Of a stretch of 64,000 nt of DNA, positions 1-64,000 are shown piece after piece; within the stretch, counting starts at the first letter, position 1; each line of letters opens with the position of its first letter. This DNA comes from Rhizobium sp. J15 (GTDB taxonomy: Bacteria > Pseudomonadota > Alphaproteobacteria > Rhizobiales > Rhizobiaceae), in the NCBI RefSeq assembly GCF_002531825.1, contig NZ_NWSX01000001.1:248001-312000 (forward strand), given 5' to 3'. The notes beneath the pieces are model-generated. The model was not told the origin of the DNA. It saw only the letters and a program-made list of their open reading frames with translations, and did not search any database. Made by a program: the position numbers and the translations under genes.

Positions 1-240
1 ATGCAGCCGGGCGATATCCTGGCCGGCGGCAGCGGCGCTGAGATATTCGGCCTCGATTTCATCGAGCGACATCGGCGCGGTATCGACGATGCGCGCATCC
101 GGAGGGCAATATTGCAGCAGTTCCGGCGAGACGATCGATCCGGCATAGAGGCAGACCGGACATGCGCCGATGAGGTTGCGGCCGCGCACCGTGATCAGAT
201 CCGCCGCGCCAGGCCCAGCGCCGATGAAATGCACCGTCAT
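1..240 (-). CDS. cobM: Precorrin-4 C11-methyltransferase CobM, 5' part only
   Basis: Only the first 80 codons lie in the window; the gene runs off the left edge. The protein starts [20 protein letters not shown], the GxGxGxxxLIT-type loop that opens class III uroporphyrin/corrin methyltransferases and binds S-adenosylmethionine. CobM methylates C11 of precorrin-4 to give precorrin-5 in the aerobic cobalamin pathway. The ATG lies 4 bp after the cobL stop, so it is translated as the last visible gene of the minus-strand cob set. A CobI/CobJ paralogue is excluded because both are present separately. Confidence 0.9.
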
Positions 241-244
241 CGAA

Positions 245-1477
245 TTATCCTTTCGTCCAGCGCCACTGGGTGACCGGCATTGCCGGCCGCCAGCCGCGCA
301 TGCCGCCGAGGGGCTCGGTGCGCGATATGTCGATCCGCGTAAGCGAACCGCCGCGTTTTGTATATTCTGAGAGCAGCACGGCTTCCATCTCCAGCGTCAC
401 GGCATTGGCGACGAGCCGCCCTCCCCGCTTCAGCGCGGCAATGGCGCCGTCCATCACATCCGGTTCGCTGCCGCCACCGCCGAGGAAGATCGCATCCGGC
501 TCCGGCAATCCCCGCAGTGCATCGGGTGCCGAACCTTCGACGACAGCGAGATGCGGAACGCCGAAGGCGGACGCGTTGCGGGCAATGCGCGCTGCCCGCT
601 CCGGCGACTGCTCGATGGCGATTGCCTTCAGCGACGGGTCGGCCAGCATCCATTCGATGCCGATCGATCCCGCGCCCGCGCCGATATCCCAGAGCAGTTC
701 GCCGTGACGCGGCGCAAGCGCCGACAGCGTTACCGCCCGAATTTCGCGTTTGGTGATCTGGCCGTCATGCTCGAACAGCGCGTCCTCGAGGCCAGCGGAA
801 AAGGGCAGGATGCGAGCCCCCTCCCCTGCCGCGAGATCGAGTGCACAGACATTCAGGGGATCGATCTCCGCGAGATCGAAATCCGCAGCCGTCGTACGCC
901 TCTGCCGTTCCCGGCTGCCGCCAAGCGCCTCGAGCACGGTAAGCCGCGATTGACCGAAACCGGCGGCGGCAAGCAAGGCGGCGAGTTCGCCAGGCCCCTT
1001 CTCGTCCGAGGTCAGCGCGATGATGCGCCGTCCGGGGTGTAGATGCGGCCGGATCAGGTCGAGCGGCCGTCCATGCAGCGAGACCGTAGCGACGTCCTGC
1101 AGCGGCCAGCCGAGGCGGGACGCGGCAAGGCTGAAGGCGGATGGCGCGGGAATGACGTGCATTTCTTCTGCGGCCACGTGGCGGGAAAGCGTCGCTCCGA
1201 CGCCGTAGAGAAAAGGATCGCCGGAGGCGAGCACGACGACAGGCGAGCCACGCCTTTCAACAATGGCGTCGATCGAGCGCTCGAACGGGCTCTGCCAGGA
1301 GAGCTTTTCACCTGTGATCAGCGATGCAGCAAGCGCATGATGCCGCGCCCCGCCGAAAACGGCCGGCGCGCTCGCAATCAGCCTTTTCGCCTCTTCGCCC
1401 AGCCCTGCTGGACCATCTTCGCCGATGCCGATAATAGTCAGCCAGCGCTGGCCGGAAGGGGAAGAAACATCAGCCAT
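245..1477 (-). CDS. cobL: Precorrin-6B C5,15-methyltransferase (decarboxylating) CobL
   Basis: A 410-aa fusion of a CbiE-like and a CbiT-like methyltransferase, the usual aerobic CobL architecture. The N-terminal half begins [20 protein letters not shown], a class III methyltransferase loop. The C-terminal half has the Rossmann SAM motif [14 protein letters not shown]. It methylates C5 and C15 of precorrin-6B and decarboxylates the C12 acetate side chain to give precorrin-8X. The frame stays open upstream of 1477, but the family N-terminus and the mutual overlap with cobK argue for ATG at 1477. That ATG shares the bases CATG with the divergent cobK start, so no intergenic DNA is left for a promoter; transcription must come from inside cobK or from cobJ through antisense cobK. 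Confidence 0.93.
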
Positions 1478-2246
1478 GGGAAGATCCCGCATCCTGATCC
1501 TCGGCGGCACCGGCGAGGCGCGCCTGCTCGCCGGAGCGCTCGCGACGCGTGACGACTGCGATGTTCTTCTGTCGCTGGCTGGCCGCACCGAAAAACCGGC
1601 CGCGCAGCCGGTTCCGGTTCGCATCGGCGGTTTCGGCGGGGCTGCGGCGCTGGCCGATTTTCTGAAAGCCGGCGAATATGACCTGCTGATCGACGCGACG
1701 CATCCCTTCGCCGAGCGCATCTCCGCCAACGCCGCTTTCGCGGCCGAGACGACGGGCATTGCTGCCATCGCTTTGCGCCGCCCTGCATGGCAACGTCAGC
1801 CAGGCGACCGCTGGCAGGGCGTGCGGAGCATTCCGGCGGCTATTGAAGCGCTCGGGCCCTCGCCCCGCCGTGTGTTCCTGGCGACGGGCCGGCAGGGCGC
1901 GCATCACGCGGAAGCGGCGCCGCAACATTTCTACCTCATCCGCAGCGTCGATCGCGTCGAACCGCCGCTCGCGCTCGCGGGGGTCGAATACATCCTCGAT
2001 CGAGGTCCGTTCACGCTGGAAGACGAATGCGTTTTGCTGAGGAAGCATGGGATCGACGTCATCATTGCCAAGAACAGCGGCGGAGCCGCGACCTATGCCA
2101 AGATCGAGGCGGCCCGCCTGCTCGGCATCGAGGTGATGATGGTGGCGCGCGAGACCGCCCCTGAGGTCGCCGTGGTCGAGACTGTCGAGGCAGCGCTTGC
2201 GGCGATCGATCACCTCTTCTCTCCTGCCATGAAGCGCGGAGTATAG
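1476..2246 (+). CDS. cobK: Precorrin-6A reductase CobK
   Basis: 256 aa. The N-terminus [20 protein letters not shown] has the GGTGEA dinucleotide-binding loop typical of CobK/CbiJ, and later segments (DATHPFAERIS, ATGRQG, AKNSGGAATYAKIEAA) match the family. It reduces precorrin-6A to precorrin-6B with NADPH. An in-frame start exists at 1425, but family length favours ATG 1476. It is the only plus-strand gene of the cob cluster. Its start overlaps cobL by 2 nt (CATG) and its 3' end overlaps the cobJ 3' end by 37 nt, so the whole gene is antisense to any cobJ-to-cobL read-through. Its promoter would have to lie inside cobL. Confidence 0.93.
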   Translation: MGRSRILILGGTGEARLLAGALATRDDCDVLLSLAGRTEKPAAQPVPVRIGGFGGAAALADFLKAGEYDLLIDATHPFAERISANAAFAAETTGIAAIALRRPAWQRQPGDRWQGVRSIPAAIEALGPSPRRVFLATGRQGAHHAEAAPQHFYLIRSVDRVEPPLALAGVEYILDRGPFTLEDECVLLRKHGIDVIIAKNSGGAATYAKIEAARLLGIEVMMVARETAPEVAVVETVEAALAAIDHLFSPAMKRGV

Positions 2247-2974
2247 ACGAGGTCCAGCTTGCCGGGGCGCGCAACGACACGCGTTTCGGCCGAGCCGATG
2301 ATGACGCAGGTCGCCATATCGGCAACCGATGCATCCGCCTCAGACAGCGGTTGCACCGCGATGCGCTCATCTGCCCTTCCGGCCGCACGGCCGAAAATCA
2401 CCGGCGTCGTTGCCGGCAGATGCTGCCGCAACAATTTGAAAGCCTCGCCGAGTTGCCACGGCCGCGCCCGGCTGATCGGATTATAGAGGGCGATGACGAA
2501 GCCTGCCTTCGCCGCCAGCTCAAGGCGGTTCTCTATGATATTCCAAGGCTTTAGGTTGTCTGAAAGCGATATGGCGCAGAAATCGTGGCCGAGCGGCGCC
2601 CCGGCCCTCGCCGCCACCGCCAGCATTGCCGTGACGCCGGGCAGGACGGTGAGATCGACCGCACGCCAGGCCGCCGGTCCATTTTCGATCGCCTCGCAGA
2701 CGGCGGCGGCCATGGCGAAGATACCGGGATCGCCGCCGGAGACGACACAGACCTTCGCGCCGTCCGCCGCCATGGCGAGAGCTGCCCCTGCCCTATCGAG
2801 CTCCTCGCGATTGTCCGAGGCGTGCCGCAACTGGTCGGGGCGGAGCTGCAGCCTGTCGAGATAAGGCCCGTAGCCGAAAAAGTCCGTCGCCGCATCGACA
2901 GCGGCCAGCGCTTCCGGCGTCATCTGCTCGGGATTGCCGGGACCGGTGCCGATCACGAAAAGTCCGCCCTTCAT
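2210..2974 (-). CDS. cobJ: Precorrin-3B C17-methyltransferase CobJ
   Basis: 254 aa starting MKGGLFVIGTGPGNPEQMT, with the GTGPGNPEQMT SAM loop specific to CobJ/CbiH. It methylates C17 of precorrin-3B and contracts the ring to precorrin-4. The start overlaps the cobI stop by 4 nt (ATGA), which implies translational coupling. The 3' end overlaps the 3' end of convergent cobK by 37 bp. Length is close to the aerobic single-domain CobJ. Confidence 0.93.
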   Translation of the reverse strand: MKGGLFVIGTGPGNPEQMTPEALAAVDAATDFFGYGPYLDRLQLRPDQLRHASDNREELDRAGAALAMAADGAKVCVVSGGDPGIFAMAAAVCEAIENGPAAWRAVDLTVLPGVTAMLAVAARAGAPLGHDFCAISLSDNLKPWNIIENRLELAAKAGFVIALYNPISRARPWQLGEAFKLLRQHLPATTPVIFGRAAGRADERIAVQPLSEADASVADMATCVIIGSAETRVVARPGKLDLVYTPRFMAGEKR

Positions 2975-3702
2975 CGGCTGCCCTCCCAGCCCGGGACCAG
3001 CACGAGCGAGAAATAGGGCGCATCGCCCTCGCCCCTGTCGGCAAGCTTTTCCATCGCCGCATTCGACATGGTGCCGCGCTCGACATAGACGGCTTCCGCC
3101 AGCCGGCCGGCAGCAGCCAGCGCCCGGCGGATCTTAGGCAGATTTCGGCCGACCTTCATGATGACGGCCGCTTGCGTATCGGCGAGACGGCGGGTCAATT
3201 CGGTCTCGGCCATCGTACCGGGCAGTACGGAAAGCACGTCGTCACCCTGGACGATCGGCATGCCTGCCAGGGACCAGCAGCCCGACATGGCGCTGATGCC
3301 GGGGATCACTTCCGTCGGATAACGCGTCGACAGCCTGATATGCAGGTGCATATAGGAGCCGTAGAACAGCGGATCGCCTTCGCTGAGCACGGCGACGGTC
3401 AGTCCGGCATCGAGATGGCTGGCGATATATCGCGCTGACTGATCGTAGAACTCCGTGATCTGGCTTTGATAGCGCTCGTCGTTCTTGTCGATCTCGGTGG
3501 TGACGGGATAATAGAGCGGAACCAGCATCACGCCTGGTTTCAGCAGCGGTTCGACGATCGCCTTGCCGTTTCCGCCCCTGCCCTGTTTGGCGAAATAGGC
3601 GATCACATCGGCGCCTTCGATGGCGCGCACGGCTTTGAGAGTCAGGAGTTCGGGATCGCCGGGGCCTGTGCCGACGCCGATGAGACGGCCGTTTGCGGTC
3701 AT
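2971..3702 (-). CDS. cobI: Precorrin-2 C20-methyltransferase CobI
   Basis: 243 aa; the N-terminal motif GVGTGPGDPELLTLKA is diagnostic of CobI/CbiL. It methylates C20 of precorrin-2 to give precorrin-3A. It overlaps both neighbours by 4 nt (cobH stop/cobI start and cobI stop/cobJ start), so cobH-I-J form a tightly coupled translation unit. Residues YGSYMHLHIRL and PGISAMSGCW fit the substrate cavity segments of the family. Confidence 0.93.
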   Translation of the reverse strand: MTANGRLIGVGTGPGDPELLTLKAVRAIEGADVIAYFAKQGRGGNGKAIVEPLLKPGVMLVPLYYPVTTEIDKNDERYQSQITEFYDQSARYIASHLDAGLTVAVLSEGDPLFYGSYMHLHIRLSTRYPTEVIPGISAMSGCWSLAGMPIVQGDDVLSVLPGTMAETELTRRLADTQAAVIMKVGRNLPKIRRALAAAGRLAEAVYVERGTMSNAAMEKLADRGEGDAPYFSLVLVPGWEGSR

Positions 3703-4331
3703 AGGCCAGGCCTCGCCAGCGCATTGATGGCGGCGGCCGTCATGGCGCTGCCGCCGAGCCGGCCGCGCACGATGGCGAAGGGGACGCCGTAAGAATTTTC
3801 CGCAAGTGCATCCTTCGATTCCGCTGCGCCGACAAAACCAACGGGCATGCCGAGGATCGCCGCGGGCTTCGGCGCGCCGTCGCGCAGGAGTTCGAGGAGA
3901 TGGAAGAGCGCGGTCGGCGCATTGCCGATTGCGACAATGCTTCCGCCGAGCCGATCGAGCCAGAGATGCATGGCGGCCGCCGAGCGTGTATTGCCGATCT
4001 CACGCGCGAGCTCCGGTGTTTCGGGATCGCGTAGCGTGCACACCACCTCGTTCAGCGCCGGCAGCCGTGCGCGGGTGACGCCATGGGATACCATCTCGGC
4101 ATCGCAGAAGATCGGCGCGCCGCCCTTCAGCGCGTCACGCGCCGCACTGACGAAATCGGTGGAAAAGACGAAATGCTCCGCCGCTTCCACAAGCCCGCAG
4201 GCATGGATCATGCGCACGGCGATTTCGGCCTGATCTTCGGTGAAGCGCGAAAGATCGGCCTCGGCGCGGATGATCGCAAAGGAACGCTCGTAGATCGCGT
4301 CGCCGCTGCGGATATAATCGTAGTCTGGCAT
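3699..4331 (-). CDS. cobH: Precorrin-8X methylmutase CobH
   Basis: 210 aa, the normal family size. His43 sits in RMIHACG, the position and context of the catalytic histidine described for the Pseudomonas denitrificans enzyme. CobH moves the C11 methyl to C12, converting precorrin-8X to hydrogenobyrinate. ATG at 4331 is 2 nt after the cobG stop, and the stop overlaps cobI. The C-terminal half carries GNAPTALFHLLEL and GMPVGFVGAAESK, conserved in the family. Confidence 0.94.
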   Translation of the reverse strand: MPDYDYIRSGDAIYERSFAIIRAEADLSRFTEDQAEIAVRMIHACGLVEAAEHFVFSTDFVSAARDALKGGAPIFCDAEMVSHGVTRARLPALNEVVCTLRDPETPELAREIGNTRSAAAMHLWLDRLGGSIVAIGNAPTALFHLLELLRDGAPKPAAILGMPVGFVGAAESKDALAENSYGVPFAIVRGRLGGSAMTAAAINALARPGL

Positions 4332-4333
4332 TC

Positions 4334-5716
4334 CTATTCCTGTCGCAGCGCTTTCGAAACGCCGGTTGTGCCAAGCCGTGTAAGGCAGGCGGCAGCCGAT
4401 TCGCCAGCGCCTCTGTTGTCTTCTATGGACCGGGCGAGCCTCTCTATAGCGAAATCGATCCGACCGCCAGCGATCCGTTCATCCGGCTGATCCGCCGCAA
4501 GACCGTTGAGGACGAGGTCGTAACCCTCCGCCGAGCCTGTCAGGGTGAGCGCGGGCCTGGCATGGGCGCAGCCCTTGGGGCAGCCGGAGAGATGGAGCGT
4601 CAGTGACCCGTCAAAGAGAACAGGTGCCGCAGCGATTAGGCGGTGCGCCAAAGTTCTCGTTTCATAGAAGGCTGAACCGCAGGCGCCCGCACCGGCGCAG
4701 GCCGCGACATATTCGCTCTTCTCGCCGGGTTGCGTGCTGAAACCATGGTTGCGCGCGGCAATCTGCAGGGCCGGTGCGGCATCGGCCGGAAGCCCAGTGA
4801 AGAAAAAGCCGCGGCTAGGCCCGAGTCTGACGACGGTCGCGCCGTAGGCTTTCGCGCAATCGAGCAGGGAGGCCAGATCGGACGCTTTCATCTGCCCGAA
4901 TTCCGGCCGGACGCCGAGCACGCTCGTACCATCCTTGAGACGGTGCAAGCCGGAAAGCGGCGCCTTTGCCGTGTGTGACGGAAGAACTCGGATCGGATCC
5001 ATCGCGGGAAAGCGCGTCCGCAGAAGCGCTGGATCGATATCCCGCGCCCGCTTGCTCTGCCCGAGCACCGCCAGCAGATTCAGAATTTCGCCGACGGCTG
5101 ATATTGCCGCCTCTGCAGGACCGTTTGCGACTGGCGTTGCCGTTTCGCCGTCGCCGTTGATCGCAACGAGCCAGTGCGCGTCCGGCTGTGCGACGACACG
5201 GATATCGGCGAAAAGCGCCGACAAACCGAATGCTCCACCGCCGTCGATGATGATCGAGAGTTTCGGCGCAAGCCGCGGCGAGACGAGCAGTTCGCTGAGC
5301 TCCTCACGCAATGACTTTTCCAGCGCGGCCGGATCACCTACTTCCTCAGGGTCGATGCCGTGCAGCGGTGATATCTCGATCGCCGGTCCGTCCGGCACTG
5401 CAATCCCGGCGGCATCTATATCGGCAGCAAGCCGTTCTGCAGTGTCGGTCTTCAGCCCGCGGATCTGCAGATTGCCACGCGCGGTGATTTCCAGAATGCC
5501 GTTTCCATGCGCGCTGGCGGCGCCGGCGAGGGCGGCGAATTGCGATAGCGTCAAGGCGCCGCCGGCCGGACGCAGCCGCACGAGCAAGCCATCGCCCGTG
5601 GGCATGGGCGCGGCAAGAGCCGGACAGGCGCCACGCGGGCGCATCTTCGCCGGCGGTCGATCATACGGTTCCGCCTCTCCTGTCCTGTCGATCGCCTTGG
5701 CGGCCTTGGTGCCCAT
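4334..5716 (-). CDS. cobG: Precorrin-3B synthase CobG
   Basis: 460 aa sulfite/nitrite-reductase-like protein. It shows the Fe-S/siroheme cysteine pattern as CAGAGAC (C-x5-C) followed by SGCPKGCAH (C-x3-C). CobG is the oxygen-dependent monooxygenase that makes precorrin-3B, so its presence marks the aerobic branch of the pathway. ATG at 5716 (MGTKAAKAID) has AGAGGA 6-7 nt upstream and is preferred over ATG 5734, which has a weaker site. Two bases separate its stop from cobH, and about 63 bp separate it from cobF. Confidence 0.9.
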   Translation of the reverse strand: MGTKAAKAIDRTGEAEPYDRPPAKMRPRGACPALAAPMPTGDGLLVRLRPAGGALTLSQFAALAGAASAHGNGILEITARGNLQIRGLKTDTAERLAADIDAAGIAVPDGPAIEISPLHGIDPEEVGDPAALEKSLREELSELLVSPRLAPKLSIIIDGGGAFGLSALFADIRVVAQPDAHWLVAINGDGETATPVANGPAEAAISAVGEILNLLAVLGQSKRARDIDPALLRTRFPAMDPIRVLPSHTAKAPLSGLHRLKDGTSVLGVRPEFGQMKASDLASLLDCAKAYGATVVRLGPSRGFFFTGLPADAAPALQIAARNHGFSTQPGEKSEYVAACAGAGACGSAFYETRTLAHRLIAAAPVLFDGSLTLHLSGCPKGCAHARPALTLTGSAEGYDLVLNGLAADQPDERIAGGRIDFAIERLARSIEDNRGAGESAAACLTRLGTTGVSKALRQE

Positions 5717-5779
5717 TCTTAGTCCTCTGATCATCTCTTACATGATCGCGGCCGACGCGGCAAAGCTTGACGGAAACGG

Positions 5780-6544
5780 CTACTCCTCGAAGTCGCGTCC
5801 CTTGCGGAGAAGATAGATGTCCATGATCCAGCCGTGCCGCTGTCTGGCTTCGGCCCGGAGCGTCAGAATTTCTGCGGCGATATCTCCGAGCCGTCCCGCT
5901 CTGATGATCTCATCCTTGGTGCCGAGATAAGCGCCCCATAAGATCTCGGCATCGGGGTCGTCGATCTTTGCAAAAGCCTGTTCGCCGTCGAGCATGACGA
6001 TCGTGCTGTCGGTCTGAAGCCCGTCCCGGACCAGCCGTCGCCCTGTGGTCACTTCGACCGGCTTGCCGACGAGATTGACCGGGATTTTGTGGCTGGCCGC
6101 CAAGGCCTGGATGCTGGTGATGCCGGGGACGACGCTGTAATCGAAATCGACGCTGTTTGTTTGCCGCACGCGTTCGATGATGCGGATGGTGCTGTCGTAA
6201 AGGCTGGGATCGCCCCAGACGAGAAAGGCGCCCGTGCCATCGTCGGGGAGGCTTGAAATCAGGTCTCCATAGATATTGGCGATATCACCGTGCCAGGCAT
6301 CGACGCTCTGTGTATAGGTCCTGTCCGCTGTCTGCCTTTGCGGCACGTCAAATTCCGCGATCCGGACATCTGGCCGAGTGATATAGCGTTCGCAGATCTC
6401 CCGCCTTATCTCTGCGAGATCCTCCTTGCCGGGGCCTTTGAGCGGCAGGAAGATCACGTCGGCGGCGTTCATCGCATTTATTGCCTGTATAGTGACGTGC
6501 TCCGGATTGCCCGTGCCGATTCCGATGATAATGATATGCTTCAA
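5780..6544 (-). CDS. cobF: Precorrin-6A synthase (deacetylating) CobF
   Basis: 254 aa, starting MKHIIIIGIGTGNPEHVT if initiated at the TTG at 6542-6544, which has GGAG about 9 nt upstream. The frame is open further upstream but lacks family resemblance there. CobF adds the C1 methyl and removes the acetyl group from precorrin-5, a step specific to the aerobic route. It is the first gene of the minus-strand cob set. Its 5' region faces repA across 194 bp that contain a parS-type palindrome and no visible cobalamin riboswitch. Confidence 0.9.
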   Translation of the reverse strand: MKHIIIIGIGTGNPEHVTIQAINAMNAADVIFLPLKGPGKEDLAEIRREICERYITRPDVRIAEFDVPQRQTADRTYTQSVDAWHGDIANIYGDLISSLPDDGTGAFLVWGDPSLYDSTIRIIERVRQTNSVDFDYSVVPGITSIQALAASHKIPVNLVGKPVEVTTGRRLVRDGLQTDSTIVMLDGEQAFAKIDDPDAEILWGAYLGTKDEIIRAGRLGDIAAEILTLRAEARQRHGWIMDIYLLRKGRDFEE

Positions 6545-6615
6545 GCGGATATTCTCCCCGTGAGTTCCGGCGGTCTTGCCGAAAAACCCGGCCCGCCGCA
6601 AGGGCAGGGCAGGGA

Positions 6616-6631
6616 GTTGGCCGCGGCCAAC
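6616..6631. promoter_or_regulatory. parS-type palindrome 1 (RepB binding site)
   Basis: GTTGGCCGCGGCCAAC, a perfect 16-bp palindrome fitting the alphaproteobacterial repABC parS consensus GTTNNNNGCNNNNAAC. It lies between cobF and repA, about 120 bp upstream of repA and about 70 bp upstream of the cobF start. An identical copy is inside repB. Binding by RepB is inferred from the family. Confidence 0.85.
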
Positions 6632-6686
6632 CAGGCCATGCCGCCTCCTCGGCCCCTATTGTTGCCGCAAATCCCGAATCGTGTCA

Positions 6687-6735
6687 TTTTCGATACGCTT
6701 TTTGACGCTAAGTTGACAGAAAAGCGCATCGAAAA
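6687..6735 (+). promoter_or_regulatory. Inverted repeat upstream of repA (putative RepA operator or leader hairpin)
   Basis: Two 16-base arms at 6687-6702 and 6720-6735 are complementary at 15 of 16 positions (TTTTCGATACGCTTTT against AAAAGCGCATCGAAAA) and are separated by 17 bases. The element ends 3 bp before the repA start. Autorepression of repABC by RepA/RepB at such repeats is established in the family; its action here is inferred. No clear -35/-10 pair could be placed. Confidence 0.55.
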
Positions 6736-6738
6736 GGA

Positions 6739-7944
6739 TTGGGTGTTTTGGACAACATTAGCGTATCGACGACGGATGTGCGGATCGAGCGGCATGCGAA
6801 GCAGCTTTCGCGGCAATTGAAGCTCCTCCGCGACAAGCTGTTTCCGCCGCTTTCGCAGAAGACGCTGCGCACTTTCTCTTCCGGCGAGGCTGCTCAGATG
6901 ATCGGCGTGTCCGACGGCTACCTTCGTCAGCTCTCGCTGGATGGCAAGGGGCCGCAGCCGGAACTGTCGTCGAACGGTCGACGCTCCTATACGCTCGGCC
7001 AGATCAATGAGTTGCGCCATTATATGGCAAAACTGAAGCCGAAGGATGCGCTGTCCTACCTTCCATGGCGGCGCCCCGGTGAGAAGCTGCAGACCGTGGC
7101 CGTCACCAATTTCAAGGGCGGGTCGGCCAAGACGACGAGCACGCTCTATCTGGCGCAATATTTGGCGCTGGAAGGATATCGGGTGCTGGCGATCGACCTC
7201 GATCCGCAGGCTTCGCTCTCCTCGATGCTGGGCGTGCAGCCTGAATTCGATCTCTCCGACGGCGATACGCTCTATGGCGCCATTCGCTACGATGAGGCGC
7301 GCAAGCCGCTGAAGGACATCGTTCGCAAGACCTATTTCGACGGGCTCGATCTGGTGCCGGGCAATCTCGAACTGATGGAGTTCGAACACGAGACGCCGCG
7401 GGCCCTGAATGACCGCCAGAAGCCGGCCGAGCTGTTTTTCCGCCGCGTTGGCGTCGCTATTGCCGAGGTCGAGGCCGATTATGATGTGGTAGTGATCGAT
7501 TGCCCGCCGCAGCTCGGCTACCTCACCCTTGGCGCCGTCTGTGCGGCAACATCGCTGCTCATCACCATCCATCCGCAGATGGTTGATGTCGCCTCCATGT
7601 CGCAATTCCTGCTGATGACCTCGGATCTGCTGTCGGTCGTGCGCAGGGCCGGCGGCGATTTGCAGCATGATTTCATCAAATATATCGTCACCCGGCACGA
7701 GCCCTTCGACGCGCCGCAGTCGCAGATCGTTGCGCTTCTTCGCAGTCTCTTCGGCGACGACGTTTTGACGGCGACGATCCTCAAATCCACGGCGATCGCC
7801 GATGCCGGCCTGACGAAACAGACGCTTTACGAAATCGAGAAGGGGCAGGTACGGCGCTCGACATATGACCGGGCGCTGGAATCGGTCAACGCCGCCAACG
7901 GCGAGGTTCTCGCCGGCATTCACAAAGCCTGGGGCCGCACATGA
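6739..7944 (+). CDS. repA: Plasmid partitioning ATPase RepA (ParA family)
   Basis: 401 aa, TTG start with a GAAAAGGAT ribosome site. Residues 1-110 hold a helix-turn-helix region (SSGEAAQMIGVSDGYLRQL). The deviant Walker A FKGGSAKTTS lies near residues 125-134 with Lys131, and the Walker B region is VVVIDCPPQLGY. RepA drives partition of RepB-parS complexes and represses the repABC operon. The last 4 nt overlap repB (ATGA). It diverges from cobF, with a parS site between them. Confidence 0.95.
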   Translation: MGVLDNISVSTTDVRIERHAKQLSRQLKLLRDKLFPPLSQKTLRTFSSGEAAQMIGVSDGYLRQLSLDGKGPQPELSSNGRRSYTLGQINELRHYMAKLKPKDALSYLPWRRPGEKLQTVAVTNFKGGSAKTTSTLYLAQYLALEGYRVLAIDLDPQASLSSMLGVQPEFDLSDGDTLYGAIRYDEARKPLKDIVRKTYFDGLDLVPGNLELMEFEHETPRALNDRQKPAELFFRRVGVAIAEVEADYDVVVIDCPPQLGYLTLGAVCAATSLLITIHPQMVDVASMSQFLLMTSDLLSVVRRAGGDLQHDFIKYIVTRHEPFDAPQSQIVALLRSLFGDDVLTATILKSTAIADAGLTKQTLYEIEKGQVRRSTYDRALESVNAANGEVLAGIHKAWGRT

Positions 7945-8936
7945 GCAGACGCGATCGCCTGAAAGGTCTTTTCGACGATACGGCGCAGGAGTTGGCCGCG
8001 GCCAACTATGAGGAGCCTTCCGCGCGCGGATCCGCCGGCCCGGTTCGGACGATGGCGCTGACGCTTGGCCGTATGGAAGAAGAGAGCAGGGCGATGCAGG
8101 AAGCCTTGCTTTCCGGCGAGCGCATCGTCGAACTGGATCCCGATCTGATCGATTCCTCCTTCGTCCGCGACCGCCTTGCCGATCAGCCGCTCGATATCGA
8201 GGACGAGCTGGTGCAGTCGATTGCCGAGAACGGACAGGAAGTGCCGGTTCTCGTTCGCCGCCATCCCGATGATGAGAGCCGCTACCAAATTGCCTACGGC
8301 CATCGCCGCCTGCAGGCCGTCAAGCTGCTCGGGCGCAGGGTGCAGGCGATCGTCCGCAAGCTCGACGATACCGATGTCGTCATCGCCCAGGGTATCGAGA
8401 ATTCGGCGCGCCGGAACCTTTCCTATATCGAGCGCGCGGTCTTTGCCCTCAATCTCGAACTCAAGGGTTTCGAGCGTCCCGTCATCATGAAGGCGCTGTC
8501 GACCGATAAGACGGAGCTTTCGAAGCTGATATCGGTCGCAAAAGCCATCCCGGCCGACATCGTCAGGTCGGTTGGAGCGGCGCCTAGCATAGGGCGCCGC
8601 AAATGGATGGCGCTGGCCCAGGACTGGAACGGCGGAACGGCAGCGCGGCTTGCGAAACTCATCGCTTCGGAACGCTTCATTGCGGAAGACAGCGATCGCC
8701 GTTTCGAGCTTTTGGTCGCCGAACTCGCCAAGAAGGAATCAAAGCCGGAAGCCAAAGAATATGACTGGAAGCCGAAGAGCGGTGGCAAGATTGCCGGCCG
8801 GATCAAGAGCGCCGGCAATTCCTTCACGATTGCGTTGAAGACCGGCGATGCGCCGGATTTCGGCGCTTACATTTCACGCCGTCTCGATGAGCTTTACGAA
8901 GCCTATCGGGCCGGCAAGTTGCAAGCAGGAGAGTAG
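7941..8936 (+). CDS. repB: Plasmid partitioning protein RepB (ParB family)
   Basis: 331 aa. A ParB/Spo0J nuclease-like domain is seen in VPVLVRRHPDDESRYQIAYGHRRL, followed by ENSARRNLSYIERA and an HTH-containing middle (TDKTELSKLISVAKAIP). It loads on parS and stimulates RepA. Unusually, its own codons 17-22 encode a full parS-type palindrome. It overlaps repA by 4 nt; 155 bp separate its stop from the repC start and carry the antisense RNA gene. Confidence 0.95.
   Translation: MSRRDRLKGLFDDTAQELAAANYEEPSARGSAGPVRTMALTLGRMEEESRAMQEALLSGERIVELDPDLIDSSFVRDRLADQPLDIEDELVQSIAENGQEVPVLVRRHPDDESRYQIAYGHRRLQAVKLLGRRVQAIVRKLDDTDVVIAQGIENSARRNLSYIERAVFALNLELKGFERPVIMKALSTDKTELSKLISVAKAIPADIVRSVGAAPSIGRRKWMALAQDWNGGTAARLAKLIASERFIAEDSDRRFELLVAELAKKESKPEAKEYDWKPKSGGKIAGRIKSAGNSFTIALKTGDAPDFGAYISRRLDELYEAYRAGKLQAGE
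7991..8006. promoter_or_regulatory. parS-type palindrome 2, inside repB
   Basis: GTTGGCCGCGGCCAAC, identical to the copy at 6616-6631, here within repB codons 17-22 (ELAAAN). It fits GTTNNNNGCNNNNAAC. Having the partition site inside the gene for its own binding protein lets spreading RepB cover the operon; that consequence is inferred. Confidence 0.8.
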
Positions 8937-8945
8937 GCCGCAAAA

Positions 8946-8996
8946 GAAAAAAGCCTCCGAACGTTGCCGTCGCGGAAGCCTTTCTCATATCTGGAC
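8946..8996 (-). ncRNA. repABC antisense counter-transcribed RNA (incA/repE type)
   Basis: Transcribed against the repB-repC intergenic region. On the minus strand a TTGACA -35 (9026-9031) is 17 bp from GATTCT (9003-9008), giving a start near 8996. The RNA ends in a 9-bp stem (8973-8981 with about 8952-8960, including G-U pairs) followed by six U from 8952-8947, a Rho-independent terminator. Size (about 50 nt), position and direction match the ctRNA that lowers RepC expression in repABC plasmids and causes incompatibility. Ends are predicted by eye. Confidence 0.85.
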
Positions 8997-9002
8997 AATC
9001 TG

Positions 9003-9031
9003 AGAATCGCACTTCCTCGAATCACTGTCAA
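9003..9031 (-). promoter_or_regulatory. Promoter of the antisense ctRNA
   Basis: TTGACA at 9026-9031 and GATTCT at 9003-9008 (read on the minus strand) with exact 17-bp spacing. The -35 is a perfect sigma-70 hexamer, as expected for the strong constitutive ctRNA promoter. Confidence 0.7.
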
Positions 9032-9091
9032 GCATCTTCGGCATCCTTTTGGGTGGTAAGATTTCTTTTGCCTTGAAAAAAGGTGAGGGAC

Positions 9092-10306
9092 ATGGAGCCT
9101 CAATATGTATCGACGCCCTTTGGGCGGCGATCGATGACGCTTGGCATGCTGGCAAGCCAGGAAAGCGCCAGCAAGGTCGATCCGGATGCATCGGTCGACA
9201 AGTGGAAGATTTTTCGCGCGCTCTGCGAAGCGAAGGACATGGTCGGCGTATCCGATCGTGCGCTTGCCGTTCTCAACGCGCTGTTGACCTTCTATCCGAA
9301 GAACGAGATTGCCGAGGCCAACGGCTTCGTCGTCTTTCCGTCGAACGAGCAGCTTTCGCTGCGCACGCACGGCATGGCCGGCACGACGCTGCGGCGGAAC
9401 CTGGCGCTGCTGGTAGAGGCCGGCCTGATCATCCGGCGCGATAGCCCGAACGGTAAACGTTTTGCCCGTCGCAACGGCGAGGGCGGGCTTGGAGAGGCCT
9501 TCGGCTTCAGCCTGGCGCCGCTTCTTGCACGCGCCGGCGAGATCGAAGCGCAGGCGGCTCAGGTGATGGCCGACAGGCTCGAATGGAAGCGCCTGAGGGA
9601 GCGTCTGACGCTCTGCCGGCGTGACATAGCCAAACTCATCGAGATCGCACTGGAAGAGCAAATCGCGGGCGAATGGATCGAGATGCAGGAGCATTTCAAT
9701 CTGCTTTCGGCCAGCCTGCCGCGCCGCCCGTCGGCTGCGGAGATGAAAAGCCTCCTGGCAGATCTCGAAGCATTCCGCGAGATGATCATCAAGACGCTGG
9801 AATCGAAGACGAAAACAGAAAAAACAGACGCCAATGATAGCCAAAATGGTCGGCACATACATAATTCAAACCCACACCCCATATCTGAACTTGAACCAAG
9901 CTTCGAAACGAAGCAGGGAGCAAAGCCGGAGGAAGAACCGCGGCCGTGGCGCGAACCGCCGAAATCTTTCCCTCTTGCCATGGTGCTACAGGCCTGCCCC
10001 GAAATCATCGCGTATGGCCCGGGCGGTGGAATCGGCAGCTGGCGGGACCTCATGGCCTCGGCCGTCATCGTCCGTTCCACCCTCGGCGTCAGCCCCAGCG
10101 CCTATCAGCAGGCCTGTGATGTCATGGGGCCGGAAAATGCCGCCACGGTGATCGCCTGCATCCTGGAAAGGGGCGGACATATCAATTCGGCCGGCGGTTA
10201 CTTGCGAGACCTCACGCGGCGGGCGGAGCGCGGCGAATTCTCGCTCGGGCCGATGCTGATGGCGCTGATGCGGGCAAATGGGCCGGCGACGAGGAAAACC
10301 GGATGA
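9092..10306 (+). CDS. repC: Replication initiator RepC
   Basis: 404 aa of the RepC family (MEPQYVSTPFGRRSMTLGM...), the initiator of repABC plasmids. ATG 9092 has GGTGAGG 4 nt upstream and is preferred over GTG 9083, which lies within that ribosome site. A winged-helix DNA-binding segment is visible around FPSNEQLSLRTHGMAGTTLR. A low-complexity, AT-rich linker (SKTKTEKTDANDSQNGRHI) separates the N-terminal domain from the C-terminal RepC-specific domain. Translation is expected to be limited by the upstream antisense RNA. Confidence 0.95.
   Translation: MEPQYVSTPFGRRSMTLGMLASQESASKVDPDASVDKWKIFRALCEAKDMVGVSDRALAVLNALLTFYPKNEIAEANGFVVFPSNEQLSLRTHGMAGTTLRRNLALLVEAGLIIRRDSPNGKRFARRNGEGGLGEAFGFSLAPLLARAGEIEAQAAQVMADRLEWKRLRERLTLCRRDIAKLIEIALEEQIAGEWIEMQEHFNLLSASLPRRPSAAEMKSLLADLEAFREMIIKTLESKTKTEKTDANDSQNGRHIHNSNPHPISELEPSFETKQGAKPEEEPRPWREPPKSFPLAMVLQACPEIIAYGPGGGIGSWRDLMASAVIVRSTLGVSPSAYQQACDVMGPENAATVIACILERGGHINSAGGYLRDLTRRAERGEFSLGPMLMALMRANGPATRKTG
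9795..9910. other. AT-rich segment in repC, putative oriV
   Basis: Within a GC-rich gene this stretch is visibly AT-rich, with A-runs and repeats such as GAAAACAGAAAAAACAG. Work on agrobacterial/rhizobial repABC plasmids places the origin in an AT-rich part of the repC coding sequence. The assignment here rests on position and composition only. Confidence 0.5.
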
Positions 10307-10486
10307 GCGGGCATGAAAAAGCTTCGCACCAGCCGCGGCTGTTAAACGAGGACGGCCCGCCGACCAGCCATCTCGAGGGTTTCCTTCCCTCTGCACTTCG
10401 GTTGAAAAACACCATCACTCATGTCATAGATGACGGAACAAAACGTCTGTTTTGCTTCCATTTGTGAAAAACCGTAAAGGTTAACA

Positions 10487-11620
10487 ATGCGCTACGACAT
10501 CGATGGAGCAATGCTGCAAACCCTGCTTCCAGCCATCGCCGCTGCCGAGGATGCGATGGCGCGGCTCGACGAACGAGTGCTGCGTTCCCCAGTGGGCGAG
10601 GGATTTGCCGAGCGCAGCCACTTTTTTGATGCAGCGGGCGCGCTCTGGGTCGCCGGAGAACTCGTGCATGTCGAGGATCTCGTTCTGCACGATGCGCATA
10701 TGGATAGCCGCGCTCCGAGCCACGAGCTGACGATCGCTCATTCCGTACTGCGGACGCGTCGCCGCATCTGGACCGGCGAACCCTCCTGGGCGCTCGGCGC
10801 CTCAGGCCTTGCGACGCTGACCGCAACGCTCGGGGAAGGGGAGGGGAGCGCACAAGAGACGAAGCGTTCCGAAGCTGTCGCCGAGACCGGCGAAGAGGGC
10901 GAGGATGAGGACGGACCGCTTGCTGCCGAACTGGCGGAGATCGACGCGCTTCTCGCGCGCTCGCAGAAGCTCATCGATATCCATACAGGCAAGGCGCCGC
11001 CGAGCGAGCAGGCTGCGGTTCCCGCGACGAAGCGAAACGAAGATCCGCTCGGTTTGCTCGGTGACGATGAGTGGGACGAGGAGCAGCGGCTTGCGGAGTG
11101 GCGCAGCGTGCTGCCGCTTGCCGAAGCTTTGCCCCCGGTTCTAGGCGCCGTCATTCTTTTCGAAGCATGGGAGAGGATCGAGCCGCTGCGGCGGCAGCAT
11201 TGGCTCGGCGGCCTTCTGGTCGCAAGCCACCTGCGTGCCCGCGGTAAGGTCACCTCACATCTCTTTTCCTTCTTCGGAGGGCTGAAGCTCGTGCGCCATG
11301 AGCGTCGCCGGGCGCGCGACCGGGGAACGCGGCTGCAGGCTTTTCTGGAGGCGATGCATCTGGGTGCTACGGCTGGCCTCAAGGAAATCGACCGCTTGTC
11401 GTTGGCGCGCACGCAGATGGAGCTGCGGTTTCGCGGCCGCCGTTCGAATAGCAGCCTGCCGGAGCTTGCCGATTTCATCCTGTCGCGGCCGATGGTTTCG
11501 GCGGCAATGATCGCCCGCCAGCTGCGCATCACGCCGCGCGGCGCGCTGAACCTCGTCAACGAGATCGGCATCCGTGAAATCACCGGCCGGGGCCGTTATC
11601 GCGCCTGGGGCATCATCTGA
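10487..11620 (+). CDS. DUF1612/HTH protein of the RHE_PE00001 type
   Basis: 377 aa. I recognise the layout of the rhizobial plasmid family with a DUF1612 domain and a C-terminal helix-turn-helix (SRPMVSAAMIARQLRITPRGALNLVNEI), annotated as RHE_PE00001 family. The middle (about residues 118-195) is acidic and low-complexity (TGEEGEDEDGPL, GDDEWDEEQRL). ATG 10487 follows AAAGG. It lies 180 bp downstream of repC, pointing the same way. Function is unknown. The HTH suggests DNA binding; it resembles Fic-associated HTH domains only loosely. Confidence 0.8.
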   Translation: MRYDIDGAMLQTLLPAIAAAEDAMARLDERVLRSPVGEGFAERSHFFDAAGALWVAGELVHVEDLVLHDAHMDSRAPSHELTIAHSVLRTRRRIWTGEPSWALGASGLATLTATLGEGEGSAQETKRSEAVAETGEEGEDEDGPLAAELAEIDALLARSQKLIDIHTGKAPPSEQAAVPATKRNEDPLGLLGDDEWDEEQRLAEWRSVLPLAEALPPVLGAVILFEAWERIEPLRRQHWLGGLLVASHLRARGKVTSHLFSFFGGLKLVRHERRRARDRGTRLQAFLEAMHLGATAGLKEIDRLSLARTQMELRFRGRRSNSSLPELADFILSRPMVSAAMIARQLRITPRGALNLVNEIGIREITGRGRYRAWGII

Positions 11621-11627
11621 AATGAAA

Positions 11628-11658
11628 ACGGCCGGGCGTAAACCCGGCCGTCTCCTTT
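11628..11658 (+). terminator. Rho-independent terminator after the DUF1612 gene
   Basis: Perfect 9-bp stem ACGGCCGGG / CCCGGCCGT with a 6-base loop, then CTCCTTTT. It sits 8 bp after the stop codon at 11620 and faces the convergent Bax-inhibitor gene, so it may serve both directions. Confidence 0.8.
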
Positions 11659-11741
11659 TAGGGTGAGCACCCGATCTACCATCCTGTCACAGACCGCAGA
11701 CCGGGCGCTCTTGCGCTTCCATTGCCCCCAGAAGCGCGGTC

Positions 11742-12458
11742 CTATTCCCGCTCGCCCGTGAAGTTGAGCAGAAGCTGGAAGATATTGACGAAGTTCAGGT
11801 AGAGCGAGAGCGCGCCGAAGACGGCGAGCTTCTGGTTCGATTCCTGATCGTAGTTTTCCGAATACTGTTCCTTGATGTTCTGGGTGTCGTAGGCGGTGAG
11901 ACCGACGAAGACGACGATGCCGATCACCGAGATTGCGAACTGCAGCGCGCTCGACCCCAGGAAGATGTTGACGATGGCGGCGATGATGATGCCGAAGAGG
12001 CCCATCATCAGGAACGAGCCCATCTTCGAGAGATCACGCTTCGTCGTGTAGCCGTAGAGGCTGATGGAGCCGAACATCGCAGCGGTGATGAAGAAGGTCT
12101 GCGCGATGCTCGTCTTGGTGAAGACCAGGAAGACGGAGGCAAGCGACAGGCCCATCACGGCGCAGAAGGCCCAGAAGGTGAGCTGCGCTGTGCTGGCTGA
12201 CATCGTCTGGATGCGGAACGAGAAGAAGAAGACGAAGGCGAGCGGCGCCAGCATCACCACCCACTTCAGCTGCGAGCCAAAGAGTGGCACATAGAGCGCC
12301 GGGGTCGAGCCGACGATGAAGGCGACGATACCCGTGATGACGAGGCCGAGGCCCATATAGTTGTAGACGCGCAGCATATGCTGGCGCAGGCCTTCGTCGA
12401 AGATGGCCTGCGAGCCGGCACCAGCGCCGTAGCCGTAGCGGGAATTGATCGGGTCCAT
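11742..12458 (-). CDS. Bax inhibitor-1 / YccA family membrane protein
   Basis: 238 aa with seven hydrophobic segments after a short soluble N-terminus (MDPINSRYGYGAGAG). The C-terminal GLTAYDTQNIKEQY is the conserved BI-1 acidic/TM7 signature. ATG 12458 has GAGGAG 8 nt upstream; the longer frame upstream is not used. BI-1 proteins are inner-membrane proteins linked to ion (Ca2+/pH) leak and envelope stress, but the bacterial role is not settled. It starts 20 bp after the anti-sigma gene and is probably in the ECF operon. Confidence 0.88.
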   Translation of the reverse strand: MDPINSRYGYGAGAGSQAIFDEGLRQHMLRVYNYMGLGLVITGIVAFIVGSTPALYVPLFGSQLKWVVMLAPLAFVFFFSFRIQTMSASTAQLTFWAFCAVMGLSLASVFLVFTKTSIAQTFFITAAMFGSISLYGYTTKRDLSKMGSFLMMGLFGIIIAAIVNIFLGSSALQFAISVIGIVVFVGLTAYDTQNIKEQYSENYDQESNQKLAVFGALSLYLNFVNIFQLLLNFTGERE

Positions 12459-12478
12459 ACTGATCTCCTCGGTTTGAA

Positions 12479-13246
12479 CTAATAGAGCGAGCGGGCGAGC
12501 CGTTCGGCTGCCTGATCGAGATTGACGCCGCCATCGTCGGCGATGAGCGCATAGGCGACCTCGCCGATCTGCCAATAGGCGGCTTCCGTTTTTTCGAGTG
12601 CCACATGGCTGACCGGCTGGACCTCGAAAGCGCCCGGCCGAACGGCGAAAAGCGAAAGCCGCTTTCCATTCGTTTCCTCGATCGACATTTCGACACTTGG
12701 ACCGAATGCCGAGGGGAAGATCTGCACATCGGCGACCTTCCAGTCCTTCGGCAATTCCGGCATGATGATCGCCGTGGCGGCGCGAATGTCATCGGCATTG
12801 TAGGTGGTCGGCGCCTGCGACGGGATCTTCTCGCGCAGGGCCGCGGTCTGATAGGCGCGAACGGCATCCTCGACATAGGCAGGTGCGGGAACGGAAGCCG
12901 CAACCTCGGTCGCCGAGAAGGCGCCGAAGGAATTGTGTGCCACCCAGCCGGCGGCGATCAACACACCGACGGCGGCGATGCGCTGCATGGTATGGAAGAT
13001 GCGGCCATAGGAAAGGCCACGTTCCAGCCGGCGAGCGGCGTCGCGGGTTTCGGCGCGGCCAAAGGCGCTTTCGCCGGCCAGAGCCAGACGCAGCTCGCCC
13101 TTCATGCTGAGGTCGGCCATGACCTTGGCGGCAATCTCCGGATGCTCCGAAAGATAGGATTCCACCTGAATGCGGCGGGCGACATCGAGCTCGCCGTCCA
13201 CATAGGCGTCGAAATCGGCGTCGATGATCGGATCAACTGTCTTCAT
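12479..13246 (-). CDS. Anti-sigma factor, membrane-anchored
   Basis: 255 aa. The N-terminal region (YVDGELDVARRIQVESYLSEHP) resembles cytoplasmic anti-sigma domains of the RsiW/ChrR-like group but lacks the HxxxCxxC zinc motif; the protein has no cysteine. One membrane segment lies near residues 87-105 (RIAAVGVLIAAGWVAHNSF), followed by a periplasmic domain of about 150 residues. It overlaps the sigma gene by 14 bp, with its GGAGGGAAC ribosome site inside that gene. It is predicted to hold the ECF sigma at the membrane until an envelope signal arrives. Confidence 0.85.
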   Translation of the reverse strand: MKTVDPIIDADFDAYVDGELDVARRIQVESYLSEHPEIAAKVMADLSMKGELRLALAGESAFGRAETRDAARRLERGLSYGRIFHTMQRIAAVGVLIAAGWVAHNSFGAFSATEVAASVPAPAYVEDAVRAYQTAALREKIPSQAPTTYNADDIRAATAIIMPELPKDWKVADVQIFPSAFGPSVEMSIEETNGKRLSLFAVRPGAFEVQPVSHVALEKTEAAYWQIGEVAYALIADDGGVNLDQAAERLARSLY

Positions 13247-13772
13247 TGCCGTTCCCTCCGATTAATCTCAGATGCGAAACGCGGGGCGTCTTCTCCTCGA
13301 ATTCGCGCAGCTGCGCGCGGGCGCGGGAGATCCGGGACATCAGGGTGCCGACCGGAATGCCGAGCGCAGCGGCGGCTTCCTGATAGGAGAGATCCTCGAT
13401 CGCCACGAGGTGCAGGGCCTCGCGCTGTTCCTCCGGCAGGTCGAAAAACGCCTCGCGCACCTGTTGCAGGCGCACGGCATGTTCCTGCCCCGCCGGCAGA
13501 GACTGCTCAGCTTCGGCAGCCGCCTCGTCATGGCGGCGCGTTAGCGACCGGTTCCGGCGAAGACGGTCGATATGGGCGTTATGCAGGATGGAAAGGAGCC
13601 AGGTGCGCAGGTTGCCGCCGCTGCGGAAACTCTTGCGCTTCTCGTAGGCGCGCACCAGCGCATCGTGCACCAGATCCTCCGCCTCGTCCGAGCTGCGCAC
13701 CAGCGAGCGAGCATAGCGCCTGAGCGCTGCAAGCTGTCCGATGACGTCGAAGGGGCGTTCTTTCCGTTCCAT
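13233..13772 (-). CDS. ECF-type RNA polymerase sigma factor
   Basis: 179 aa with region 2 (ARSLVRSSDEAEDLVHDALV, DRLRRNRSL) and region 4 (LPEEQREALHLVAIEDLSYQEAA, then GTLMSRISRARAQLR), the two-domain ECF layout. It directs RNA polymerase to GGAAT/CGT-type promoters. One such element lies directly upstream of its own start, so autoregulation is likely. It forms an operon with the anti-sigma and BI-1 genes. The group resembles ECF sigma factors common in rhizobia with a one-TM anti-sigma; I cannot assign the exact ECF number. Confidence 0.9.
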   Translation of the reverse strand: MERKERPFDVIGQLAALRRYARSLVRSSDEAEDLVHDALVRAYEKRKSFRSGGNLRTWLLSILHNAHIDRLRRNRSLTRRHDEAAAEAEQSLPAGQEHAVRLQQVREAFFDLPEEQREALHLVAIEDLSYQEAAAALGIPVGTLMSRISRARAQLREFEEKTPRVSHLRLIGGNGNEDS

Positions 13773-13778
13773 GATTGA

Positions 13779-13808
13779 GTATACGCAAGTGCGGGGGATT
13801 TTATTCCC
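13779..13808 (-). promoter_or_regulatory. ECF autopromoter of the sigma/anti-sigma/BI-1 operon
   Basis: On the minus strand GGGAATAAAA (13808-13799) and CGTATAC (13785-13779) are spaced so that GGAATA and CGTATA are 16 bp apart, the usual ECF geometry. The ATG is only 7 bp beyond the -10, so the mRNA would be leaderless or nearly so. Confidence 0.7.
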
Positions 13809-13949
13809 AGCGGGCCAAAAAAATCATGCGGGTCGCGCGCAAACTCTTCAAATATTCCCTGTCCCTCGGACGCGCACCGTAATCGGCGATTGTTTATGAC
13901 AAATACATGACAGATCATCAGCACGCTGATTTGAAGGGGAAAACAATAA

Positions 13950-14258
13950 ATGAAGGAAAAGAAGCGGGTCTACGAGGCTCTCGTGGACGGCGCGATGGAA
14001 GGGCTGACGGATCAGGCGCTCTATGATTTCGTCAAGGCGCGTTGCCCGAAGGCCTCCAGCAAGAAGATCGTCCGGGCTTCGCTTCTCGCCTTGACAGATC
14101 CTCATCTCAAGGACCGCAATATTCTCGACGTGATCTATGCGCTCGCGATCAAGCATCGGCTGGATGAAGGCGTGCTGGATGACGGCGAAGACGAGGAGGC
14201 CGAAGAGCCGGTGCGCTCTTACCGGGCGGCCAATCAGAACACGCGCCAGCTGTCCTAA
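13950..14258 (+). CDS. Small conserved protein of unknown function
   Basis: 102 aa, start preceded by GAAGGGGAAAAC. The protein is charged and helical (MKEKKRVYEALVDGAMEGLT, ALYDFVKARCPKASSKKIVRASLLAL) with an acidic C-terminal stretch (DDGEDEEAEEPV). No membrane segment or catalytic motif is visible. It diverges from the ECF operon; a small palindrome ATCAGCACGCTGAT (13917-13930) lies just upstream. A regulatory or nucleoid role cannot be shown. Confidence 0.75.
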   Translation: MKEKKRVYEALVDGAMEGLTDQALYDFVKARCPKASSKKIVRASLLALTDPHLKDRNILDVIYALAIKHRLDEGVLDDGEDEEAEEPVRSYRAANQNTRQLS

Positions 14259-14360
14259 AGCGCGTCGCGATCTTTCAGATTCGCTCCTTGCGCTTTAGGT
14301 TTTTGTTTTTGCGCATGTCGTTATCGCAGAACCGCAGCACACTTTTGCGCGACATGCTCT
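14257..14360. repeat. Rhizobial intergenic palindromic repeat (AAAGCGCGTCGCGATC type)
   Basis: Begins at the stop codon with AAAGCGCGTCGCGATCTTTC, with complementary ends AAAGCGC/GCGCTTT in the first half and GCATGTCG/CGACATGC in the second. I recognise the sequence as a high-copy intergenic element of Rhizobium genomes, usually just after genes. It may act as a transcript-end hairpin between the two convergent genes. Confidence 0.75.
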
Positions 14361-14366
14361 AAAAGA

Positions 14367-14756
14367 TCAGCCGCCGTCCGAAAGCTCTTCGAGGATCGGG
14401 CAGTCCGGCCGGTCATTGCCATGGCAGGCATGCACGAGGTGCTCCAGCGTATGCCGCAGCTCCGTCAGCTCCCGGATCTTCCGGTCGATCTCGGCAAGCT
14501 TGATCTCGGCGATCTCCTTGACATCGGCGCTCGCCCGACCCCTGTCTTCGTAAAGCGCCAGCAATTGCCGGCATTCCTCGACGGAAAAGCCGAGGCCGCG
14601 CGAGCGCTGGAGGAAGCGCAGCTTGTGGACGTCGGCCGCGTCATAGTCGCGGTAGCCGTTTCCGCCCCTTTCGGGGCGGATGAGGCCGATATCCTCGTAG
14701 TAGCGGATGGTCTTCGAAGGCAGGCCCGAGCGTTCCGATGCTTCGCCGATATTCAT
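14367..14756 (-). CDS. hmrR: Copper-responsive MerR-family regulator HmrR/CueR
   Basis: 129 aa. The N-terminal winged HTH MNIGEASERSGLPSKTIRYY is followed by the dimerisation helix and a metal loop with Cys111 and Cys119 (ACHGNDRPDCP), matching the Cys-x7-Cys Cu(I) site of CueR (C112/C120 in E. coli). It activates copper export genes by underwinding a promoter with a 19-bp spacer. One such promoter precedes actP. It starts 9 bp after actP and is probably in the same transcript, giving autoregulation. Confidence 0.92.
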   Translation of the reverse strand: MNIGEASERSGLPSKTIRYYEDIGLIRPERGGNGYRDYDAADVHKLRFLQRSRGLGFSVEECRQLLALYEDRGRASADVKEIAEIKLAEIDRKIRELTELRHTLEHLVHACHGNDRPDCPILEELSDGG

Positions 14757-14765
14757 CGCCGTCTC

Positions 14766-17294
14766 CTATAGTTTTGCAAAGCGCAGCCTCAGGGCATTCG
14801 ATATCACCGAGACGGACGAGAGGCTCATCGCCGCCGCCGCGATCATCGGCGAAAGCAGCAGACCGAAGACCGGGTAAAGCACGCCGGCTGCGACCGGCAC
14901 GCCGAGCGCGTTATAGCCGAAGGCAAACCCCAGATTCTGGCGGATGTTGCGCATCGTCGCCTCCGCCAGCCGTCGTGCCCTGACGATGCCGGTCAGATCG
15001 CCTTTCACCAATGTAATGCCTGCACTTTCCATCGCAACATCGGCGCCGGTGCCCATGGCGATGCCGACATCGGCTGCGGCAAGTGCGGGCGCATCATTGA
15101 TGCCGTCGCCGGCCATGGCGATGACGGCGCCTTTGGCGCGCAACTCGTCGATCAGAGCCTTCTTGCCTTCCGGCAGCACGTCGGCTCGCACCTCGTCGAT
15201 GCCGAGGCTTACCGCCACCGCGCGTGCGGTGCGCTCGTTATCGCCCGTTGCCATGATGATCTTCAGCCCGCTTTCGTGCAGCGCCTTGATGGCAGCTGAA
15301 GTCGTCGGCTTGATCCGGTCGGCAACGGCGACGAGACCGGCAAGCGCGCCGTCGATCGCCACGAACATGACGGTCTTGCCGTCACCGCGCAGGGCTTCGG
15401 TCTTCTCGGAAAGCGGCACCGGATCGATGCCGAGATCGGCAAGCATCGCCGCATTGCCGAGCACCACCGTCGCGCCGCCGGCAAGACCTTGGACACCTTT
15501 GCCGGTCTTGGCTTCGAAGCCGCTCACCTCGACGAAGGCGACACCGCGTTCCCCCGCGCCGGAAACGATCGCTTCGGCGAGCGGATGTTCGGAGCCGCGC
15601 TCCAGGCTCGCCGCAAGCGACAGCAGCCGGCTTTCCTCGATGCCGCTAGAGGCGACCACATCGGTCAATCTCGGCTTGCCCTCGGTCAGGGTGCCGGTCT
15701 TGTCGACGATCAGCGTGTCGACCTTGGAGAAGCGCTCCAGCGCTTCGGCGTCCTTGATCAGTACGCCTTCCCCAGCGCCGCGTCCGGTGGCGATCATGAT
15801 AGACATCGGCGTCGCAAGGCCGAGCGCGCAGGGGCAGGCAATGATCAGAACCGCGACAGCGGCAAGCAGCGCATTTGCCAGGCTCGGCTCCGGGCCGATC
15901 GCGGCCCAGGCAAGGAAGGCAAGGATGGCGACGGCGACCACCGCCGGCACGAAGAAGGCGGATACGCGGTCGACCGCACCCTGGATCGGCGCACGCGAGC
16001 GCTGCGCCTTGGCGACCATGTCGACGATGCGCGACAGCATCGTGTCTGCGCCGACCTTCTCGGCCGTCATGATAAGGGCGCCGTTCTTGTTGATCGTGCC
16101 GCCGGTCAGCGCATCGCCCTTCGATTTTTCGACCGGCAGGGGTTCGCCAGATATCATCGATTCATCGACAGTCGACTGGCCCTCCAGAACGGAGCCGTCC
16201 ACCGGCACCCGTTCGCCGGGGCGCACGCGCAGCCGGTCGCCGGTCTGGATCTCGTCCACCGGCACGTCGTTTTCGCTGCCGTCGGCATAGATGCGCCGCG
16301 CCGTCTTCGGCGCAAGATCGAGCAGGGCGCGGATTGCCGAGCCGGTGCGCTCGCGCGCCTTCAATTCCAGCACCTGGCCGACGAAGACGAGCGCGACGAT
16401 GACGGCTGCCGCTTCGAAGTAAACCGGGACGGCGGCGCCATGGCCACGGAAGCTCATGGGGAAGATATCGGGGGCAAGTGCTGCGACGACGCTATAGACA
16501 TAGGCGGTGCCGACGCCGAGACCGATCAGCGTCCACATATTGGGGCTGCGATTGACGAGAGATGCCCAGGCGCGGCGGAAGAAGGGCAGGGCCGCCCAGA
16601 GCACCACGGGGCTCGCCAGCAGGAGCTCGATATAGGTCGCAAGCGGCTCGCCGATCGCGTCGCGAAGCGGCAGGCCGAGCATCGGCCCCATGCCGAGCGC
16701 GAGCAACGGCACGGCGAGGACTGCGCTCACCCACAGCCGCCGGCTGAAATCGACAAGCTCCGGGTTAGGGCCTTCGTCGGCGGGGGGAACGCCCATCGGT
16801 TCCAGCGCCATGCCGCATTTCGGGCAGTCGCCGGGACGGTCGCTGACGACCTCGGGATGCATCGGGCAAGTATAGAGCGTGCCCTCCGGCGCCGGCTTTG
16901 CCGTAGGGCGCTTGCCGTCGCGATAGGCCGAGGGGGCGGCCTCGAACTTCGCCTGGCAGCCGGCCGAGCAGAAGTAGAACTTCTCGCCTTCGAATTTCAG
17001 GAAATGTTTCGCCGTCGAGCGGTCGACGTTCATGCCGCAGACGGGATCTTTCGCGGTCAAGTAATCCTGCGGCATGGCCGCAAACTTCGTCCGGCAGCTC
17101 TCAGAGCAGAAATGATAGGTGCGGCCCGCATGGTCGAACGATGGCTTGCCGGCCTTCGGATCGACCGTCATGCCGCAGACGGGATCGCGGGTCACCGCGT
17201 TGGCCGCGCTCTCCCGTGGATCATGGCCGCAATGGCAGTGATCGCCACCGTGCGCGTGGTTGTGATGGTGATCGTGTTCGTGCTTGGTATCCAT
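14766..17294 (-). CDS. actP: Cu(I)-exporting P1B-type ATPase ActP/CopA
   Basis: 842 aa. The N-terminus is His-rich (residues 1-24), then come two YHS metal domains (about 36-80, DPVCGMTVD...FCSESC; about 82-124, DPVCGMNVD...FCSAGC) and a heavy-metal-binding module [20 protein letters not shown] (about 141-160). Eight membrane helices follow, with the CPC ion motif at 487-489, phosphorylated Asp531 in [18 protein letters not shown] and [10 protein letters not shown]. It exports Cu(I) from the cytoplasm. Classical GMTCxxC domains are absent and replaced by the YHS pair. It is driven by the HmrR-type promoter at 17330-17360. Confidence 0.93.
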
Positions 17295-17329
17295 GACTAT
17301 CTCCTGTGCCCCAGGGGCAGCTGGATAGG

Positions 17330-17360
17330 CTTATCCACCTTCCAGCAACTGGAAGGTCAA
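17330..17360 (-). promoter_or_regulatory. HmrR/CueR-dependent promoter of actP
   Basis: On the minus strand -35 TTGACC (17360-17355) and -10 GATAAG (17335-17330) are 19 bp apart. The long spacer holds the perfect dyad ACCTTCC-N7-GGAAGGT (17337-17357). This is the canonical CueR/HmrR box (compare E. coli copA), positioned 36 bp before actP. Confidence 0.92.
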
Positions 17361-17410
17361 GCACTAATTTGGAGAGTCGAATTTTTTAATCGTATGGGGA
17401 GGTCCGACGC

Positions 17411-20020
17411 TCAGATCGGGCTGATCAGCCCGACCGGCTGGCTTCCGAGCAAGGCGGCAACCGAGATGCTGCCTCCCGGTTCGCTCGTCTTTCCCGTTAC
17501 CAGATCCGCCTTCAATCCGTGAAGAGGGGAGGGGATGGCGATCGCCGTATCCTCCCAGAATTCCGGACCGGCGAAGAGCACGCCGGGATCGAGCCAGCCG
17601 AACATCAGCCGCGGCGCCACGGTGATTGCGAACTCGCTGTTGTGTACCCGGGCGAAAGCGAGGAGATGGTCGCGCCGGCTGCCGGTCGCTTTCAGCGGCA
17701 GGTAATCGCCTTTTGCGAAAAGCGCGGGATGGCGCTGGCGCAGCTGCAGGCCGATGCTGACGAGGCGCTGCTTCAATGCCGCCGCCTGCAGCTTGGCGAT
17801 CGGTCCCGCTTCGTCAAGCCAGGCCATCAGCCGTTCATGCTCGGCCGGCCGGCGGTTGTCGGGATCGACGAGGCTGAAATCGAAACCCTCCGCGCCCTGG
17901 TAGATATCGGGAATGCCGGGAGCGGTCAGCTTGAGGAGTGTCTGCGACAGGCTGTTGAGATAACCTGCGGCGATGAAGGGCTGCAGCACTCTTTCGAAAT
18001 CCTCGAGAAAGGCGTCATTTTCGGGCGACACCAACGCCGCCGCATAACTGGTGACGGCTTCCTCATAAACGTTATCCTGTTCCAGCCAGCCACTGCGCAG
18101 TTTCGCTTCGCGCACCGCCTTTCTCGCATAATCGGTAAAGCGCTCGCGAAGCTCTTCCGTCTGCCCTCTGTCGAAATCCTCCGGCCAGACGCCGGCCAGC
18201 GCCTGATAGAGCATCCATTCGACATTCGGCTCCGGAGCCGCGCCGTCCGGCAGATCCTTGAGCCAGGACCGGTTCAATTCACGCCAGCGTGCTACTGCCT
18301 GCACGAAAACATCCGCACCTTCGCTCAGCGTGTAGAGCCTTGCACGCCCATCCTCGCCGCGTTTGGTGTCATGGGTGGCGCTTGCCGAGAGGCCAAGCGG
18401 CTGCAGCCGCGCGCGTTCGGCCATCCGGCGATGGAAACCCTCGGGACCTTCAGGCGTCCTGCCCGGTTCGCCGCCCACCTCGTTGGCGCCAAGCAGCCTG
18501 TTGTAGCGATAAAAGAGCGTATCTTCCGTCGCCTTTGCCATGACAGGCCCGCTCAGCTGCTGGAAACGGATGCGGAACTCGTGGGCCGCATCGCCTTCAA
18601 CCTTGCCTTCGAGAAGCATCAGCACTTGGTCGAGCGCCCGTCGATCATCGAGCTGTGCGGTGGCCTGCGATGCGGTCGCGGCCAGCACTGCGGAATCCTG
18701 CCAGGAGAGCGGGCCGCCGTCGCCATAGGTGCGGTAGACCGGAAAGGCGATCAGCAGTTCCCGCAATGCGCCGGCGATCTCGTCTCTTTTTTCCTCGGGA
18801 AAGATGCCGGCGGCAATCGACACCAGTCTGTCGGTCTCGCCTACGAAATTGCGTTCCACCATTAGCCGCTTGGCGATCCGCCGGCTCCCTTCGAGATCGC
18901 CGGCTTCGCCGGCGATGCTGCGATAGGCATCGTCCAATATGCACAGTCCGCCGCCATCGATGAAGAGGTCACTGATCGCGGCAATGAACTCATATCCCGT
19001 GGTGCCGGCGACCGGCCAGCTCTCCGGCAGAATCTCACTTGCCCCGAGGATCTTTTCCACCACGATATAAATGTCCGGCCCAGCCGCCGTCCGCAGCCGG
19101 TCGAGATAGGCTTTCGGCCCTGCCAGCCCATCGACATGGTCGATGCGCAGACCCTGCACCTTGCCCTGGCGCACCAGTTCGAGCACCAGCCGATGCATGT
19201 CCTCGAACACCGGCGGATTTTCGACGCGCGTGCCGACCAGCCCGGTCACCTCGAAAAAACGGCGATAGCTCAGATGCCGGGCCGCCTCTTTCCAGTAGGT
19301 CAGCCGCCAACGCTGCGCTTCATGCAGGCTTCTGAGAAAATCGCGATCGGCGGAGATGTCGTCGAGCTTCTGCCGCAGGACCGCCCGGTCGCCGCCTTCG
19401 AACAGGATGTCGCGCATCGCGCGGTGGAAATCCTCGCCTGACGTGACGGCGGCGGCCTCCGCCATTCTCGTCGCAACCGGATCGTCGAGCCGGTTGGCAA
19501 GCGCCCCGTAGCTGCCGGGGTTCAGCGGCAGGAGTGTTTCGAAATAGGCAAAGGCGAAACTGCCGTGGGTTTCATCGAGCGCCACGCGCAGTTCGCCGGC
19601 GTCGAGCGCGCGATCGAAATCCTGGCCGAGCTGCGGCAGGGTCAGCGGCTCGCTCCAGTCGATGTCGAAGTGACCGGCATAGGCGCTCTGCCGGCCGAAT
19701 GCCAGGACGTCGCGCCACCAGGCATTTTCCGGCGAGGCGGCCATATGGTTCGGGACGATGTCGAGGATCAGCCCCATGCCTGCCGAAGCCAGGCTTTCCG
19801 TCAGCCGGTCGAATCCTGCGCGGCCGCCGAGAGACGGGTCGATCTCGTTGGTGTCGGTAACGTCATAGCCGTGGGGAGAGCCGGTGACGGCGGTAAAGAT
19901 CGGTGAGGCGTAGAGATGGCTGATGCCGAGCGTCTTCAGATAGGGAACGAGGCCGCAGGCGCGATCGAAGGTCATGCCGTTGCGGAATTGTATCCGGTAG
20001 GTCGCTGTCGGAAGTGTCAT
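17411..20020 (-). CDS. treY: Malto-oligosyltrehalose synthase TreY
   Basis: 869 aa glycoside hydrolase family 13 enzyme. The N-terminus ATYRIQFRNGMTFDRACGLV is typical of TreY, and the catalytic region shows LRIDHVDGLAGP (nucleophile Asp) and IVVEKILGASEIL (general acid Glu). It turns the reducing-end maltose of a malto-oligosaccharide into a terminal trehalose unit inside the cell; TreZ then releases trehalose. No treZ or glgX lies in the window, so partners must be elsewhere. It is followed by the actP promoter region with no clear terminator. Confidence 0.92.
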   Translation of the reverse strand: MTLPTATYRIQFRNGMTFDRACGLVPYLKTLGISHLYASPIFTAVTGSPHGYDVTDTNEIDPSLGGRAGFDRLTESLASAGMGLILDIVPNHMAASPENAWWRDVLAFGRQSAYAGHFDIDWSEPLTLPQLGQDFDRALDAGELRVALDETHGSFAFAYFETLLPLNPGSYGALANRLDDPVATRMAEAAAVTSGEDFHRAMRDILFEGGDRAVLRQKLDDISADRDFLRSLHEAQRWRLTYWKEAARHLSYRRFFEVTGLVGTRVENPPVFEDMHRLVLELVRQGKVQGLRIDHVDGLAGPKAYLDRLRTAAGPDIYIVVEKILGASEILPESWPVAGTTGYEFIAAISDLFIDGGGLCILDDAYRSIAGEAGDLEGSRRIAKRLMVERNFVGETDRLVSIAAGIFPEEKRDEIAGALRELLIAFPVYRTYGDGGPLSWQDSAVLAATASQATAQLDDRRALDQVLMLLEGKVEGDAAHEFRIRFQQLSGPVMAKATEDTLFYRYNRLLGANEVGGEPGRTPEGPEGFHRRMAERARLQPLGLSASATHDTKRGEDGRARLYTLSEGADVFVQAVARWRELNRSWLKDLPDGAAPEPNVEWMLYQALAGVWPEDFDRGQTEELRERFTDYARKAVREAKLRSGWLEQDNVYEEAVTSYAAALVSPENDAFLEDFERVLQPFIAAGYLNSLSQTLLKLTAPGIPDIYQGAEGFDFSLVDPDNRRPAEHERLMAWLDEAGPIAKLQAAALKQRLVSIGLQLRQRHPALFAKGDYLPLKATGSRRDHLLAFARVHNSEFAITVAPRLMFGWLDPGVLFAGPEFWEDTAIAIPSPLHGLKADLVTGKTSEPGGSISVAALLGSQPVGLISPI

Positions 20021-20082
20021 GAGGCCGTCTGACGTTGGAGGGAGACCCTCTCCAACGGTTGTGTCCGGGCTTTGGTTCCATT

Positions 20083-20128
20083 ACAGCGCCGCGCGTCTCA
20101 TCAGACGCGCAAAGGACGTAACACTTTG
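20083..20128. repeat. Rhizobial short palindromic repeat, copy A
   Basis: CAGCGCCGCGCGTC-N4-GACGCGCAAAGGACG followed by TAACACTTTG. The core is a 9-base stem GCGCGTCTN.../GACGCGC. Related copies are at 31951-32000 and 54572-54612. I recognise it as a common rhizobial intergenic palindrome. Here it lies between pbpC and treY. Confidence 0.7.
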
Positions 20129-20133
20129 ATGGG

Positions 20134-22215
20134 TTAGTCGATGAAAACGCCGACACTTGCGGCGCGGCCGGCCGAATCGATGACGGTGAGTTTCGAATAG
20201 CCGCCGCCGTCCGGCAGCCATTGCTGTGTGCGCCGGCGCGAGAGATCCGGCAGCGGCTTGCCATTGGCAAGCCAGCGGAAGGGCGCGCGGCCGCCCTGCA
20301 GCTTCAGCTGAAGCGGCGACAGGTCGCCGCCTTTCGCGCCGAGATCGATATGCGCGCCCTCGGGCGGATAGACGATCTGAGGCGCGGCCTCGCGGCCGGA
20401 GGCGACGAGCAGGCCGCTGGCGTTGAGCGCGAAACGCCGCTGGCTGATCGGCAGCTCGGATTGGGCGATGCGCACGGCACCGGCGGGCGGACGCGGCAGC
20501 GGCGTCGTCGCGATGTCTGACTTGGCGAAGCCCTCGAAGAGAATCGGCGCTGCGGTGCCATAGCCGGTCAGGCCCGGCACGGCGCCGTTATCGGGCCGTC
20601 CGACCCAGACGCCGAGCACATAGCGCCCGTCATAGCCGACCGACCAGGCGTCGCGGTAGCCGTAGCTCGTGCCGGTCTTGTAGGCGACGCCGCGCTGGGC
20701 CGCGCCGGCGGGAGGAATGACGCCGGAGAGGATATCGGCGACGTTCCATACTGCAACCGGCTCCAGCATCGGCTCGCCGTCGATCTTGCCGGGTACGCCG
20801 GTGATCCCGTCCCCGAGCCTTGCCGGCTGGCCGCGATTGGCGAGAGCCGTGTAGAGCTGCACCAGATCCTTCAGCGTGATGCCGACGCCGCCGAGGCCGA
20901 TCGCAAGCCCCGGCGTCTCATTCGGCGGCAAAGCCGGGCGCACCTCGGCGCGACGGAAACGTACCAGCAGCCGCGATGGCCCGACGGCGTCGAGCAGCTT
21001 GACGGCCGGCACGTTCAGCGAAAGCTGCAGTGCCTCGCGCACCGTGACGTCGCCCTGATAGCTCATATCGAAATTGCGCGGCCGATAGCCGAAGAAATCG
21101 GCGGGCCGGTCCTCGATGATCGTCTCCTGGGAGACGAGACCCTGCTCGAAAGCGAGGCCGTAGATGAAGGGCTTCAGTGTCGAGCCCGGCGAACGGTTGA
21201 CGCGCGTCATGTCGATCCAGCCGGAGCGGCTGGTGTCGAAATAATCGGCCGAGCCGACCTCGCCGACGATCTCACCCGTCTGAGCATCCGCCATCACCAT
21301 GGCAAGCGACAGCTTCGGCCCGAGCTTCATGGCCGCTGCCCGCGCGACCGACTCCAGGCCCTGCTGCACCTGTTTCTTCAATGTCGTCTGGTGTTTGAGG
21401 ACCGCAGGCTGCTTGCGAACGGCCGTCTCGGCGAGGTGGGCGGCGAGCGCCGGCAATTGCATGCGCCGCGACGGAATGGCGACCCCCTCGGCCCGCTCCG
21501 CCTCGCCATCGCCGACGGCCTCGGCCACCGCAACGCGGTCGAGCACCCGCCGGCGCGCTTCCTCCGCCGCCTTGAGATTGCGGTCCGGCCGGCGCCGTTC
21601 CGGCAATTGCGGCAGGGCGACGAGCAGCGCTGCCTCGGCGACCGTCAGGCGGCGCGGCTCCTTGCCGAAATAGGCAAGGCTTGCGGCGCGCACGCCTTCG
21701 AGATTGCCGCCATAGGGTGCGTGGGTGAGATAGAGGTCGAGGATCTGTTCCTTGGTCAGCCGCCGCTCGATCTGCACCGCCCGCGCAAGCTGCAGCAGCT
21801 TTGCCGAGAGCGTCCGTTCCGGGCGCGGCTCGATCAGCCGCGCCACCTGCATCGAAAGCGTCGAGGCGCCGGAGACGATGCGGCCATTGCTGACGAATTG
21901 CAGGCTCGCGCGCCCGAGCGCCCAAGGGTCGACGCCGCCGTGGCTGTAGAAGCGCTGGTCTTCATAGGCGATCAGCATGCGCAGGAATTGCGGATCGACG
22001 TCAGATGCCGACGTCTTCAGCCGCCAGCGGCCCTCCGACGTCGCAAAGGCGCGCAGCAACTGGCCGTCGGCATCCAGCACCTCGGCTGAGACCACATCCG
22101 CCTTCTCCAGCGGCGGCGGAAAGGCCCGGTCGGCGGCGTCGAGCGCAAGCAGACCCGCGCCGGCGAGAACGACGCCGGCGGCGGATCCGATCGCAAACTT
22201 GCGCCACAGCCCCAT
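20134..22215 (-). CDS. pbpC: Penicillin-binding protein 1C
   Basis: 693 aa bifunctional class A PBP. An N-terminal anchor (residues 5-27) is followed by a GT51 domain with the catalytic EDQRFYSHGGVDPWALGRA. The transpeptidase has Ser345-T-L-K348 (SPGSTLKPF), SLN (LSLNVPAVK) and KTG (YKTGTSYGYRD). The C-terminal domain (YPPEGAHIDL..., WLPDGGGYSKLTVIDSAG) is the BiPBP-C module. The ATG overlaps the A2M stop by 1 nt (TAATG), so the two are co-translated. PBP1C is thought to repair peptidoglycan where A2M traps invading proteases. Confidence 0.93.
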   Translation of the reverse strand: MGLWRKFAIGSAAGVVLAGAGLLALDAADRAFPPPLEKADVVSAEVLDADGQLLRAFATSEGRWRLKTSASDVDPQFLRMLIAYEDQRFYSHGGVDPWALGRASLQFVSNGRIVSGASTLSMQVARLIEPRPERTLSAKLLQLARAVQIERRLTKEQILDLYLTHAPYGGNLEGVRAASLAYFGKEPRRLTVAEAALLVALPQLPERRRPDRNLKAAEEARRRVLDRVAVAEAVGDGEAERAEGVAIPSRRMQLPALAAHLAETAVRKQPAVLKHQTTLKKQVQQGLESVARAAAMKLGPKLSLAMVMADAQTGEIVGEVGSADYFDTSRSGWIDMTRVNRSPGSTLKPFIYGLAFEQGLVSQETIIEDRPADFFGYRPRNFDMSYQGDVTVREALQLSLNVPAVKLLDAVGPSRLLVRFRRAEVRPALPPNETPGLAIGLGGVGITLKDLVQLYTALANRGQPARLGDGITGVPGKIDGEPMLEPVAVWNVADILSGVIPPAGAAQRGVAYKTGTSYGYRDAWSVGYDGRYVLGVWVGRPDNGAVPGLTGYGTAAPILFEGFAKSDIATTPLPRPPAGAVRIAQSELPISQRRFALNASGLLVASGREAAPQIVYPPEGAHIDLGAKGGDLSPLQLKLQGGRAPFRWLANGKPLPDLSRRRTQQWLPDGGGYSKLTVIDSAGRAASVGVFID

Positions 22216-25200
22216 TATTGTGCTGCCATGACCTCCATCTTGCCGGTCGCCGTGCGGGCCGAAAGCTCGGGCCTGTACATGTCCTCGACGGTTGCCGCCG
22301 GATGATCGTAGGTGCCGGGTGTGACGGCGCGCACGACATAGGCGACATTGAACTCGCGATCGTCGCCCGAGGCGCGGTTGAAGGCGGCGACGAAGCGATC
22401 ATAGCGGAATTCGGTATGGGCGGCGGAGATCTCGCCGATCCAGTCGAAATTCGTCATCTGGGCGCTGTCGACGAGGTTCGGATTGTCGATCTCGAAGCCG
22501 GCGGGCAGAAGATCGGTGATGACGATGCGCGAGGGCCAGTCGTTGGTCTCCCGCACATGGATGACGACGACATAGCGCTCGTTCTGCTTCGCTTCGCTGA
22601 CATTCGCCTGTTCGCCGTCGAGCGTGTAGTAGCTGCGCTCGATGGTGAAGCCGTCGCCGCCGGCCGGCAGCGGCACGGTCGGGGCGGCAACGGTGGTGAC
22701 GACAGCCGAAACCGCGTCGTTGGTCTGGTTGGTCAGCGTCAGCGGATGGCCGGCCAGTGCATCGCCGGTCATGCGCGCCATGTAGGCGCCGGTGTGTGCC
22801 GCGCCGTTGACGTCGATTTTCAGCCCGTCATCGCCGCCCTGGATGGCGCGCGCGGCAAGCAGCATCCAGGTCTCTTCCTGGGTGCTCTTATATTTGCTGC
22901 GCCCCCATTCCTTGGCCACGGCCTTGGAGAGCTCCGGGATGACCGGCGGTACCGGCCGGCTTTCGGCCGCCAGCGCCAGGATCGCGGCGCCGTCGCGCAG
23001 GATCGTGCCGTAGTCGGTGCGCGAGAGGTTGACGCGCGACACCATCGATTGCTCCGACATCTGCAGCGCATCGAGGAAGATGTTCTTCGAACGCTGCGCA
23101 TCGCCGTAAAGCGCCAGTGCGGCGGCGATATGCGCCTTGGCGAGCGGCGTCGGGAAGTCGTTGATCATCGTATCGGCATAGTAGCGCAGATCGCTGATCG
23201 CGGCCTTCTTGTTGCGGGCCAGGACGTAGACGGCATAGGCGATCTGATCGCCCTGTCCCTTGATGTCGGTGGTGTAGGACAGCACGTTCTGCAGGTTTTC
23301 CAGCGCCTGCACGAAAGCTCTTTCCGGCACGTCGTATTTCTGCTCGCGGGCCCGCGTCAGGAAATCGGTAACGTAGGAATCGAGCCAGACATCGCCCGAG
23401 TCAGGACCCCAGAGGCCGAAGCTGCCGGCGGATGCCTGATAGGAAAGCACGCGGTAGATCGCATCCTGCACGCGCTGGCGCACGTCGTCATCGTTTTCGA
23501 TGCCGGCCTGCTTCGCCACTTCGGCAAGGTAGAGCAGCGGCAGCGCGCGGCTGGTGGTCTGCTCGGCGCAGCCGAAGGGATAGCGGTCGAGCGTCATCAG
23601 CAGTGCGGGGATATCGAAAGCGGCCGAACGCGTGACGTTGACGCTGATCGAGGCGCCGGGCAGCACGCTGTCGGCCAAGAGGTTCTTGTCGACAGTGAGC
23701 TTCGCCCCGGGCTTGAGCGCCAGCACCCTGCGCTGGGTGATCGGCAAGGAGGCCGGGCGCACCGGCACATCGACCGTCTGGTCGAGCGAAAGGCCGGAAG
23801 CGTCGGAAAGGTTGATCGAGACGCTGCCGGCGCCCGGCTGCTTGCCGACAAGCGACAGCGTCAGCTCGGATTTGGCGCCGGCCTCGAGGCGGATCGTCTG
23901 CGAGGCGGAAGCCTGTTCGATGCCGACCGCGTCGTTGCCGGTCAGCTGCAGCGTGTAGTCGCCGGCCGGGGCATCGGTGTTGGCGATGTCGAGACGCAGA
24001 TTGGCCTTGTCGCCGGGGGTGAGAAATTTCGGCAGGCTCGCGGTGACCACGACCGGATCGCGGATAATGACATCCTTGACGCCGTGGCCGACGCCGCTCT
24101 TCGACCAGGCGACCGCCATGACGCGCGCCGTGCCGTTGAATTGCGGAATGTCGAAGGAGACATTGGCCTTGCCTTCGGCGTCGAGCTTTACCGGACCGGA
24201 GAAGAACGCGACGAGCTTCTGTGTCGGCGGGCTTGACTGCAGCGCCACGGCGCCGCCGTCGCCACCGGTCCTGAGCTTGCCGGTTACACCAAGCGAGCCG
24301 TCGATCAGGCGGCCGTAGAGGTCACGGATTTCAAGGCCGAGCTGCCGCTGGCCGAAATACCAGTCCTCAGGGTTCGGCGGCTCGTAGCGCGTCAGGTTGA
24401 GAATGCCGACATCGACGGCGGCAACCGTCACATAGGCATCCTCGTTGGCACCGGCCCCCGTCACTTGCAAGCCGATATTCAACGGGCCGCGCGGCAGCAT
24501 CTTTTCCGGCGTGTCGAGCGCCACCTGCAGCGCCCGCTGCTCGGGATCGACCTTCAGCCATTTGATGCCGATCGAGCGCATCGGCATATGGCTGTCCTGC
24601 GCATCGCCGGGGCGGAAGAGTGTCGCGGTCACATAGGCGCCGGCACCCCAATCAGCCGTGACGGGGATATCGACCTCGCCGCCGGTCTCGCCGATCGTGG
24701 CGCTCTGCACGGCGACCAGCTTTTCGGTTCCGGCCGTCACCATCAGCTCGCCGCCATAGCGCGAGGTAACTTTCAGTTTGGCCGTCTCGCCGACCTTATA
24801 GCTGTCCTTATCGAGGGCGATTTCCAGCCCGTCGGGTGTTTCGGTGGAAGTCGAGGCCACGAACCAGCCGGCCTCGAATTCGACGCTGGAGGTGGGGCCG
24901 TCGGCATCCGGGCTTTCGACTTCGAGGCGGTAGCGGCCCCAGGTCACCGGCACGGAGATCTTGCCGCCGTCCATCGTCGCGTCGACGCTGCCGTTGGAGA
25001 TCTGCTCGGCGGTGTAGACCGGCTCGTATTTCCATGCCGTGCCCTCGCGATACCACTGGTATTCGCGGTTGAGGCTGTAGAACTTCCAGCGCAGGCCCTT
25101 CGTCTCCTGCTTCCCACCGTCGGCATCGACGCCGATCACCGTGAAATTGGCGATCGAATTCTCCGGCAGATCGTCGGAAAATTCCGGCTTGATGCCGATC

Positions 25201-27680
25201 GATGCGCCCTGGTTCTTCACCGGGATGACGAGAGAGCGCTCGATTGCGCGCCCGCCCGCTTCCTGCATGCGCATATAGACCGTGGCGTTGAGCAGCTGCG
25301 TCGTCGCCGGCAGGTCGCTGATGGTGAGGTCGGTCGAGGCTTCGCCGTTCTCGTCGAGTTCAGGCAGTCCGTCGATCGGCAGGCGCGAATCTTCGCTTGC
25401 CTCCTCGTCGGCAAGCCCGAAGAGGAAGCCCTTATAGGCAGCGCTCTCACGCGTCGGCTTGACGACGACGTCGCCCTCGAGCGTCAGTCCCGCGGCCGGA
25501 GCGCCGTAGAGATACTTGCCCGAGATGGTGATCGTCGCCGGCGTATCCGGACCGATTTCCTTGGCTTCGGTCTTGATTTCCATCTCGGTGCGATCCGGCA
25601 CGAAATCGTCGACCAGGAAGCTCTTGGTGGCGATAGCCGTACCCTTGGGGTCGGTATAGACATTCATCGTCCAGGTGCCGCGCATGGCGTTTTCCTGGGT
25701 CGGAAAATCGATGGAATAACCGCCGAGATTGCTGGTCTGGCTGACGATCCGCCGGTCTTCGACGCCATCGGGACGGCTGAAGATGAAGGTGAGCGGCAGG
25801 TTCTCGATAGCGTTGCCGTCGGTATCGCGGGCAAGCGCCTGCGCATGCACGGTCTCGCCGGCGCGGTAGATGCCGCGTTCGGTAAAGGTCAGCACGTCGA
25901 TCGCGCCGGGGGCGGCACGGCCCGTCACGCCGCGGTCGGAGAGGTCGAAGCCGGCGCGCGTCATGTCGAGGAAGACATAGTCGGATGTGCCGTTCTTGGC
26001 GGCGATGACGGCCGGCGTGAGCGCCGCCGTGCCGCGGATCAGGCCGGCGGTGAAGGTGGCGCGGCCGTTTTCGTCTGTCGTCGCGGTGCCGAGCACCTCA
26101 TTGTTCTTGGCGAGCAGCTGCAGCTCGACGCCCGCGATCGGCTTTGCCGAGGCGAGCGAGCGGGTGAAGACGTTGAGCCCATCCGTGCCGGCATAGGTGG
26201 TGATGCCGATATCGGAGACGAGGAACCATTGCGTCGCCTGCGAATCCCACTCCTGGGACGGGCCGGTTCCTGCTGTGGCGGTCATTACGTAGATGCCGGG
26301 CTTGCGCTCCGGCAGCGCCTCGTCGACCGGGAAACTGGTGACGACGTCCTTGTTGAGCTCATTGGCGATCTCGATCGATCCCTGCCAGACAAGCTCGCCG
26401 CTCTGGTCCTGGATGTTCTGGGCGCTGTAGCCGTCGAGCTGGCTCAGGAACTGGGAGTTTGTCAGCAGCGGCGCGATGCCGCGATCGCCGATGCGGTAGA
26501 GCTTGAGATTGGCCGACGCCAGGTTGACCGAGACGATCGGGATGCCGCGGCGCGCCGTCGAGGGCAGCACGAAGCTGTCACCGGTGAAGCGCACCATCTG
26601 GGTGCGGTCCTTGATGTAGACGTCGATGCTGACGGGCGCGTCGAGAACCTCGTCGACTGAAGACGGCAGGCCGGTACGGAAGGCGATCTTGTAGGTCTCG
26701 CCATGCGTCAGGCCTTCGACGCAGATCTGCTTGCCCTTGGTTTCGACCGCCTTCGGCGCGGCGCCGTTCAGCGTCACGAAGGGCGTGTAGTCGGTGGTCT
26801 TGACGAGCGCTTCGGAGAAGGTGACGCAGGCGCGCGGCGTGGCGCTGTCGGCGTCGACCGTATGTTCGGTGATGCGGAATCCCTGCGTCGATTTCAGCTG
26901 CAGATAGGCCGCCTGCACGTCCTTGGCGCCGACCAGCGCCAAGCTTGCCTTGTAGGCGTCGAGCGCCGGGCGATAATTGCCGTTGCGTTCCAGCGCATTG
27001 GCAAGCACGGCGAGCGCCTCGGCCCGCTTGGCCGTCGTGCGCGTCAGCTCGTAGCCGTTCAGTGCGTCGAGCACGGCCTGGCCCGTGATGCTGCTCTCCG
27101 TGCTTCCGAAGGAAATTGCGGCGCGGGCGGTCTCGAGCCAGAGATCGGCGTCATCGGGCGTGATCGACAGTGCGCCATGGAAGGCGATCAGCGCGTCGGT
27201 CAGGTTGTTGGCGGTCATGTCGAGGCGGGCATTGGCCGTCAGGCTGTCCACCCCCTGGCCCTGCTGGCCGTCGGTCAGGGCAAGATTGTCCTTGAAGTCG
27301 TGGGCCTGCTGGATGAGCTCGCTCGTCAGGAAGGTCAGGCGCGGCGCAGCCCCGATATCCGGCTCCTTCTGTGCCGCCGTTTCGACGATCTTGCCGGCGA
27401 TGGCGCCGGGGAAGGCGTTCATCGTCTTGAAATCGGACTTCAGGAAGCACCACTTCACCTTGGGATTGTAGGTGAAGGCCTTGCAGCTCTTGTCGCCGAT
27501 GCAGGAGGTCTTGCACTGGTCGAGCGAAACATTCTGCTCGGTGCGCAGATCGAAGCCGAAGAAATCGGCATCCTTGATCGTCTGAATGTCGCGCTTGGTT
27601 TCCGCCGCGGCCGCGGGAAAGCTGATGGCAATCGTGGAAAAGGCGATAGCAGCGAAAGCGAAAAACGAGCGCACGGACAT
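22215..27680 (-). CDS. Periplasmic alpha-2-macroglobulin with N-terminal PAN domain
   Basis: 1821 aa. Start ATG 27680 follows GGGGGAA, and residues 1-26 are a signal peptide (SFPAAAAE cleavage) with no lipobox cysteine, unlike E. coli YfhM. Residues about 38-82 form a PAN/Apple-like domain with Cys56, 60, 66 and 78. MG and bait-type domains follow. The thioester motif GCAEQ has Cys1371 within YPFGCAEQTTSRALPLLY, next to the alpha-helical thioester domain. Such proteins trap proteases covalently in the periplasm. It overlaps pbpC, forming the well-known A2M/PBP1C pair. Confidence 0.92.
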   Translation of the reverse strand: MSVRSFFAFAAIAFSTIAISFPAAAAETKRDIQTIKDADFFGFDLRTEQNVSLDQCKTSCIGDKSCKAFTYNPKVKWCFLKSDFKTMNAFPGAIAGKIVETAAQKEPDIGAAPRLTFLTSELIQQAHDFKDNLALTDGQQGQGVDSLTANARLDMTANNLTDALIAFHGALSITPDDADLWLETARAAISFGSTESSITGQAVLDALNGYELTRTTAKRAEALAVLANALERNGNYRPALDAYKASLALVGAKDVQAAYLQLKSTQGFRITEHTVDADSATPRACVTFSEALVKTTDYTPFVTLNGAAPKAVETKGKQICVEGLTHGETYKIAFRTGLPSSVDEVLDAPVSIDVYIKDRTQMVRFTGDSFVLPSTARRGIPIVSVNLASANLKLYRIGDRGIAPLLTNSQFLSQLDGYSAQNIQDQSGELVWQGSIEIANELNKDVVTSFPVDEALPERKPGIYVMTATAGTGPSQEWDSQATQWFLVSDIGITTYAGTDGLNVFTRSLASAKPIAGVELQLLAKNNEVLGTATTDENGRATFTAGLIRGTAALTPAVIAAKNGTSDYVFLDMTRAGFDLSDRGVTGRAAPGAIDVLTFTERGIYRAGETVHAQALARDTDGNAIENLPLTFIFSRPDGVEDRRIVSQTSNLGGYSIDFPTQENAMRGTWTMNVYTDPKGTAIATKSFLVDDFVPDRTEMEIKTEAKEIGPDTPATITISGKYLYGAPAAGLTLEGDVVVKPTRESAAYKGFLFGLADEEASEDSRLPIDGLPELDENGEASTDLTISDLPATTQLLNATVYMRMQEAGGRAIERSLVIPVKNQGASIGIKPEFSDDLPENSIANFTVIGVDADGGKQETKGLRWKFYSLNREYQWYREGTAWKYEPVYTAEQISNGSVDATMDGGKISVPVTWGRYRLEVESPDADGPTSSVEFEAGWFVASTSTETPDGLEIALDKDSYKVGETAKLKVTSRYGGELMVTAGTEKLVAVQSATIGETGGEVDIPVTADWGAGAYVTATLFRPGDAQDSHMPMRSIGIKWLKVDPEQRALQVALDTPEKMLPRGPLNIGLQVTGAGANEDAYVTVAAVDVGILNLTRYEPPNPEDWYFGQRQLGLEIRDLYGRLIDGSLGVTGKLRTGGDGGAVALQSSPPTQKLVAFFSGPVKLDAEGKANVSFDIPQFNGTARVMAVAWSKSGVGHGVKDVIIRDPVVVTASLPKFLTPGDKANLRLDIANTDAPAGDYTLQLTGNDAVGIEQASASQTIRLEAGAKSELTLSLVGKQPGAGSVSINLSDASGLSLDQTVDVPVRPASLPITQRRVLALKPGAKLTVDKNLLADSVLPGASISVNVTRSAAFDIPALLMTLDRYPFGCAEQTTSRALPLLYLAEVAKQAGIENDDDVRQRVQDAIYRVLSYQASAGSFGLWGPDSGDVWLDSYVTDFLTRAREQKYDVPERAFVQALENLQNVLSYTTDIKGQGDQIAYAVYVLARNKKAAISDLRYYADTMINDFPTPLAKAHIAAALALYGDAQRSKNIFLDALQMSEQSMVSRVNLSRTDYGTILRDGAAILALAAESRPVPPVIPELSKAVAKEWGRSKYKSTQEETWMLLAARAIQGGDDGLKIDVNGAAHTGAYMARMTGDALAGHPLTLTNQTNDAVSAVVTTVAAPTVPLPAGGDGFTIERSYYTLDGEQANVSEAKQNERYVVVIHVRETNDWPSRIVITDLLPAGFEIDNPNLVDSAQMTNFDWIGEISAAHTEFRYDRFVAAFNRASGDDREFNVAYVVRAVTPGTYDHPAATVEDMYRPELSARTATGKMEVMAAQ

Positions 27681-27875
27681 AGATTCCCCCCAAGGATACA
27701 GGCGATGCTGGCTCTGATCGGCGGCACTCTCCTCACTCCTCACGAGATTGTCAACTCAACTTGAACGATGTTTCACCTTCGCACAGGCGCTTTCGTTCAA
27801 CCGTCATATCGGTGGCGTGATTTGCAGCTTTTGCAAGGGTGAGCAAGGATTTGGGCGAACGCCGGAGACATCGCA

Positions 27876-28019
27876 ATGTCCAGATCTTTCCGCCATGGCG
27901 GCCTTGCCATGCTCAGTGCAGCCAATGGCCCGTTACTCGCTGTGGGTGCAGCCGGCGCCGCCGAGGTTCACGTCTGCAACGGCATGCCGGTAAATCGAGA
28001 AGGCGAGAGGCCGGATTAG
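27876..28019 (+). pseudogene. Small ORF, possible remnant of a secreted DUF1036-like protein
   Basis: 47 codons from ATG 27876 with GGAGA 7 nt upstream. The start is basic, then a signal-like hydrophobic run ends in VGAAGAAEVHVCNG. AAEVHVCN resembles the mature N-terminus of DUF1036 proteins, but the frame stops soon after (NREGERPD). It could be a truncated remnant, a short peptide, or chance. Confidence 0.3.
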
Positions 28020-28080
28020 CCATCGGCCCCAGCTTTTCAGCGACGGTCAGGCAGTCGTTTTTTTGTTTCACATCGGCATC

Positions 28081-28113
28081 GTTAAAAAATTAACAACGTT
28101 AACAATAGGTTAA
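28081..28113 (+). promoter_or_regulatory. TTAA-rich block with a CtrA-like site
   Basis: Four GTTAA/TTAAC half-sites occur within 33 bp. TTAA-CAATAGG-TTAA at 28099-28113 matches the TTAA-N7-TTAA consensus of the alphaproteobacterial cell-cycle regulator CtrA. It lies about 130 bp upstream of the response-regulator start. AT-richness makes chance matches possible. Confidence 0.35.
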
Positions 28114-28241
28114 GTCACGAGATTCGCGTTTCACGGCGGAACATAACGCCGAGTTGCCCGTTACTGGCATGAGTTTCGAGCAGGGACAGCTGCCGGAGCG
28201 GATCCCTCTTTCGAAGTATGTGCGTAACAAAGGGACGTATC

Positions 28242-28682
28242 ATGGCCACCAATGTTGTGCGGCGCTGGCAACGAGATGATCTCATGAAGCAGAGAATATT
28301 GATCGTCGAAGATGAATTCCTGATCGCCCTGGATCTCGGGGCGACAGTGGAGAACATGGGCATGCAGGTCGCGGGCCTCGCGCATGATCGCGAGCAAGCC
28401 CTGAGGCTGGCGCCGCTTGCCGACATCGCCTTCGTCGATATCAATCTCGCCGACGGGCCGACCGGGCCCGACATCGGCCGGCAACTGGCGGAGGAGCACG
28501 GCATCGCGGTCGTCTTCATGACCGGCAATCCCGAGATGGTTGCCGATGGCGTCAAGGGTGCGGTCGGCGTGGTTCAGAAGCCGGTCATGCCTTCGGTCGT
28601 CGAACAGCTGGTCAAATATCTGGCCGCGCGCCGCATCGGCATGTTTGCCGTGGTGCCCAAACAGATGACGGTCTTTGCCTGA
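28242..28682 (+). CDS. Single-domain response regulator
   Basis: 146 aa consisting of one receiver domain. The acidic pair is in ILIVEDE (Asp24), the phospho-acceptor Asp66 in IAFVDINLADG, Thr94 in VFMTGNP and Lys113 in VVQKPVMP. There is no output domain, so it probably passes a signal by protein contact. ATG 28242 has AAAGGGA upstream; MKQRILIVEDE at 28284 is an alternative. No kinase is adjacent. It converges with the tetR gene, 9 bp apart. Confidence 0.85.
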   Translation: MATNVVRRWQRDDLMKQRILIVEDEFLIALDLGATVENMGMQVAGLAHDREQALRLAPLADIAFVDINLADGPTGPDIGRQLAEEHGIAVVFMTGNPEMVADGVKGAVGVVQKPVMPSVVEQLVKYLAARRIGMFAVVPKQMTVFA

Positions 28683-28691
28683 TTGGCCGGT

Positions 28692-29396
28692 TCAGCCGGA
28701 AACGGTCGCAAGTTGCGGCTGAGGGCTGGCCTTTTCCGGCCCCGGTCTGCCATAGGCCTTGAGAAAGGTACGGACGGCGTTGCGCGCCGCCTTTTCCAAC
28801 TCGCCGTCGGTCGGCATCCCGCCGAACAGCACGGTCATCTGCAGGTCGGCATTGCCGAGTGCCACGAACTGGCGGGCAGCGACGTCGAAATCGTCGATGA
28901 CGAGCGCCCCTTTGTGAGCAAGCCGCGCGAAAAGCGCCGACAGCGCCGTGGTCAGCTTCCCCGGCCCGTGCTGGCGCCAGCTTTCGAAGAGATGCGGATA
29001 TCGTTCGCCCTCCATCTGCACCAGCTTGCGCAGGAATTTTCCGTCGTGATTGCAGATGCAGTTCCTGTTGAGGCGCACGACGAAGGCCGTCAGGTCGTCC
29101 TCCAGATTGTCGGCATTGTCGGGAAAGGTCGACAGCATGGAGAAGAGCATGGCGTTGGCGCGGTTCATCACGTCCTCGACGACAGCGACGAACAGCGTCT
29201 CTTTCTCGCGGTAGTGATTGTAGATCGTCTGGCGCGACACGCAGGCTGCTGCGGCGATCTCATCAATGCTGGCGCCGGCAAAACCCTGGTTGCAGAATAC
29301 CTCTGCGGCGGCCTCGAGAATTGACAGGCGCTTGGCGCATTGTCCGCGCTGCGTATGCCCCGTCATCCTGGCTGCGGGTGTCATGCGATCTTTCAT
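28692..29396 (-). CDS. TetR/AcrR-family transcriptional regulator
   Basis: 234 aa with an N-terminal TetR HTH (ILEAAAEVFCNQGFAGASID, ACVSRQTIYNHYREKETLF) and a helical ligand domain similar to the AcrR/AefR C-terminal type. It diverges from a Bcr/CflA exporter gene, and two inverted repeats lie between them, so it is most likely the local repressor. The start codon among M1, M5 and M11 is not decided by a strong ribosome site. Confidence 0.85.
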   Translation of the reverse strand: MKDRMTPAARMTGHTQRGQCAKRLSILEAAAEVFCNQGFAGASIDEIAAAACVSRQTIYNHYREKETLFVAVVEDVMNRANAMLFSMLSTFPDNADNLEDDLTAFVVRLNRNCICNHDGKFLRKLVQMEGERYPHLFESWRQHGPGKLTTALSALFARLAHKGALVIDDFDVAARQFVALGNADLQMTVLFGGMPTDGELEKAARNAVRTFLKAYGRPGPEKASPQPQLATVSG

Positions 29397-29415
29397 GGCA
29401 CGAAGATAAGCCGTC

Positions 29416-29444
29416 TTGACGTTTTAGACAATGGCGTCTAATTT
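29416..29444 (+). promoter_or_regulatory. Promoter of the Bcr/CflA gene
   Basis: TTGACG at 29416-29421 and TAATTT at 29439-29444 are 17 bp apart. The spacer is nearly filled by the dyad TTAGACAATGGCGTCTAA, so repressor binding would block RNA polymerase. Confidence 0.6.
29424..29441. promoter_or_regulatory. TetR operator candidate 1
   Basis: TTAGAC-N6-GTCTAA, a perfect 6-bp inverted repeat, inside the exporter promoter spacer and 27 bp upstream of the tetR start. Confidence 0.6.
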
Positions 29445-29450
29445 TACATC

Positions 29451-29472
29451 AGTGTCCAAATTTATAGACACT
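29451..29472. promoter_or_regulatory. TetR operator candidate 2
   Basis: AGTGTC-N10-GACACT, a perfect inverted repeat sharing the AGAC/GTCT core with candidate 1. It lies just downstream of the predicted exporter -10. Confidence 0.5.
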
Positions 29473-29604
29473 CTTAGTTCCGCCGCTGGAGATATGAGCT
29501 CCCAACTTCGTCTTCGCGCGAACGATCATCATTGAACCCTTAAGAGCAAGGCGGCGGAGCGACGATCCGGCGCTTTCGCTGCGCTTTTATGAAAGATCAT
29601 CCTT

Positions 29605-30804
29605 ATGACGGCTTCATTCTTTCGCATCGCTCTCATTCTCGGCCTTCTCTCGGCCATCGGCCCCTTCGCCATCGACATGTATCTGCCTGCGCTGCCGTCC
29701 ATCGGCCAGGATCTGCACGCCGATAACAGCGTCACGCAGCTGACCCTTCTTGCCTTCTTCATTTCCTTTGCGCTCGCCCAGCTCCTCTATGGCCCGTTGT
29801 CGGATATGTGGGGCCGCAAGCTGCCGCTCTATATCGGGATCGGCCTCTTCGCGGTCGCTTCGGTCGGCTGTGCGCTGGCGACCGATATCGAAACGCTGAT
29901 CGCTTTCCGTTTCGTCCAGGGTATCGGCGGGGCAGCCGGCATGGTCATTCCGCGCGCCATCGTCCGTGATATGCACACCGGCGTCCAGGCCGCGCGCCTG
30001 ATGTCGCTCTTGATGCTGGTCTTCTCGATCTCGCCGATCCTGGCACCGCTGACGGGCAGCGCCGTCATCGAGTTTTACGGCTGGCGCGGCGTGTTCTGGG
30101 CCGTGACGATCGCCGCCTTGGTCGGTCTCGTCCTCTTGTCCACACAGCTCGAGGAAACGCGGCCCGCCAGTGAGCGCAGCGGCAGCGGTCTTGGAAGCGC
30201 CATGTCCGCCTATCGGCGGCTGCTTGGCGACCGCAATTTCCTGACGCTGACCTTCATCGGCGGCCTCGGCATTTCGAGCTTTCTCGTCTATCTCGCCAAC
30301 TCGCCCTTCGTGCTGATCCAGCATTACGGCCTGACGCCGACCCAGTACAGTTTCGCCTTCTCGATCAACGCCGTGTCTTTCTTCGCGGTGTCGCAGGCGA
30401 CGGGCTGGCTCGGCGAGCGTTTCGGCCTGGTGCGCGTCATGCGGATTGCCGTCAGCGCCTTTGCGCTGGCCATGGTCGCCATGGCGGTGATGATGGCCGC
30501 AGGCTTCAACCAGCTGCCGGTCATGGCAAGCTTCCTCTTCCTCGGCTATGGCTTCCTCGGCCTCGTCATCCCGACGAGCGCGGTGCTGGCGCTGGAGGAT
30601 CACGGCGAGATCGCCGGCACGGCCTCGTCGCTGATGGGCACGCTGCACTTCGTCATCGCCGCCGTCGCCATGGTGATATCGAGCCTGTTCTTCGACGGCA
30701 CGGCCGTCCCGATGGCCGCCGGCATCGCGCTTTGCGCCTTCTGCGCTTTCGTGCTGACGCAGGCAACGATCGGCCGCCGCGCCGCCGTCGCTGCCGCCGA
30801 ATGA
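29605..30804 (+). CDS. Bcr/CflA-family multidrug MFS transporter
   Basis: 399 aa with 12 hydrophobic segments. The start region ALILGLLSAIGPFAIDMYLP and the loop GPLSDMWGRKLPLYIG are the DHA1 Bcr/CflA signatures; motif C is seen in FSISPILAPLTG. It exports drugs with proton antiport across the inner membrane. It diverges from tetR with two operator-like repeats between them, suggesting substrate-induced expression. Confidence 0.9.
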   Translation: MTASFFRIALILGLLSAIGPFAIDMYLPALPSIGQDLHADNSVTQLTLLAFFISFALAQLLYGPLSDMWGRKLPLYIGIGLFAVASVGCALATDIETLIAFRFVQGIGGAAGMVIPRAIVRDMHTGVQAARLMSLLMLVFSISPILAPLTGSAVIEFYGWRGVFWAVTIAALVGLVLLSTQLEETRPASERSGSGLGSAMSAYRRLLGDRNFLTLTFIGGLGISSFLVYLANSPFVLIQHYGLTPTQYSFAFSINAVSFFAVSQATGWLGERFGLVRVMRIAVSAFALAMVAMAVMMAAGFNQLPVMASFLFLGYGFLGLVIPTSAVLALEDHGEIAGTASSLMGTLHFVIAAVAMVISSLFFDGTAVPMAAGIALCAFCAFVLTQATIGRRAAVAAAE

Positions 30805-30812
30805 TCGTGATC

Positions 30813-30839
30813 GGCCGCACCCGATTGTCGGTTGCGGCC
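30813..30839 (+). terminator. Hairpin between convergent genes
   Basis: A 12-bp stem with one mismatch (GGCCGCACCCGA / TCGGTTGCGGCC) and a TTG loop, 9 bp after the MFS stop. There is no T-tract, so termination strength is uncertain. It faces the convergent lacI-type gene. Confidence 0.5.
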
Positions 30840-30892
30840 CCCGCTGTCCGGATCATGCCAGAGCAGGCAGCGCCGAGCCGGGTCTGAAGGCG

Positions 30893-31930
30893 TCAGCGCG
30901 TCAGGGTGAAAGCGTCGCTTTCGCCGGGAATGAGTTCCAGCGGCCAGATCCTGTTGCGGGCGCCCTGCGGATAGTGCTCGGCATAGGCCGGCATGGTGGC
31001 GAGCAGGGTTTCGCCGAGCTGCACGCCGAGATCGCGCAGCGACATGCGGAAGGACGTCAGCGTCGGCTGCAGGAAATGCGTGCGCGGCTCTTCGCGGAAA
31101 CCCAGGACGGCAAGGTCGCGCCCCGGTACGATACCGGCTTCTGCGAGTCGCCGGTAAAGTCCGATCGCCATCAATTCGTGGATCAGGATGATCGCGGTCG
31201 GCCGGTCTTCGATCATCAGCAGTTCGTGGCCGGCCTGATAGCCGCCCTGTTCGCTCGATTTGACGCGGATGACGAGGGCCGGATCGAAGGGAATATCGTG
31301 CCGTTTCAGCGCTTCGCGATAGCTGTCGAGGAAAATATAGCCGAGGTTGATGTCGGAGGAGGGGGCGGCCACCGCGATCCGCCGATGGCCTTTTGCGACC
31401 AGCCGGTCGACACCGCGCGCCGCCACCCCTTCGAAGTCGAGATCCATCCAGGTATAGCTGCCGCCGGATGCGCTGCGGCCGAGCGCCACGAAGGGGATGC
31501 GGGCCTTTTCCAGAAGTTCGATGCGCCGGTCGGTGCGCCGGGTCGCCGAAATGATCATCGCATCGACCAGCCGGCGCGCCACCATGCGCTTCAGATATTC
31601 GTGCGGATCCTCGTCATCGGGGCAGGGCAGCATGACCAGATCGAGCTTGTGGCGGGAAAAGACGCTTTGCAGCCCGTCGGTAACGCCAAGGAAGAAGTCG
31701 TCGCTGTTTTCGACCGTCTCGCGGCTCACCTCGAGCATCAGGCCGATGACGTTCGTCATGCCCTGGCGAAGGCTGCGGCCCGACTGGTTGGCGACATAGC
31801 CGAGTTCTTCGGCGGCGGCGAGCACGCGCCGGCGCGTTTCGTCGTTGACGTCGGGCTTGCCGTTCAGCGCGCGGGATACGGTCCCGATCGAAATGTCGAG
31901 GTGCTCGGCGAGCTGACGGATTCCCTTCAT
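30893..31930 (-). CDS. LacI-family transcriptional regulator 1
   Basis: 345 aa. HTH and hinge are MKGIRQLAEHLDISIGTVSR and ALNGKPDVNDETRRRVLAAAEELGY, then a periplasmic-binding-like sugar domain (VIGLMLEV..., RPTAIILIHELMAIG). ATG 31930 with GAGGAAG upstream is preferred over the longer frame. No sugar transport or catabolic operon lies next to it, so its target is not evident. Confidence 0.9.
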   Translation of the reverse strand: MKGIRQLAEHLDISIGTVSRALNGKPDVNDETRRRVLAAAEELGYVANQSGRSLRQGMTNVIGLMLEVSRETVENSDDFFLGVTDGLQSVFSRHKLDLVMLPCPDDEDPHEYLKRMVARRLVDAMIISATRRTDRRIELLEKARIPFVALGRSASGGSYTWMDLDFEGVAARGVDRLVAKGHRRIAVAAPSSDINLGYIFLDSYREALKRHDIPFDPALVIRVKSSEQGGYQAGHELLMIEDRPTAIILIHELMAIGLYRRLAEAGIVPGRDLAVLGFREEPRTHFLQPTLTSFRMSLRDLGVQLGETLLATMPAYAEHYPQGARNRIWPLELIPGESDAFTLTR

Positions 31931-31950
31931 CTGCAGCGATCTTCCTCCTT

Positions 31951-32000
31951 GCCGCGCGGCGCGTCTTTTCAGGCGCGCCAAAGACGCCGTAACACTTCGA
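31951..32000. repeat. Rhizobial short palindromic repeat, copy B (diverged)
   Basis: GCGCGGCGCGTCTTTTCAGG...CGCGCCAAAGACGCCGTAACACTTCGA, a diverged relative of the copy at 20083-20128, with the same AAAGACG...GTAACACTT tail. It lies between the two LacI genes. Confidence 0.6.
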
Positions 32001-32057
32001 TCTCAGCGTCACGCTCTTCTTGCCACAGGATTGCGCCTGCGAAAAGCGGGGGAGGGG

Positions 32058-33098
32058 TTAGGGCTTGAAGCTCCGGCGGATGACGAGTTCCGGAATGACG
32101 CGTTCGTAACCGGGCGGCGAGTCCGGGTTCTCAAGCCGCCGCTCCATCAGCTCGACGGCGCGCTGCGCCATGGTCAGGGGGTCCTGGCGGAAGGTGGTCA
32201 GCTGGTAGCTCAGCCAGGAGGATTCCGGAACGTCGTCGAAGCCGATGACGGCAAGATCCTCCGGAACGCGCAGCCCCGCTTCCAGGCGCGCGACATCCAT
32301 CAGTCCGAAGGCGATCAGGTCATTGGCGCAGAAGATGGCGTCGGGCTTCGTTCTTTCCGAAAACAGCGCGCGACCGGCGGTGACGCCGCCCTCATAATCG
32401 GAATCTGCGCCGCGGGCGACGGTGACGGATGCGCCGAGCGACTCGGCCGTCGAAAGGAAGGCGCTCTCGCGCTCGACGATAGCAGGCGTTTTCGAATGGG
32501 AGCCGATGACCGCAAGCCGTCGCCTGCCGCTTTCGTAAAAGGCCGTCGCCGCCTTGCGCGAGGCCTCGGAGTTGCCGGCGCGCACATGATCGGCGTCCGG
32601 CTCCGAACGGCCGATGACGACGAGCGGCTGGCCATTTCGCTGGGCGAGTTCGAGGAAACTCGCCGGCGGCGAACCGGACAGGATGATGATCGCCTCGGCG
32701 CGATGGCCGATCAGCATTTTTTGGGCGGCGAGCAACTCGTCTTCCGTTTGCCCGGTGTTGATGAGGATTGGGATGCTGCCGCGCCGGATCAGGGATTTGG
32801 CAAGAGCTGCTGCCAGATGCGCGCGAAACCCGACTTCCGGCCGTGTCGCGACGATACCGACGAGGCGGCTCTGATTGGCAAGCACGCCGCGAGCCAGGTC
32901 GTTGACGTGGTAGCCGAGTTCGTCAGCTGCCCGCAGCACCTTCTCCCGCGTTGCCGGAGCGACGCTTGCGCCCGGCGTGAAGGTGCGCGAGACGGCGGAG
33001 CGGGACACGCCCGCCAATTGCGCGACCTGCTCGGCGCTGACGAAGCGCATGCGCTCTTTCTTCGGCGTCTTGGAGCCGTTCACCGGACCATCATTCAT
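32058..33098 (-). CDS. LacI-family transcriptional regulator 2
   Basis: 346 aa. The HTH is VSAEQVAQLAGVSRSAVSRT with hinge APATREKVLRAADELGYHVN. The ligand domain resembles GntR/LacI purine or sugar sensors (DAIFCANDLIAFGLMD, IGFDDVPESSW). ATG 33098 (MNDGPVNG) is chosen; the upstream extension runs into repeat DNA. It sits 127 bp upstream of the other LacI gene, same strand, and the two share no close sequence similarity. Confidence 0.9.
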   Translation of the reverse strand: MNDGPVNGSKTPKKERMRFVSAEQVAQLAGVSRSAVSRTFTPGASVAPATREKVLRAADELGYHVNDLARGVLANQSRLVGIVATRPEVGFRAHLAAALAKSLIRRGSIPILINTGQTEDELLAAQKMLIGHRAEAIIILSGSPPASFLELAQRNGQPLVVIGRSEPDADHVRAGNSEASRKAATAFYESGRRRLAVIGSHSKTPAIVERESAFLSTAESLGASVTVARGADSDYEGGVTAGRALFSERTKPDAIFCANDLIAFGLMDVARLEAGLRVPEDLAVIGFDDVPESSWLSYQLTTFRQDPLTMAQRAVELMERRLENPDSPPGYERVIPELVIRRSFKP

Positions 33099-33400
33099 GG
33101 CCCTCCAGCTATTGATCGACTCTGACAGCCGGATGACAGATGGCGAGGCAGGCGGAAATTTTTGCTGAGAAAAACCGAGGCTGCGGGACTTTTGGCAGAT
33201 CGGCGGCTCGCCCCTCATCCGCCTGCCGGCACCTTCTCCCCGCTCGCGGGGCGAAGGGGGCAAGTTGCGAGCTCTTCGGTTCCACAGACCTCTCGCAGGG
33301 CACGTCCCCTCGCCCCGTCTTTACGGGGAGAGGGTGAGGGTGAGGGGCAAATCACAGGTAAAGCGGCGATAAGATCAACGCCGCTTCAAAAAACTTCAGT
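33099..33400. other. 302-bp gene-free stretch holding a RIME element
   Basis: Contains the upstream region of the second LacI gene and the mosaic repeat at 33210-33348. No ORF of interest was seen. Confidence 0.6.
33210..33348. repeat. RIME-type rhizobial intergenic mosaic element
   Basis: The ends GCCCCTCATCC and GGTGAGGGGC are inverted. Inside are two hairpins, CCCCGCTCGCGGGG and CCCCGTCTTTACGGGG. The text CACCTTCTCCCCGCTCGCGG and GGGGAGAGGGTGAGGGTGAG is the recognisable signature of RIME repeats in Rhizobium/Agrobacterium. It is a non-autonomous repeat, not a gene. Confidence 0.8.
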
Positions 33401-33697
33401 CTATTCGCAGACGCGGACGGTTTCGGTGTGATAGCCGCCGTCATAGCGATTGCGGACATCGCGGTCCTCATACCAGCATCTCGGTGCGGGTTCGACATAG
33501 CGAGGGCCATCGACATAGCGCGGGCCGCCATTGGCGATCGCGCCTCCGATCAGACCGCCGACGACACCTGCGGCAACGCCGCCGGCGATAATGCGGCCGG
33601 TGTCATCATGGTGATGACGGTCACGCGCGGCAGCGGGCTGAATAGCCGATCCAACAAGGGCCATTGCGATCAACAGGCTGCTCATAATTCTCTTCAT
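33401..33697 (-). CDS. Small secreted glycine-zipper protein
   Basis: 98 aa. Residues 1-24 form a signal peptide (LLIAMALVGSAIQPAAARD), then comes HHHDD and a glycine-zipper-like helix (IIAGGVAAGVVGGLIGGAIA). The C-terminal part has a repeated YVDGPRYVEP and two cysteines. GAGGAG precedes ATG 33697. It is probably an envelope protein; the function is unknown. Confidence 0.75.
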   Translation of the reverse strand: MKRIMSSLLIAMALVGSAIQPAAARDRHHHDDTGRIIAGGVAAGVVGGLIGGAIANGGPRYVDGPRYVEPAPRCWYEDRDVRNRYDGGYHTETVRVCE

Positions 33698-33804
33698 AAC
33701 ATTTTCTCCTCAGTGGCAATCGCCTCCCGATAGGAGAGAAATGCGGCAGCAAGTCGTTTGTTCGTTCAAACTTTGCAACACGCGTTAACGCATGCCATCT
33801 ACAT

Positions 33805-35700
33805 CTAGGTCGCCGATTCCGTCGTCGTCTCTTCCAGAACCTCCTCGGGAATATCGTCGAAAGACGCGTAATTGAGGTTATAGAGCCTGGAATAAAGCTT
33901 GCCGTTCTTCATCAACTGGCGGTGGTTGCCGCTTTCGATGATTTCGCCGTTCTGCAGCACGATTATGCGGTCGGCCTCGCGGATCGTCGCCAGGCGGTGG
34001 GCGATGACGAGACCGGTGCGGTTTTCGAGCAGCTTCACCAGAGCCTTCTGGATCAGCATCTCCGTATAGCTGTCGATATTGGCCGTCGCCTCGTCGAGCA
34101 CGAGGATCTTCGCATCCGCCACCAGCGCCCGGGCGAAGGAGAGGAGCTGGCGCTGCCCGAGCGAAAGATTGCCGCCCCGCTCGCCGAGCATGCTGTCGTA
34201 GCCTTCCGGCATGCGCATGATGAAGTCATGCGCGCCGACGGCCTTGGCGGCTTCGATCACCTGCTCGCGCGTCGCTTCCGTCTTGTGGTAGCGGATGTTC
34301 TCGAAGACGGTGCCGGTGAAGAGGAAAGGTTCCTGCAGCACCATGGCGATCTGCGCCCCGAGCGAATCCTGCGTCAGCGCACGCACGTCATGCCCGCCGA
34401 CCAGCACCTGCCCCCGCTGCACTTCGTAGAAGCGGTGGATCAGCGACATGCAGCTCGATTTGCCCGATCCGGTCGGGCCGACGAGGGCGACCGTCTCGCC
34501 CGGATTGACCTTGAAACTGACATGCTTCAGCACGGGATGTTTGGGATTGTAACCGAAAACCACATCGCGGAACTCCACCGAGCCGTCCATGTCGGCCGAC
34601 AGCACCTTGGCGTCGGGCGCGTCCTGGATCTCGATCGGCACGTCGAGCACGTCGGTCAAACGCTGGCCCGAGGCCATGGCGCGCTGCATGACGGAATATT
34701 GCAGCGTCAGCGAGCGAATCGGGTCGAAGAAGCGCTGGATATAGAAGAGGAAGGCGACGAGCACGCCGACATCGAGCGCCTGGTTCAGGACGCGCGCTCC
34801 GCCGACGACGATGACGAGGGCCATGGCGATGCCGGTCAGCGAATCGACGATCGGCACCATGATCTGGGCATAACGCGCCGCCGTCAGATGCGTCTTGAGA
34901 TTGGCATGCGCCTTATCGTCATAGAGTTGAAAGTTGACCTCCTGCCTATCCATGCTCTGGACGGCGCGCACGCCATGGATCGCCTCGGCGAGTGCACCGT
35001 TCGCCACCGAGTTCGTCTCATGCGCGGCCATGAAGGACTTGCGCGCCAGCGGCAGCCAGAACAGACGCACGACGAAGAGCACCGGCAGTGCGGACAGCGT
35101 CAGCAGCCCGAGCTTGAAGTCGAGATAGAGCATCACGAAGACGATGCCGAAGAGCAGGAAAATGTCGCCGACGGAAAGCACACAGGTTTCGAGAAACTCC
35201 TGCATCGAATTGACGTCGCCCTGCAGGCGCGACATCAGCCGGCCGACCTCCGTCTTGTCCATGAAAGAGAGCGAAACGCGCTGGAGATGCGAAAACATCG
35301 CCCTGCGGATATCGAAGAGCACGTTTTCGGCGACGCCGCCGACCAGCATTTCCTGCCAGTAGCTGGCGCCGTAGTTGATGAGGATGGCAATCAGGAAGGC
35401 GACGATCGCCCAGGTCAGCGCCGAATGGCTGCCGCCGGGCTGCATGCCGTGGTCGATGGCATAGCGGATGATCAGCGGGATCATCAGCTGCATGGCGGTG
35501 AAAACAAGCACCGAAACGACCGACAGCACGACATCGCGCCGGTAGGGGTGCACGAAGGCCCAGATGCGCTTGACGATGTTGGAATCGAAGACCTTGCCGA
35601 AGATTTCCTCTTCGATGCGATGCGAGCCAACCACCGCCCTCGGCGGCCGCCTGCCATCCTCGCGAACGTCGGAGCGTTCGGTTTCCAGTTCCTCGGCCAT
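33805..35700 (-). CDS. ABC exporter half-transporter, subunit with consensus ATPase Glu
   Basis: 631 aa, fused transmembrane domain and nucleotide-binding domain. Walker A is GPTGSGKSS, the signature is LSLGQRQ (non-canonical), Walker B is ILVLDEATANID with the catalytic Glu, and the H-loop is VIAHRL. ATG 35700 has GGAGGAA upstream. The neighbouring exporter lies 23 bp upstream in the same operon and has the complementary defect (Asp for Glu), so the two should form an asymmetric heterodimer of the TM287/288 or BmrCD type. Substrate unknown; lipid or drug export is typical. Confidence 0.88.
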   Translation of the reverse strand: MAEELETERSDVREDGRRPPRAVVGSHRIEEEIFGKVFDSNIVKRIWAFVHPYRRDVVLSVVSVLVFTAMQLMIPLIIRYAIDHGMQPGGSHSALTWAIVAFLIAILINYGASYWQEMLVGGVAENVLFDIRRAMFSHLQRVSLSFMDKTEVGRLMSRLQGDVNSMQEFLETCVLSVGDIFLLFGIVFVMLYLDFKLGLLTLSALPVLFVVRLFWLPLARKSFMAAHETNSVANGALAEAIHGVRAVQSMDRQEVNFQLYDDKAHANLKTHLTAARYAQIMVPIVDSLTGIAMALVIVVGGARVLNQALDVGVLVAFLFYIQRFFDPIRSLTLQYSVMQRAMASGQRLTDVLDVPIEIQDAPDAKVLSADMDGSVEFRDVVFGYNPKHPVLKHVSFKVNPGETVALVGPTGSGKSSCMSLIHRFYEVQRGQVLVGGHDVRALTQDSLGAQIAMVLQEPFLFTGTVFENIRYHKTEATREQVIEAAKAVGAHDFIMRMPEGYDSMLGERGGNLSLGQRQLLSFARALVADAKILVLDEATANIDSYTEMLIQKALVKLLENRTGLVIAHRLATIREADRIIVLQNGEIIESGNHRQLMKNGKLYSRLYNLNYASFDDIPEEVLEETTTESAT

Positions 35701-35723
35701 CAATTTCCTCCAGCGCCGGCTTC

Positions 35724-37577
35724 TTACGCGCTCAAAGCGTCGTCGCCCGGTCGCACCTGCAAATCGTAAAGCGCCTTGTACCGCCCGCCGAGCGACAGAA
35801 GCTCGTCATGCGTGCCCTGTTCGACGATGCGGCCGTCCTCGATGAAGAAGATCCTGTCGGCATGCATCAGCGAGCTCAGGCGATGGGCGACGATGATCGT
35901 CACGCGGTCGGCGGCGTAGCGGCGCATGGCGCTGCGGATGCGCTGTTCGGTGGCTGCGTCGATCGCCGCCGTCGAATCGTCGAACACCATCACGGCGGGT
36001 TTGAGCATCAGCGCGCGGGCGATCGAAAGCCTCTGGCGCTGGCCGCCGGAAAGCGAGACGCCGCGTTCGCCGACGACCGTGCCGTAGCCGGTGGGAAGGC
36101 CGAGCACATAATTGTGGAGCTGCGCGCTTTCGCTGGCGCGTTCGATGCGGCTTTCCTTGGCCCAGGGGTCGCCATAGGCGATGTTGTTTTCAATCGTCGT
36201 GGTGAAGAGGAAGGAATCCTGCTGCACGACGGCGACGGAGCGGCGCAGCGACTGCAGCGTTGCCTTGCGGATATTCTGCCCGTCGATGGTGATCTTGCCT
36301 GCGGTGGCGTCGTAGAAGCGCGGGATGAGATGCGCGAGCGTCGACTTGCCGCTGCCGGGCGGGCCGACGATGCCGATCGTTTCGCCGCGCTTCGCCTCGA
36401 AGCTGACATCGTGCAGCACCTCACGCGTCGGCGCGCTCGGATAGGCGAAACTGACATTCTCGAAGCGTAGCGTGCCGTCCGTTACATCAAGTTCCTTGGC
36501 ATCCGGCGCATCGCGCACGGCGATCTCCAGATCCAGAAGATCGAAGAGGCGCGTACCGCAGGTCGAGGCGCGGGCAAAGGCGTTGACCATCAGGCCGAGC
36601 TGGCGCACCGGCATCTGCAGGATGGTCATGAAGGTCAGGAAGGAAGCAAGTGTGCCGACGGTAATCTCGCCGGCGAGCACCTTGCCGCCGCCGACCCACA
36701 GCACCAGACCCATGGCCGCAAAGAAGGAGAAGGTCATGGCGCTGGTATTGGTGACGCGGATTCCGACGCGCTGATGGGCAAGCTCCAGCGCATTCTTCGA
36801 CGCTTTCTCGAATTTCGAGAGCTCGTGCTCCTGCGCCGCAAAGGCGCGCACGACGCGGATGCCGCCGAGATTTTCTTCCATGATGCGGGTCAGCACCGAA
36901 AGCCGCTGCTGCAGGTCGAGCCAGGTGGCGCGCAGCCGAAGCTGGGTGACCGACGAGCGCCAGCCGACGAAGGGGACGAAGGAGAGGGCCAGCAGGCCGA
37001 GCACCACGTCGGTCGACAGCAGCATGTAAGCCCCGATGCCGATCAGCATCGAAAGCAGGAAGACACGCACGAGCGCCGTCGAGAAGTACATGCGCACGCC
37101 TTCCAGATCGAGCAGGCCGATGGTGATCAGGTCGCCGGAGTGCACGGTGTCATGAAAACTGAAGGAGAGGCGCTGGATCTTTTCGTAGCAGGCCAGACGC
37201 AGCTCGTAGCCCATGTGATGGCCGACGGATTCACTGAAATAGTTCTGCACCATGGTGAAAATGCCGCGCAGCACGCTGGCGCCGAGCAGAAGCAGCGCCG
37301 TCGTCAGCAGCGCATCCTGCGCCTGCTGCCCGACCGTGCCGCCGTGAAGCGCCACCTGCGTATGATCGACGGCCTGGCCGAGAAGGCGCGGGATCAGAAG
37401 CTGGAAGGTGGAGGCGATCAGGGTGGCGCCGATGGCAAGGCCGGCTTGCCAAGGGTGACGGAAGGCCATCACGGTGATGCGCACCAATGTATAGAGGCCT
37501 CGGCCCCAGCCTGCCGCAGTTGCAAGCGCCATCGAAGCCGAAGGCTTCGCCGCGCGTAAGAACGCATCGCTGCTCAC
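35724..37577 (-). CDS. ABC exporter half-transporter, subunit with degenerate catalytic site
   Basis: 617 aa from the GTG at 37577, which has GGAAAA about 7 nt upstream; ATG 37532 would give 602 aa. A six-helix transmembrane domain precedes an NBD with Walker A GPPGSGKST, a canonical LSGGQRQ signature, and Walker B VMVFDDSTAAID, where the catalytic Glu is replaced by Asp. The H-loop is IVAHRL. This matches the degenerate-site subunit of heterodimeric exporters. It precedes its partner by 23 bp. Confidence 0.85.
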   Translation of the reverse strand: MSSDAFLRAAKPSASMALATAAGWGRGLYTLVRITVMAFRHPWQAGLAIGATLIASTFQLLIPRLLGQAVDHTQVALHGGTVGQQAQDALLTTALLLLGASVLRGIFTMVQNYFSESVGHHMGYELRLACYEKIQRLSFSFHDTVHSGDLITIGLLDLEGVRMYFSTALVRVFLLSMLIGIGAYMLLSTDVVLGLLALSFVPFVGWRSSVTQLRLRATWLDLQQRLSVLTRIMEENLGGIRVVRAFAAQEHELSKFEKASKNALELAHQRVGIRVTNTSAMTFSFFAAMGLVLWVGGGKVLAGEITVGTLASFLTFMTILQMPVRQLGLMVNAFARASTCGTRLFDLLDLEIAVRDAPDAKELDVTDGTLRFENVSFAYPSAPTREVLHDVSFEAKRGETIGIVGPPGSGKSTLAHLIPRFYDATAGKITIDGQNIRKATLQSLRRSVAVVQQDSFLFTTTIENNIAYGDPWAKESRIERASESAQLHNYVLGLPTGYGTVVGERGVSLSGGQRQRLSIARALMLKPAVMVFDDSTAAIDAATEQRIRSAMRRYAADRVTIIVAHRLSSLMHADRIFFIEDGRIVEQGTHDELLSLGGRYKALYDLQVRPGDDALSA

Positions 37578-37807
37578 GGTATTTTTCCAATAGATGTGTG
37601 TTCGGACGCTGGCCCGAAAAGACGGCAAATCCATGAAGGGATTGATAGCACCGTCACTTTTGCCGATTCCAATTGGGGGTTCAAGTAAAGAATTCACCAT
37701 CTGGTTATTTTTACGTGAGGCCTCCTCGCATGCCGGCGGGAACAATCGCTACGCGGGCGGGTTGCAGCAGGCAGACCCTGTCAGGCAGCCGTTACCGGGA
37801 GAAACTC

Positions 37808-38425
37808 ATGCCGCTGAAAGCCCTCGCTCTCAATTCCACACTGAAGGCCGGCGACGCCAAGGAGGCCTCGTCGACCGAGCGGATGATCGGCCTCATCGAC
37901 AAGGCGATGTCGAAGCACGGCGTCGTGACCGAAGTGATCCGGCTTGCCGATTTCAACATCAAGCCGGGGGTCACCTCGGACGAAGGCGAGGGTGACGACT
38001 GGCCTCAAATTCGCGCGAAGCTGCTGGACGCCGATATCCTGCTGATGGCAACGCCGATCTGGCTCGGCCAGCCCTCCAGCGTCTGCAAGCGGACGCAGGA
38101 GCGCATGGACGCCTTCCTCGACGAGACCGACGATCAGGGCCGCATGGTCTCCTACGGCAGGGTCGCCGCCGTCGCCGTCGTCGGCAACGAGGATGGCGCC
38201 CACCATGTGTCTGCCGAGCTCTACCAGGCGCTGAACGATGTCGGCTTCACCATCCCGGCGAACGCCGTCGCCTATTGGGTCGGCGAGGCGATGGGGTCCA
38301 CCAATTTCGTCGATCTCGACAAGGTGCCGGAGGTCGTGACGAAAGCCGTGGACATGCTGGCGCGCAACACGGCGCATCTGGCGGGCCTTCTGAAGGCGAA
38401 GCAGTATCCCGGCGAAGCTGGCTGA
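37808..38425 (+). CDS. NADPH-dependent FMN reductase / flavodoxin-family protein
   Basis: 205 aa flavodoxin fold. The FMN phosphate loop is NSTLKAGDAKEASSTERMI near the N-terminus, and the isoalloxazine-side loop is ATPIWLGQPSSVCKRTQERM. ATG 37808 has GGGAGAA upstream, so the longer frame from 37673 is not used. Probably a cytoplasmic flavoprotein reducing quinones or other acceptors. It diverges from the ABC exporter operon across 230 bp. Confidence 0.82.
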   Translation: MPLKALALNSTLKAGDAKEASSTERMIGLIDKAMSKHGVVTEVIRLADFNIKPGVTSDEGEGDDWPQIRAKLLDADILLMATPIWLGQPSSVCKRTQERMDAFLDETDDQGRMVSYGRVAAVAVVGNEDGAHHVSAELYQALNDVGFTIPANAVAYWVGEAMGSTNFVDLDKVPEVVTKAVDMLARNTAHLAGLLKAKQYPGEAG

Positions 38426-38701
38426 CGGCACTAAATATTCCGCTATTCCAATAGCTTACGAGACGACGCCACAAACCCCCTTGCCACGTTCGGCTTTTAG
38501 GGCTTTGATACACGACTAGTTTGATAGACTATGAACGGGCGAAATCGCTCCTTTTATTTCCTTTGCGGGCCGCTGAGCGGACCCCGATCCTGCGGCAGAT
38601 GTTTGCGAATGGCCGCATGAACCTCATCAACGCGTGACCGGTATCTATGCGTTGAAACCTCGATCGACACACGGTGCGGATGAAACCGCAAAGGAGTTGC
38701 G

Positions 38702-40108
38702 ATGACGGTTCAGGGACTTTTTTCCGCGAGAGCCAATGCGGCGGCGCAGATATCCGCCGTGCCGCGCATTGCCATCGTCGGGCGCGGCTTTTCCGGAATG
38801 ATGATGGCGATTGCGCTGATGAAGGCGGTGCGCACGCCCTTCCACCTGCAGCTGTTCGACCCGAATTCGTCGGTCAGCGGCGGCCAGGCCCTGTCTTCGG
38901 CCCGTTCCTCCACGATCCTCAACACCCGCGTGCGCGATCTTTCGGTCTCGCTCGGCGACAACGACGATTTCAACGACTGGCTCTGTAGCAACGCCGCCTT
39001 CCGTGCCGCCGTGCCGGCCGCCATTCCCGGCTTCCGGCAGATCTTCGTGCCGAAGGAGATCTTCAGCGACTATGTCTACCAGCGATTTTCGGAGGCGCTT
39101 GCGGCCCGCAGGGATATTACCGTCCAGGTCTGCAACGATCCCGTCGTGGCGATCCGCAGGAGCCACGGCAACCGCTTCCTGCTCGAAAGCGCCAATCCCG
39201 CCAATCCGCTGTTCGATACCGTGATCCTCGCGACCGGCTACGGTATGAGCGATCAGGATGCCGGCGAACAGGAGCCTTCGCCGATCCGCGCCCAGCGCCT
39301 CGTCGCGCGGCCGCACACCGTGCTGCTCGGCAGCGGCATCCGCGTCGTCGACCAGCTGCTGCAGCTGCGCGATTCCGGCTATGCCGGCCAGGTGACGATC
39401 ATTTCCCGGCGTGGCTTCCTGCCGCAGAGCCATACGCCGAATTCCGCCGATCCGGTCTTTCCGGCCGAAGCGCTGCCCGAGGGCTTGCCCGACATCGTGC
39501 GCTTCATCCGCCAGGCTTGCCGCGAGGCGGAGGAAGAGGGCCGGAGCTGGCAATCGGTGATGAATGGCTTGAGGAAACATGCCCGCTCGCTCTGGCGCTC
39601 ATTGCCGGCACGCGAGAAGCACCAATTCAACCGGCATCTGCGGGCAATCTACGACAGCCATCGCAACCGGCTGCCGGAAGCTATGCACCTGCGGCTGGAA
39701 CGCGAACTTGCCGAAGGCCGCACGCTGCTGCGACGCGGCCGGGCTGGCCGCCGGGGGCTGAGCGGCCTGTTCTTCACGCCGGCCGGCTCTTCCGTCGAAG
39801 AGATCATTCATGCCGAGCGCATCATCGATTGCCGCTGCCGGGCGCCCGATCTTTCCGCGCCGCTGATGCAGAGCCTGCTTTCCGCCGGCCTCGCCGTGCC
39901 GGATGAGCTCTCCCTCGGGCTTGCGGTCAATGCGCATGGCGAGCCCTTCCTCGAGGATGGTTCGACGGTCGCCGGTCTCTTTGCCGTCGGCCCGCTCGGC
40001 CTTGGCAGCCTGCCCGATATCGATCTCGTGCCCGAAATCGTCTCGCAGGCCTATGCCGCCGCAGAGCGTGTGGGCGAGCGGTTTTACCCTCAGGTCAAGG
40101 CCGTCTGA
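38702..40108 (+). CDS. FAD/NAD(P)-binding protein
   Basis: 468 aa. The N-terminal Rossmann FAD loop is RIAIVGRGFSGMMMAIALM, and the second nucleotide motif is VLLGSGIRVVDQLLQL. This is the NAD_binding_9 type fold, seen in proteins annotated as FAD-NAD(P)-binding or hydroxyacylglutathione hydrolase-like oxidoreductases. The substrate is unknown. ATG 38702 follows AAGGAG. It ends 69 bp before the hybrid kinase gene and may be cotranscribed with it. Confidence 0.8.
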   Translation: MTVQGLFSARANAAAQISAVPRIAIVGRGFSGMMMAIALMKAVRTPFHLQLFDPNSSVSGGQALSSARSSTILNTRVRDLSVSLGDNDDFNDWLCSNAAFRAAVPAAIPGFRQIFVPKEIFSDYVYQRFSEALAARRDITVQVCNDPVVAIRRSHGNRFLLESANPANPLFDTVILATGYGMSDQDAGEQEPSPIRAQRLVARPHTVLLGSGIRVVDQLLQLRDSGYAGQVTIISRRGFLPQSHTPNSADPVFPAEALPEGLPDIVRFIRQACREAEEEGRSWQSVMNGLRKHARSLWRSLPAREKHQFNRHLRAIYDSHRNRLPEAMHLRLERELAEGRTLLRRGRAGRRGLSGLFFTPAGSSVEEIIHAERIIDCRCRAPDLSAPLMQSLLSAGLAVPDELSLGLAVNAHGEPFLEDGSTVAGLFAVGPLGLGSLPDIDLVPEIVSQAYAAAERVGERFYPQVKAV

Positions 40109-40177
40109 AAAAGTCCGATTTTTCCGGAACCATCCGCCTGCAGCCGCGTTATGTGCGCTGGTAACGCAGAGGGGCAG

Positions 40178-42106
40178 ATGGAAGTGCTGGAGCGACATGA
40201 CACGTCTCTTACCGAAGAGGGACGTTTTCGCCTTTTGGTCGATGCCATCACCGACTACGCCATCTATATGCTCAGCCCCGAAGGCATCATAACCAGCTGG
40301 AATACCGGAGCGCAGCGCTTCAAAGGCTACAAGCCTTCCGAAATACTGGGTGATCATTTTTCCCGTTTCTATCCGAAAGAAGACCGCGCCGCAGGCGTTC
40401 CGGAGCGGGCTCTCGCGACGGCGGCGGAGACCGGCCGGTTCGAAGGGGAGGGCTGGCGCGAGCGCAAGGATGGCAGCCGCTTCTGGGCTCATGTGATCAT
40501 CGACCCGATCCGCCACCCCTCCGGCGAGCTCATCGGCTTTGCCAAGATCACCCGCGACCTGACCGAACGCAGGGCGGCCGAAAACGCCATTCGCCAGAGC
40601 GAGGAACAGTTCCGCCGCCTGATCCAGGGCGTTTCGGATTACGCGATCTACATGCTCGACCCAAAGGGCAATGTCAGCAGCTGGAATTTCGGCGCCGAGC
40701 GCATCAAGGGTTATCGGCCGGAAGAAATCATCGGCCGGCACTTCTCGACCTTCTATACCGAGGAGGACAAGGCAGCCGGTGTGCCGGAAACTGCGCTGAG
40801 CGTCGCGCGTGCCGAAGGCCGGTTCGAAAGGGAAGGCTGGCGCGTCCGCAAGGATGGAACCCGCTTCTGGGCCAGCGTCGTGATCGACGTTATCAGGGAC
40901 GATGACGGCCATGTGGTCGGTTTTGCGAAGATCACCCGCGACATCACCGAAAAAATGGAAACCCAGAAGGCGTTGGAGCAGGCTCGCGAAGAGCTGTTCC
41001 AGTCGCAGAAAATGGAGGCGATCGGTCAACTGACCGGCGGCATAGCCCATGATTTCAACAATCTGCTGATGGCTATATCAGGCAGTCTCGAAATCCTGAG
41101 GAAACGCATGCCGCAGGATCTTGCGCTGACCTCGCTGGTCGACAACGCCATGCAGGGCGCTCAGCGCGGAGCGGCCTTGACGCAGCGCATGCTTGCCTTT
41201 TCCCGCCGGCAGGAACTGCATGTGGAGCTGATCGACGTTTCCGGCCTGGTCCGTGGCATGATGGATATGCTGAGCCGTTCGCTCGGCCCCCTCACCATGA
41301 TCGAGACCTCTTTCCCCGTCAGGCTGCCGACGATCCAGACAGATCCGAACCAGCTGGAGATGGCGATCCTGAACCTCGTCGTCAACGCTCGCGACGCCAT
41401 GCCGGCGGGCGGCAGGATCGTACTGCGCGCTTCCGAGGAAGCGGTGGCGTCGGGCAAGAGGCCTCTGTCGCCCGGCCGCTATATCAGGATCGCCGTGATC
41501 GACGAAGGCGAGGGCATGGATGCCAAGACGCTGGAACAGGCGGTGACACCCTTCTTCACCACCAAGGGCGTCGGCAAGGGCACCGGCCTCGGCCTTTCCA
41601 TGGTGCAGGGCCTCGCGACCCAGTCCGGCGGCTGCCTCTTCCTGAAGAGCACGCCCGGCGAAGGCACGACGGCGGAATTATGGTTTCCGGTCGTGGCGGC
41701 CGAGCAGGCGATGGACGTCAACGCCGAACTGCAGCAGCGTCAGCAAGACGTGACCGACCGGCTGCGCGTTCTCGCCGTCGATGACGACGGTCTGGTGCTG
41801 ATGAATACGACGCTTATGCTGGAAGATCTCGGCCATACCGTCCTCGAAGCAATGGCGGGGGCGGAGGCGCTCGACATCCTGCGCAAGGAGCAGGTCGATC
41901 TGGTGATCTGCGACCACGCCATGCCGCGCATGACGGGTGCCCAGCTTGCCCTGGCGATCCGAGAGGAGTGGCCGGAAATGCCGATCATCCTTGCGACCGG
42001 TTACGCCGAGCTTCCGGAAGGCGCCGGCATGATAAACCTGCCGCGCCTCGGCAAGCCTTTCTCGCAGGCTCAACTCGCCGAGGCGATCAATCGGGTCGCT
42101 TCTTAA
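40178..42106 (+). CDS. PAS-PAS hybrid sensor histidine kinase
   Basis: 642 aa without membrane segments. Two near-duplicate PAS-PAC modules (about 18-130 and 140-255) are followed by a HisKA domain with His291 (LTGGIAHDFNNLL), an HATPase domain (NLVVNARDAM, GEGMDAKTL, GKGTGLGLSM) and a C-terminal receiver with Asp579 (LVICDHAMPRM). ATG 40178 has GAGGGG upstream and is preferred to 40151. The cytoplasmic PAS pair may sense redox, light or small ligands. No LOV NCRF-type cysteine motif is seen. Confidence 0.9.
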   Translation: MEVLERHDTSLTEEGRFRLLVDAITDYAIYMLSPEGIITSWNTGAQRFKGYKPSEILGDHFSRFYPKEDRAAGVPERALATAAETGRFEGEGWRERKDGSRFWAHVIIDPIRHPSGELIGFAKITRDLTERRAAENAIRQSEEQFRRLIQGVSDYAIYMLDPKGNVSSWNFGAERIKGYRPEEIIGRHFSTFYTEEDKAAGVPETALSVARAEGRFEREGWRVRKDGTRFWASVVIDVIRDDDGHVVGFAKITRDITEKMETQKALEQAREELFQSQKMEAIGQLTGGIAHDFNNLLMAISGSLEILRKRMPQDLALTSLVDNAMQGAQRGAALTQRMLAFSRRQELHVELIDVSGLVRGMMDMLSRSLGPLTMIETSFPVRLPTIQTDPNQLEMAILNLVVNARDAMPAGGRIVLRASEEAVASGKRPLSPGRYIRIAVIDEGEGMDAKTLEQAVTPFFTTKGVGKGTGLGLSMVQGLATQSGGCLFLKSTPGEGTTAELWFPVVAAEQAMDVNAELQQRQQDVTDRLRVLAVDDDGLVLMNTTLMLEDLGHTVLEAMAGAEALDILRKEQVDLVICDHAMPRMTGAQLALAIREEWPEMPIILATGYAELPEGAGMINLPRLGKPFSQAQLAEAINRVAS

Positions 42107-42188
42107 GGAACGTGAATGAGGTGAGCGACTGCCGGCGCTCGATTGTCGGAAGCGTTCGAACGCTCGGGAACGCTGGAGAGCCTCTGCG

Positions 42189-43352
42189 CTATGCGCGAAG
42201 CTTCCCGTCGCCGTCATCCCGAATGACCTTGCGGCCGGCTTCCTCTATCGTGGCAGAAGGTGCGCCGCTGAGAAGGCGCTTTTCGGTCTCCTGCAGGTCG
42301 AGGATCGCCTGTTCGATCCTCGCGGCCGGAGCTTCCAGGGAGACCAGGCGCCACCGATGATGCTGCCAGAAGGTGACGAGCAGGCGCCGGCTCGGGACTT
42401 CTACCGTCTCATGGAGGAACCATGCTCCTCCCACTGCAACGAAAAGCGCTGCCGCGATGAGCGCCGGTTCGGGCATCAGGGTTTCAAAAGCCCGGTGGAC
42501 GAGGAACATGATCGGGACGTGGAAAAGATAGAGGGAGAAGCTGATCGCCCCCAGAAACCTGACGGGTGCGGCCGCCAGGATATGGGATGCGATAGGAGCT
42601 TGCCGCGCGACCAGCGCCACAATGACGGCTGCGGCGAGCGCGCTCTGCAGGCCCCAGAATTCGGGGGAAAAATTCGCCAGGACATGTCTGTAGGTGAAGA
42701 ACACCGCCAGAAGGACGAGAGTGAAAATTCCCGTCAGGGCGGATGGCGTCCATCTGTCCCAATAGGAATGCATCTTCCCGGCAAGCGCGCCGAAAAGAAA
42801 GTAAGGGAGCTTGGAAACGAGCAGGATTCCAGGCCCCGGCAATCCAAGCAGACCATCCACGACGACAGCCACCGCGAAGCCTGCGATCAGGCCGCCATAG
42901 CGGTCGGGGCGAGCCAGGCAGAGCCATAGGACCGGGAAGAGCAGATAGAATTGAATTTCGGGCGGAATCGACCAGAAAACGCCGCTCGAGCCCAGAAGAA
43001 AGACATGGCGCATAAAGTCCATGCCGCCGGTGATCGGCTGGACGAAATTCAGACCCTGTATGGCGGACAGCATCGCCACGAGCAGGACGGCAGCCAGATA
43101 GACCGGATAGATGCGGGCAAAGCGGCTCACAAGGAAATCCAGGACGCTTTCCCGGGTCACCGGGCGTGAACCGTAGAGATGGGCCATCAGAAAGCCGCTG
43201 AGGGCAAAGAACAACCCAACAGCCTCACTGCCCATCGTCATCAAATGCTGGGCTGTGCTCGGAAAGACAAGGCCGATATGGGCTTGAACGACCAGAAGCG
43301 CGGCGACACCGCGCAGGCCATCAAGACTGGGGATGTAATCCGGCCGGCTCAT
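42189..43352 (-). CDS. Membrane acyltransferase, acyltransferase-3 (OafA) family
   Basis: 387 aa with about ten membrane helices. The N-terminal YIPSLDGLRGVAALLVVQAH is the family signature with the conserved His. Such enzymes O-acetylate or succinylate surface polysaccharides or other envelope molecules. ATG 43352 (MSRPDY) is chosen over the TTG at 43382. The gene stands alone between the kinase and the cyo/surf1 operon, so the substrate cannot be inferred. Confidence 0.88.
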   Translation of the reverse strand: MSRPDYIPSLDGLRGVAALLVVQAHIGLVFPSTAQHLMTMGSEAVGLFFALSGFLMAHLYGSRPVTRESVLDFLVSRFARIYPVYLAAVLLVAMLSAIQGLNFVQPITGGMDFMRHVFLLGSSGVFWSIPPEIQFYLLFPVLWLCLARPDRYGGLIAGFAVAVVVDGLLGLPGPGILLVSKLPYFLFGALAGKMHSYWDRWTPSALTGIFTLVLLAVFFTYRHVLANFSPEFWGLQSALAAAVIVALVARQAPIASHILAAAPVRFLGAISFSLYLFHVPIMFLVHRAFETLMPEPALIAAALFVAVGGAWFLHETVEVPSRRLLVTFWQHHRWRLVSLEAPAARIEQAILDLQETEKRLLSGAPSATIEEAGRKVIRDDGDGKLRA

Positions 43353-43461
43353 GTGCAGCTTTTGTATATTCTGGTCAGGCAAGCAGTAGCGGACATCGCT
43401 TTACAAGAGATTAATCCGCGGGGTCCAAGCCATCGCGGCGCGACGGCCGCCACAGCTTGCC

Positions 43462-44226
43462 TTATTCGCGCCGGCCTCTTCCGATCTCGCCGCGAAGGAT
43501 GAACACCAGCAATGCCAGCACCATCGCCGCCAGCCCATACCAGGTGACCGCATAGACGAGGTGGTTATTCGGAAAATGGATGACCGTGAGGCCGCCGACG
43601 GGCAGGCCGCCCGGATTGGGTGTGGCGTCCGCGTCGATGAAATAGGGTGCGACCGCGTTGACGCCGCGTTTCTGCGCGATTGCCGCGACATCGCGCGAAT
43701 ACCAGCGGTCGGCGGCGATATCGTTGGCTTGCAGCAGCGACCCCTTCGGCTCGGTCATCCTGATAAGCCCGGTGATCTCGACCTGGCCCGGCAATTCGCC
43801 TTCGCGGCGCGAGGCCGTATCGCGCCTGTCGGTCGGCACGAAACCGCGATTGATGAGAATGGTTGCTCCGTCGGCAAGCATCAGCGGCGTCATCACCCAG
43901 TAGCCCGGGCCGAGCGCGGTCGAGGCATAGACCAGCGTTTCCTTGTCGTTCGCCAGCGTCCCGGTTGCCGTCACCCGCCGGTATTCGTCGCCGGCGGCAT
44001 TGATTTTGCCCCAGTCGGCGGCCGGCGGGGCGGGCACGGGCACGGGCACCGCATGCACCCGCTCGTCGACGCGGGCGATGAGGTCGCGCTTCCAGGTGAG
44101 CCGCTGCACCTGCCAGGTGCCGAGGGCTGCGAGCGCCGCGGCCAGCAGCGCCAGGCAAAGGCAGAAGATCGCGACTTTCGCCGGCGAACGCTGTCTTTCC
44201 GATTTTTCCTGGAGAGCCTTGCTCAT
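43462..44226 (-). CDS. SURF1-family oxidase assembly protein
   Basis: 254 aa with two membrane helices: N-terminal CLCLALLAAALAALGTWQVQ and C-terminal YAVTWYGLAAMVLALLVFIL. Between them lies a periplasmic domain with DEYRRVTATG and INRGFVPTDRR. SURF1 proteins help insert heme into haem-copper oxidases. It is the last gene of cyoABCD, 46 bp after cyoD, so it probably serves this quinol oxidase. ATG 44226 is preferred over the upstream in-frame start. Confidence 0.88.
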   Translation of the reverse strand: MSKALQEKSERQRSPAKVAIFCLCLALLAAALAALGTWQVQRLTWKRDLIARVDERVHAVPVPVPAPPAADWGKINAAGDEYRRVTATGTLANDKETLVYASTALGPGYWVMTPLMLADGATILINRGFVPTDRRDTASRREGELPGQVEITGLIRMTEPKGSLLQANDIAADRWYSRDVAAIAQKRGVNAVAPYFIDADATPNPGGLPVGGLTVIHFPNNHLVYAVTWYGLAAMVLALLVFILRGEIGRGRRE

Positions 44227-44272
44227 GTGCAGAACCGCCAAGGGCGGCGTTGCCGCCGCCCTTTTGCTACGA

Positions 44273-44674
44273 TCACGGCATGTTTTTCATCATCTCGGGG
44301 CTCATCGGCATCATGTTCGTGTTGAGATGATGCATGACCCAGAGGGAGCCCGACAGCGCGATGGCAACGATGATGATGGTGAAGATCAGCGCCATCATCG
44401 TCCAGCCGCCCTCGCTCCTCGGGTTCATATGCAGGAAGAAGACCATGTGGACGACGATCTGGATGGCGCCGAGGCCCATGACCAGCACCGCCGTCACCGC
44501 CGGGCTTTCGAACACGCCCGACATGACGAGCCAGAAGGGAATGGCGGTCAGGATGACGGAGAGCACGAAGCCCGTCATATAGCTGCGGAAGGTGCCGTGG
44601 CCGGCCTGATGGCCGTGGCTGTGGCCGTGATGGGCCTCGTGGGCATCCTCATGCGCGGGTGCTTGCGAACTCAT
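44273..44674 (-). CDS. cyoD: Cytochrome bo3-type ubiquinol oxidase subunit IV
   Basis: 133 aa with three hydrophobic helices and a His-rich N-terminus ([19 protein letters not shown]). [10 protein letters not shown] matches CyoD. It overlaps cyoC by 4 nt (ATGA) and stabilises the oxidase. The His-rich leader is unusual in length and could bind metal. Confidence 0.88.
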
Positions 44675-45291
44675 CCGAGAACTCCCAAGAGATAGACGAA
44701 GGAAAAGACGCCGATCCAGACGACGTCGAGGAAGTGCCAGAACATCGAAAGGCACATCAGGCGGCGGCGGTTGGCTTCGATCAGCCCGTGCATCGACACC
44801 TGCACCATGAGCGTGACCAGCCAGATGATGCCGAAGGTGACGTGCAGCCCGTGCGTTCCGACCAGCGTGAAGAAGGAGGAGAGGAAGGCGCTGCGCGTCG
44901 GTCCGGCGCCTTCATGGATCAGGTGGATGAACTCATAGAGTTCGAGCCCGATGAAGGCGGCGCCGAACAGGCCGGTCACGGCGAGCCAGAACAGCGTTTC
45001 CGCCTTGGCGTTCCGCTCCATCTGCAGCATGGCGAAGCCATAGGTGATGGAGGAGAAAAGCAGCATCGACGTGTTCAGCGCCACGATCGGCAGATCGAAG
45101 AGATCGGCGGGCGACGGCCCGGCGGCATAATTGCGCCCGAGCACGCCGTGCGTCGCAAACAGCACCGCGAAGATCAGGCAGTCGCTCATCAGGTAGAGCC
45201 AGAAGCCGAGATTGGTGCTGTTCTCCGGATGATGATCTTCCGTCAGGTAGAATTCAGGCTTTTCGGCCGTGTCGACAGTATGATCGCTCAT
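44671..45291 (-). CDS. cyoC: Cytochrome bo3-type ubiquinol oxidase subunit III
   Basis: 206 aa with five helices; [20 protein letters not shown] and [14 protein letters not shown] are conserved subunit III segments. ATG 45291 ([11 protein letters not shown]) is chosen. It starts 4 bp after cyoB and overlaps cyoD by 4 nt. Confidence 0.92.
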
Positions 45292-45295
45292 GGTC

Positions 45296-47299
45296 TTACA
45301 CCTGCTCGGCAAGCAGCGTCGTGCGCTTGCCTTCCGTTTCGGTGACTTCGTCGGCGGGGATGTAGAAGTCGCGCTTGTAGTTGAAGGTATGGCCGATCGC
45401 CACGACGATCAGGGCGACGAAGGAGACGACGACCAGCCACCACATGTACCAGATCAGGCCGAAGGCGAGTGCGACGCTGATGGCCGACAGGATCGCACCG
45501 GTGCCGGTATTCTTCGGCATGTGGATCGGCTTGAAGCCACCGAGCGGACGCTCGTAGCCGCGCCTCTTCATGTCGTACCAGCTGTCGTGATCGTGCACGA
45601 CGGGCGTGAAGGCGAAGTTGTAATCCGGCGGGGGCGAAGAGGTCGACCATTCCAGCGTGCGGCCGTCCCAGGGGTCGCCGCTGTCATCACGCAATTCCTC
45701 GCGCTTCATGAAGCTGACGACGAGCTGGATCAGGAACGCGGCAAGGCCGAGCGCGATCAGGGCGACGCCGAAGGCGGCGATGATGAACCAGATCTGCAGC
45801 GACGGATCTTCGAACTGGCTCATGCGGCGGGTGACGCCCATCAGGCCGAGCACATAGAGCGGCATGAAGGCGAACCAGAAGCCGATCTGCCAGAACCAGA
45901 AGCTCATCTTGCCCCAGAACGGATCGAGCTTGAAGCCGAAGGCCTTGGGGAACCAGTAGTTCACGCCGGCGAACATGCCGAAGAGCACGCCGCCGATGAT
46001 GACGTTGTGGAAGTGGGCGATGAGGAACAGCGAATTGTGCAGCACGAAATCGGCGGGAGGAACGGCCAGCATGACGCCGGTCATGCCGCCGATGACGAAG
46101 GTCACCATGAAGCCGACCGTCCACAGCATCGGCACCTCGTAGCGGATGCGGCCGCGATACATGGTGAAGAGCCAGTTGAATATCTTCGCTCCCGTCGGGA
46201 TGGAGATAATCATCGTGGTGATGCCGAAGAACGAGTTGACGGAAGCGCCCGAGCCCATCGTGAAGAAGTGGTGCAGCCAGACGATGTAGGACAGGATCAT
46301 GATCACGCAGGTGGCGTAGACCATGGAGGCGTAGCCGAAGAGGCGCTTGCCGGAGAAGGTGGCGACGACTTCCGAGAAGATGCCGAAGGCCGGCAGGACG
46401 AGGATGTAGACCTCCGGATGGCCCCAGATCCAGATGAGATTGATGTACATCATCGGATTGCCGCCGAGGTCGTTGGTAAAGAAGTTCGTCCCGGCATAGC
46501 GGTCGAGCGACAACAGCACGAGCGTTGCCGTCAGGATCGGGAAGGAGGCGACGATCAGTACGTTGGTGCAGAGCGCGGTCCAGGTGAAGACCGGCATCTT
46601 CATGAAGGTCATGCCCGGCGCGCGCATCTTGACGATGGTGGCGATCAGGTTGATGCCCGAAAGCGTCGTGCCGACGCCGGCCACCTGCAGACCCCAGATA
46701 TAATAGTCGACGCCGACCCCGGGACTATAGGCGGCCCCCGACAGCGGCGGGTAGGCGAGCCAGCCGGTCTGGGCGAATTCGCCGATGAACAGCGACAGCA
46801 TGATGATGATCGCGCCGGCCGTCGTCATCCAGAAGGAGAAGTTGTTCAGGAAGGGGAAGGAGACGTCGCGCGCGCCGATCTGCAGCGGTACCACGAAGTT
46901 CATCAGGCCGGTGACGAACGGCATCGCCACGAAGAAGATCATGATGACGCCGTGGGCCGTGAAGACCTGGTCGTAGTGGTGCGGCGGCAGGTAACCCTCC
47001 GACCCGTTGAAGGCGATCGCCTGCTGGATGCGCATCAGGATCGCGTCGGAAAAGCCGCGCAACAGCATGATGACCGCCAGGATCACATACATGATGCCGA
47101 TCTTCTTGTGATCGACGCTGCAGATCCAGTCGCGCCAGAGCGGACCCCAGAATTTGAAATAGGTGATGGCGCCGAGCACGGCGAGACCGCCGATAACGAC
47201 GCCGATGAAGGTCACGACCAGGATCGGCTCGTGATAGGGGATGGCATCGAGGGTCAACCGGCCGAAGATGAACTTCAGGAGGTCAGGATTGGAAAACAT
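45296..47299 (-). CDS. cyoB: Cytochrome bo3-type ubiquinol oxidase subunit I
   Basis: 667 aa haem-copper oxidase core with about 15 helices. CuB/active-site motifs are [13 protein letters not shown] (His-Tyr crosslink pair) and WLHHFFTMG; the haem ligands are in [10 protein letters not shown] and [10 protein letters not shown]. The length, including C-terminal helices, matches CyoB rather than the cytochrome aa3 subunit. It oxidises ubiquinol, reduces O2 and pumps protons. It starts 42 bp after cyoA. Confidence 0.95.
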
Positions 47300-47341
47300 G
47301 GAACAACCCGTTCATTATGTCTTGCGACGCAAAGCGCCAGG

Positions 47342-48529
47342 TTAATTGTTGTTGTTGAGCTGCGCCGGCGCCGGATCGGCGCCATTGCTCATGCCGGGCA
47401 TGGAATGACCCTCATGCTGCATGTCCTGCATCCCTGGCGTGCTTTGCATGCCGGGCATGTCGTGCTGCATGCTGCTGCCATCGGAATTGCGAGGCGGCTC
47501 GGCTCTTGCCGGAGCACCGGTCGCCGGCACGGTGGCCGCAGGCGCCACGACGCCTTCGTCGGCATGGCGGTTATCATATTGCAGCTTCTCGCGGTTCTCC
47601 GCGCTTTCCTTGCCGGCGCCGCCCATCATGTCGATATGCATCATCTCGTTCATGCACATCTTGCCCGGCGTGGCGCACATGTTGAGAATGGCGTTGTAAA
47701 GGTCGGCATCGGCGCCGGCGTAATAGCGCACCGGTTCCTTCTCGCTCGGCTTCTCCAGCTTCAGATAGGCGTCGCGGTTGAGCATCGTGCCCTGCTGCTT
47801 AACCTGCGCCACCCAGGCGTCGAAGCCTTCGCGGTTGAGGCCATGGAACTTGAAGCGCATATGGGAGAAGCCTGCGCCGCTGTAATTGGCGGAGAAGCCC
47901 TCATATTCGCCTTCCTTGTTGATGACGGCATGCAGCTTCGTCTCCATGCCGGGCATGGCATAGATCTGGCCGGCAAGGGCAGGGATGTAGAAGGAGTTCA
48001 TCACCGAGGAGGCGGTGATCTTGAAATTGATCGGCACGTCGACCGGGGCCGCGAGTTCGTTGACGGTCGCAATGCCGAGCTCGGGATAGAAGAACAGCCA
48101 CTTCCAGTCGAGCGCCACGACCTCGACGATCAGCGGCTTGGCGTCTGCCGGAATGGCGCGCTCGGCGTCGAGACGGTCGAGCGGACGATAGGGATCGAGC
48201 TTATGCGTGGAAATCCAGGTGACCGCGCCGAGCGCAATGATGATGGCGAGCGGTGCGGACCAGATCACGATTTCGAGGCGTGTGGAGTGATGCCATTCCG
48301 GCGCATAGGTCGCCGCCGTATTCGAGCGCCGATAGCGCCAGGCGAAAAACAGCGTGAGGAAAATCACCGGGACAATGATCAGCAGCATCAGCACCGTCGA
48401 GATGACGATGAGATCGCGCTGCTGCGCGGCGATGTCGCCGGAAGGCGCCATGACCACCATGTTGCATCCTGCCAGGAAAAGCAGCGGCAAGACGGATAGA
48501 AGGCGGGAAAACTTCGCGAGTTTTGGCAC
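47342..48529 (-). CDS. cyoA: Cytochrome bo3-type ubiquinol oxidase subunit II with Met/His-rich tail
   Basis: 395 aa from GTG 48529. The lipoprotein signal ends LLFLAGC, then come two helices and a cupredoxin domain (LDWKWLFFYPELG, VMNSFYIPALAGQIYAMPGM) lacking the CuA cysteines, as in quinol oxidases. The C-terminal 45 residues are exceptional: MQHDMPGMQSTPGMQ and MQHEGHSMPGM, a Met/His array like periplasmic copper-binding proteins. The start codon is uncertain; upstream frame residues lack a signal. It heads the cyoABCD-surf1 operon. Confidence 0.88.
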   Translation of the reverse strand: MPKLAKFSRLLSVLPLLFLAGCNMVVMAPSGDIAAQQRDLIVISTVLMLLIIVPVIFLTLFFAWRYRRSNTAATYAPEWHHSTRLEIVIWSAPLAIIIALGAVTWISTHKLDPYRPLDRLDAERAIPADAKPLIVEVVALDWKWLFFYPELGIATVNELAAPVDVPINFKITASSVMNSFYIPALAGQIYAMPGMETKLHAVINKEGEYEGFSANYSGAGFSHMRFKFHGLNREGFDAWVAQVKQQGTMLNRDAYLKLEKPSEKEPVRYYAGADADLYNAILNMCATPGKMCMNEMMHIDMMGGAGKESAENREKLQYDNRHADEGVVAPAATVPATGAPARAEPPRNSDGSSMQHDMPGMQSTPGMQDMQHEGHSMPGMSNGADPAPAQLNNNN

Positions 48530-48905
48530 GTCTCTAAGCTCTTGTTGTTTCGTTTGTTCCGCGACTAAAGCACTGAACCCGATAGCGACATGAGGCGGAA
48601 GGTCGCAGTGCAGCATGCATGCCGCACTGCGGCAGAAATCATATGAGGCTACCGCCTTGAAATCCTGATGAAAACAGAAAGGATTTTCAGGGGCGCACGG
48701 TCGTTGCGATCAATATACCCGCAAGCACAGGACAGGCCAGCTTTCCCGGGAAAAATAGCCGGCCGGCGGCGCTATTTTTCCCCTCAGCCTGATTTTCAGC
48801 CGTGATGATGAACTATTTACATCTGACGGGCTTGATAAGCCTGCGGGTTTGATCAAGATCAGGCTGAGGCGCCTTGCCGGAAGCGCCTTAACGAGGAGGC
48901 GTTTC
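48530..48905. other. 376-bp divergent region between cyoA and the MFS gene
   Basis: Carries the promoters of the cyo operon (minus) and the MFS gene (plus), an FNR/FixK-like site at 48849, and short GC-rich palindromic sequence near 48760-48790 (CCGGGAAAAATAGCCGGCCGG). No convincing small gene was seen. Confidence 0.6.
48849..48862 (+). promoter_or_regulatory. FNR/FixK-like site
   Basis: TTGATCAAGATCAG fits TTGAT-N4-ATCAA at nine of ten fixed positions. It lies 44 bp upstream of the MFS start. In rhizobia such boxes are bound by FnrN/FixK under low oxygen. One base deviates, so confidence is limited. Confidence 0.4.
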
Positions 48906-50237
48906 ATGGCAACAGCATCACATTACGGACCGTCGTCGTCGTCGCTGGAACGCGATGCGCGGCGCATTCACGACGACAAGCCGGTTTCCCCGGGCAGCAT
49001 CGCCATCGGCGTGGTGATCGGGCGCATGTCGGAATTCTTCGATTTCTTCGTCTACGGCCTCGCCTCCGTCCTGGTTTTTCCACAGCTGGTTTTCCCCTTC
49101 GCGCCGGACAGGCTGACGGCCACGCTCTATTCCTTCGCCGTCTTCTCGCTCGCCTTCCTGGCCCGCCCTGTCGGCTCCGTCGTCTTCATGACCATCGACC
49201 GGATGTACGGACGCGGCACGAAGCTGACGATCGCGCTCTTCCTGCTCGGCGGTTCCACGGCCTCGATCGCCTTCCTGCCGGGTTATAACGAGATCGGCGT
49301 CTGGTCGATCGCGCTTCTGGCGCTCTTCCGTCTCGGCCAGGGCTTCGCGCTCGGCGGCGCCTGGGACGGTCTTGCCTCGCTGCTCGCCCTCAATGCGCCG
49401 GCCAATCACCGCGGCTGGTATGCGATGATCCCGCAGCTCGGCGCGCCGATCGGCTTTGCGCTGGCGAGCATCCTGTTCGGCTATTTCGTCGCCAATCTTT
49501 CCAGTGAGGATTTCCTCTCCTGGGGCTGGCGCTATCCGTTCTTCGTCGCCTTCGCGATCAATGTCGTGGCGTTGTTTGCGCGTTTGCGTCTCGTCATGAC
49601 TAAGGAATTCGGCACGCTGCTGGAGCAGCACGAGCTCGAAGCGGCCCCGATCCTGGACGTGCTGCGCATTCACGGCCGCGACATCCTGATCGGCGCCTTC
49701 GTGCCGCTCGCGAGCTTTGCCATGTTCCACCTCGTCACCATCTTCCCGCTCGGCTGGATGAGCCTCTACGGCAACCAGCCGATCGGCGCCTTCATGGTGG
49801 TGCAGGTGATCGGCGCCATGGTCGGCGTCGTCGCCATCATCACATCGGGCCTGATCGCCGATCGCATCGGCCGGCGTGCCCAGCTTGCCGTCTGCGCTGT
49901 CATCATCGCCATCTTCAGCTTTATCGGGCCGGTCCTGATCGCCTCCGGCAACAGCGGCCATGACGCCTTCGTCATCATCGGCTTCGGCGTGCTCGGCCTT
50001 TCCTTCGGCCAGGCGACGGGCTCGATCTCGTCCCGCTTCGGCCGCGGCTATCGTTATACCGGTGCAGCCTTCACCTCGGACCTCGCCTGGCTGATCGGCG
50101 CCGGTTTCGCACCGCTGGTGGCGCTCAGCCTCTCCAGCCGCTTCGGCCTGACCTTCGTCGGCTACTACCTGCTCTCCGGCGCCATCTGCACACTGGCGGC
50201 ACTCGCCTTCAGTAAGGCGCTGGAACAGCGCGAATAG
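48906..50237 (+). CDS. MFS transporter, metabolite:H+ symporter type
   Basis: 443 aa with about 12 helices. GRMSEFFDFFVYGLASVLVF and the loop ARPVGSVVFMTIDRMYGRGT are typical of the MHS (ShiA/KgtP-like) branch. ATG 48906 has GAGGAGG upstream. It probably imports an organic acid or similar metabolite; the substrate is not deducible. It diverges from the cyo operon. Confidence 0.85.
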   Translation: MATASHYGPSSSSLERDARRIHDDKPVSPGSIAIGVVIGRMSEFFDFFVYGLASVLVFPQLVFPFAPDRLTATLYSFAVFSLAFLARPVGSVVFMTIDRMYGRGTKLTIALFLLGGSTASIAFLPGYNEIGVWSIALLALFRLGQGFALGGAWDGLASLLALNAPANHRGWYAMIPQLGAPIGFALASILFGYFVANLSSEDFLSWGWRYPFFVAFAINVVALFARLRLVMTKEFGTLLEQHELEAAPILDVLRIHGRDILIGAFVPLASFAMFHLVTIFPLGWMSLYGNQPIGAFMVVQVIGAMVGVVAIITSGLIADRIGRRAQLAVCAVIIAIFSFIGPVLIASGNSGHDAFVIIGFGVLGLSFGQATGSISSRFGRGYRYTGAAFTSDLAWLIGAGFAPLVALSLSSRFGLTFVGYYLLSGAICTLAALAFSKALEQRE

Positions 50238-50251
50238 GCCGGCTTGAATGC

Positions 50252-50281
50252 GAAGCTTGCATGGGAAACCATGCAAGCTTC
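50252..50281 (+). terminator. Strong hairpin after the MFS gene
   Basis: Perfect 13-bp stem GAAGCTTGCATGG / CCATGCAAGCTTC with a GAAA tetraloop, 14 bp after the stop. There is no T-tract. It may end the transcript or protect the 3' end. Confidence 0.6.
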
Positions 50282-50309
50282 AGCTTGTTGGCTGCATCTC
50301 AATTATTGG

Positions 50310-50337
50310 ATGCATTGCAATCTATAATTAATTGCAT
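50310..50337. promoter_or_regulatory. Promoter/operator of the toxin-antitoxin pair
   Basis: An exact -10 TATAAT (50323-50328) lies between ATGCA (50310) and TGCAT (50337), an inverted repeat spaced 18 bp. Antitoxins of this class usually repress their own promoter at such repeats; the role here is inferred. Confidence 0.4.
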
Positions 50338-50364
50338 ATGATCGCCATCAGCGAGGATATGCCC

Positions 50365-50826
50365 ATGACCCCGGAAACCATCGATCATTCGACCCTTTCC
50401 CGCCTCGTCGAAGCAGGAGCGGTCGATGCCGCGCATGTCGTCGGCAAAACCGGCGGCTGGTCCGTCGTCATCCGTTACGGCAAGGCCGAGCGCCCGCTCG
50501 CCGCCCAGCGCAGCCGGCAGGTGCGTCTGTTCAAGCGCATGGATACCTTGGTTTCCTATCTCAAGGATGTCGGCATTTCGCACTTCGATGTCAATGCCGC
50601 CGATTACGCTCCCGAGACAGCTTCGCGGCCGGATCGGGCCGCCGCGTTGCGTCGGACCCATGAGGCGGCGGAATACGACAAGTGGTTTCGGGAACAGGTC
50701 GAGGAAGCGATCCGGGAAGCCGATGATCCGAATGCGGTCTGGATCAGTGCGGAGGATGCCGAAGAGCACATGGATAAGCTTCGGGCCGAACTGCTCGCGC
50801 AGCTGCAATCCGGAGATAAAGCTTGA
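50365..50826 (+). CDS. Antitoxin-like partner of the RelE/ParE toxin
   Basis: 153 aa from ATG 50365, which has GAGG 8 nt upstream; ATG 50338 or 50359 is possible. The N-terminal half (VVGKTGGWSVVIRYGKAERP, RQVRLFKRMDTLVSYLKDVG) looks like a small DNA-binding or substrate fold, and the C-terminal half is acidic and helical, as expected for toxin wrapping. The assignment comes mainly from its 4-nt overlap (TTGA) with a ParE-like gene. No known antitoxin family is firmly recognised. Confidence 0.65.
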   Translation: MTPETIDHSTLSRLVEAGAVDAAHVVGKTGGWSVVIRYGKAERPLAAQRSRQVRLFKRMDTLVSYLKDVGISHFDVNAADYAPETASRPDRAAALRRTHEAAEYDKWFREQVEEAIREADDPNAVWISAEDAEEHMDKLRAELLAQLQSGDKA

Positions 50827-51113
50827 TTGTCAGATGGCTGGCGCAGGCTCTTGTGGATCGGGAAAGGCAGATCCGGCACATCTTTACCCAGAATCCAAAG
50901 GCTGCAATCGCACTGGATGATATCATCCGTCATCAGGCAAAAATGCTCGTCGATCACCCCGAAGCAGGACGCGCCGGCCGTCTCGAGGGAACGCGGGAAC
51001 TGGTCATTCCACGTACCGCATTTCTGCTGATCTATCGCCTCGACAGACATGCGCGGAGAGTGGAAATACTGCGCCTTCTTCACGGCGCCCAGCAATGGCC
51101 GCCGAAACCCTGA
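50823..51113 (+). CDS. RelE/ParE-superfamily toxin
   Basis: 96 aa, TTG start overlapping the antitoxin stop, with GGAG upstream in the antitoxin gene. The C-terminal pattern LVIPRTAFLLIYRLDRHARR followed by VEILRLLHGAQQWP is the ParE/RelE plasmid-stabilisation signature. The fold inhibits gyrase (ParE) or cuts mRNA (RelE); which applies cannot be told. It converges with the cNMP-binding gene with an 8-bp gap. Confidence 0.85.
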   Translation: MIVRWLAQALVDRERQIRHIFTQNPKAAIALDDIIRHQAKMLVDHPEAGRAGRLEGTRELVIPRTAFLLIYRLDRHARRVEILRLLHGAQQWPPKP

Positions 51114-51121
51114 AAGGCGTT

Positions 51122-51589
51122 TTACTGGGCCATCTGCGGCTGCTTTGCCGCCCGGGCTGCGGTCAGTTCCGCTGTGGTGTGGTTCAGACGGTCGGCGAGC
51201 ACGCGCATGATTTCGACCGCCATTTCGGGGAAATCGCTGAGCAGCTTCAGGAAGTGCTCCTTGCTGATGCGCAGCACTTCGAGCGGCGAGGTGGCGCGCA
51301 CCGTGGCCGTGCGCGAGACGTCGCAGAGAATGGCGATTTCGCCGACGATGGAATTGAGCTCGACATCGGCGACCTTGATCTCGCCAGCAGGCGAGGAGAC
51401 GATGATGTCGGCGCTGCCGGAGAGGATGACATAGGCGGCGTCGCCGACGTCGCCCTGGTGAAAGAGATCCTGACCGGCCTTGTAGGTCATGCGATCGGAG
51501 GTGAAGGCCAAAAGCTTGAGCTTGGCCGGTGCAATCCTTGAAAAGATCGGCACCCGCCGCAGCATTTCGACTTCGTCTCTCAACAGCAT
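51122..51589 (-). CDS. Stand-alone cyclic-nucleotide-binding protein
   Basis: 155 aa made almost only of a CAP-family cNMP domain (residues about 12-125). The phosphate-binding cassette VGEIAILCDVSRTATV keeps the Gly83-Glu84 and Arg93 that contact cyclic nucleotide ribose and phosphate. No HTH follows, so it is not a CRP-type regulator. ATG 51589 (MLLRDEVEML) is chosen over the longer frame. It lies 97 bp after the degenerate ABC gene, same strand, and may regulate that protein in response to cAMP or cGMP. This link is inferred from position. Confidence 0.85.
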   Translation of the reverse strand: MLLRDEVEMLRRVPIFSRIAPAKLKLLAFTSDRMTYKAGQDLFHQGDVGDAAYVILSGSADIIVSSPAGEIKVADVELNSIVGEIAILCDVSRTATVRATSPLEVLRISKEHFLKLLSDFPEMAVEIMRVLADRLNHTTAELTAARAAKQPQMAQ

Positions 51590-51686
51590 GAGCGTTTCAA
51601 TCCCCTGACATCGGGCCGCGAGACCAGACGCCTTCAAACTCCGGCATTCCCCCGGGAACACCTACCATCGCCGCCCCAATAGAATA

Positions 51687-54401
51687 TTACGATAACAGTT
51701 CCTTGAACATACCGTTTTTCTCGGAAAGTTCCGGATAGTTGCCGGCTTCCGCCAGACCGCCGCGGTCGAACAGCAGGATCCGGTCGAACATCTCGGCGAG
51801 CCGCGCATTGGTGAGCACCCAGATGATCGCCGGCCGTTGGCCTTCCTCATGCAGGTCTTCGATGATGTTGCGGGTGATCTGATCCTGGACGCGCTGGTCG
51901 AGCGCCGAAAGCGGCCGGTTGAAGATGAAATAGTCCGAGCGCTTCAAAAGCGCGCGGGCGAGATTGAGCTTCTGTCGCTGCACCATGGTCAGCCGCTTGC
52001 CGCCGGAGCCGACGTCGAATTCGAGGCCGATCGACAGGACATCGTCATAAAGGTCGAGCGCGTCGAAGAGTTCGCCCATGATGGCGCGGATGCGGTCGGA
52101 GGCATCGGCCTGCTGATAGGCGATACGGCCGAAGAGCACATTGTCCATCAGGCTCGCCGAGGGCGTGAAACGTTCCGCGTCGTAGCGCTCGATCAGCTCG
52201 GCGAGGTCGGCCGGAATATGCTCGTGGAACTGCTTGCGGGCGCTGACGATCTTGTCCGTCAGCTCGTTCGTCAGCAAGCCGAAGCGGTGGCGCGGTTCGA
52301 TATAGGCAAAGCTCAGCCGGATGATGGCGGAGCGTTCCTCCGGCGTGGCGTCCTCGAAGCGGCGGCTCTGCAGCTTCTGCAGCAGCGCCTGATAGGTCGG
52401 AATATCGTCCGCCGTCATGAAGGTCAGCTGCTGGAAGAAAGGATGGTCCGGCGGCAGGTCGTGGAAGAGTTCCACCGCGTTCTCGGCGATCTCGAGGCCC
52501 ATGGCGTAGAGATCGGTGCTCAAGCCCGTCTCACGGAACAGCTGCTGGAAATAGGGATGCGCGGCCAGCCTGCGATTGGTCATCAGGGGCCGCTTCATCG
52601 TGCCGAAGAGCAGGTTCTCGCCAACCGTCGCCTGGGCGTTGTAGGCGTCGAAATCGAAAGGCACAACGATCCCGTCGAGCCCCTCGTCGCGCAGCCGGTC
52701 CCTGAGCGAGGCGCGCAAGGCCACGACATGGTCGCTGACGGCCACATGCACGTCGGTATTGACGTTCGAGCGCAGCGCCAGGTCGAGGATGTCCTGCGAG
52801 ATCAGAACGGCGTCGAGCACCGGCCGGATCGCTTTCAACAGGTCTTCCGGCCCGCTGGCGCCGGCCGCCTTGTAGTCCACCCAGTCGCTGTTGAGGTCGA
52901 GCGTCGGATTGCCTGCCTTCACCGCCTCGGCGGAATGCCATTTATATTCCTGCGCTTCCTTCTCGTCATAGACGGGGTCGGTCATCGGCGCGTGCTTGAG
53001 GCCGTAGAGCAGGTTGCTGGCGAGCGAGCCGTGGAAGAAGAAAGTGTCGGCCGAAGCATAGGAGATGCGCCGTCCGGTGATCGATTCCGGCATATCGAGG
53101 AGATCGCGCCCATCGATGGTGATGCGGCCGGAATCCGGCCAGACCATGCGGCCGAGGGCTTCGGCGAAAGCTTCCGCGCCGCTGCCGTTCGGGCCGACGA
53201 TCGCAACCGTTTCGTTCGGCTTGATCTCGGCGGAAACATGATCGACGAGGCGGGCGCCGCTGTCGTCGGAGACCGAGAGGTTGGTGACCACAAGCGCGCT
53301 CGTCAGCGCCCCGACCGGAGCCGTCTCGAGTTCTTGGATCTGGCTGTCGATCAGCGGCTCGACGTTGAATTGCTCATAGACCTGCTGGTACTTCACCTGC
53401 ACGTCCTGGCGCATCTGGTCCCAGTCGATCAGTTCCTTCAGCGGCCCGGGCAGGTCCTTGTAGGCTGATATGACGGCGACGAGCTGGCCGATGTCGAGGC
53501 GGCCCTGCAGCGCCAGATAGCCGCCGATCGCGTAAAACAGGAAAGGCGTGACCTGGGCGAGGAAGTTGTTGATGAACTTCACCAGGAATTTCCACTGGTA
53601 CAGGTCGTAGCGGATCGAGAAGATGCGGCCGAGCCGCCAGGCGATGTCGGCACGTTCGAGGTTGGACGTGTCGTTGCCGTGAATCGTGCCGATGCCATCG
53701 ACGATCTCGCCGACGCGGCCGGAAAGCTCTCGCGCCGTCAGCTGCCGCTGGCGGCCGAGGTCCAGCAGGCGTTTCCGCATGCGCGGAATGACGACCGCCT
53801 GGACGCCGACGATGCCGGCGGCGATCATGCCGAGCCAGAAATTCTGCACGATGATGAAGGCAAGCGCGGTGATCGCCTGGCCGCCGAGGAGGGCGGGCGA
53901 GACGAAGGCATCGCCGGTGAAGCCGCCCATCGGCTCCACCTCGTCCTTGATCATGGTGGCGATCTCGGCTGATTTCACCCGCTTGAAATGAGCGGGCGGA
54001 AAACGCAGCACCCGGTCGATCAGCTCGAAGCGGATGCGCCGCAGCATGCGTTCGCCGAGCCGGCCCTTATAGGTGTTGATATAGAATTTGAAGAGGCCGT
54101 TCAGCACCACGAGCGCCAGGAACACCAGGCTGAGCGCCATCAGCATCTGGAAGCGGTTGAGCTCCAGGCCTTGAAAGAATTCGACATGGCCGATCAGCGG
54201 AATGTCGTAGGCGATGTGCATGAACTTCTGCGTGGCGCCCGGTCCCTCGAATCCATCGCCCTGGATCGGTCCGTTGACGATCTGCTTGGGCAGATCGAAG
54301 GACAGGAAATAGGGAATCATCGAGGCGGCGACGACAGCCAGGATCCACAGCTGCTGCAGCCGCGTGTTCTTCCAGATGTAGCGGGCGAGGCTTTTTTCCA
54401 T
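51687..54401 (-). CDS. ABC-exporter-like protein with degenerate, expanded ATPase domain
   Basis: 904 aa, about 300 longer than a normal half-exporter. Residues 1-330 form an ABC type-I transmembrane domain. The NBD starts near 365. Walker A reads GPNGSGAEA (403-411), so the catalytic Lys is Ala409 and Ser/Thr is Glu410. The signature is LTMVQRQ (804-810), Walker B ends FNRPLSALD with Asp-Glu replaced by Asn828-Arg829, and the H-loop His is Asn865. About 300 residues are inserted between Walker A and the signature; the motif N-[LV]-L-[FY]-G appears three times (463, 596, 754). It probably cannot hydrolyse ATP normally. Operon with the cNMP protein; function unknown. Confidence 0.85.
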   Translation of the reverse strand: MEKSLARYIWKNTRLQQLWILAVVAASMIPYFLSFDLPKQIVNGPIQGDGFEGPGATQKFMHIAYDIPLIGHVEFFQGLELNRFQMLMALSLVFLALVVLNGLFKFYINTYKGRLGERMLRRIRFELIDRVLRFPPAHFKRVKSAEIATMIKDEVEPMGGFTGDAFVSPALLGGQAITALAFIIVQNFWLGMIAAGIVGVQAVVIPRMRKRLLDLGRQRQLTARELSGRVGEIVDGIGTIHGNDTSNLERADIAWRLGRIFSIRYDLYQWKFLVKFINNFLAQVTPFLFYAIGGYLALQGRLDIGQLVAVISAYKDLPGPLKELIDWDQMRQDVQVKYQQVYEQFNVEPLIDSQIQELETAPVGALTSALVVTNLSVSDDSGARLVDHVSAEIKPNETVAIVGPNGSGAEAFAEALGRMVWPDSGRITIDGRDLLDMPESITGRRISYASADTFFFHGSLASNLLYGLKHAPMTDPVYDEKEAQEYKWHSAEAVKAGNPTLDLNSDWVDYKAAGASGPEDLLKAIRPVLDAVLISQDILDLALRSNVNTDVHVAVSDHVVALRASLRDRLRDEGLDGIVVPFDFDAYNAQATVGENLLFGTMKRPLMTNRRLAAHPYFQQLFRETGLSTDLYAMGLEIAENAVELFHDLPPDHPFFQQLTFMTADDIPTYQALLQKLQSRRFEDATPEERSAIIRLSFAYIEPRHRFGLLTNELTDKIVSARKQFHEHIPADLAELIERYDAERFTPSASLMDNVLFGRIAYQQADASDRIRAIMGELFDALDLYDDVLSIGLEFDVGSGGKRLTMVQRQKLNLARALLKRSDYFIFNRPLSALDQRVQDQITRNIIEDLHEEGQRPAIIWVLTNARLAEMFDRILLFDRGGLAEAGNYPELSEKNGMFKELLS

Positions 54402-54571
54402 GGCTAACCGTCAGCTTGCTGGGAAATTCCGGGGGCCGGGATGAGGAGGAATTCTGAGAACAGTACCATGCAGCCGGACCGCCGATATCGCAATGAATAC
54501 AAGGCAAAGCGACCGGCTGCAGACGTGCCGATTCTCGCCGGAACATTGCTTATATCACAGGATTTTTGGAT

Positions 54572-54612
54572 TGCAGCGCCGCGCGTCGGAAAAGACGCGC
54601 AAAAGAGGCGGC
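54572..54612. repeat. Rhizobial short palindromic repeat, copy C
   Basis: CAGCGCCGCGCGTC-N6-GACGCGCAAAAGA, matching copy A (20083) in the CAGCGCCGCGCGTC and GACGCGCAAA arms but without the GTAACACTT tail. Confidence 0.65.
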
Positions 54613-54683
54613 AAGGCTTGCAATTGCTGGATAATTTTATCCCCGAGTCGGTCTGCAATCATGCCGGGAACAACGCTGCGAGA

Positions 54684-54710
54684 AAGAAACCCCGGAAAAT
54701 AATCCGGGGG
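54684..54710 (-). terminator. Rho-independent terminator of the EVE-domain gene
   Basis: On the minus strand CCCCGG (54709-54704) pairs with CCGGGG (54695-54690) around an 8-base loop, followed by TTTCTTT. Confidence 0.65.
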
Positions 54711-54736
54711 CCGGTTATTGGTTCGGGCGGTCAGGT

Positions 54737-55189
54737 TCAAGCCGCGACGTCGCGAAGCACGGTATTAGGATCGGCATGGCTCATTGCTTCCGCGATCATA
54801 TCGGCATCCTCATCGCCGATGCCGAACAAACCGAAGCGGAGCTGATAGCCCCAATTGGGGCCGACCCTCGTGAAGGCGAGCCGGCCGAGCAGCGACCGGA
54901 TCGGGGTTTCCTCCGCAGGCTGCCAATCGACATCCCGCCGCCAGGGCCTGAAACCGCTTTCCATCTCCACCTGGTAAGGCACCCCGTCGCGGGCCGTGCC
55001 GATCGCGGTAAAAGCCTGAAGGCGGTCCTTGCCGCCAAAGACGGCGGTGGGCGAATAATAGATCACGCGATCCCCAGGCGTGATCCGCCTGAGGGGTGAT
55101 GCCTTGCCGTGACAAACCTGCATGAAGCCGGCTTGACGGCCGATGCGGACATGCTCTGCGGAGGCGACGGCAACCCAGGCTTTGGCCAT
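54737..55189 (-). CDS. EVE-domain (UPF0310) protein
   Basis: 150 aa, nearly all one EVE domain: [40 protein letters not shown] and [10 protein letters not shown] are characteristic. EVE/PUA-like folds bind modified bases in RNA or DNA. It starts 3 bp after the VOC gene and ends at a good terminator, so it closes the WYL-VOC-EVE run. Confidence 0.85.
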
Positions 55190-55192
55190 GGC

Positions 55193-55567
55193 TCAAACCT
55201 CCTCGGCCATGGTGTAGACGCGCAGGCGATGCCCATCGGGATCGGCGGCGACGAAGCTTCGGCCGAAATCGAGATCGGTCGGCGCCATGACAATATTCGC
55301 GCCCTTGGCCTGCCAGTCGGCGTGAGTCGCATCGACCTTGTCGGTCGCGGCGACCTTGAACCCAATTTCGGAGCCCCCGCCCGCCGCTGCCGGCGCGGGC
55401 TCGACGCCCGCCTTGCCCCAGAGACCGAGCCCCAGGCCGGAGGGCAGGATGAACATGGCGAAGGTCTCGCTTGCTTCCACGGGCTCCTTCCCGAGCAGCT
55501 TGGCGTAGAAGCGGGCGCTCGCCGGCGCGTCGTTCACGTAGAGAAGAATGCTGTTGCTGGCGGTCAT
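55193..55567 (-). CDS. VOC-family (glyoxalase-like) protein
   Basis: 124 aa of the vicinal-oxygen-chelate fold; YVNDAPASARFYAKLLGKEP and the C-terminal DFGRSFVAADPDGHRLRVY are typical. ATG 55567 has GGGAGA upstream; the longer frame runs into the operator region. It may be a glyoxalase, dioxygenase-like enzyme or antibiotic-binding protein. It is probably under the WYL regulator through the palindrome at 55614. Confidence 0.85.
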   Translation of the reverse strand: MTASNSILLYVNDAPASARFYAKLLGKEPVEASETFAMFILPSGLGLGLWGKAGVEPAPAAAGGGSEIGFKVAATDKVDATHADWQAKGANIVMAPTDLDFGRSFVAADPDGHRLRVYTMAEEV

Positions 55568-55613
55568 AAGGGTCTCCCGTTGTTCGTTGGACAGCCGAAC
55601 CTTATGACCTGAC

Positions 55614-55632
55614 ACTGCCAAATTCTGGCAGT
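55614..55632. promoter_or_regulatory. Palindromic operator in front of the VOC gene
   Basis: ACTGCCAAATTCTGGCAGT, a perfect 7-bp dyad with N5. The same CTGCCA-N5-TGGCAG occurs upstream of the WYL regulator gene at 56355. It lies 47 bp upstream of the VOC start. Confidence 0.7.
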
Positions 55633-55633
55633 A

Positions 55634-56329
55634 TCATACGTCTCGATGCGATATTCCCTGGCTCTCGCGCCATTGTTTTAGCAGCGTCTGCCGGCGCTTC
55701 GGATAGCGCGCATCGAGCGGTTGCGCATGAACGATTCGATCCGTGCGAAACGAGCGGAAATCCTGACGGAGTTCGCACCAGCCGAGGAGGACGCGCACCT
55801 GGTCGAAAAAGGCGAGCGCGAACGGCCACACCACGCGCTCCGACGCCACGCCGGCGCCGTCGTTATAGGACAGGGAGAGCTTGCGTTCGGTGCGGATCGC
55901 CTTGCGCAGAAGCGCCGGATCGACCGAATCGATGGGGATTTTGGCGCCGGGCCCTACCAGAAGGGCGGATGCATCCAGTGCCTCGCGCAGTTCGGGCGGC
56001 AGCACGGCAGCGATCCGCGCCAGCGCATTTCGCGCTGCATCGCGCAGATGATCGTCGCCTCTGTCCGCTACCCACCGGGAACCGAGCACGAGAGCTTCTA
56101 TCTCTTCCGGCGGAAACATCAGCGGCGGCAGGAGAAATCCAGGTTTCAGGACATAACCGACGCCCGGTTCGCCCTCGATTGCCGCGCCCTGGGCCTGAAG
56201 GCTGGCGATATCCCGATAGAGGGTGCGGATGCTGACGCCGATCTCGTCGGCCAGCACCCCGCCGCTGACCGGCCGGCGGTGGCGGCGCAATACCTGGAGA
56301 AGGTCGAGAAGGCGTTCGGAGCGGGACAT
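55634..56329 (-). CDS. YafY-type HTH/WYL transcriptional regulator
   Basis: 231 aa. The N-terminal winged HTH is SERLLDLLQVLRRHRRPVSG and VSIRTLYRDIASLQAQG, followed by a WYL domain (RKAIRTERKLSLSYNDGAG, VWPFALAFFDQVRVLLGW). WYL regulators often sense ligands and control adjacent genes. The gene is followed after 66 bp by VOC and EVE on the same strand, and both promoter regions carry the same palindrome. Confidence 0.88.
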   Translation of the reverse strand: MSRSERLLDLLQVLRRHRRPVSGGVLADEIGVSIRTLYRDIASLQAQGAAIEGEPGVGYVLKPGFLLPPLMFPPEEIEALVLGSRWVADRGDDHLRDAARNALARIAAVLPPELREALDASALLVGPGAKIPIDSVDPALLRKAIRTERKLSLSYNDGAGVASERVVWPFALAFFDQVRVLLGWCELRQDFRSFRTDRIVHAQPLDARYPKRRQTLLKQWRESQGISHRDV

Positions 56330-56354
56330 GGGGTAAGCTTATACAGGCTTGCTG

Positions 56355-56371
56355 CTGCCAGATACTGGCAG
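56355..56371. promoter_or_regulatory. Palindromic operator in front of the WYL regulator
   Basis: CTGCCAGATACTGGCAG, a 7-bp dyad that keeps CTGCCA-N5-TGGCAG from the site at 55614. It lies 26 bp upstream of the regulator start, consistent with autoregulation. Confidence 0.7.
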
Positions 56372-56428
56372 GATGAGACTTGCCCGGCTTTGCCGAAACC
56401 TTGCGCCCACTTCTTTAGCCGCCTGCGC

Positions 56429-57589
56429 TCATTGAGATTCCCAAACCTTCGAATTGCCGGCCAGCATGGAGCGAATGATGCCGGCGGTTTTCTCGGCCCC
56501 GTCGAGATCGAGCGATACCGTGCCGCGCCCTGGCGCTGTGAGCGCCTTTTCGACGGCTTCCTTGACATGGCCGGACGTCAGTCCCGTTTCCGGCAGGATG
56601 TCGGCGAGATCGAGTGCCTGGAGCCGTTCGGCGCGCACCGTCTGCTCGGTCTCGCCGCCGGCGACGAAGGGAATGAGGATTGCCCGGCATTCGGTGCGCA
56701 AGAGGTCGCCGACCGTGTTGTAGCCCGCCTGCGAGATCGAGACCCTGGCGCCGCGCAGCAGCGAGGGAAAGTCCTTGCGGAAGCGCACCAGCCTCACATT
56801 TGGGGCCGCGTCCTGCGACAATGCGGCGAAATCGGCCTCCGGCAGGTTGGGGCCTGATATCAGCAGCCAGCGAAGATGATCCGGCAGCATCGCTGCCGCC
56901 TGTTTCGCCGCGCCGATCAGCTCGGCGCCGACCGCGCCGCCGCCCGCCGAGGCGATGATATCGAATGTCTCGCTCGGCTCCGGCGCCGGCGGCGGCGCGA
57001 CGAGGCCGGTATAACGCAGCCTGTCGGCGATCTCGGCCGTCAGCGGGAAGGTGTCCTCGAGCCTGACAAAGTCCGGGTCGCCGTGGACCAGCACGGCGTC
57101 GAAATGGTCCCTGACCAGCGCGACCGTCTCGGCGTCGCGGCCGGCCTTGCGGTTTTCCTGCAGGATGTCGCGCACCGAGCTCAAGAGTTTCGGCCGCGGT
57201 TCGGCCTTGTCGATCGCCGCAAGCAGCGGCAGCAGTTCGAAGCGCATCTGCCGTCGGCCGAAGGGAAAGGCTTCGATGATCACGACATCGGGCCTTACGG
57301 CATGAAAGGCGTCGAGCAGCAGATCGCGGCGGGCCGCAAGGAAATCCTCGCCGGCCGGCCAGCCGTCGGCATCGGCAAGGCCGGAGAAACCGGCATTGCT
57401 GGCAACGACGGCCGGGAGCGCCACGGTCTTCACGCCTTCGCCCGGAAAGCCCGGCACCGGCAGGCCGCCGGTCACGACCGTGACGTCGAAACCGTCGCTG
57501 ACAAGCGCATTGGCGATGCGGCTGGCACGGGCGATGTGGCCGATGCCGAGCAGGTGCTGGACATAAAAGAAGATACGCGGTGCCGTCAT
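56429..57589 (-). CDS. Glycosyltransferase, COG4671/MurG-like, second copy
   Basis: 386 aa GT-B fold. The N-terminal YVQHLLGIGHIARASRIANA and the C-terminal SISQAGYNTVGDLLRTECRAI match the predicted glycosyltransferases related to MurG. It overlaps the preceding GT4 gene by 4 nt (ATGA). It resembles the first gene of the set (58843-60051) in layout. Donor and acceptor are unknown; a surface glycan is likely. Confidence 0.82.
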   Translation of the reverse strand: MTAPRIFFYVQHLLGIGHIARASRIANALVSDGFDVTVVTGGLPVPGFPGEGVKTVALPAVVASNAGFSGLADADGWPAGEDFLAARRDLLLDAFHAVRPDVVIIEAFPFGRRQMRFELLPLLAAIDKAEPRPKLLSSVRDILQENRKAGRDAETVALVRDHFDAVLVHGDPDFVRLEDTFPLTAEIADRLRYTGLVAPPPAPEPSETFDIIASAGGGAVGAELIGAAKQAAAMLPDHLRWLLISGPNLPEADFAALSQDAAPNVRLVRFRKDFPSLLRGARVSISQAGYNTVGDLLRTECRAILIPFVAGGETEQTVRAERLQALDLADILPETGLTSGHVKEAVEKALTAPGRGTVSLDLDGAEKTAGIIRSMLAGNSKVWESQ

Positions 57590-58833
57590 GACGCCTTCTG
57601 CCATTCGGCCTCGAACAGGCCGGTGAGCTGTCTGATGCTGGAGTGATAGTCGAACTCTTCGCGCACCCGTCTTTCGGCCGCATCGCCGAGACGCTTGCGC
57701 AACGCCGGATCGCGGATCGCCGCTTCCAGGGCTTTCGCCAGCAGCGCTGGATCCTCTGGCGCCACCACGAGGCCGTTTTCGCCGTCCCTCAGCAGTTCCG
57801 GCACGCCGGATACTTCGGTCGAAACACAGACGAGCCGCTGGCTCGAGGCTTCCACCAGCACGTTCGGCAGGCCGTCGCGATCGCCGTTGGCGGCGATCCG
57901 GCAGGCGAGCGCGAAGAGGTCGGCGCGGCGGTAGTGATCGAGCACGTCTTCCTGCGCCAGAGCGCCCTTCCAGGCGATGCGGCCGGAGAGGCCGAGTTCG
58001 CCGGCCAGCGCCTTCAGCTTCGCCAGCGCCTCGCCGCCGCCGATATGATCCATGCGCCAATGGAGGTCGGCGGGCAGGAGGGCGAGCGCGCGCAGCAGCA
58101 CGTCGTAACCCTTTTTCTCGACGGCGCGGCCGACGCTCAGGATGAGGGCGGGATCGTCCGGGTCATTGCCGGTGCGCTGCGAACGCTCGCCGGCAAAGTG
58201 GCCGAAACGGGCGAGATCGAGACCGTGGTAACTCAAATGCACCGCATCCTTGCGCGATGTCAGCAGGCGCATGTGCTCATAACCCGTCCGGGTGCAAGTG
58301 ACGGTCCAGCGGGCGCTTTTCAGCTTTTCAGTGAGCTCCCAGTCGGGCGACGTCCATATGTCCTTGGCATGCGCCGAGCAACTCCAGGGTGTTCCCGTCA
58401 GCATGCTCGCATATTCCGTCACCGAAGCCGGCGTATGGATGAAGTGGGCATGCAGCCACTCGCCTCCATCCGGCCATTCGCGCGCCAGCACCAGCGCCTG
58501 TCCGAGCCGGCGGAAGCGGTTGCGGGAGAGATCGCGCTTGAGGTCGGCGAGAAAGCGCTTCATCAGGGCGTTGAAGCCCGGCTTTGAAAAGCCGGCGATC
58601 AGGCCTTTCAGCACGCGGATCGGCTCCTCGTGCAGATATTCCGGCAGATAGACGACTCGCGCCTTGATCTCGTCATGTACGGGATGGCGCTTCTTGTCGG
58701 TCGGCCGGCGCATCGAAATCAGGGTCAGGTCAAAGCCGGCCTTTTCGAGGCCGAGCAGTTCCTGAGCGATGAAGGTTTCCGAAAGGCGGGGATAGCCTTT
58801 CAGCACGACGAGAATCTTGCGGCGTGGCGGCAA
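57586..58833 (-). CDS. Glycosyltransferase family 4
   Basis: 415 aa with the GT4 features KGYPRLSETFIAQELLGLE, LSVGRAVEKKGYDVLLRALA and NVLVEASSQRLVCVSTEVSG (acidic E-x7-E-like region, slightly altered). The TTG at 58833 lies 9 bp after the previous stop. It is the middle gene of the three-gene glycosyltransferase cassette. Confidence 0.85.
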   Translation of the reverse strand: MPPRRKILVVLKGYPRLSETFIAQELLGLEKAGFDLTLISMRRPTDKKRHPVHDEIKARVVYLPEYLHEEPIRVLKGLIAGFSKPGFNALMKRFLADLKRDLSRNRFRRLGQALVLAREWPDGGEWLHAHFIHTPASVTEYASMLTGTPWSCSAHAKDIWTSPDWELTEKLKSARWTVTCTRTGYEHMRLLTSRKDAVHLSYHGLDLARFGHFAGERSQRTGNDPDDPALILSVGRAVEKKGYDVLLRALALLPADLHWRMDHIGGGEALAKLKALAGELGLSGRIAWKGALAQEDVLDHYRRADLFALACRIAANGDRDGLPNVLVEASSQRLVCVSTEVSGVPELLRDGENGLVVAPEDPALLAKALEAAIRDPALRKRLGDAAERRVREEFDYHSSIRQLTGLFEAEWQKAS

Positions 58834-58842
58834 GGCTGTGCC

Positions 58843-60051
58843 CTATTCTGCGCCGACGAGGGCAAGGTGGCTGCCGCGCCCGTCGAGCCACCGGCCGACG
58901 GTCTGCGAAATGTGATCCAGCCCTTCGAGATGCATATTGCTGCCGCTCTTCGACGGCGGCAGGCGGGAGGGCAGACGCTTCAGCGCCTCGGCCATGACAG
59001 CCGGATCGGCAGATTGTTCCGGCAGCAGCATATCGATGAGGCCGAGCTCGCTGGCGCGTATGGCGCGCAGCAGCTGCTCCTCGCGCGGCTTGACGCGCGG
59101 TACGATGAGGGCCGGCTTGTCGAAGGAGAGGATCTCGCAATAGGTGTTGTAGCCGCCCATGGCGACGACGCCGGTCGCGCTGGCGATCAGCTCCTCCATG
59201 TGATTGTCGAACTCGATCACCTCGATATAGGGAATGGCTTCGCCCTTCTGCACCAGCTTGGCACGCTCGGCCGCCGGCATATAGGGGCCGAGCACGACGA
59301 GCGCCTTCTGCGTCAGCGTCGGATCGGCCTCGTAGGCGTTCATGACGTCATGGACGAGGTCGGAACCGTCGCCGCCGCCGCCAGTCGTGACGAGCAGGTA
59401 GTTGTCCTTGCGGGCGTTGATCGAGCTCTTGCCCTTGGAGACGCTGCGCTGCAGGAAGCCGACGAAATCCATCTTCCGGCGCAGGCTGGCCGGCACGTCG
59501 AGACCGATCAGCGGGTCGTAGAAGTCGGGCGGACCGTAGACCCAGACGCTGTCGTAATACTGGTCGATCTTCTGCATGATGCTGTTCTTTTTCCACTCGG
59601 CCTCGAGCAGATGCGGCGCATCCATGATCTCGCGCAGGCCGAGCACCAGCACCGTGCCGCGGGCCTTCAGATAGGCAAGCGTATCCTCGACCTCTCCCTT
59701 CAGCCCCATCGGCTCCTTGTCGACGATGAAGATATCGGGCTGGAAGGTCTCGGCCGTGTGGCGAATGCTGGATTCGCGCATCTTCAGCGTTTCGTGCAGG
59801 TCGATGTGGCTGGCGAGCGACGTATATTCGCCGTTGCGCAGCTTGATGACGCTCGGGATCTTCACGAAGTCGACGCGGGCGCGGTAGTCGAAGGCGCCGG
59901 CGATCGTGGCGCCCGAAATGATCAGGATATTGAGGCCGCGATAATCTTCCACCAGCGCGTGGGCGATGGTGCGACAGCGGCGCAGGTGGCCGAGCCCGAA
60001 GGTGTCGTGGCTGTACATGAGGATGCGTGCATCTTCGAGACGTCTGGCCAT
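58843..60051 (-). CDS. Glycosyltransferase, COG4671/MurG-like, first copy
   Basis: 402 aa. MYSHDTFGLGHLRRCRTIAH is the COG4671 N-terminal signature, and AMGGYNTYCEILSFDKPALI the donor-site segment. ATG 60051 has GGAGGGAAC upstream. It starts the glycosyltransferase cassette 96 bp downstream of the ABC permease genes, on the same strand. Confidence 0.85.
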   Translation of the reverse strand: MARRLEDARILMYSHDTFGLGHLRRCRTIAHALVEDYRGLNILIISGATIAGAFDYRARVDFVKIPSVIKLRNGEYTSLASHIDLHETLKMRESSIRHTAETFQPDIFIVDKEPMGLKGEVEDTLAYLKARGTVLVLGLREIMDAPHLLEAEWKKNSIMQKIDQYYDSVWVYGPPDFYDPLIGLDVPASLRRKMDFVGFLQRSVSKGKSSINARKDNYLLVTTGGGGDGSDLVHDVMNAYEADPTLTQKALVVLGPYMPAAERAKLVQKGEAIPYIEVIEFDNHMEELIASATGVVAMGGYNTYCEILSFDKPALIVPRVKPREEQLLRAIRASELGLIDMLLPEQSADPAVMAEALKRLPSRLPPSKSGSNMHLEGLDHISQTVGRWLDGRGSHLALVGAE

Positions 60052-60147
60052 AGGCGTTCCCTCCGGGGTGAACAACATTGTTAGCACCCCCACCGTCCGG
60101 AGGCCACGAGGCGGGGGCGGTGCCGGAAGGCGCCGCCGAGCTTTCTG

Positions 60148-61320
60148 CTATTTGTAGGGATCTGCCGCATCACGCAAGCCGTCTCCCAGAAAGTTGAATG
60201 CCAAAATGACAAGAACAACAGGAATGATCGGAAAGAGCAGCCAAGGATAGAAGGCGATGACACTGACGCTTTTTGCTTCGGTCAGCAGGATGCCCCAGCT
60301 GGTGATCGGCGGGCGAAGGCCGAGGCCGAGGAAGGAGAGGGCAGTCTCGCCGAGAATCATGCCGGGGATCGAAATCGTCGCCGAGGCAATGAGATGCGAC
60401 ATGAAGCCAGGTACCAGATGCCGGCCGATGATGCGCGGCGTGCTGGCGCCCATCAGCTGTGCGGCCTGCACGTAATCCTCCTCGCGCAGCGCCAGCAGCT
60501 TGGAGCGCACGGCGCGGGCAAGACCCGTCCAGTCGATGATGCCGAGGATGACCGTTATGCCGAAATAGATGACGATTGGGCTCCATGTCACCGGCATGAT
60601 GGCGGCCAGCGCCATCCACAGCGGCAGGCTCGGCAGGGACTGCAGCACCTCGATCAGGCGCTGGACGATGAGATCGAAAACTCCGCCCCAATAGCCGGCA
60701 AGGCCGCCGATGACGATGCCGAGGACGAAGCTGATCGCAATGCCGATGAGGCCGATCGTCAGCGAGATCCGCGCGCCGTAGAGGATCCGCGAAAGGACGT
60801 CACGGCCGAGCCGGTCGGTGCCGAGCAAGAACATCTGGCCGCCGATCGACGGGCAGACCAGATGATAGTTCGAAGCGGCGAGACCCCAGAACTTGTAGGA
60901 ATCGCCGCGGCAGAAGAAACGGATCGGCTGCACGTCGTTCGGCCTGTCGGTATAGACGCGATGCAGCGTATCGAGATCGAGCGTCATGCTGCGGCCATAG
61001 ACGAAGGGGCCGACGAAGCTGCCCTTGTCGAAGAAATGGACGCGCTGCGGCGGCGCATGGATGAAGTCGACGTTGCGGGTATGCAGGCCGTAGGGCGCCA
61101 GGAACTCGACGATCAGGATCATCAGATAGATGACGGCGAGAAAGATGCCGGAGATCAAGGCCAGCTTGTGCTGCTTGAACTTCCACCACATCAGCCGCTT
61201 CTGCGAAGCGAGATGGATGCGCGACTGCGCCGCCGTCATGGTTTCGGTGGCGTGCGGATCGAAAGGCGCGGTCGAGACGTAATGCGGAAGCGGCGCGCCG
61301 GGTGCGGGAAGGGGCGACAT
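60148..61320 (-). CDS. Oligopeptide-type ABC permease (DppC/YejE-like)
   Basis: 390 aa. The N-terminal region has an anchor (LALISGIFLAVIYLMILIVE) and a longer periplasmic loop, as in YejE. The EAA loop region (LREEDYVQAAQLMGASTPRI) and LGTDRLGRDVLSRILYGAR are typical of DppC. It overlaps the DppB-like gene by 1 nt (TAATG). With its partner it forms the inner-membrane channel for a family-5 substrate; ATP-binding subunits are not in the window. Confidence 0.88.
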   Translation of the reverse strand: MSPLPAPGAPLPHYVSTAPFDPHATETMTAAQSRIHLASQKRLMWWKFKQHKLALISGIFLAVIYLMILIVEFLAPYGLHTRNVDFIHAPPQRVHFFDKGSFVGPFVYGRSMTLDLDTLHRVYTDRPNDVQPIRFFCRGDSYKFWGLAASNYHLVCPSIGGQMFLLGTDRLGRDVLSRILYGARISLTIGLIGIAISFVLGIVIGGLAGYWGGVFDLIVQRLIEVLQSLPSLPLWMALAAIMPVTWSPIVIYFGITVILGIIDWTGLARAVRSKLLALREEDYVQAAQLMGASTPRIIGRHLVPGFMSHLIASATISIPGMILGETALSFLGLGLRPPITSWGILLTEAKSVSVIAFYPWLLFPIIPVVLVILAFNFLGDGLRDAADPYK

Positions 61321-62318
61321 TATTTGGTGCTCCTGCCTTGCAGGCGGATGCGGGGATCGAGGAAGCCGAGCGCGATGTCCGAGATCAGCACGCCGATGAC
61401 GTTGAGGAAGGCGAGGAACATCAGGAAAGAGCCGGCGAGATACATATCCTGGCTCTGCAGCGCCTTGATGAGCATCGGTCCCGTCGTCTCCAGCGACAGC
61501 ACGATGGCGACGATCTCGGCGCCCGAAATGATCGAAGGCAGGATCGAGCCGATATCGGCGACGAAGAAGTTGAGCGCCATGCGCAGCGGATATTTGACCA
61601 GCGCCCGCATCGGATGCAGGCCCTTGGCGCGGGCGGTCGTCACATACTGCTTCTGCATCTCGTCGAGCAGGTTGGCGCGCAGCCGCCGGATCATGCCGGC
61701 CGTTCCGGCGGTGCCGACGATGATGACGGGAATCCAGAGATGGGCGAGGATCGACTTCGCCTTTTCCCAGCTCATCGGCGCGTTGAGATATTGCTGGTCC
61801 ATCAGGTGGCCGATCGAGAGCCCGAACCAGACATTGGCGAAATACATCAGGATCAGCGCCAGCATGAAGTTCGGGATGGCGATGCCGAGCAGCCCGAGGA
61901 AAGTCAGTCCGTAATCGCCCCAGCTATACTGATGCGTGGCCGAATAGATGCCGATCGGAAAGGCGATCAGCCAGGTGAGCAGGATCGTCGTGAAAGAGAC
62001 GAGGATCGTCAGCCACAGGCGGTCGCCGACCACGTCGGAAACCGGCAGCTGATATTCGAAGGAATAGCCGAAATCGCCGTGCAGCATGCCGCCGACCCAG
62101 TAGAAATAGCGCACGATCTCCGGCTTGTCGAAGCCGTATTGCTGGCGCATCTCCTCGATTTCCTGGAGGTTGGCGGTCTCGCCGGAGGCGCGCAGCTCGG
62201 CGATCTGGCTCTCGAAGAAATCGCCGGGCGGCAGTTCGATGATGGTGAAAACGAGCGCCGAAATGACGAAGAGCGTCGGCACCATGGCGGCGATGCGCCA
62301 GAGAATGTATCTGAGCAC
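61320..62318 (-). CDS. Oligopeptide-type ABC permease (DppB/YejB-like)
   Basis: 332 aa, GTG start with GGAGG upstream. Six helices and the EAA loop YVTTARAKGLHPMRALVKYP fit the DppB/OppB family. It starts 3 bp after the solute-binding protein gene and overlaps the next permease. Confidence 0.88.
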   Translation of the reverse strand: MLRYILWRIAAMVPTLFVISALVFTIIELPPGDFFESQIAELRASGETANLQEIEEMRQQYGFDKPEIVRYFYWVGGMLHGDFGYSFEYQLPVSDVVGDRLWLTILVSFTTILLTWLIAFPIGIYSATHQYSWGDYGLTFLGLLGIAIPNFMLALILMYFANVWFGLSIGHLMDQQYLNAPMSWEKAKSILAHLWIPVIIVGTAGTAGMIRRLRANLLDEMQKQYVTTARAKGLHPMRALVKYPLRMALNFFVADIGSILPSIISGAEIVAIVLSLETTGPMLIKALQSQDMYLAGSFLMFLAFLNVIGVLISDIALGFLDPRIRLQGRSTK

Positions 62319-62321
62319 GCC

Positions 62322-64000
62322 TCAGGCCTCCTTGTACCAGAATGCATCCGGCATGTAGACGCCGAGATAGGAGGTGGGATCGAAGCCGTAGAGGGCTTTC
62401 GCCGGCAGGTTCTGCAGCTTGGCGGCGCGAAGGATCGGCTGCAGCGTGCTGTTGATCAGGCCGATCGAGAAGACCTGCTGCGTATAGAGCGCCAGCATCT
62501 TGTGCCAGATCACCTGACGCTCCTCGAATTTCGCCGTCGAGCCCCATTGCTTGAGAAGATCGACCAGTTCGGCCGCCTCCGGCAGATCGGGTGCCACGCC
62601 TTCTTGGCCCGCGGAGAGGTAATGCATGCCCCAGAGCGGCCATTGCAGCTGATCGTCGAGCGTCGGCGCAAGCCCGGAGGGCGACATGTCGGCGGTCGGC
62701 ACGCCGTTGTCGAGGCCGTACCAGATCGACATCATGATCGTGCCGCTCATGGCGCGGTTGCGGAAGACGTCGCGCTGCGAGGTGCGGGTATAGAGCGCCA
62801 GGCCGACATTGGCCCAGTGATCGTGCACCAGCTCCAGCACGTCGGTATCGAGATTGCTCTCGCCGGCCGTTTCGACAGTGATCTCGGCGCGCCGCCCGTC
62901 GGGCAGCAGCCGGATGCCGTCATCGCCGCGCTTGGTCAGGCCGAGTTCGTCGAGCAGTCGGTTCGCCTCGTCCTGATCGAACTTCACATAGGCGTCGGCA
63001 TATTCCTGCTTGAAGAGCGGGCTGTCGGGCAGGACCGTATCGGCGCTCGGCGTGCCGAGACCATAGAACGCGACCATGTTGATCTCGTGCCGATCGATCG
63101 CCAGAGACAAAGCGCGGCGCATGCGCACGTCGCGGAACAGGCCGCGCCACGCCTCGTCGGCGCAGTTGAGGTTCGGCAGCAGGGTGATGCGCGAACCGCG
63201 CGCGAGTTTCCAGAGATCGACCTTGACGGGGAAGCGCTTCTCCGCCTCCTTCAGGAAGGTGTAATCGTTGAAATCGATGCCTGTTGCCTGCAGGTCGGCT
63301 TCTCCCGCACCGGCCTTGGCGGCGATGATCGACGAGGAGGAAACGTTGAGAACGAAACGGTCGAGATAGGGAAGCTGCCTGCCGTTCTCGTCGACGCGGT
63401 GGAAGAAGGGATTGCGCTCGAAGACGAATTGTTCGGCCGGCAGCGCCGTCGTATTGCGCCAGGGATCCAGTGTCGGCAGGTTCGGATTTTCGGGGCGGTA
63501 GGAGCGTGCCATCTTGATGTGCAGATCCTGCCACTTCTTGACGCGGTAGGTCTTCATCATCTGTTCCATCTTCGCCTCGTCCGGCTGGAACTTCTTGTGA
63601 AACTGCTTGAGGTAATGTCCCGGGCCGAAGATGACGAGCGGCTGCGGGCCCGCCAGGCTCGGCAGGAACATCGGGTTGGGCTTTTCCCAGCTATAGCGCA
63701 CGGTCAGCGGATCGAGCATCTCGAAGCGCGGCAGGTTGCCGTGCGGGCGCAGCTCCAGCGCGCCGCCGCCCGGCGTCAGCTTGTCGTTGAGGATGACGTC
63801 TTCCCACCAGTAACGGAAATCGTTGGCCGTGAACGGTTCTCCGTCGGACCATTTATGGCCCTCGCGCAGCGTGAAGGTGAAGACCGTGTCGTTCTCGGAA
63901 CGGAAATCGGCGAGGATATCAGGCTGGAATTGCAGATGCTTGTCATAGCCGATCAGGCGGGAATAGCCGTAGATCGTCATGAAGCGGATGTCGCGCTGGC
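62322..64000 (-). CDS. Family-5 extracellular solute-binding protein, truncated by the window edge
   Basis: The C-terminal part (about 559 codons) of an SBP_bac_5 protein. HKWSDGEPFTANDFRYWWED, MRRALSLAIDRHEI and DEANRLLDELGLTKRGDDGI are conserved. The signal peptide and start lie beyond position 64000; the Met at 63980 is internal. It delivers peptides, sugars or opines to the two permeases downstream. Confidence 0.9.
   Translation of the reverse strand, partial: QRDIRFMTIYGYSRLIGYDKHLQFQPDILADFRSENDTVFTFTLREGHKWSDGEPFTANDFRYWWEDVILNDKLTPGGGALELRPHGNLPRFEMLDPLTVRYSWEKPNPMFLPSLAGPQPLVIFGPGHYLKQFHKKFQPDEAKMEQMMKTYRVKKWQDLHIKMARSYRPENPNLPTLDPWRNTTALPAEQFVFERNPFFHRVDENGRQLPYLDRFVLNVSSSSIIAAKAGAGEADLQATGIDFNDYTFLKEAEKRFPVKVDLWKLARGSRITLLPNLNCADEAWRGLFRDVRMRRALSLAIDRHEINMVAFYGLGTPSADTVLPDSPLFKQEYADAYVKFDQDEANRLLDELGLTKRGDDGIRLLPDGRRAEITVETAGESNLDTDVLELVHDHWANVGLALYTRTSQRDVFRNRAMSGTIMMSIWYGLDNGVPTADMSPSGLAPTLDDQLQWPLWGMHYLSAGQEGVAPDLPEAAELVDLLKQWGSTAKFEERQVIWHKMLALYTQQVFSIGLINSTLQPILRAAKLQNLPAKALYGFDPTSYLGVYMPDAFWYKEA

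Follow-up and report, generated by a model that had tools for sequence, protein, structure and literature searches.

In this work we have studied a pair of genes, found in many alphaproteobacteria, which encode a pseudo-ATPase exporter and a cyclic-nucleotide-binding (cNMP-binding) partner. ATP hydrolysis is a defining feature of ABC exporters, and the worn-away ATPase of this protein, together with its cNMP-binding partner, hints at a pump or valve run by a signal molecule and not by ATP. Our best reading is that the pair would be a membrane component of a surface-glycan system, controlled by cyclic nucleotides and working without ATP hydrolysis, with a presumed ligand, substrate and mode of gating; that a retired ABC exporter forms the base of a membrane complex responding to cyclic nucleotides has, in our estimation, an even chance of being right. 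The data behind this explanation are the predicted fold, the loss of motifs, selection, a repeated helical arm, linkage, fusion and the gene neighbourhood, and from them we infer ligand binding, docking, gating, energy source and substrate. No description of such an ABC-like/cNMP pair was found in the open-access literature, a search outside which most subscription papers fall. The features lying in the window (the whole stretch of 64,000 nucleotides that was analysed) are collected in Table 1.

Table 1. Features of the pseudo-ATPase exporter locus and its surroundings in the window
Feature	Position	Strand	Basis
Stand-alone cNMP-binding protein, 155 aa from Met25 of a longer ORF (51122-51661)	51122..51589	-	Pfam, alignment, R. 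etli annotation
Phosphate-binding cassette GEIAILCDVSRTATV	51299..51343	-	Arg 38/38 rows, Glu 36/38
Pseudo-ATPase ABC-exporter-like protein, 904 aa	51687..54401	-	ORF, Pfam, AlphaFold2
H-loop position, Thr864-Asn865, without His	51807..51812	-	Alignment
Stretch R3, residues 730-830, third copy of core, runs into degenerate signature	51912..52214	-	hhalign
Degenerate Walker B, residues 824-829, YFIFNR	51915..51932	-	Motif reading, alignment
Degenerate signature LTMVQ, residues 804-808	51978..51992	-	Motif reading, alignment
Stretch R2, residues 570-735, with second copy of core	52197..52694	-	hhalign
Stretch R1, residues 440-575, with first copy of Q-loop/helical-arm core	52677..53084	-	hhalign
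Degenerate Walker A, residues 403-411, GPNGSGAEA	53169..53195	-	Motif reading, alignment
Transmembrane domain, residues 1-360, highest conservation of the protein	53322..54401	-	dN/dS 0.036, AlphaFold2
Glycosyltransferase, GT28-like (start uncertain)	56429..57598	-	Pfam
Glycosyltransferase group 1 (GT4-like)	57586..58833	-	Pfam
Glycosyltransferase, GT28-like	58843..60093	-	Pfam
OppC-type permease	60148..61320	-	Pfam
OppB-type permease	61320..62318	-	Pfam
Family 5 solute-binding protein, cut at window end	62322..64000	-	Pfam

The preliminary description had presented the ABC-like protein as an intact frame devoid of every classical ATPase residue, and it was right on both counts. The frame starts with ATG and has zero internal stops. 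In its Walker A, which reads GPNGSGA, the Lys position is taken by Ala409 and followed by Glu410; the Walker B Asp-Glu positions are Asn828-Arg829 (IFNR), LSGGQ is lost, and the H-loop stretch is WVLTN, in which Thr864 and Asn865 were placed by alignment and there is no His. Every ATPase feature that we scored is gone. Both the type I exporter membrane fold and the fold of the nucleotide-binding domain (NBD) are predicted, as seen from Pfam (ABC_membrane at residues 86-311, 4.6e-16; ABC_tran on the first part only, 386-484) and from the AlphaFold2 model (pLDDT 83.7, pTM 0.77). The protein is no chance ORF, since 89 of 90 genomes of the genus have a relative at E<=4.2e-81 (the one without, G079, is 73% complete), as do 28 of 60 genomes from elsewhere in the order. 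Purifying selection acts on each of the four regions (dN/dS 0.036-0.067; 30 orthologues of the genus, 435 pairs), which rules out local decay and agrees with the earlier suggestion that the protein is maintained.

How general is the loss of the catalytic residues? Because the 203 loci fetched are redundant, with the window locus and that of R. etli each present twice and many close Rhizobium loci, cluster counts are fairer than locus counts. Fragments (L059, L060 and L066) and ORFs of at most 700 aa were left out, so that 198 loci in 87 clusters at 70% identity were kept, among them the doubtful L198, which has a very long branch on the tree. Orthologues with intact Walker motifs had been named beforehand as a sign of decay, and the canonical set of GK[ST], SGG, DE and His was found in 0 of the 87 clusters, while three ATPase exporters from related genomes, used as controls (L208-L210), matched all four motif patterns. 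None of the five scored features is left in 45 clusters. Within the part of the family to which the window protein belongs, all four substitutions are fixed, and to that extent their proposed conservation stands; elsewhere the Walker A Lys is kept in 23/87 clusters, Walker B Asp-Glu in 4/87 and the H-loop His in 13/87. Could the protein still bind ATP at an unusual site, and in some lineages slowly hydrolyse it there, with the cNMP protein tuning an otherwise ATP-driven exporter as in HetC? These remnants speak for it. L074 keeps the Walker A Lys, DE and His, and L193, the only cluster with Ser/Thr after the Lys, keeps GKS and DE, so hydrolysis is possible in some lineages. Judging from such residues, ATP binding or hydrolysis may persist in the Lys-bearing lineages, L074 and L193 among them, and in L051. 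However, the Lys usually occurs as GK[E/D] (Glu or Asp follows it in 19 of the 23 clusters, Ser in one), SGG at 805-807 is missing in all 87 clusters, although L051 nevertheless reads LTGGQ, and the window protein has no scored feature at all. We regard this explanation as improbable.

The NBD was said to have gained about 300 residues. The size is close to this, about 270-300 residues (roughly 470-740), but the insert contains additional copies of the helical arm of the NBD itself. Judged by hhalign, the insert consists of repeats of the Q-loop/helical-arm core, with three copies in all (R1-R2, P 5.1e-7; R2-R3, P 7.2e-13; R1-R3, P 6.1e-8), and a single control, R1 against the membrane domain, gave one aligned column (P 0.33). 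This repeat replaces the view of the insert as a simple new domain.

The cNMP-binding gene is the next after the ABC gene and, as had been described, it has an intact phosphate cassette (Glu is replaced by Asp in L040 and L060) and no DNA-binding domain. Pfam assigns cNMP_binding (PF00027, 2.3e-19) to the longer ORF and found no Crp/Fnr-type C-terminal DNA-binding domain, with one short DUF match below the cut-off. Met25 is the start of many orthologous ORFs and of the 468-bp gene annotated in R. etli, therefore the shorter gene given in Table 1 is the more likely one. In R. etli CFN42 the pair carries the locus tags RHE_RS24195 and RHE_RS24190. Such domains may take other ligands, and that of HetC bound ppGpp and not cAMP, according to the cited part of PMC10986499.

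It had been suggested that a cNMP gene unlinked in most genomes would point to chance adjacency. In 194/203 loci (16 of them fusions) and in 82/87 clusters the partner lies next to the ABC gene or is fused to it, which rules chance adjacency out. Nine loci came without adjacency or fusion by script (L059 at a contig edge, L064, L066, L072, L198, L203, L039, L060 and L197); in L039, L060 and L197 a cNMP match nonetheless lies at or overlaps the end of the ABC frame. At least three changes between the fused and separate states are needed on the tree. The insert profile matched 31 of 398 genomes of the phylum at E<=1e-15 (the 398 include in-class genomes, in an unstated share), and all 31 carry the label of the window's own genome, genus, family, order or class. 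A metagenome-assembled genome labelled Granulosicoccaceae, which may be mis-binned, carries one member (L178). SMb20813 we take to be a possible S. meliloti member of the family. By its name it is an msbA homologue, in the cited part of PMC10945364.

The closest relatives of the membrane domain that we found are ABC membrane-domain proteins without an NBD (L211-L215 and L224-L229, from alphaproteobacteria and one other class), which scored 137-154 bits versus 27-34 for three ATPase-bearing exporters; the best PDB chain reached 62 bits. Across 299 genomes at E<=1e-20, there were 25 pseudo-ABC frames and 8 short frames (323-425 aa) among the 33 matches listed. The NBD-less proteins, for example L225 with a frame of 382 aa, differ from the window family in their scattered gene contexts as well, and in the stretches that were read none was seen to have a cNMP gene of the family as its immediate neighbour. 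On the membrane-domain tree, rooted by choice on three ATPase exporters only, a group of 20 pseudo-ABC proteins has a support of 87 and is not starred. That the nearest membrane-domain relatives found have no NBD does not suit the idea of a heterodimeric ABC exporter of which this protein would be the degenerate half, with an unlinked partner supplying the one active ATP site and the cNMP protein merely regulating. Neither does the absence of a second exporter-type gene among the Pfam-scanned neighbours (ten proteins each for L031, L034, L052, the window and its genome) or the annotated genes of the R. etli stretch. Exporters of type I in which one site is degenerate are nevertheless well known (PMC7756269, in the part cited), and the predicted fold matches heterodimeric TM287/288 and TmrAB, among others; still, we think a heterodimer unlikely.

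Glycosyltransferases and an Opp-type importer are frequent neighbours of the ABC gene among relatives. The tallies of neighbours cover 150 loci and mix flanks, and for about 30 loci the sequence extends over no more than about 1.5 kb. The gene directly upstream of the ABC gene in R. etli encodes a glycosyltransferase; in the window genome EVE, VOC and WYL genes stand between the glycosyltransferases and the ABC gene, and next to the solute-binding protein gene lies one for an Opp-type ATPase, with a cyclase-domain gene beyond it. In 40 clusters, each represented by one locus flanked by 5 kb or more on either side, a cyclase catalytic domain lay within 5 kb in 22, by a profile built partly from the same loci, and an MBL-fold gene in 21; a cyclase or an MBL-fold, phosphodiesterase-like gene was within this distance in 27 and neither in 13. 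From a mean density of 1.73/Mb in 61 genomes, taken across the order without matching to the genomes of these loci, 0.022 cyclases would be expected per stretch, and the highest density would give 0.10. The count of downstream MBL genes (38) in this survey is inflated by two queries, and the MBL protein scored 49 bits, far below the cut-off of 400, against the NCBI cyclic-nucleotide phosphodiesterase model. The window genome has 23 cyclase-domain hits, 3 of which lie to one side of the locus at a distance of up to about 30 kb; the closest genes there for a cyclase and an MBL protein are 12-34 kb off. We make no claim for DUF3095 as a nucleotide-cyclase relative, a weak hint alone (hhalign probability 5%, P 0.008). 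Is the protein perhaps a sensor or scaffold and not a transporter, its membrane domain reading an outside signal and steering a cyclase or the glycosyltransferases? A pseudo-enzyme NBD, signalling neighbours and the precedent of SUR, an ABC fold used as a regulator, would fit, but the conserved exporter-type membrane domain and the glycan genes suit transport at least equally, and we give this possibility little credence.

For a cyclic-nucleotide-controlled glycan system, we propose that the transmembrane domain, with its exporter fold kept, would be the bearer of function, and that the NBD may have turned into a non-hydrolysing regulatory platform with its helical-arm core in triplicate. The cNMP protein would dock from the cytoplasm, probably close to the C-terminus of the NBD; in several lineages the cNMP part is covalently fused there. 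A nucleotide cyclase would make the ligand and an MBL-fold enzyme would probably remove it. Ligand binding would switch the membrane domain, which might then flip, leak or otherwise control a glycan or glycolipid from the neighbouring glycosyltransferases. Somewhat doubtful is the fullest form of this proposal: a family widespread among alphaproteobacteria with an ABC exporter fold that does not use ATP, whose three-arm NBD is the receptor platform for the cNMP-binding subunit, in which a local cyclase/phosphodiesterase pair gates an ATP-independent glycan or glycolipid translocator and whose membrane domain has a common origin with ABC membrane proteins that lack an NBD. If true, a widespread and selected family would show that the ABC fold can be operated by a signal ligand, and it would be a natural system in which to ask what an NBD does beyond hydrolysis. 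It would perhaps also be a direct membrane target for rhizobial cyclic nucleotides, besides transcription factors. Given the natural fusions and the NBD-less relatives, a few purified proteins would be enough to test the question.

Among known systems, SUR and CFTR resemble the pair in that an ABC exporter fold has been put to regulation or gating, and SUR chains are among the structural matches of the predicted model. Both are eukaryotic, still bind nucleotide and have a competent site, and we know of no cNMP-binding partner subunit of this kind in either. The cNMP protein matches the domains of PKA/PKG, SthK and CRP (for P0002, PKG 9e-21, 5d1i_A 3e-20, SthK 2e-11), but it is a lone domain without their kinase, channel or DNA-binding part; the second PDB comparison spanned mainly residues 1-865, therefore the cNMP part is hardly covered there. 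The predicted fold is shared with type I ABC exporters (MsbA, Sav1866, TM287/288, TmrAB and the ComA NBD), with 239/239 residues of the ComA NBD aligned (Z 30.2, rmsd 2.1) and 445 of the TM287/288 chain 6qv0_C (Z 29.0, rmsd 4.5). Unlike them, the window family has lost the catalytic residues, repeats the helical-arm core, has an NBD about 270 residues longer and is accompanied by a nearly constant cNMP partner. Transport by MsbA without its NBD was driven by a proton gradient, according to the part of PMC4979069 cited here. HetC of Nostoc, an exporter of the C39-peptidase type, likewise couples an ABC exporter to a cNMP-type domain needed for function; in the same part of PMC10986499, however, its ATPase residue is essential, its cNMP domain is N-terminal, it bears a C39 peptidase and the ligand found is ppGpp.

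The pseudo-ABC protein, a 904-residue ABC-exporter-like protein, carries all four motif losses claimed in the preliminary description (Ala409 in Walker A, LTMVQ, Asn828-Arg829 and an H-loop without His). An AlphaFold2 model from 35 family sequences has a pLDDT of 83.7 and a pTM of 0.77, with the NBD and its insert mostly near pLDDT 90. The predicted NBD matched the solved ComA NBD at 239 of 239 residues (Z 30.2, rmsd 2.1), the predicted whole chain matched TM287/288 over 445 aligned residues (Z 29.0, rmsd 4.5), and a search of solved structures also matched the whole chain to TmrAB and MsbA. From these matches the protein is, in its predicted structure, a complete ABC-exporter fold from which the catalytic chemistry alone has been lost.

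Three stretches of the NBD, at residues 440-575 (R1), 570-735 (R2) and 730-830 (R3), each hold a segment resembling a Q-loop, with NLLYG, NLLFG or NVLFG at its end, and such segments are also seen in aligned full-length homologues. In profile-profile comparison the stretches align mutually over 56-67 columns (P 5.1e-7 for R1-R2, 7.2e-13 for R2-R3 and 6.1e-8 for R1-R3), whereas in the single control, R1 against the membrane domain, one column aligned (P 0.33). By these matches the helical-arm core of the NBD is present in three copies. What is left of R1 and R2 is accounted for only in part, by a further alignment of the two over 30 columns (P 2.9e-5). To our knowledge no other ABC protein has this arm-repeat build.

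Features with coordinates in the window and in related loci
Feature	Location	Strand	Description
Pseudo-ABC ORF	window 51687-54401	(-)	904 aa; N-terminal exporter-type membrane domain and NBD interrupted by long insert
cNMP partner ORF	window 51122-51661	(-)	bare cNMP-binding domain; orthologues suggest a start at Met25 of the ORF (51589)
EVE, VOC and WYL-domain genes	window 54737-56329		between glycosyltransferases and pseudo-ABC gene, which adjoin in R. etli
NBD-less membrane-domain proteins	L211-L215, L224-L229		exporter-type, stand-alone, 313-413 aa; nearest sequence kin found for pseudo-ABC membrane domain
Pseudo-ABC copy, S. meliloti 1021 pSymB	L182:5598-8307		split over two frames around residues 135-163
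DUF3095 (PF11294), example	L206:8375-9598		recurs by the gene cluster
Cyclase	L207:1654-3363		2Fe-2S ferredoxin domain and membrane part (latter by eye)
Cyclase	L034:11275-12942		2Fe-2S ferredoxin domain and membrane part (latter by eye)

All members of the window's clade share the four substitutions, but in other parts of the family the site has decayed incompletely and more than once. At 70% identity, 198 of the 203 loci form 87 clusters, and residue 409 is Arg in 27 of them, Ala in 24, Lys in 23, Gly in 10, Thr in two and Cys in one; the residue after the retained Lys is Glu or Asp in 19, Gly in two, Ser in one (L193) and His in one. Walker B Asp-Glu is kept in 4/87 clusters and the H-loop His in 13/87, SGG in the signature and the canonical set GK[ST]+SGG+DE+His occur in none of the 87, and 45 have none of the five scored features; all four motif patterns were matched in three ATPase-bearing exporters used as positive controls (L208-L210). 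The membrane-domain tree, with weak support at 36 of its 84 inner branches, requires at least eight changes between Lys and not-Lys. Could the protein still make some use of ATP? On the side of this rival explanation, L074 retains Lys, DE and His, L193 retains GKS and DE, and the signature of L051 is LTGGQ; on the other stands the canonical set, absent from every cluster.

That the gene is maintained without decay was borne out: among 30 orthologues of the genus (435 pairs), dN/dS is 0.036 for the membrane domain, 0.067 and 0.045 for the first and last NBD parts and 0.054 for the insert. Within the genus, 89 of 90 genomes have a relative at E<=4.2e-81, as do 28 of 60 from elsewhere in the order. 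In the class, about 130 of 385 genomes (hand count) match the insert profile at E<1e-30; the 220 at E<=0.001 are a count swollen by ordinary ABC proteins, which among the matches listed align just with the profile's final 80-100 positions. Carriers by name include Rhizobium, Sinorhizobium, Mesorhizobium, Agrobacterium, Phyllobacterium, Shinella and Pseudooceanicola; Ruegeria and Azospirillum have relatives on plasmids, and the R. etli CFN42 gene lies on p42e. Several other S. meliloti records hold an unbroken copy, and S. meliloti 1021 may be a natural mutant unless its split frame is a sequencing error. Very divergent fused copies (L184-L189) were seen in one family of the class (G479, G302, G171), up to three of them in G302, and G035 has two extra copies with no adjoining cNMP gene, one nearly full length and one a C-terminal fragment (L064, L066).

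Of the 203 loci, 178 carry a cNMP-binding gene after the ABC gene, in the same orientation, and 16 have it joined to the ABC C-terminus; of the rest, eight have none by the criteria of the script and one is cut off by a contig edge. The loci were gathered by similarity and are Rhizobiaceae-heavy, so that cluster counts are fairer: the partner is adjacent or fused in 82 of 87, with at least three changes of fusion state on the tree. Its phosphate cassette is intact, as previously described, with Arg in 38/38 and Glu in 36/38 aligned partners. In R. etli CFN42 the genes run from a cyclase-domain protein through an ABC ATPase, a solute-binding protein, two permeases and three glycosyltransferases to pseudo-ABC and the cNMP protein; another cyclase, DUF3095 and a nucleotide-sugar dehydrogenase are nearby. 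The window's genome shares this order save for extra genes before pseudo-ABC, and its Opp-type ATPase is a strong ABC_tran match (3.6e-61). Among 150 loci with flanks of unequal length, counting both strands, the three glycosyltransferases have relatives in 92, 80 and 77 and the two permeases in 58 and 45. Of 40 clusters, each represented by one locus with 5 kb or more on either side, 22 have a cyclase catalytic domain, 21 an MBL-fold gene, 27 one or both of these, and six DUF3095; the expected number of cyclases per stretch is about 0.02 at the mean density of 1.73/Mb (61 genomes of the order) and 0.10 if the highest density is taken. A ferredoxin-cyclase or MBL-fold protein directly follows the cNMP gene in some genomes, and the domains of the 2Fe-2S cyclases suggest redox-controlled cyclic nucleotide synthesis beside the pair. 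HxHxDH is found in 46/46 MBL proteins, one of which weakly matches the NCBI cyclic-nucleotide phosphodiesterase model (49 vs 400 bits); DUF3095 gives a weak profile hint of kinship to nucleotide cyclases (P 0.008).

The membrane-domain profile scored 137-154 bits against NBD-less frames of 345-412 aa but 27-34 against three true exporters, and a near-identical profile at most 62 against the best PDB chain. In a search of 299 genomes of the phylum, with no more than 7 candidates scored per genome, the matches listed at E<=1e-20 number 33, of which 25 are long frames of the pseudo-ABC type and 8 are short (323-425 aa). On a tree rooted on three ATPase exporters, two of the short ones, L224 and L225 (the latter from another class), group with the pseudo-ABC proteins (SH-aLRT 97; 87 for the 20 pseudo-ABC proteins alone), and nine other NBD-less proteins lie just outside. 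No ABC ATPase gene directly adjoins these relatives in the stretches read, where codon-based calls may miss genes and the L225 contig is only 3.2 kb; ABC-ATPase-like genes lie about 2-5 kb away, with others intervening, in L220, L227 and L228 (by eye or motif). In L217 such a protein has a P-type ATPase on one side and an LPG-synthase-like gene on the other; further neighbours, by eye only, are CBS, BON and acetate-kinase-like. Evidently a protein chain can retain this type of membrane domain and lack an NBD. According to PMC4979069, MsbA minus its NBD still transports ethidium, driven by the proton gradient.

A ligand-switched membrane complex is the simplest account of the pair: ligand on the cNMP subunit, rather than ATP hydrolysis, would alter the membrane domain, and the complex might serve a glycan or glycolipid produced by the linked glycosyltransferases. 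This account rests on the predicted fold, residue loss, selection, arm repeat, linkage, fusion, neighbourhood and NBD-less kin; the ligand's identity, the docking, the energy source and the substrate we infer. Is the pair instead a pure sensor or scaffold, or is pseudo-ABC one half of a heterodimer whose other half is encoded elsewhere, unlinked? Both are rivals, the former to be set beside the linked cyclases and glycosyltransferases, the latter beside a review of type I exporters (PMC7756269), which treats the degenerate site as one of two and does not use the phrases 'two degenerate' or 'both degenerate'. We found no published account of the pair in the open-access literature searched. HetC is an ABC exporter dependent on a cNMP-type domain but, according to PMC10986499, its ATPase residue is essential.
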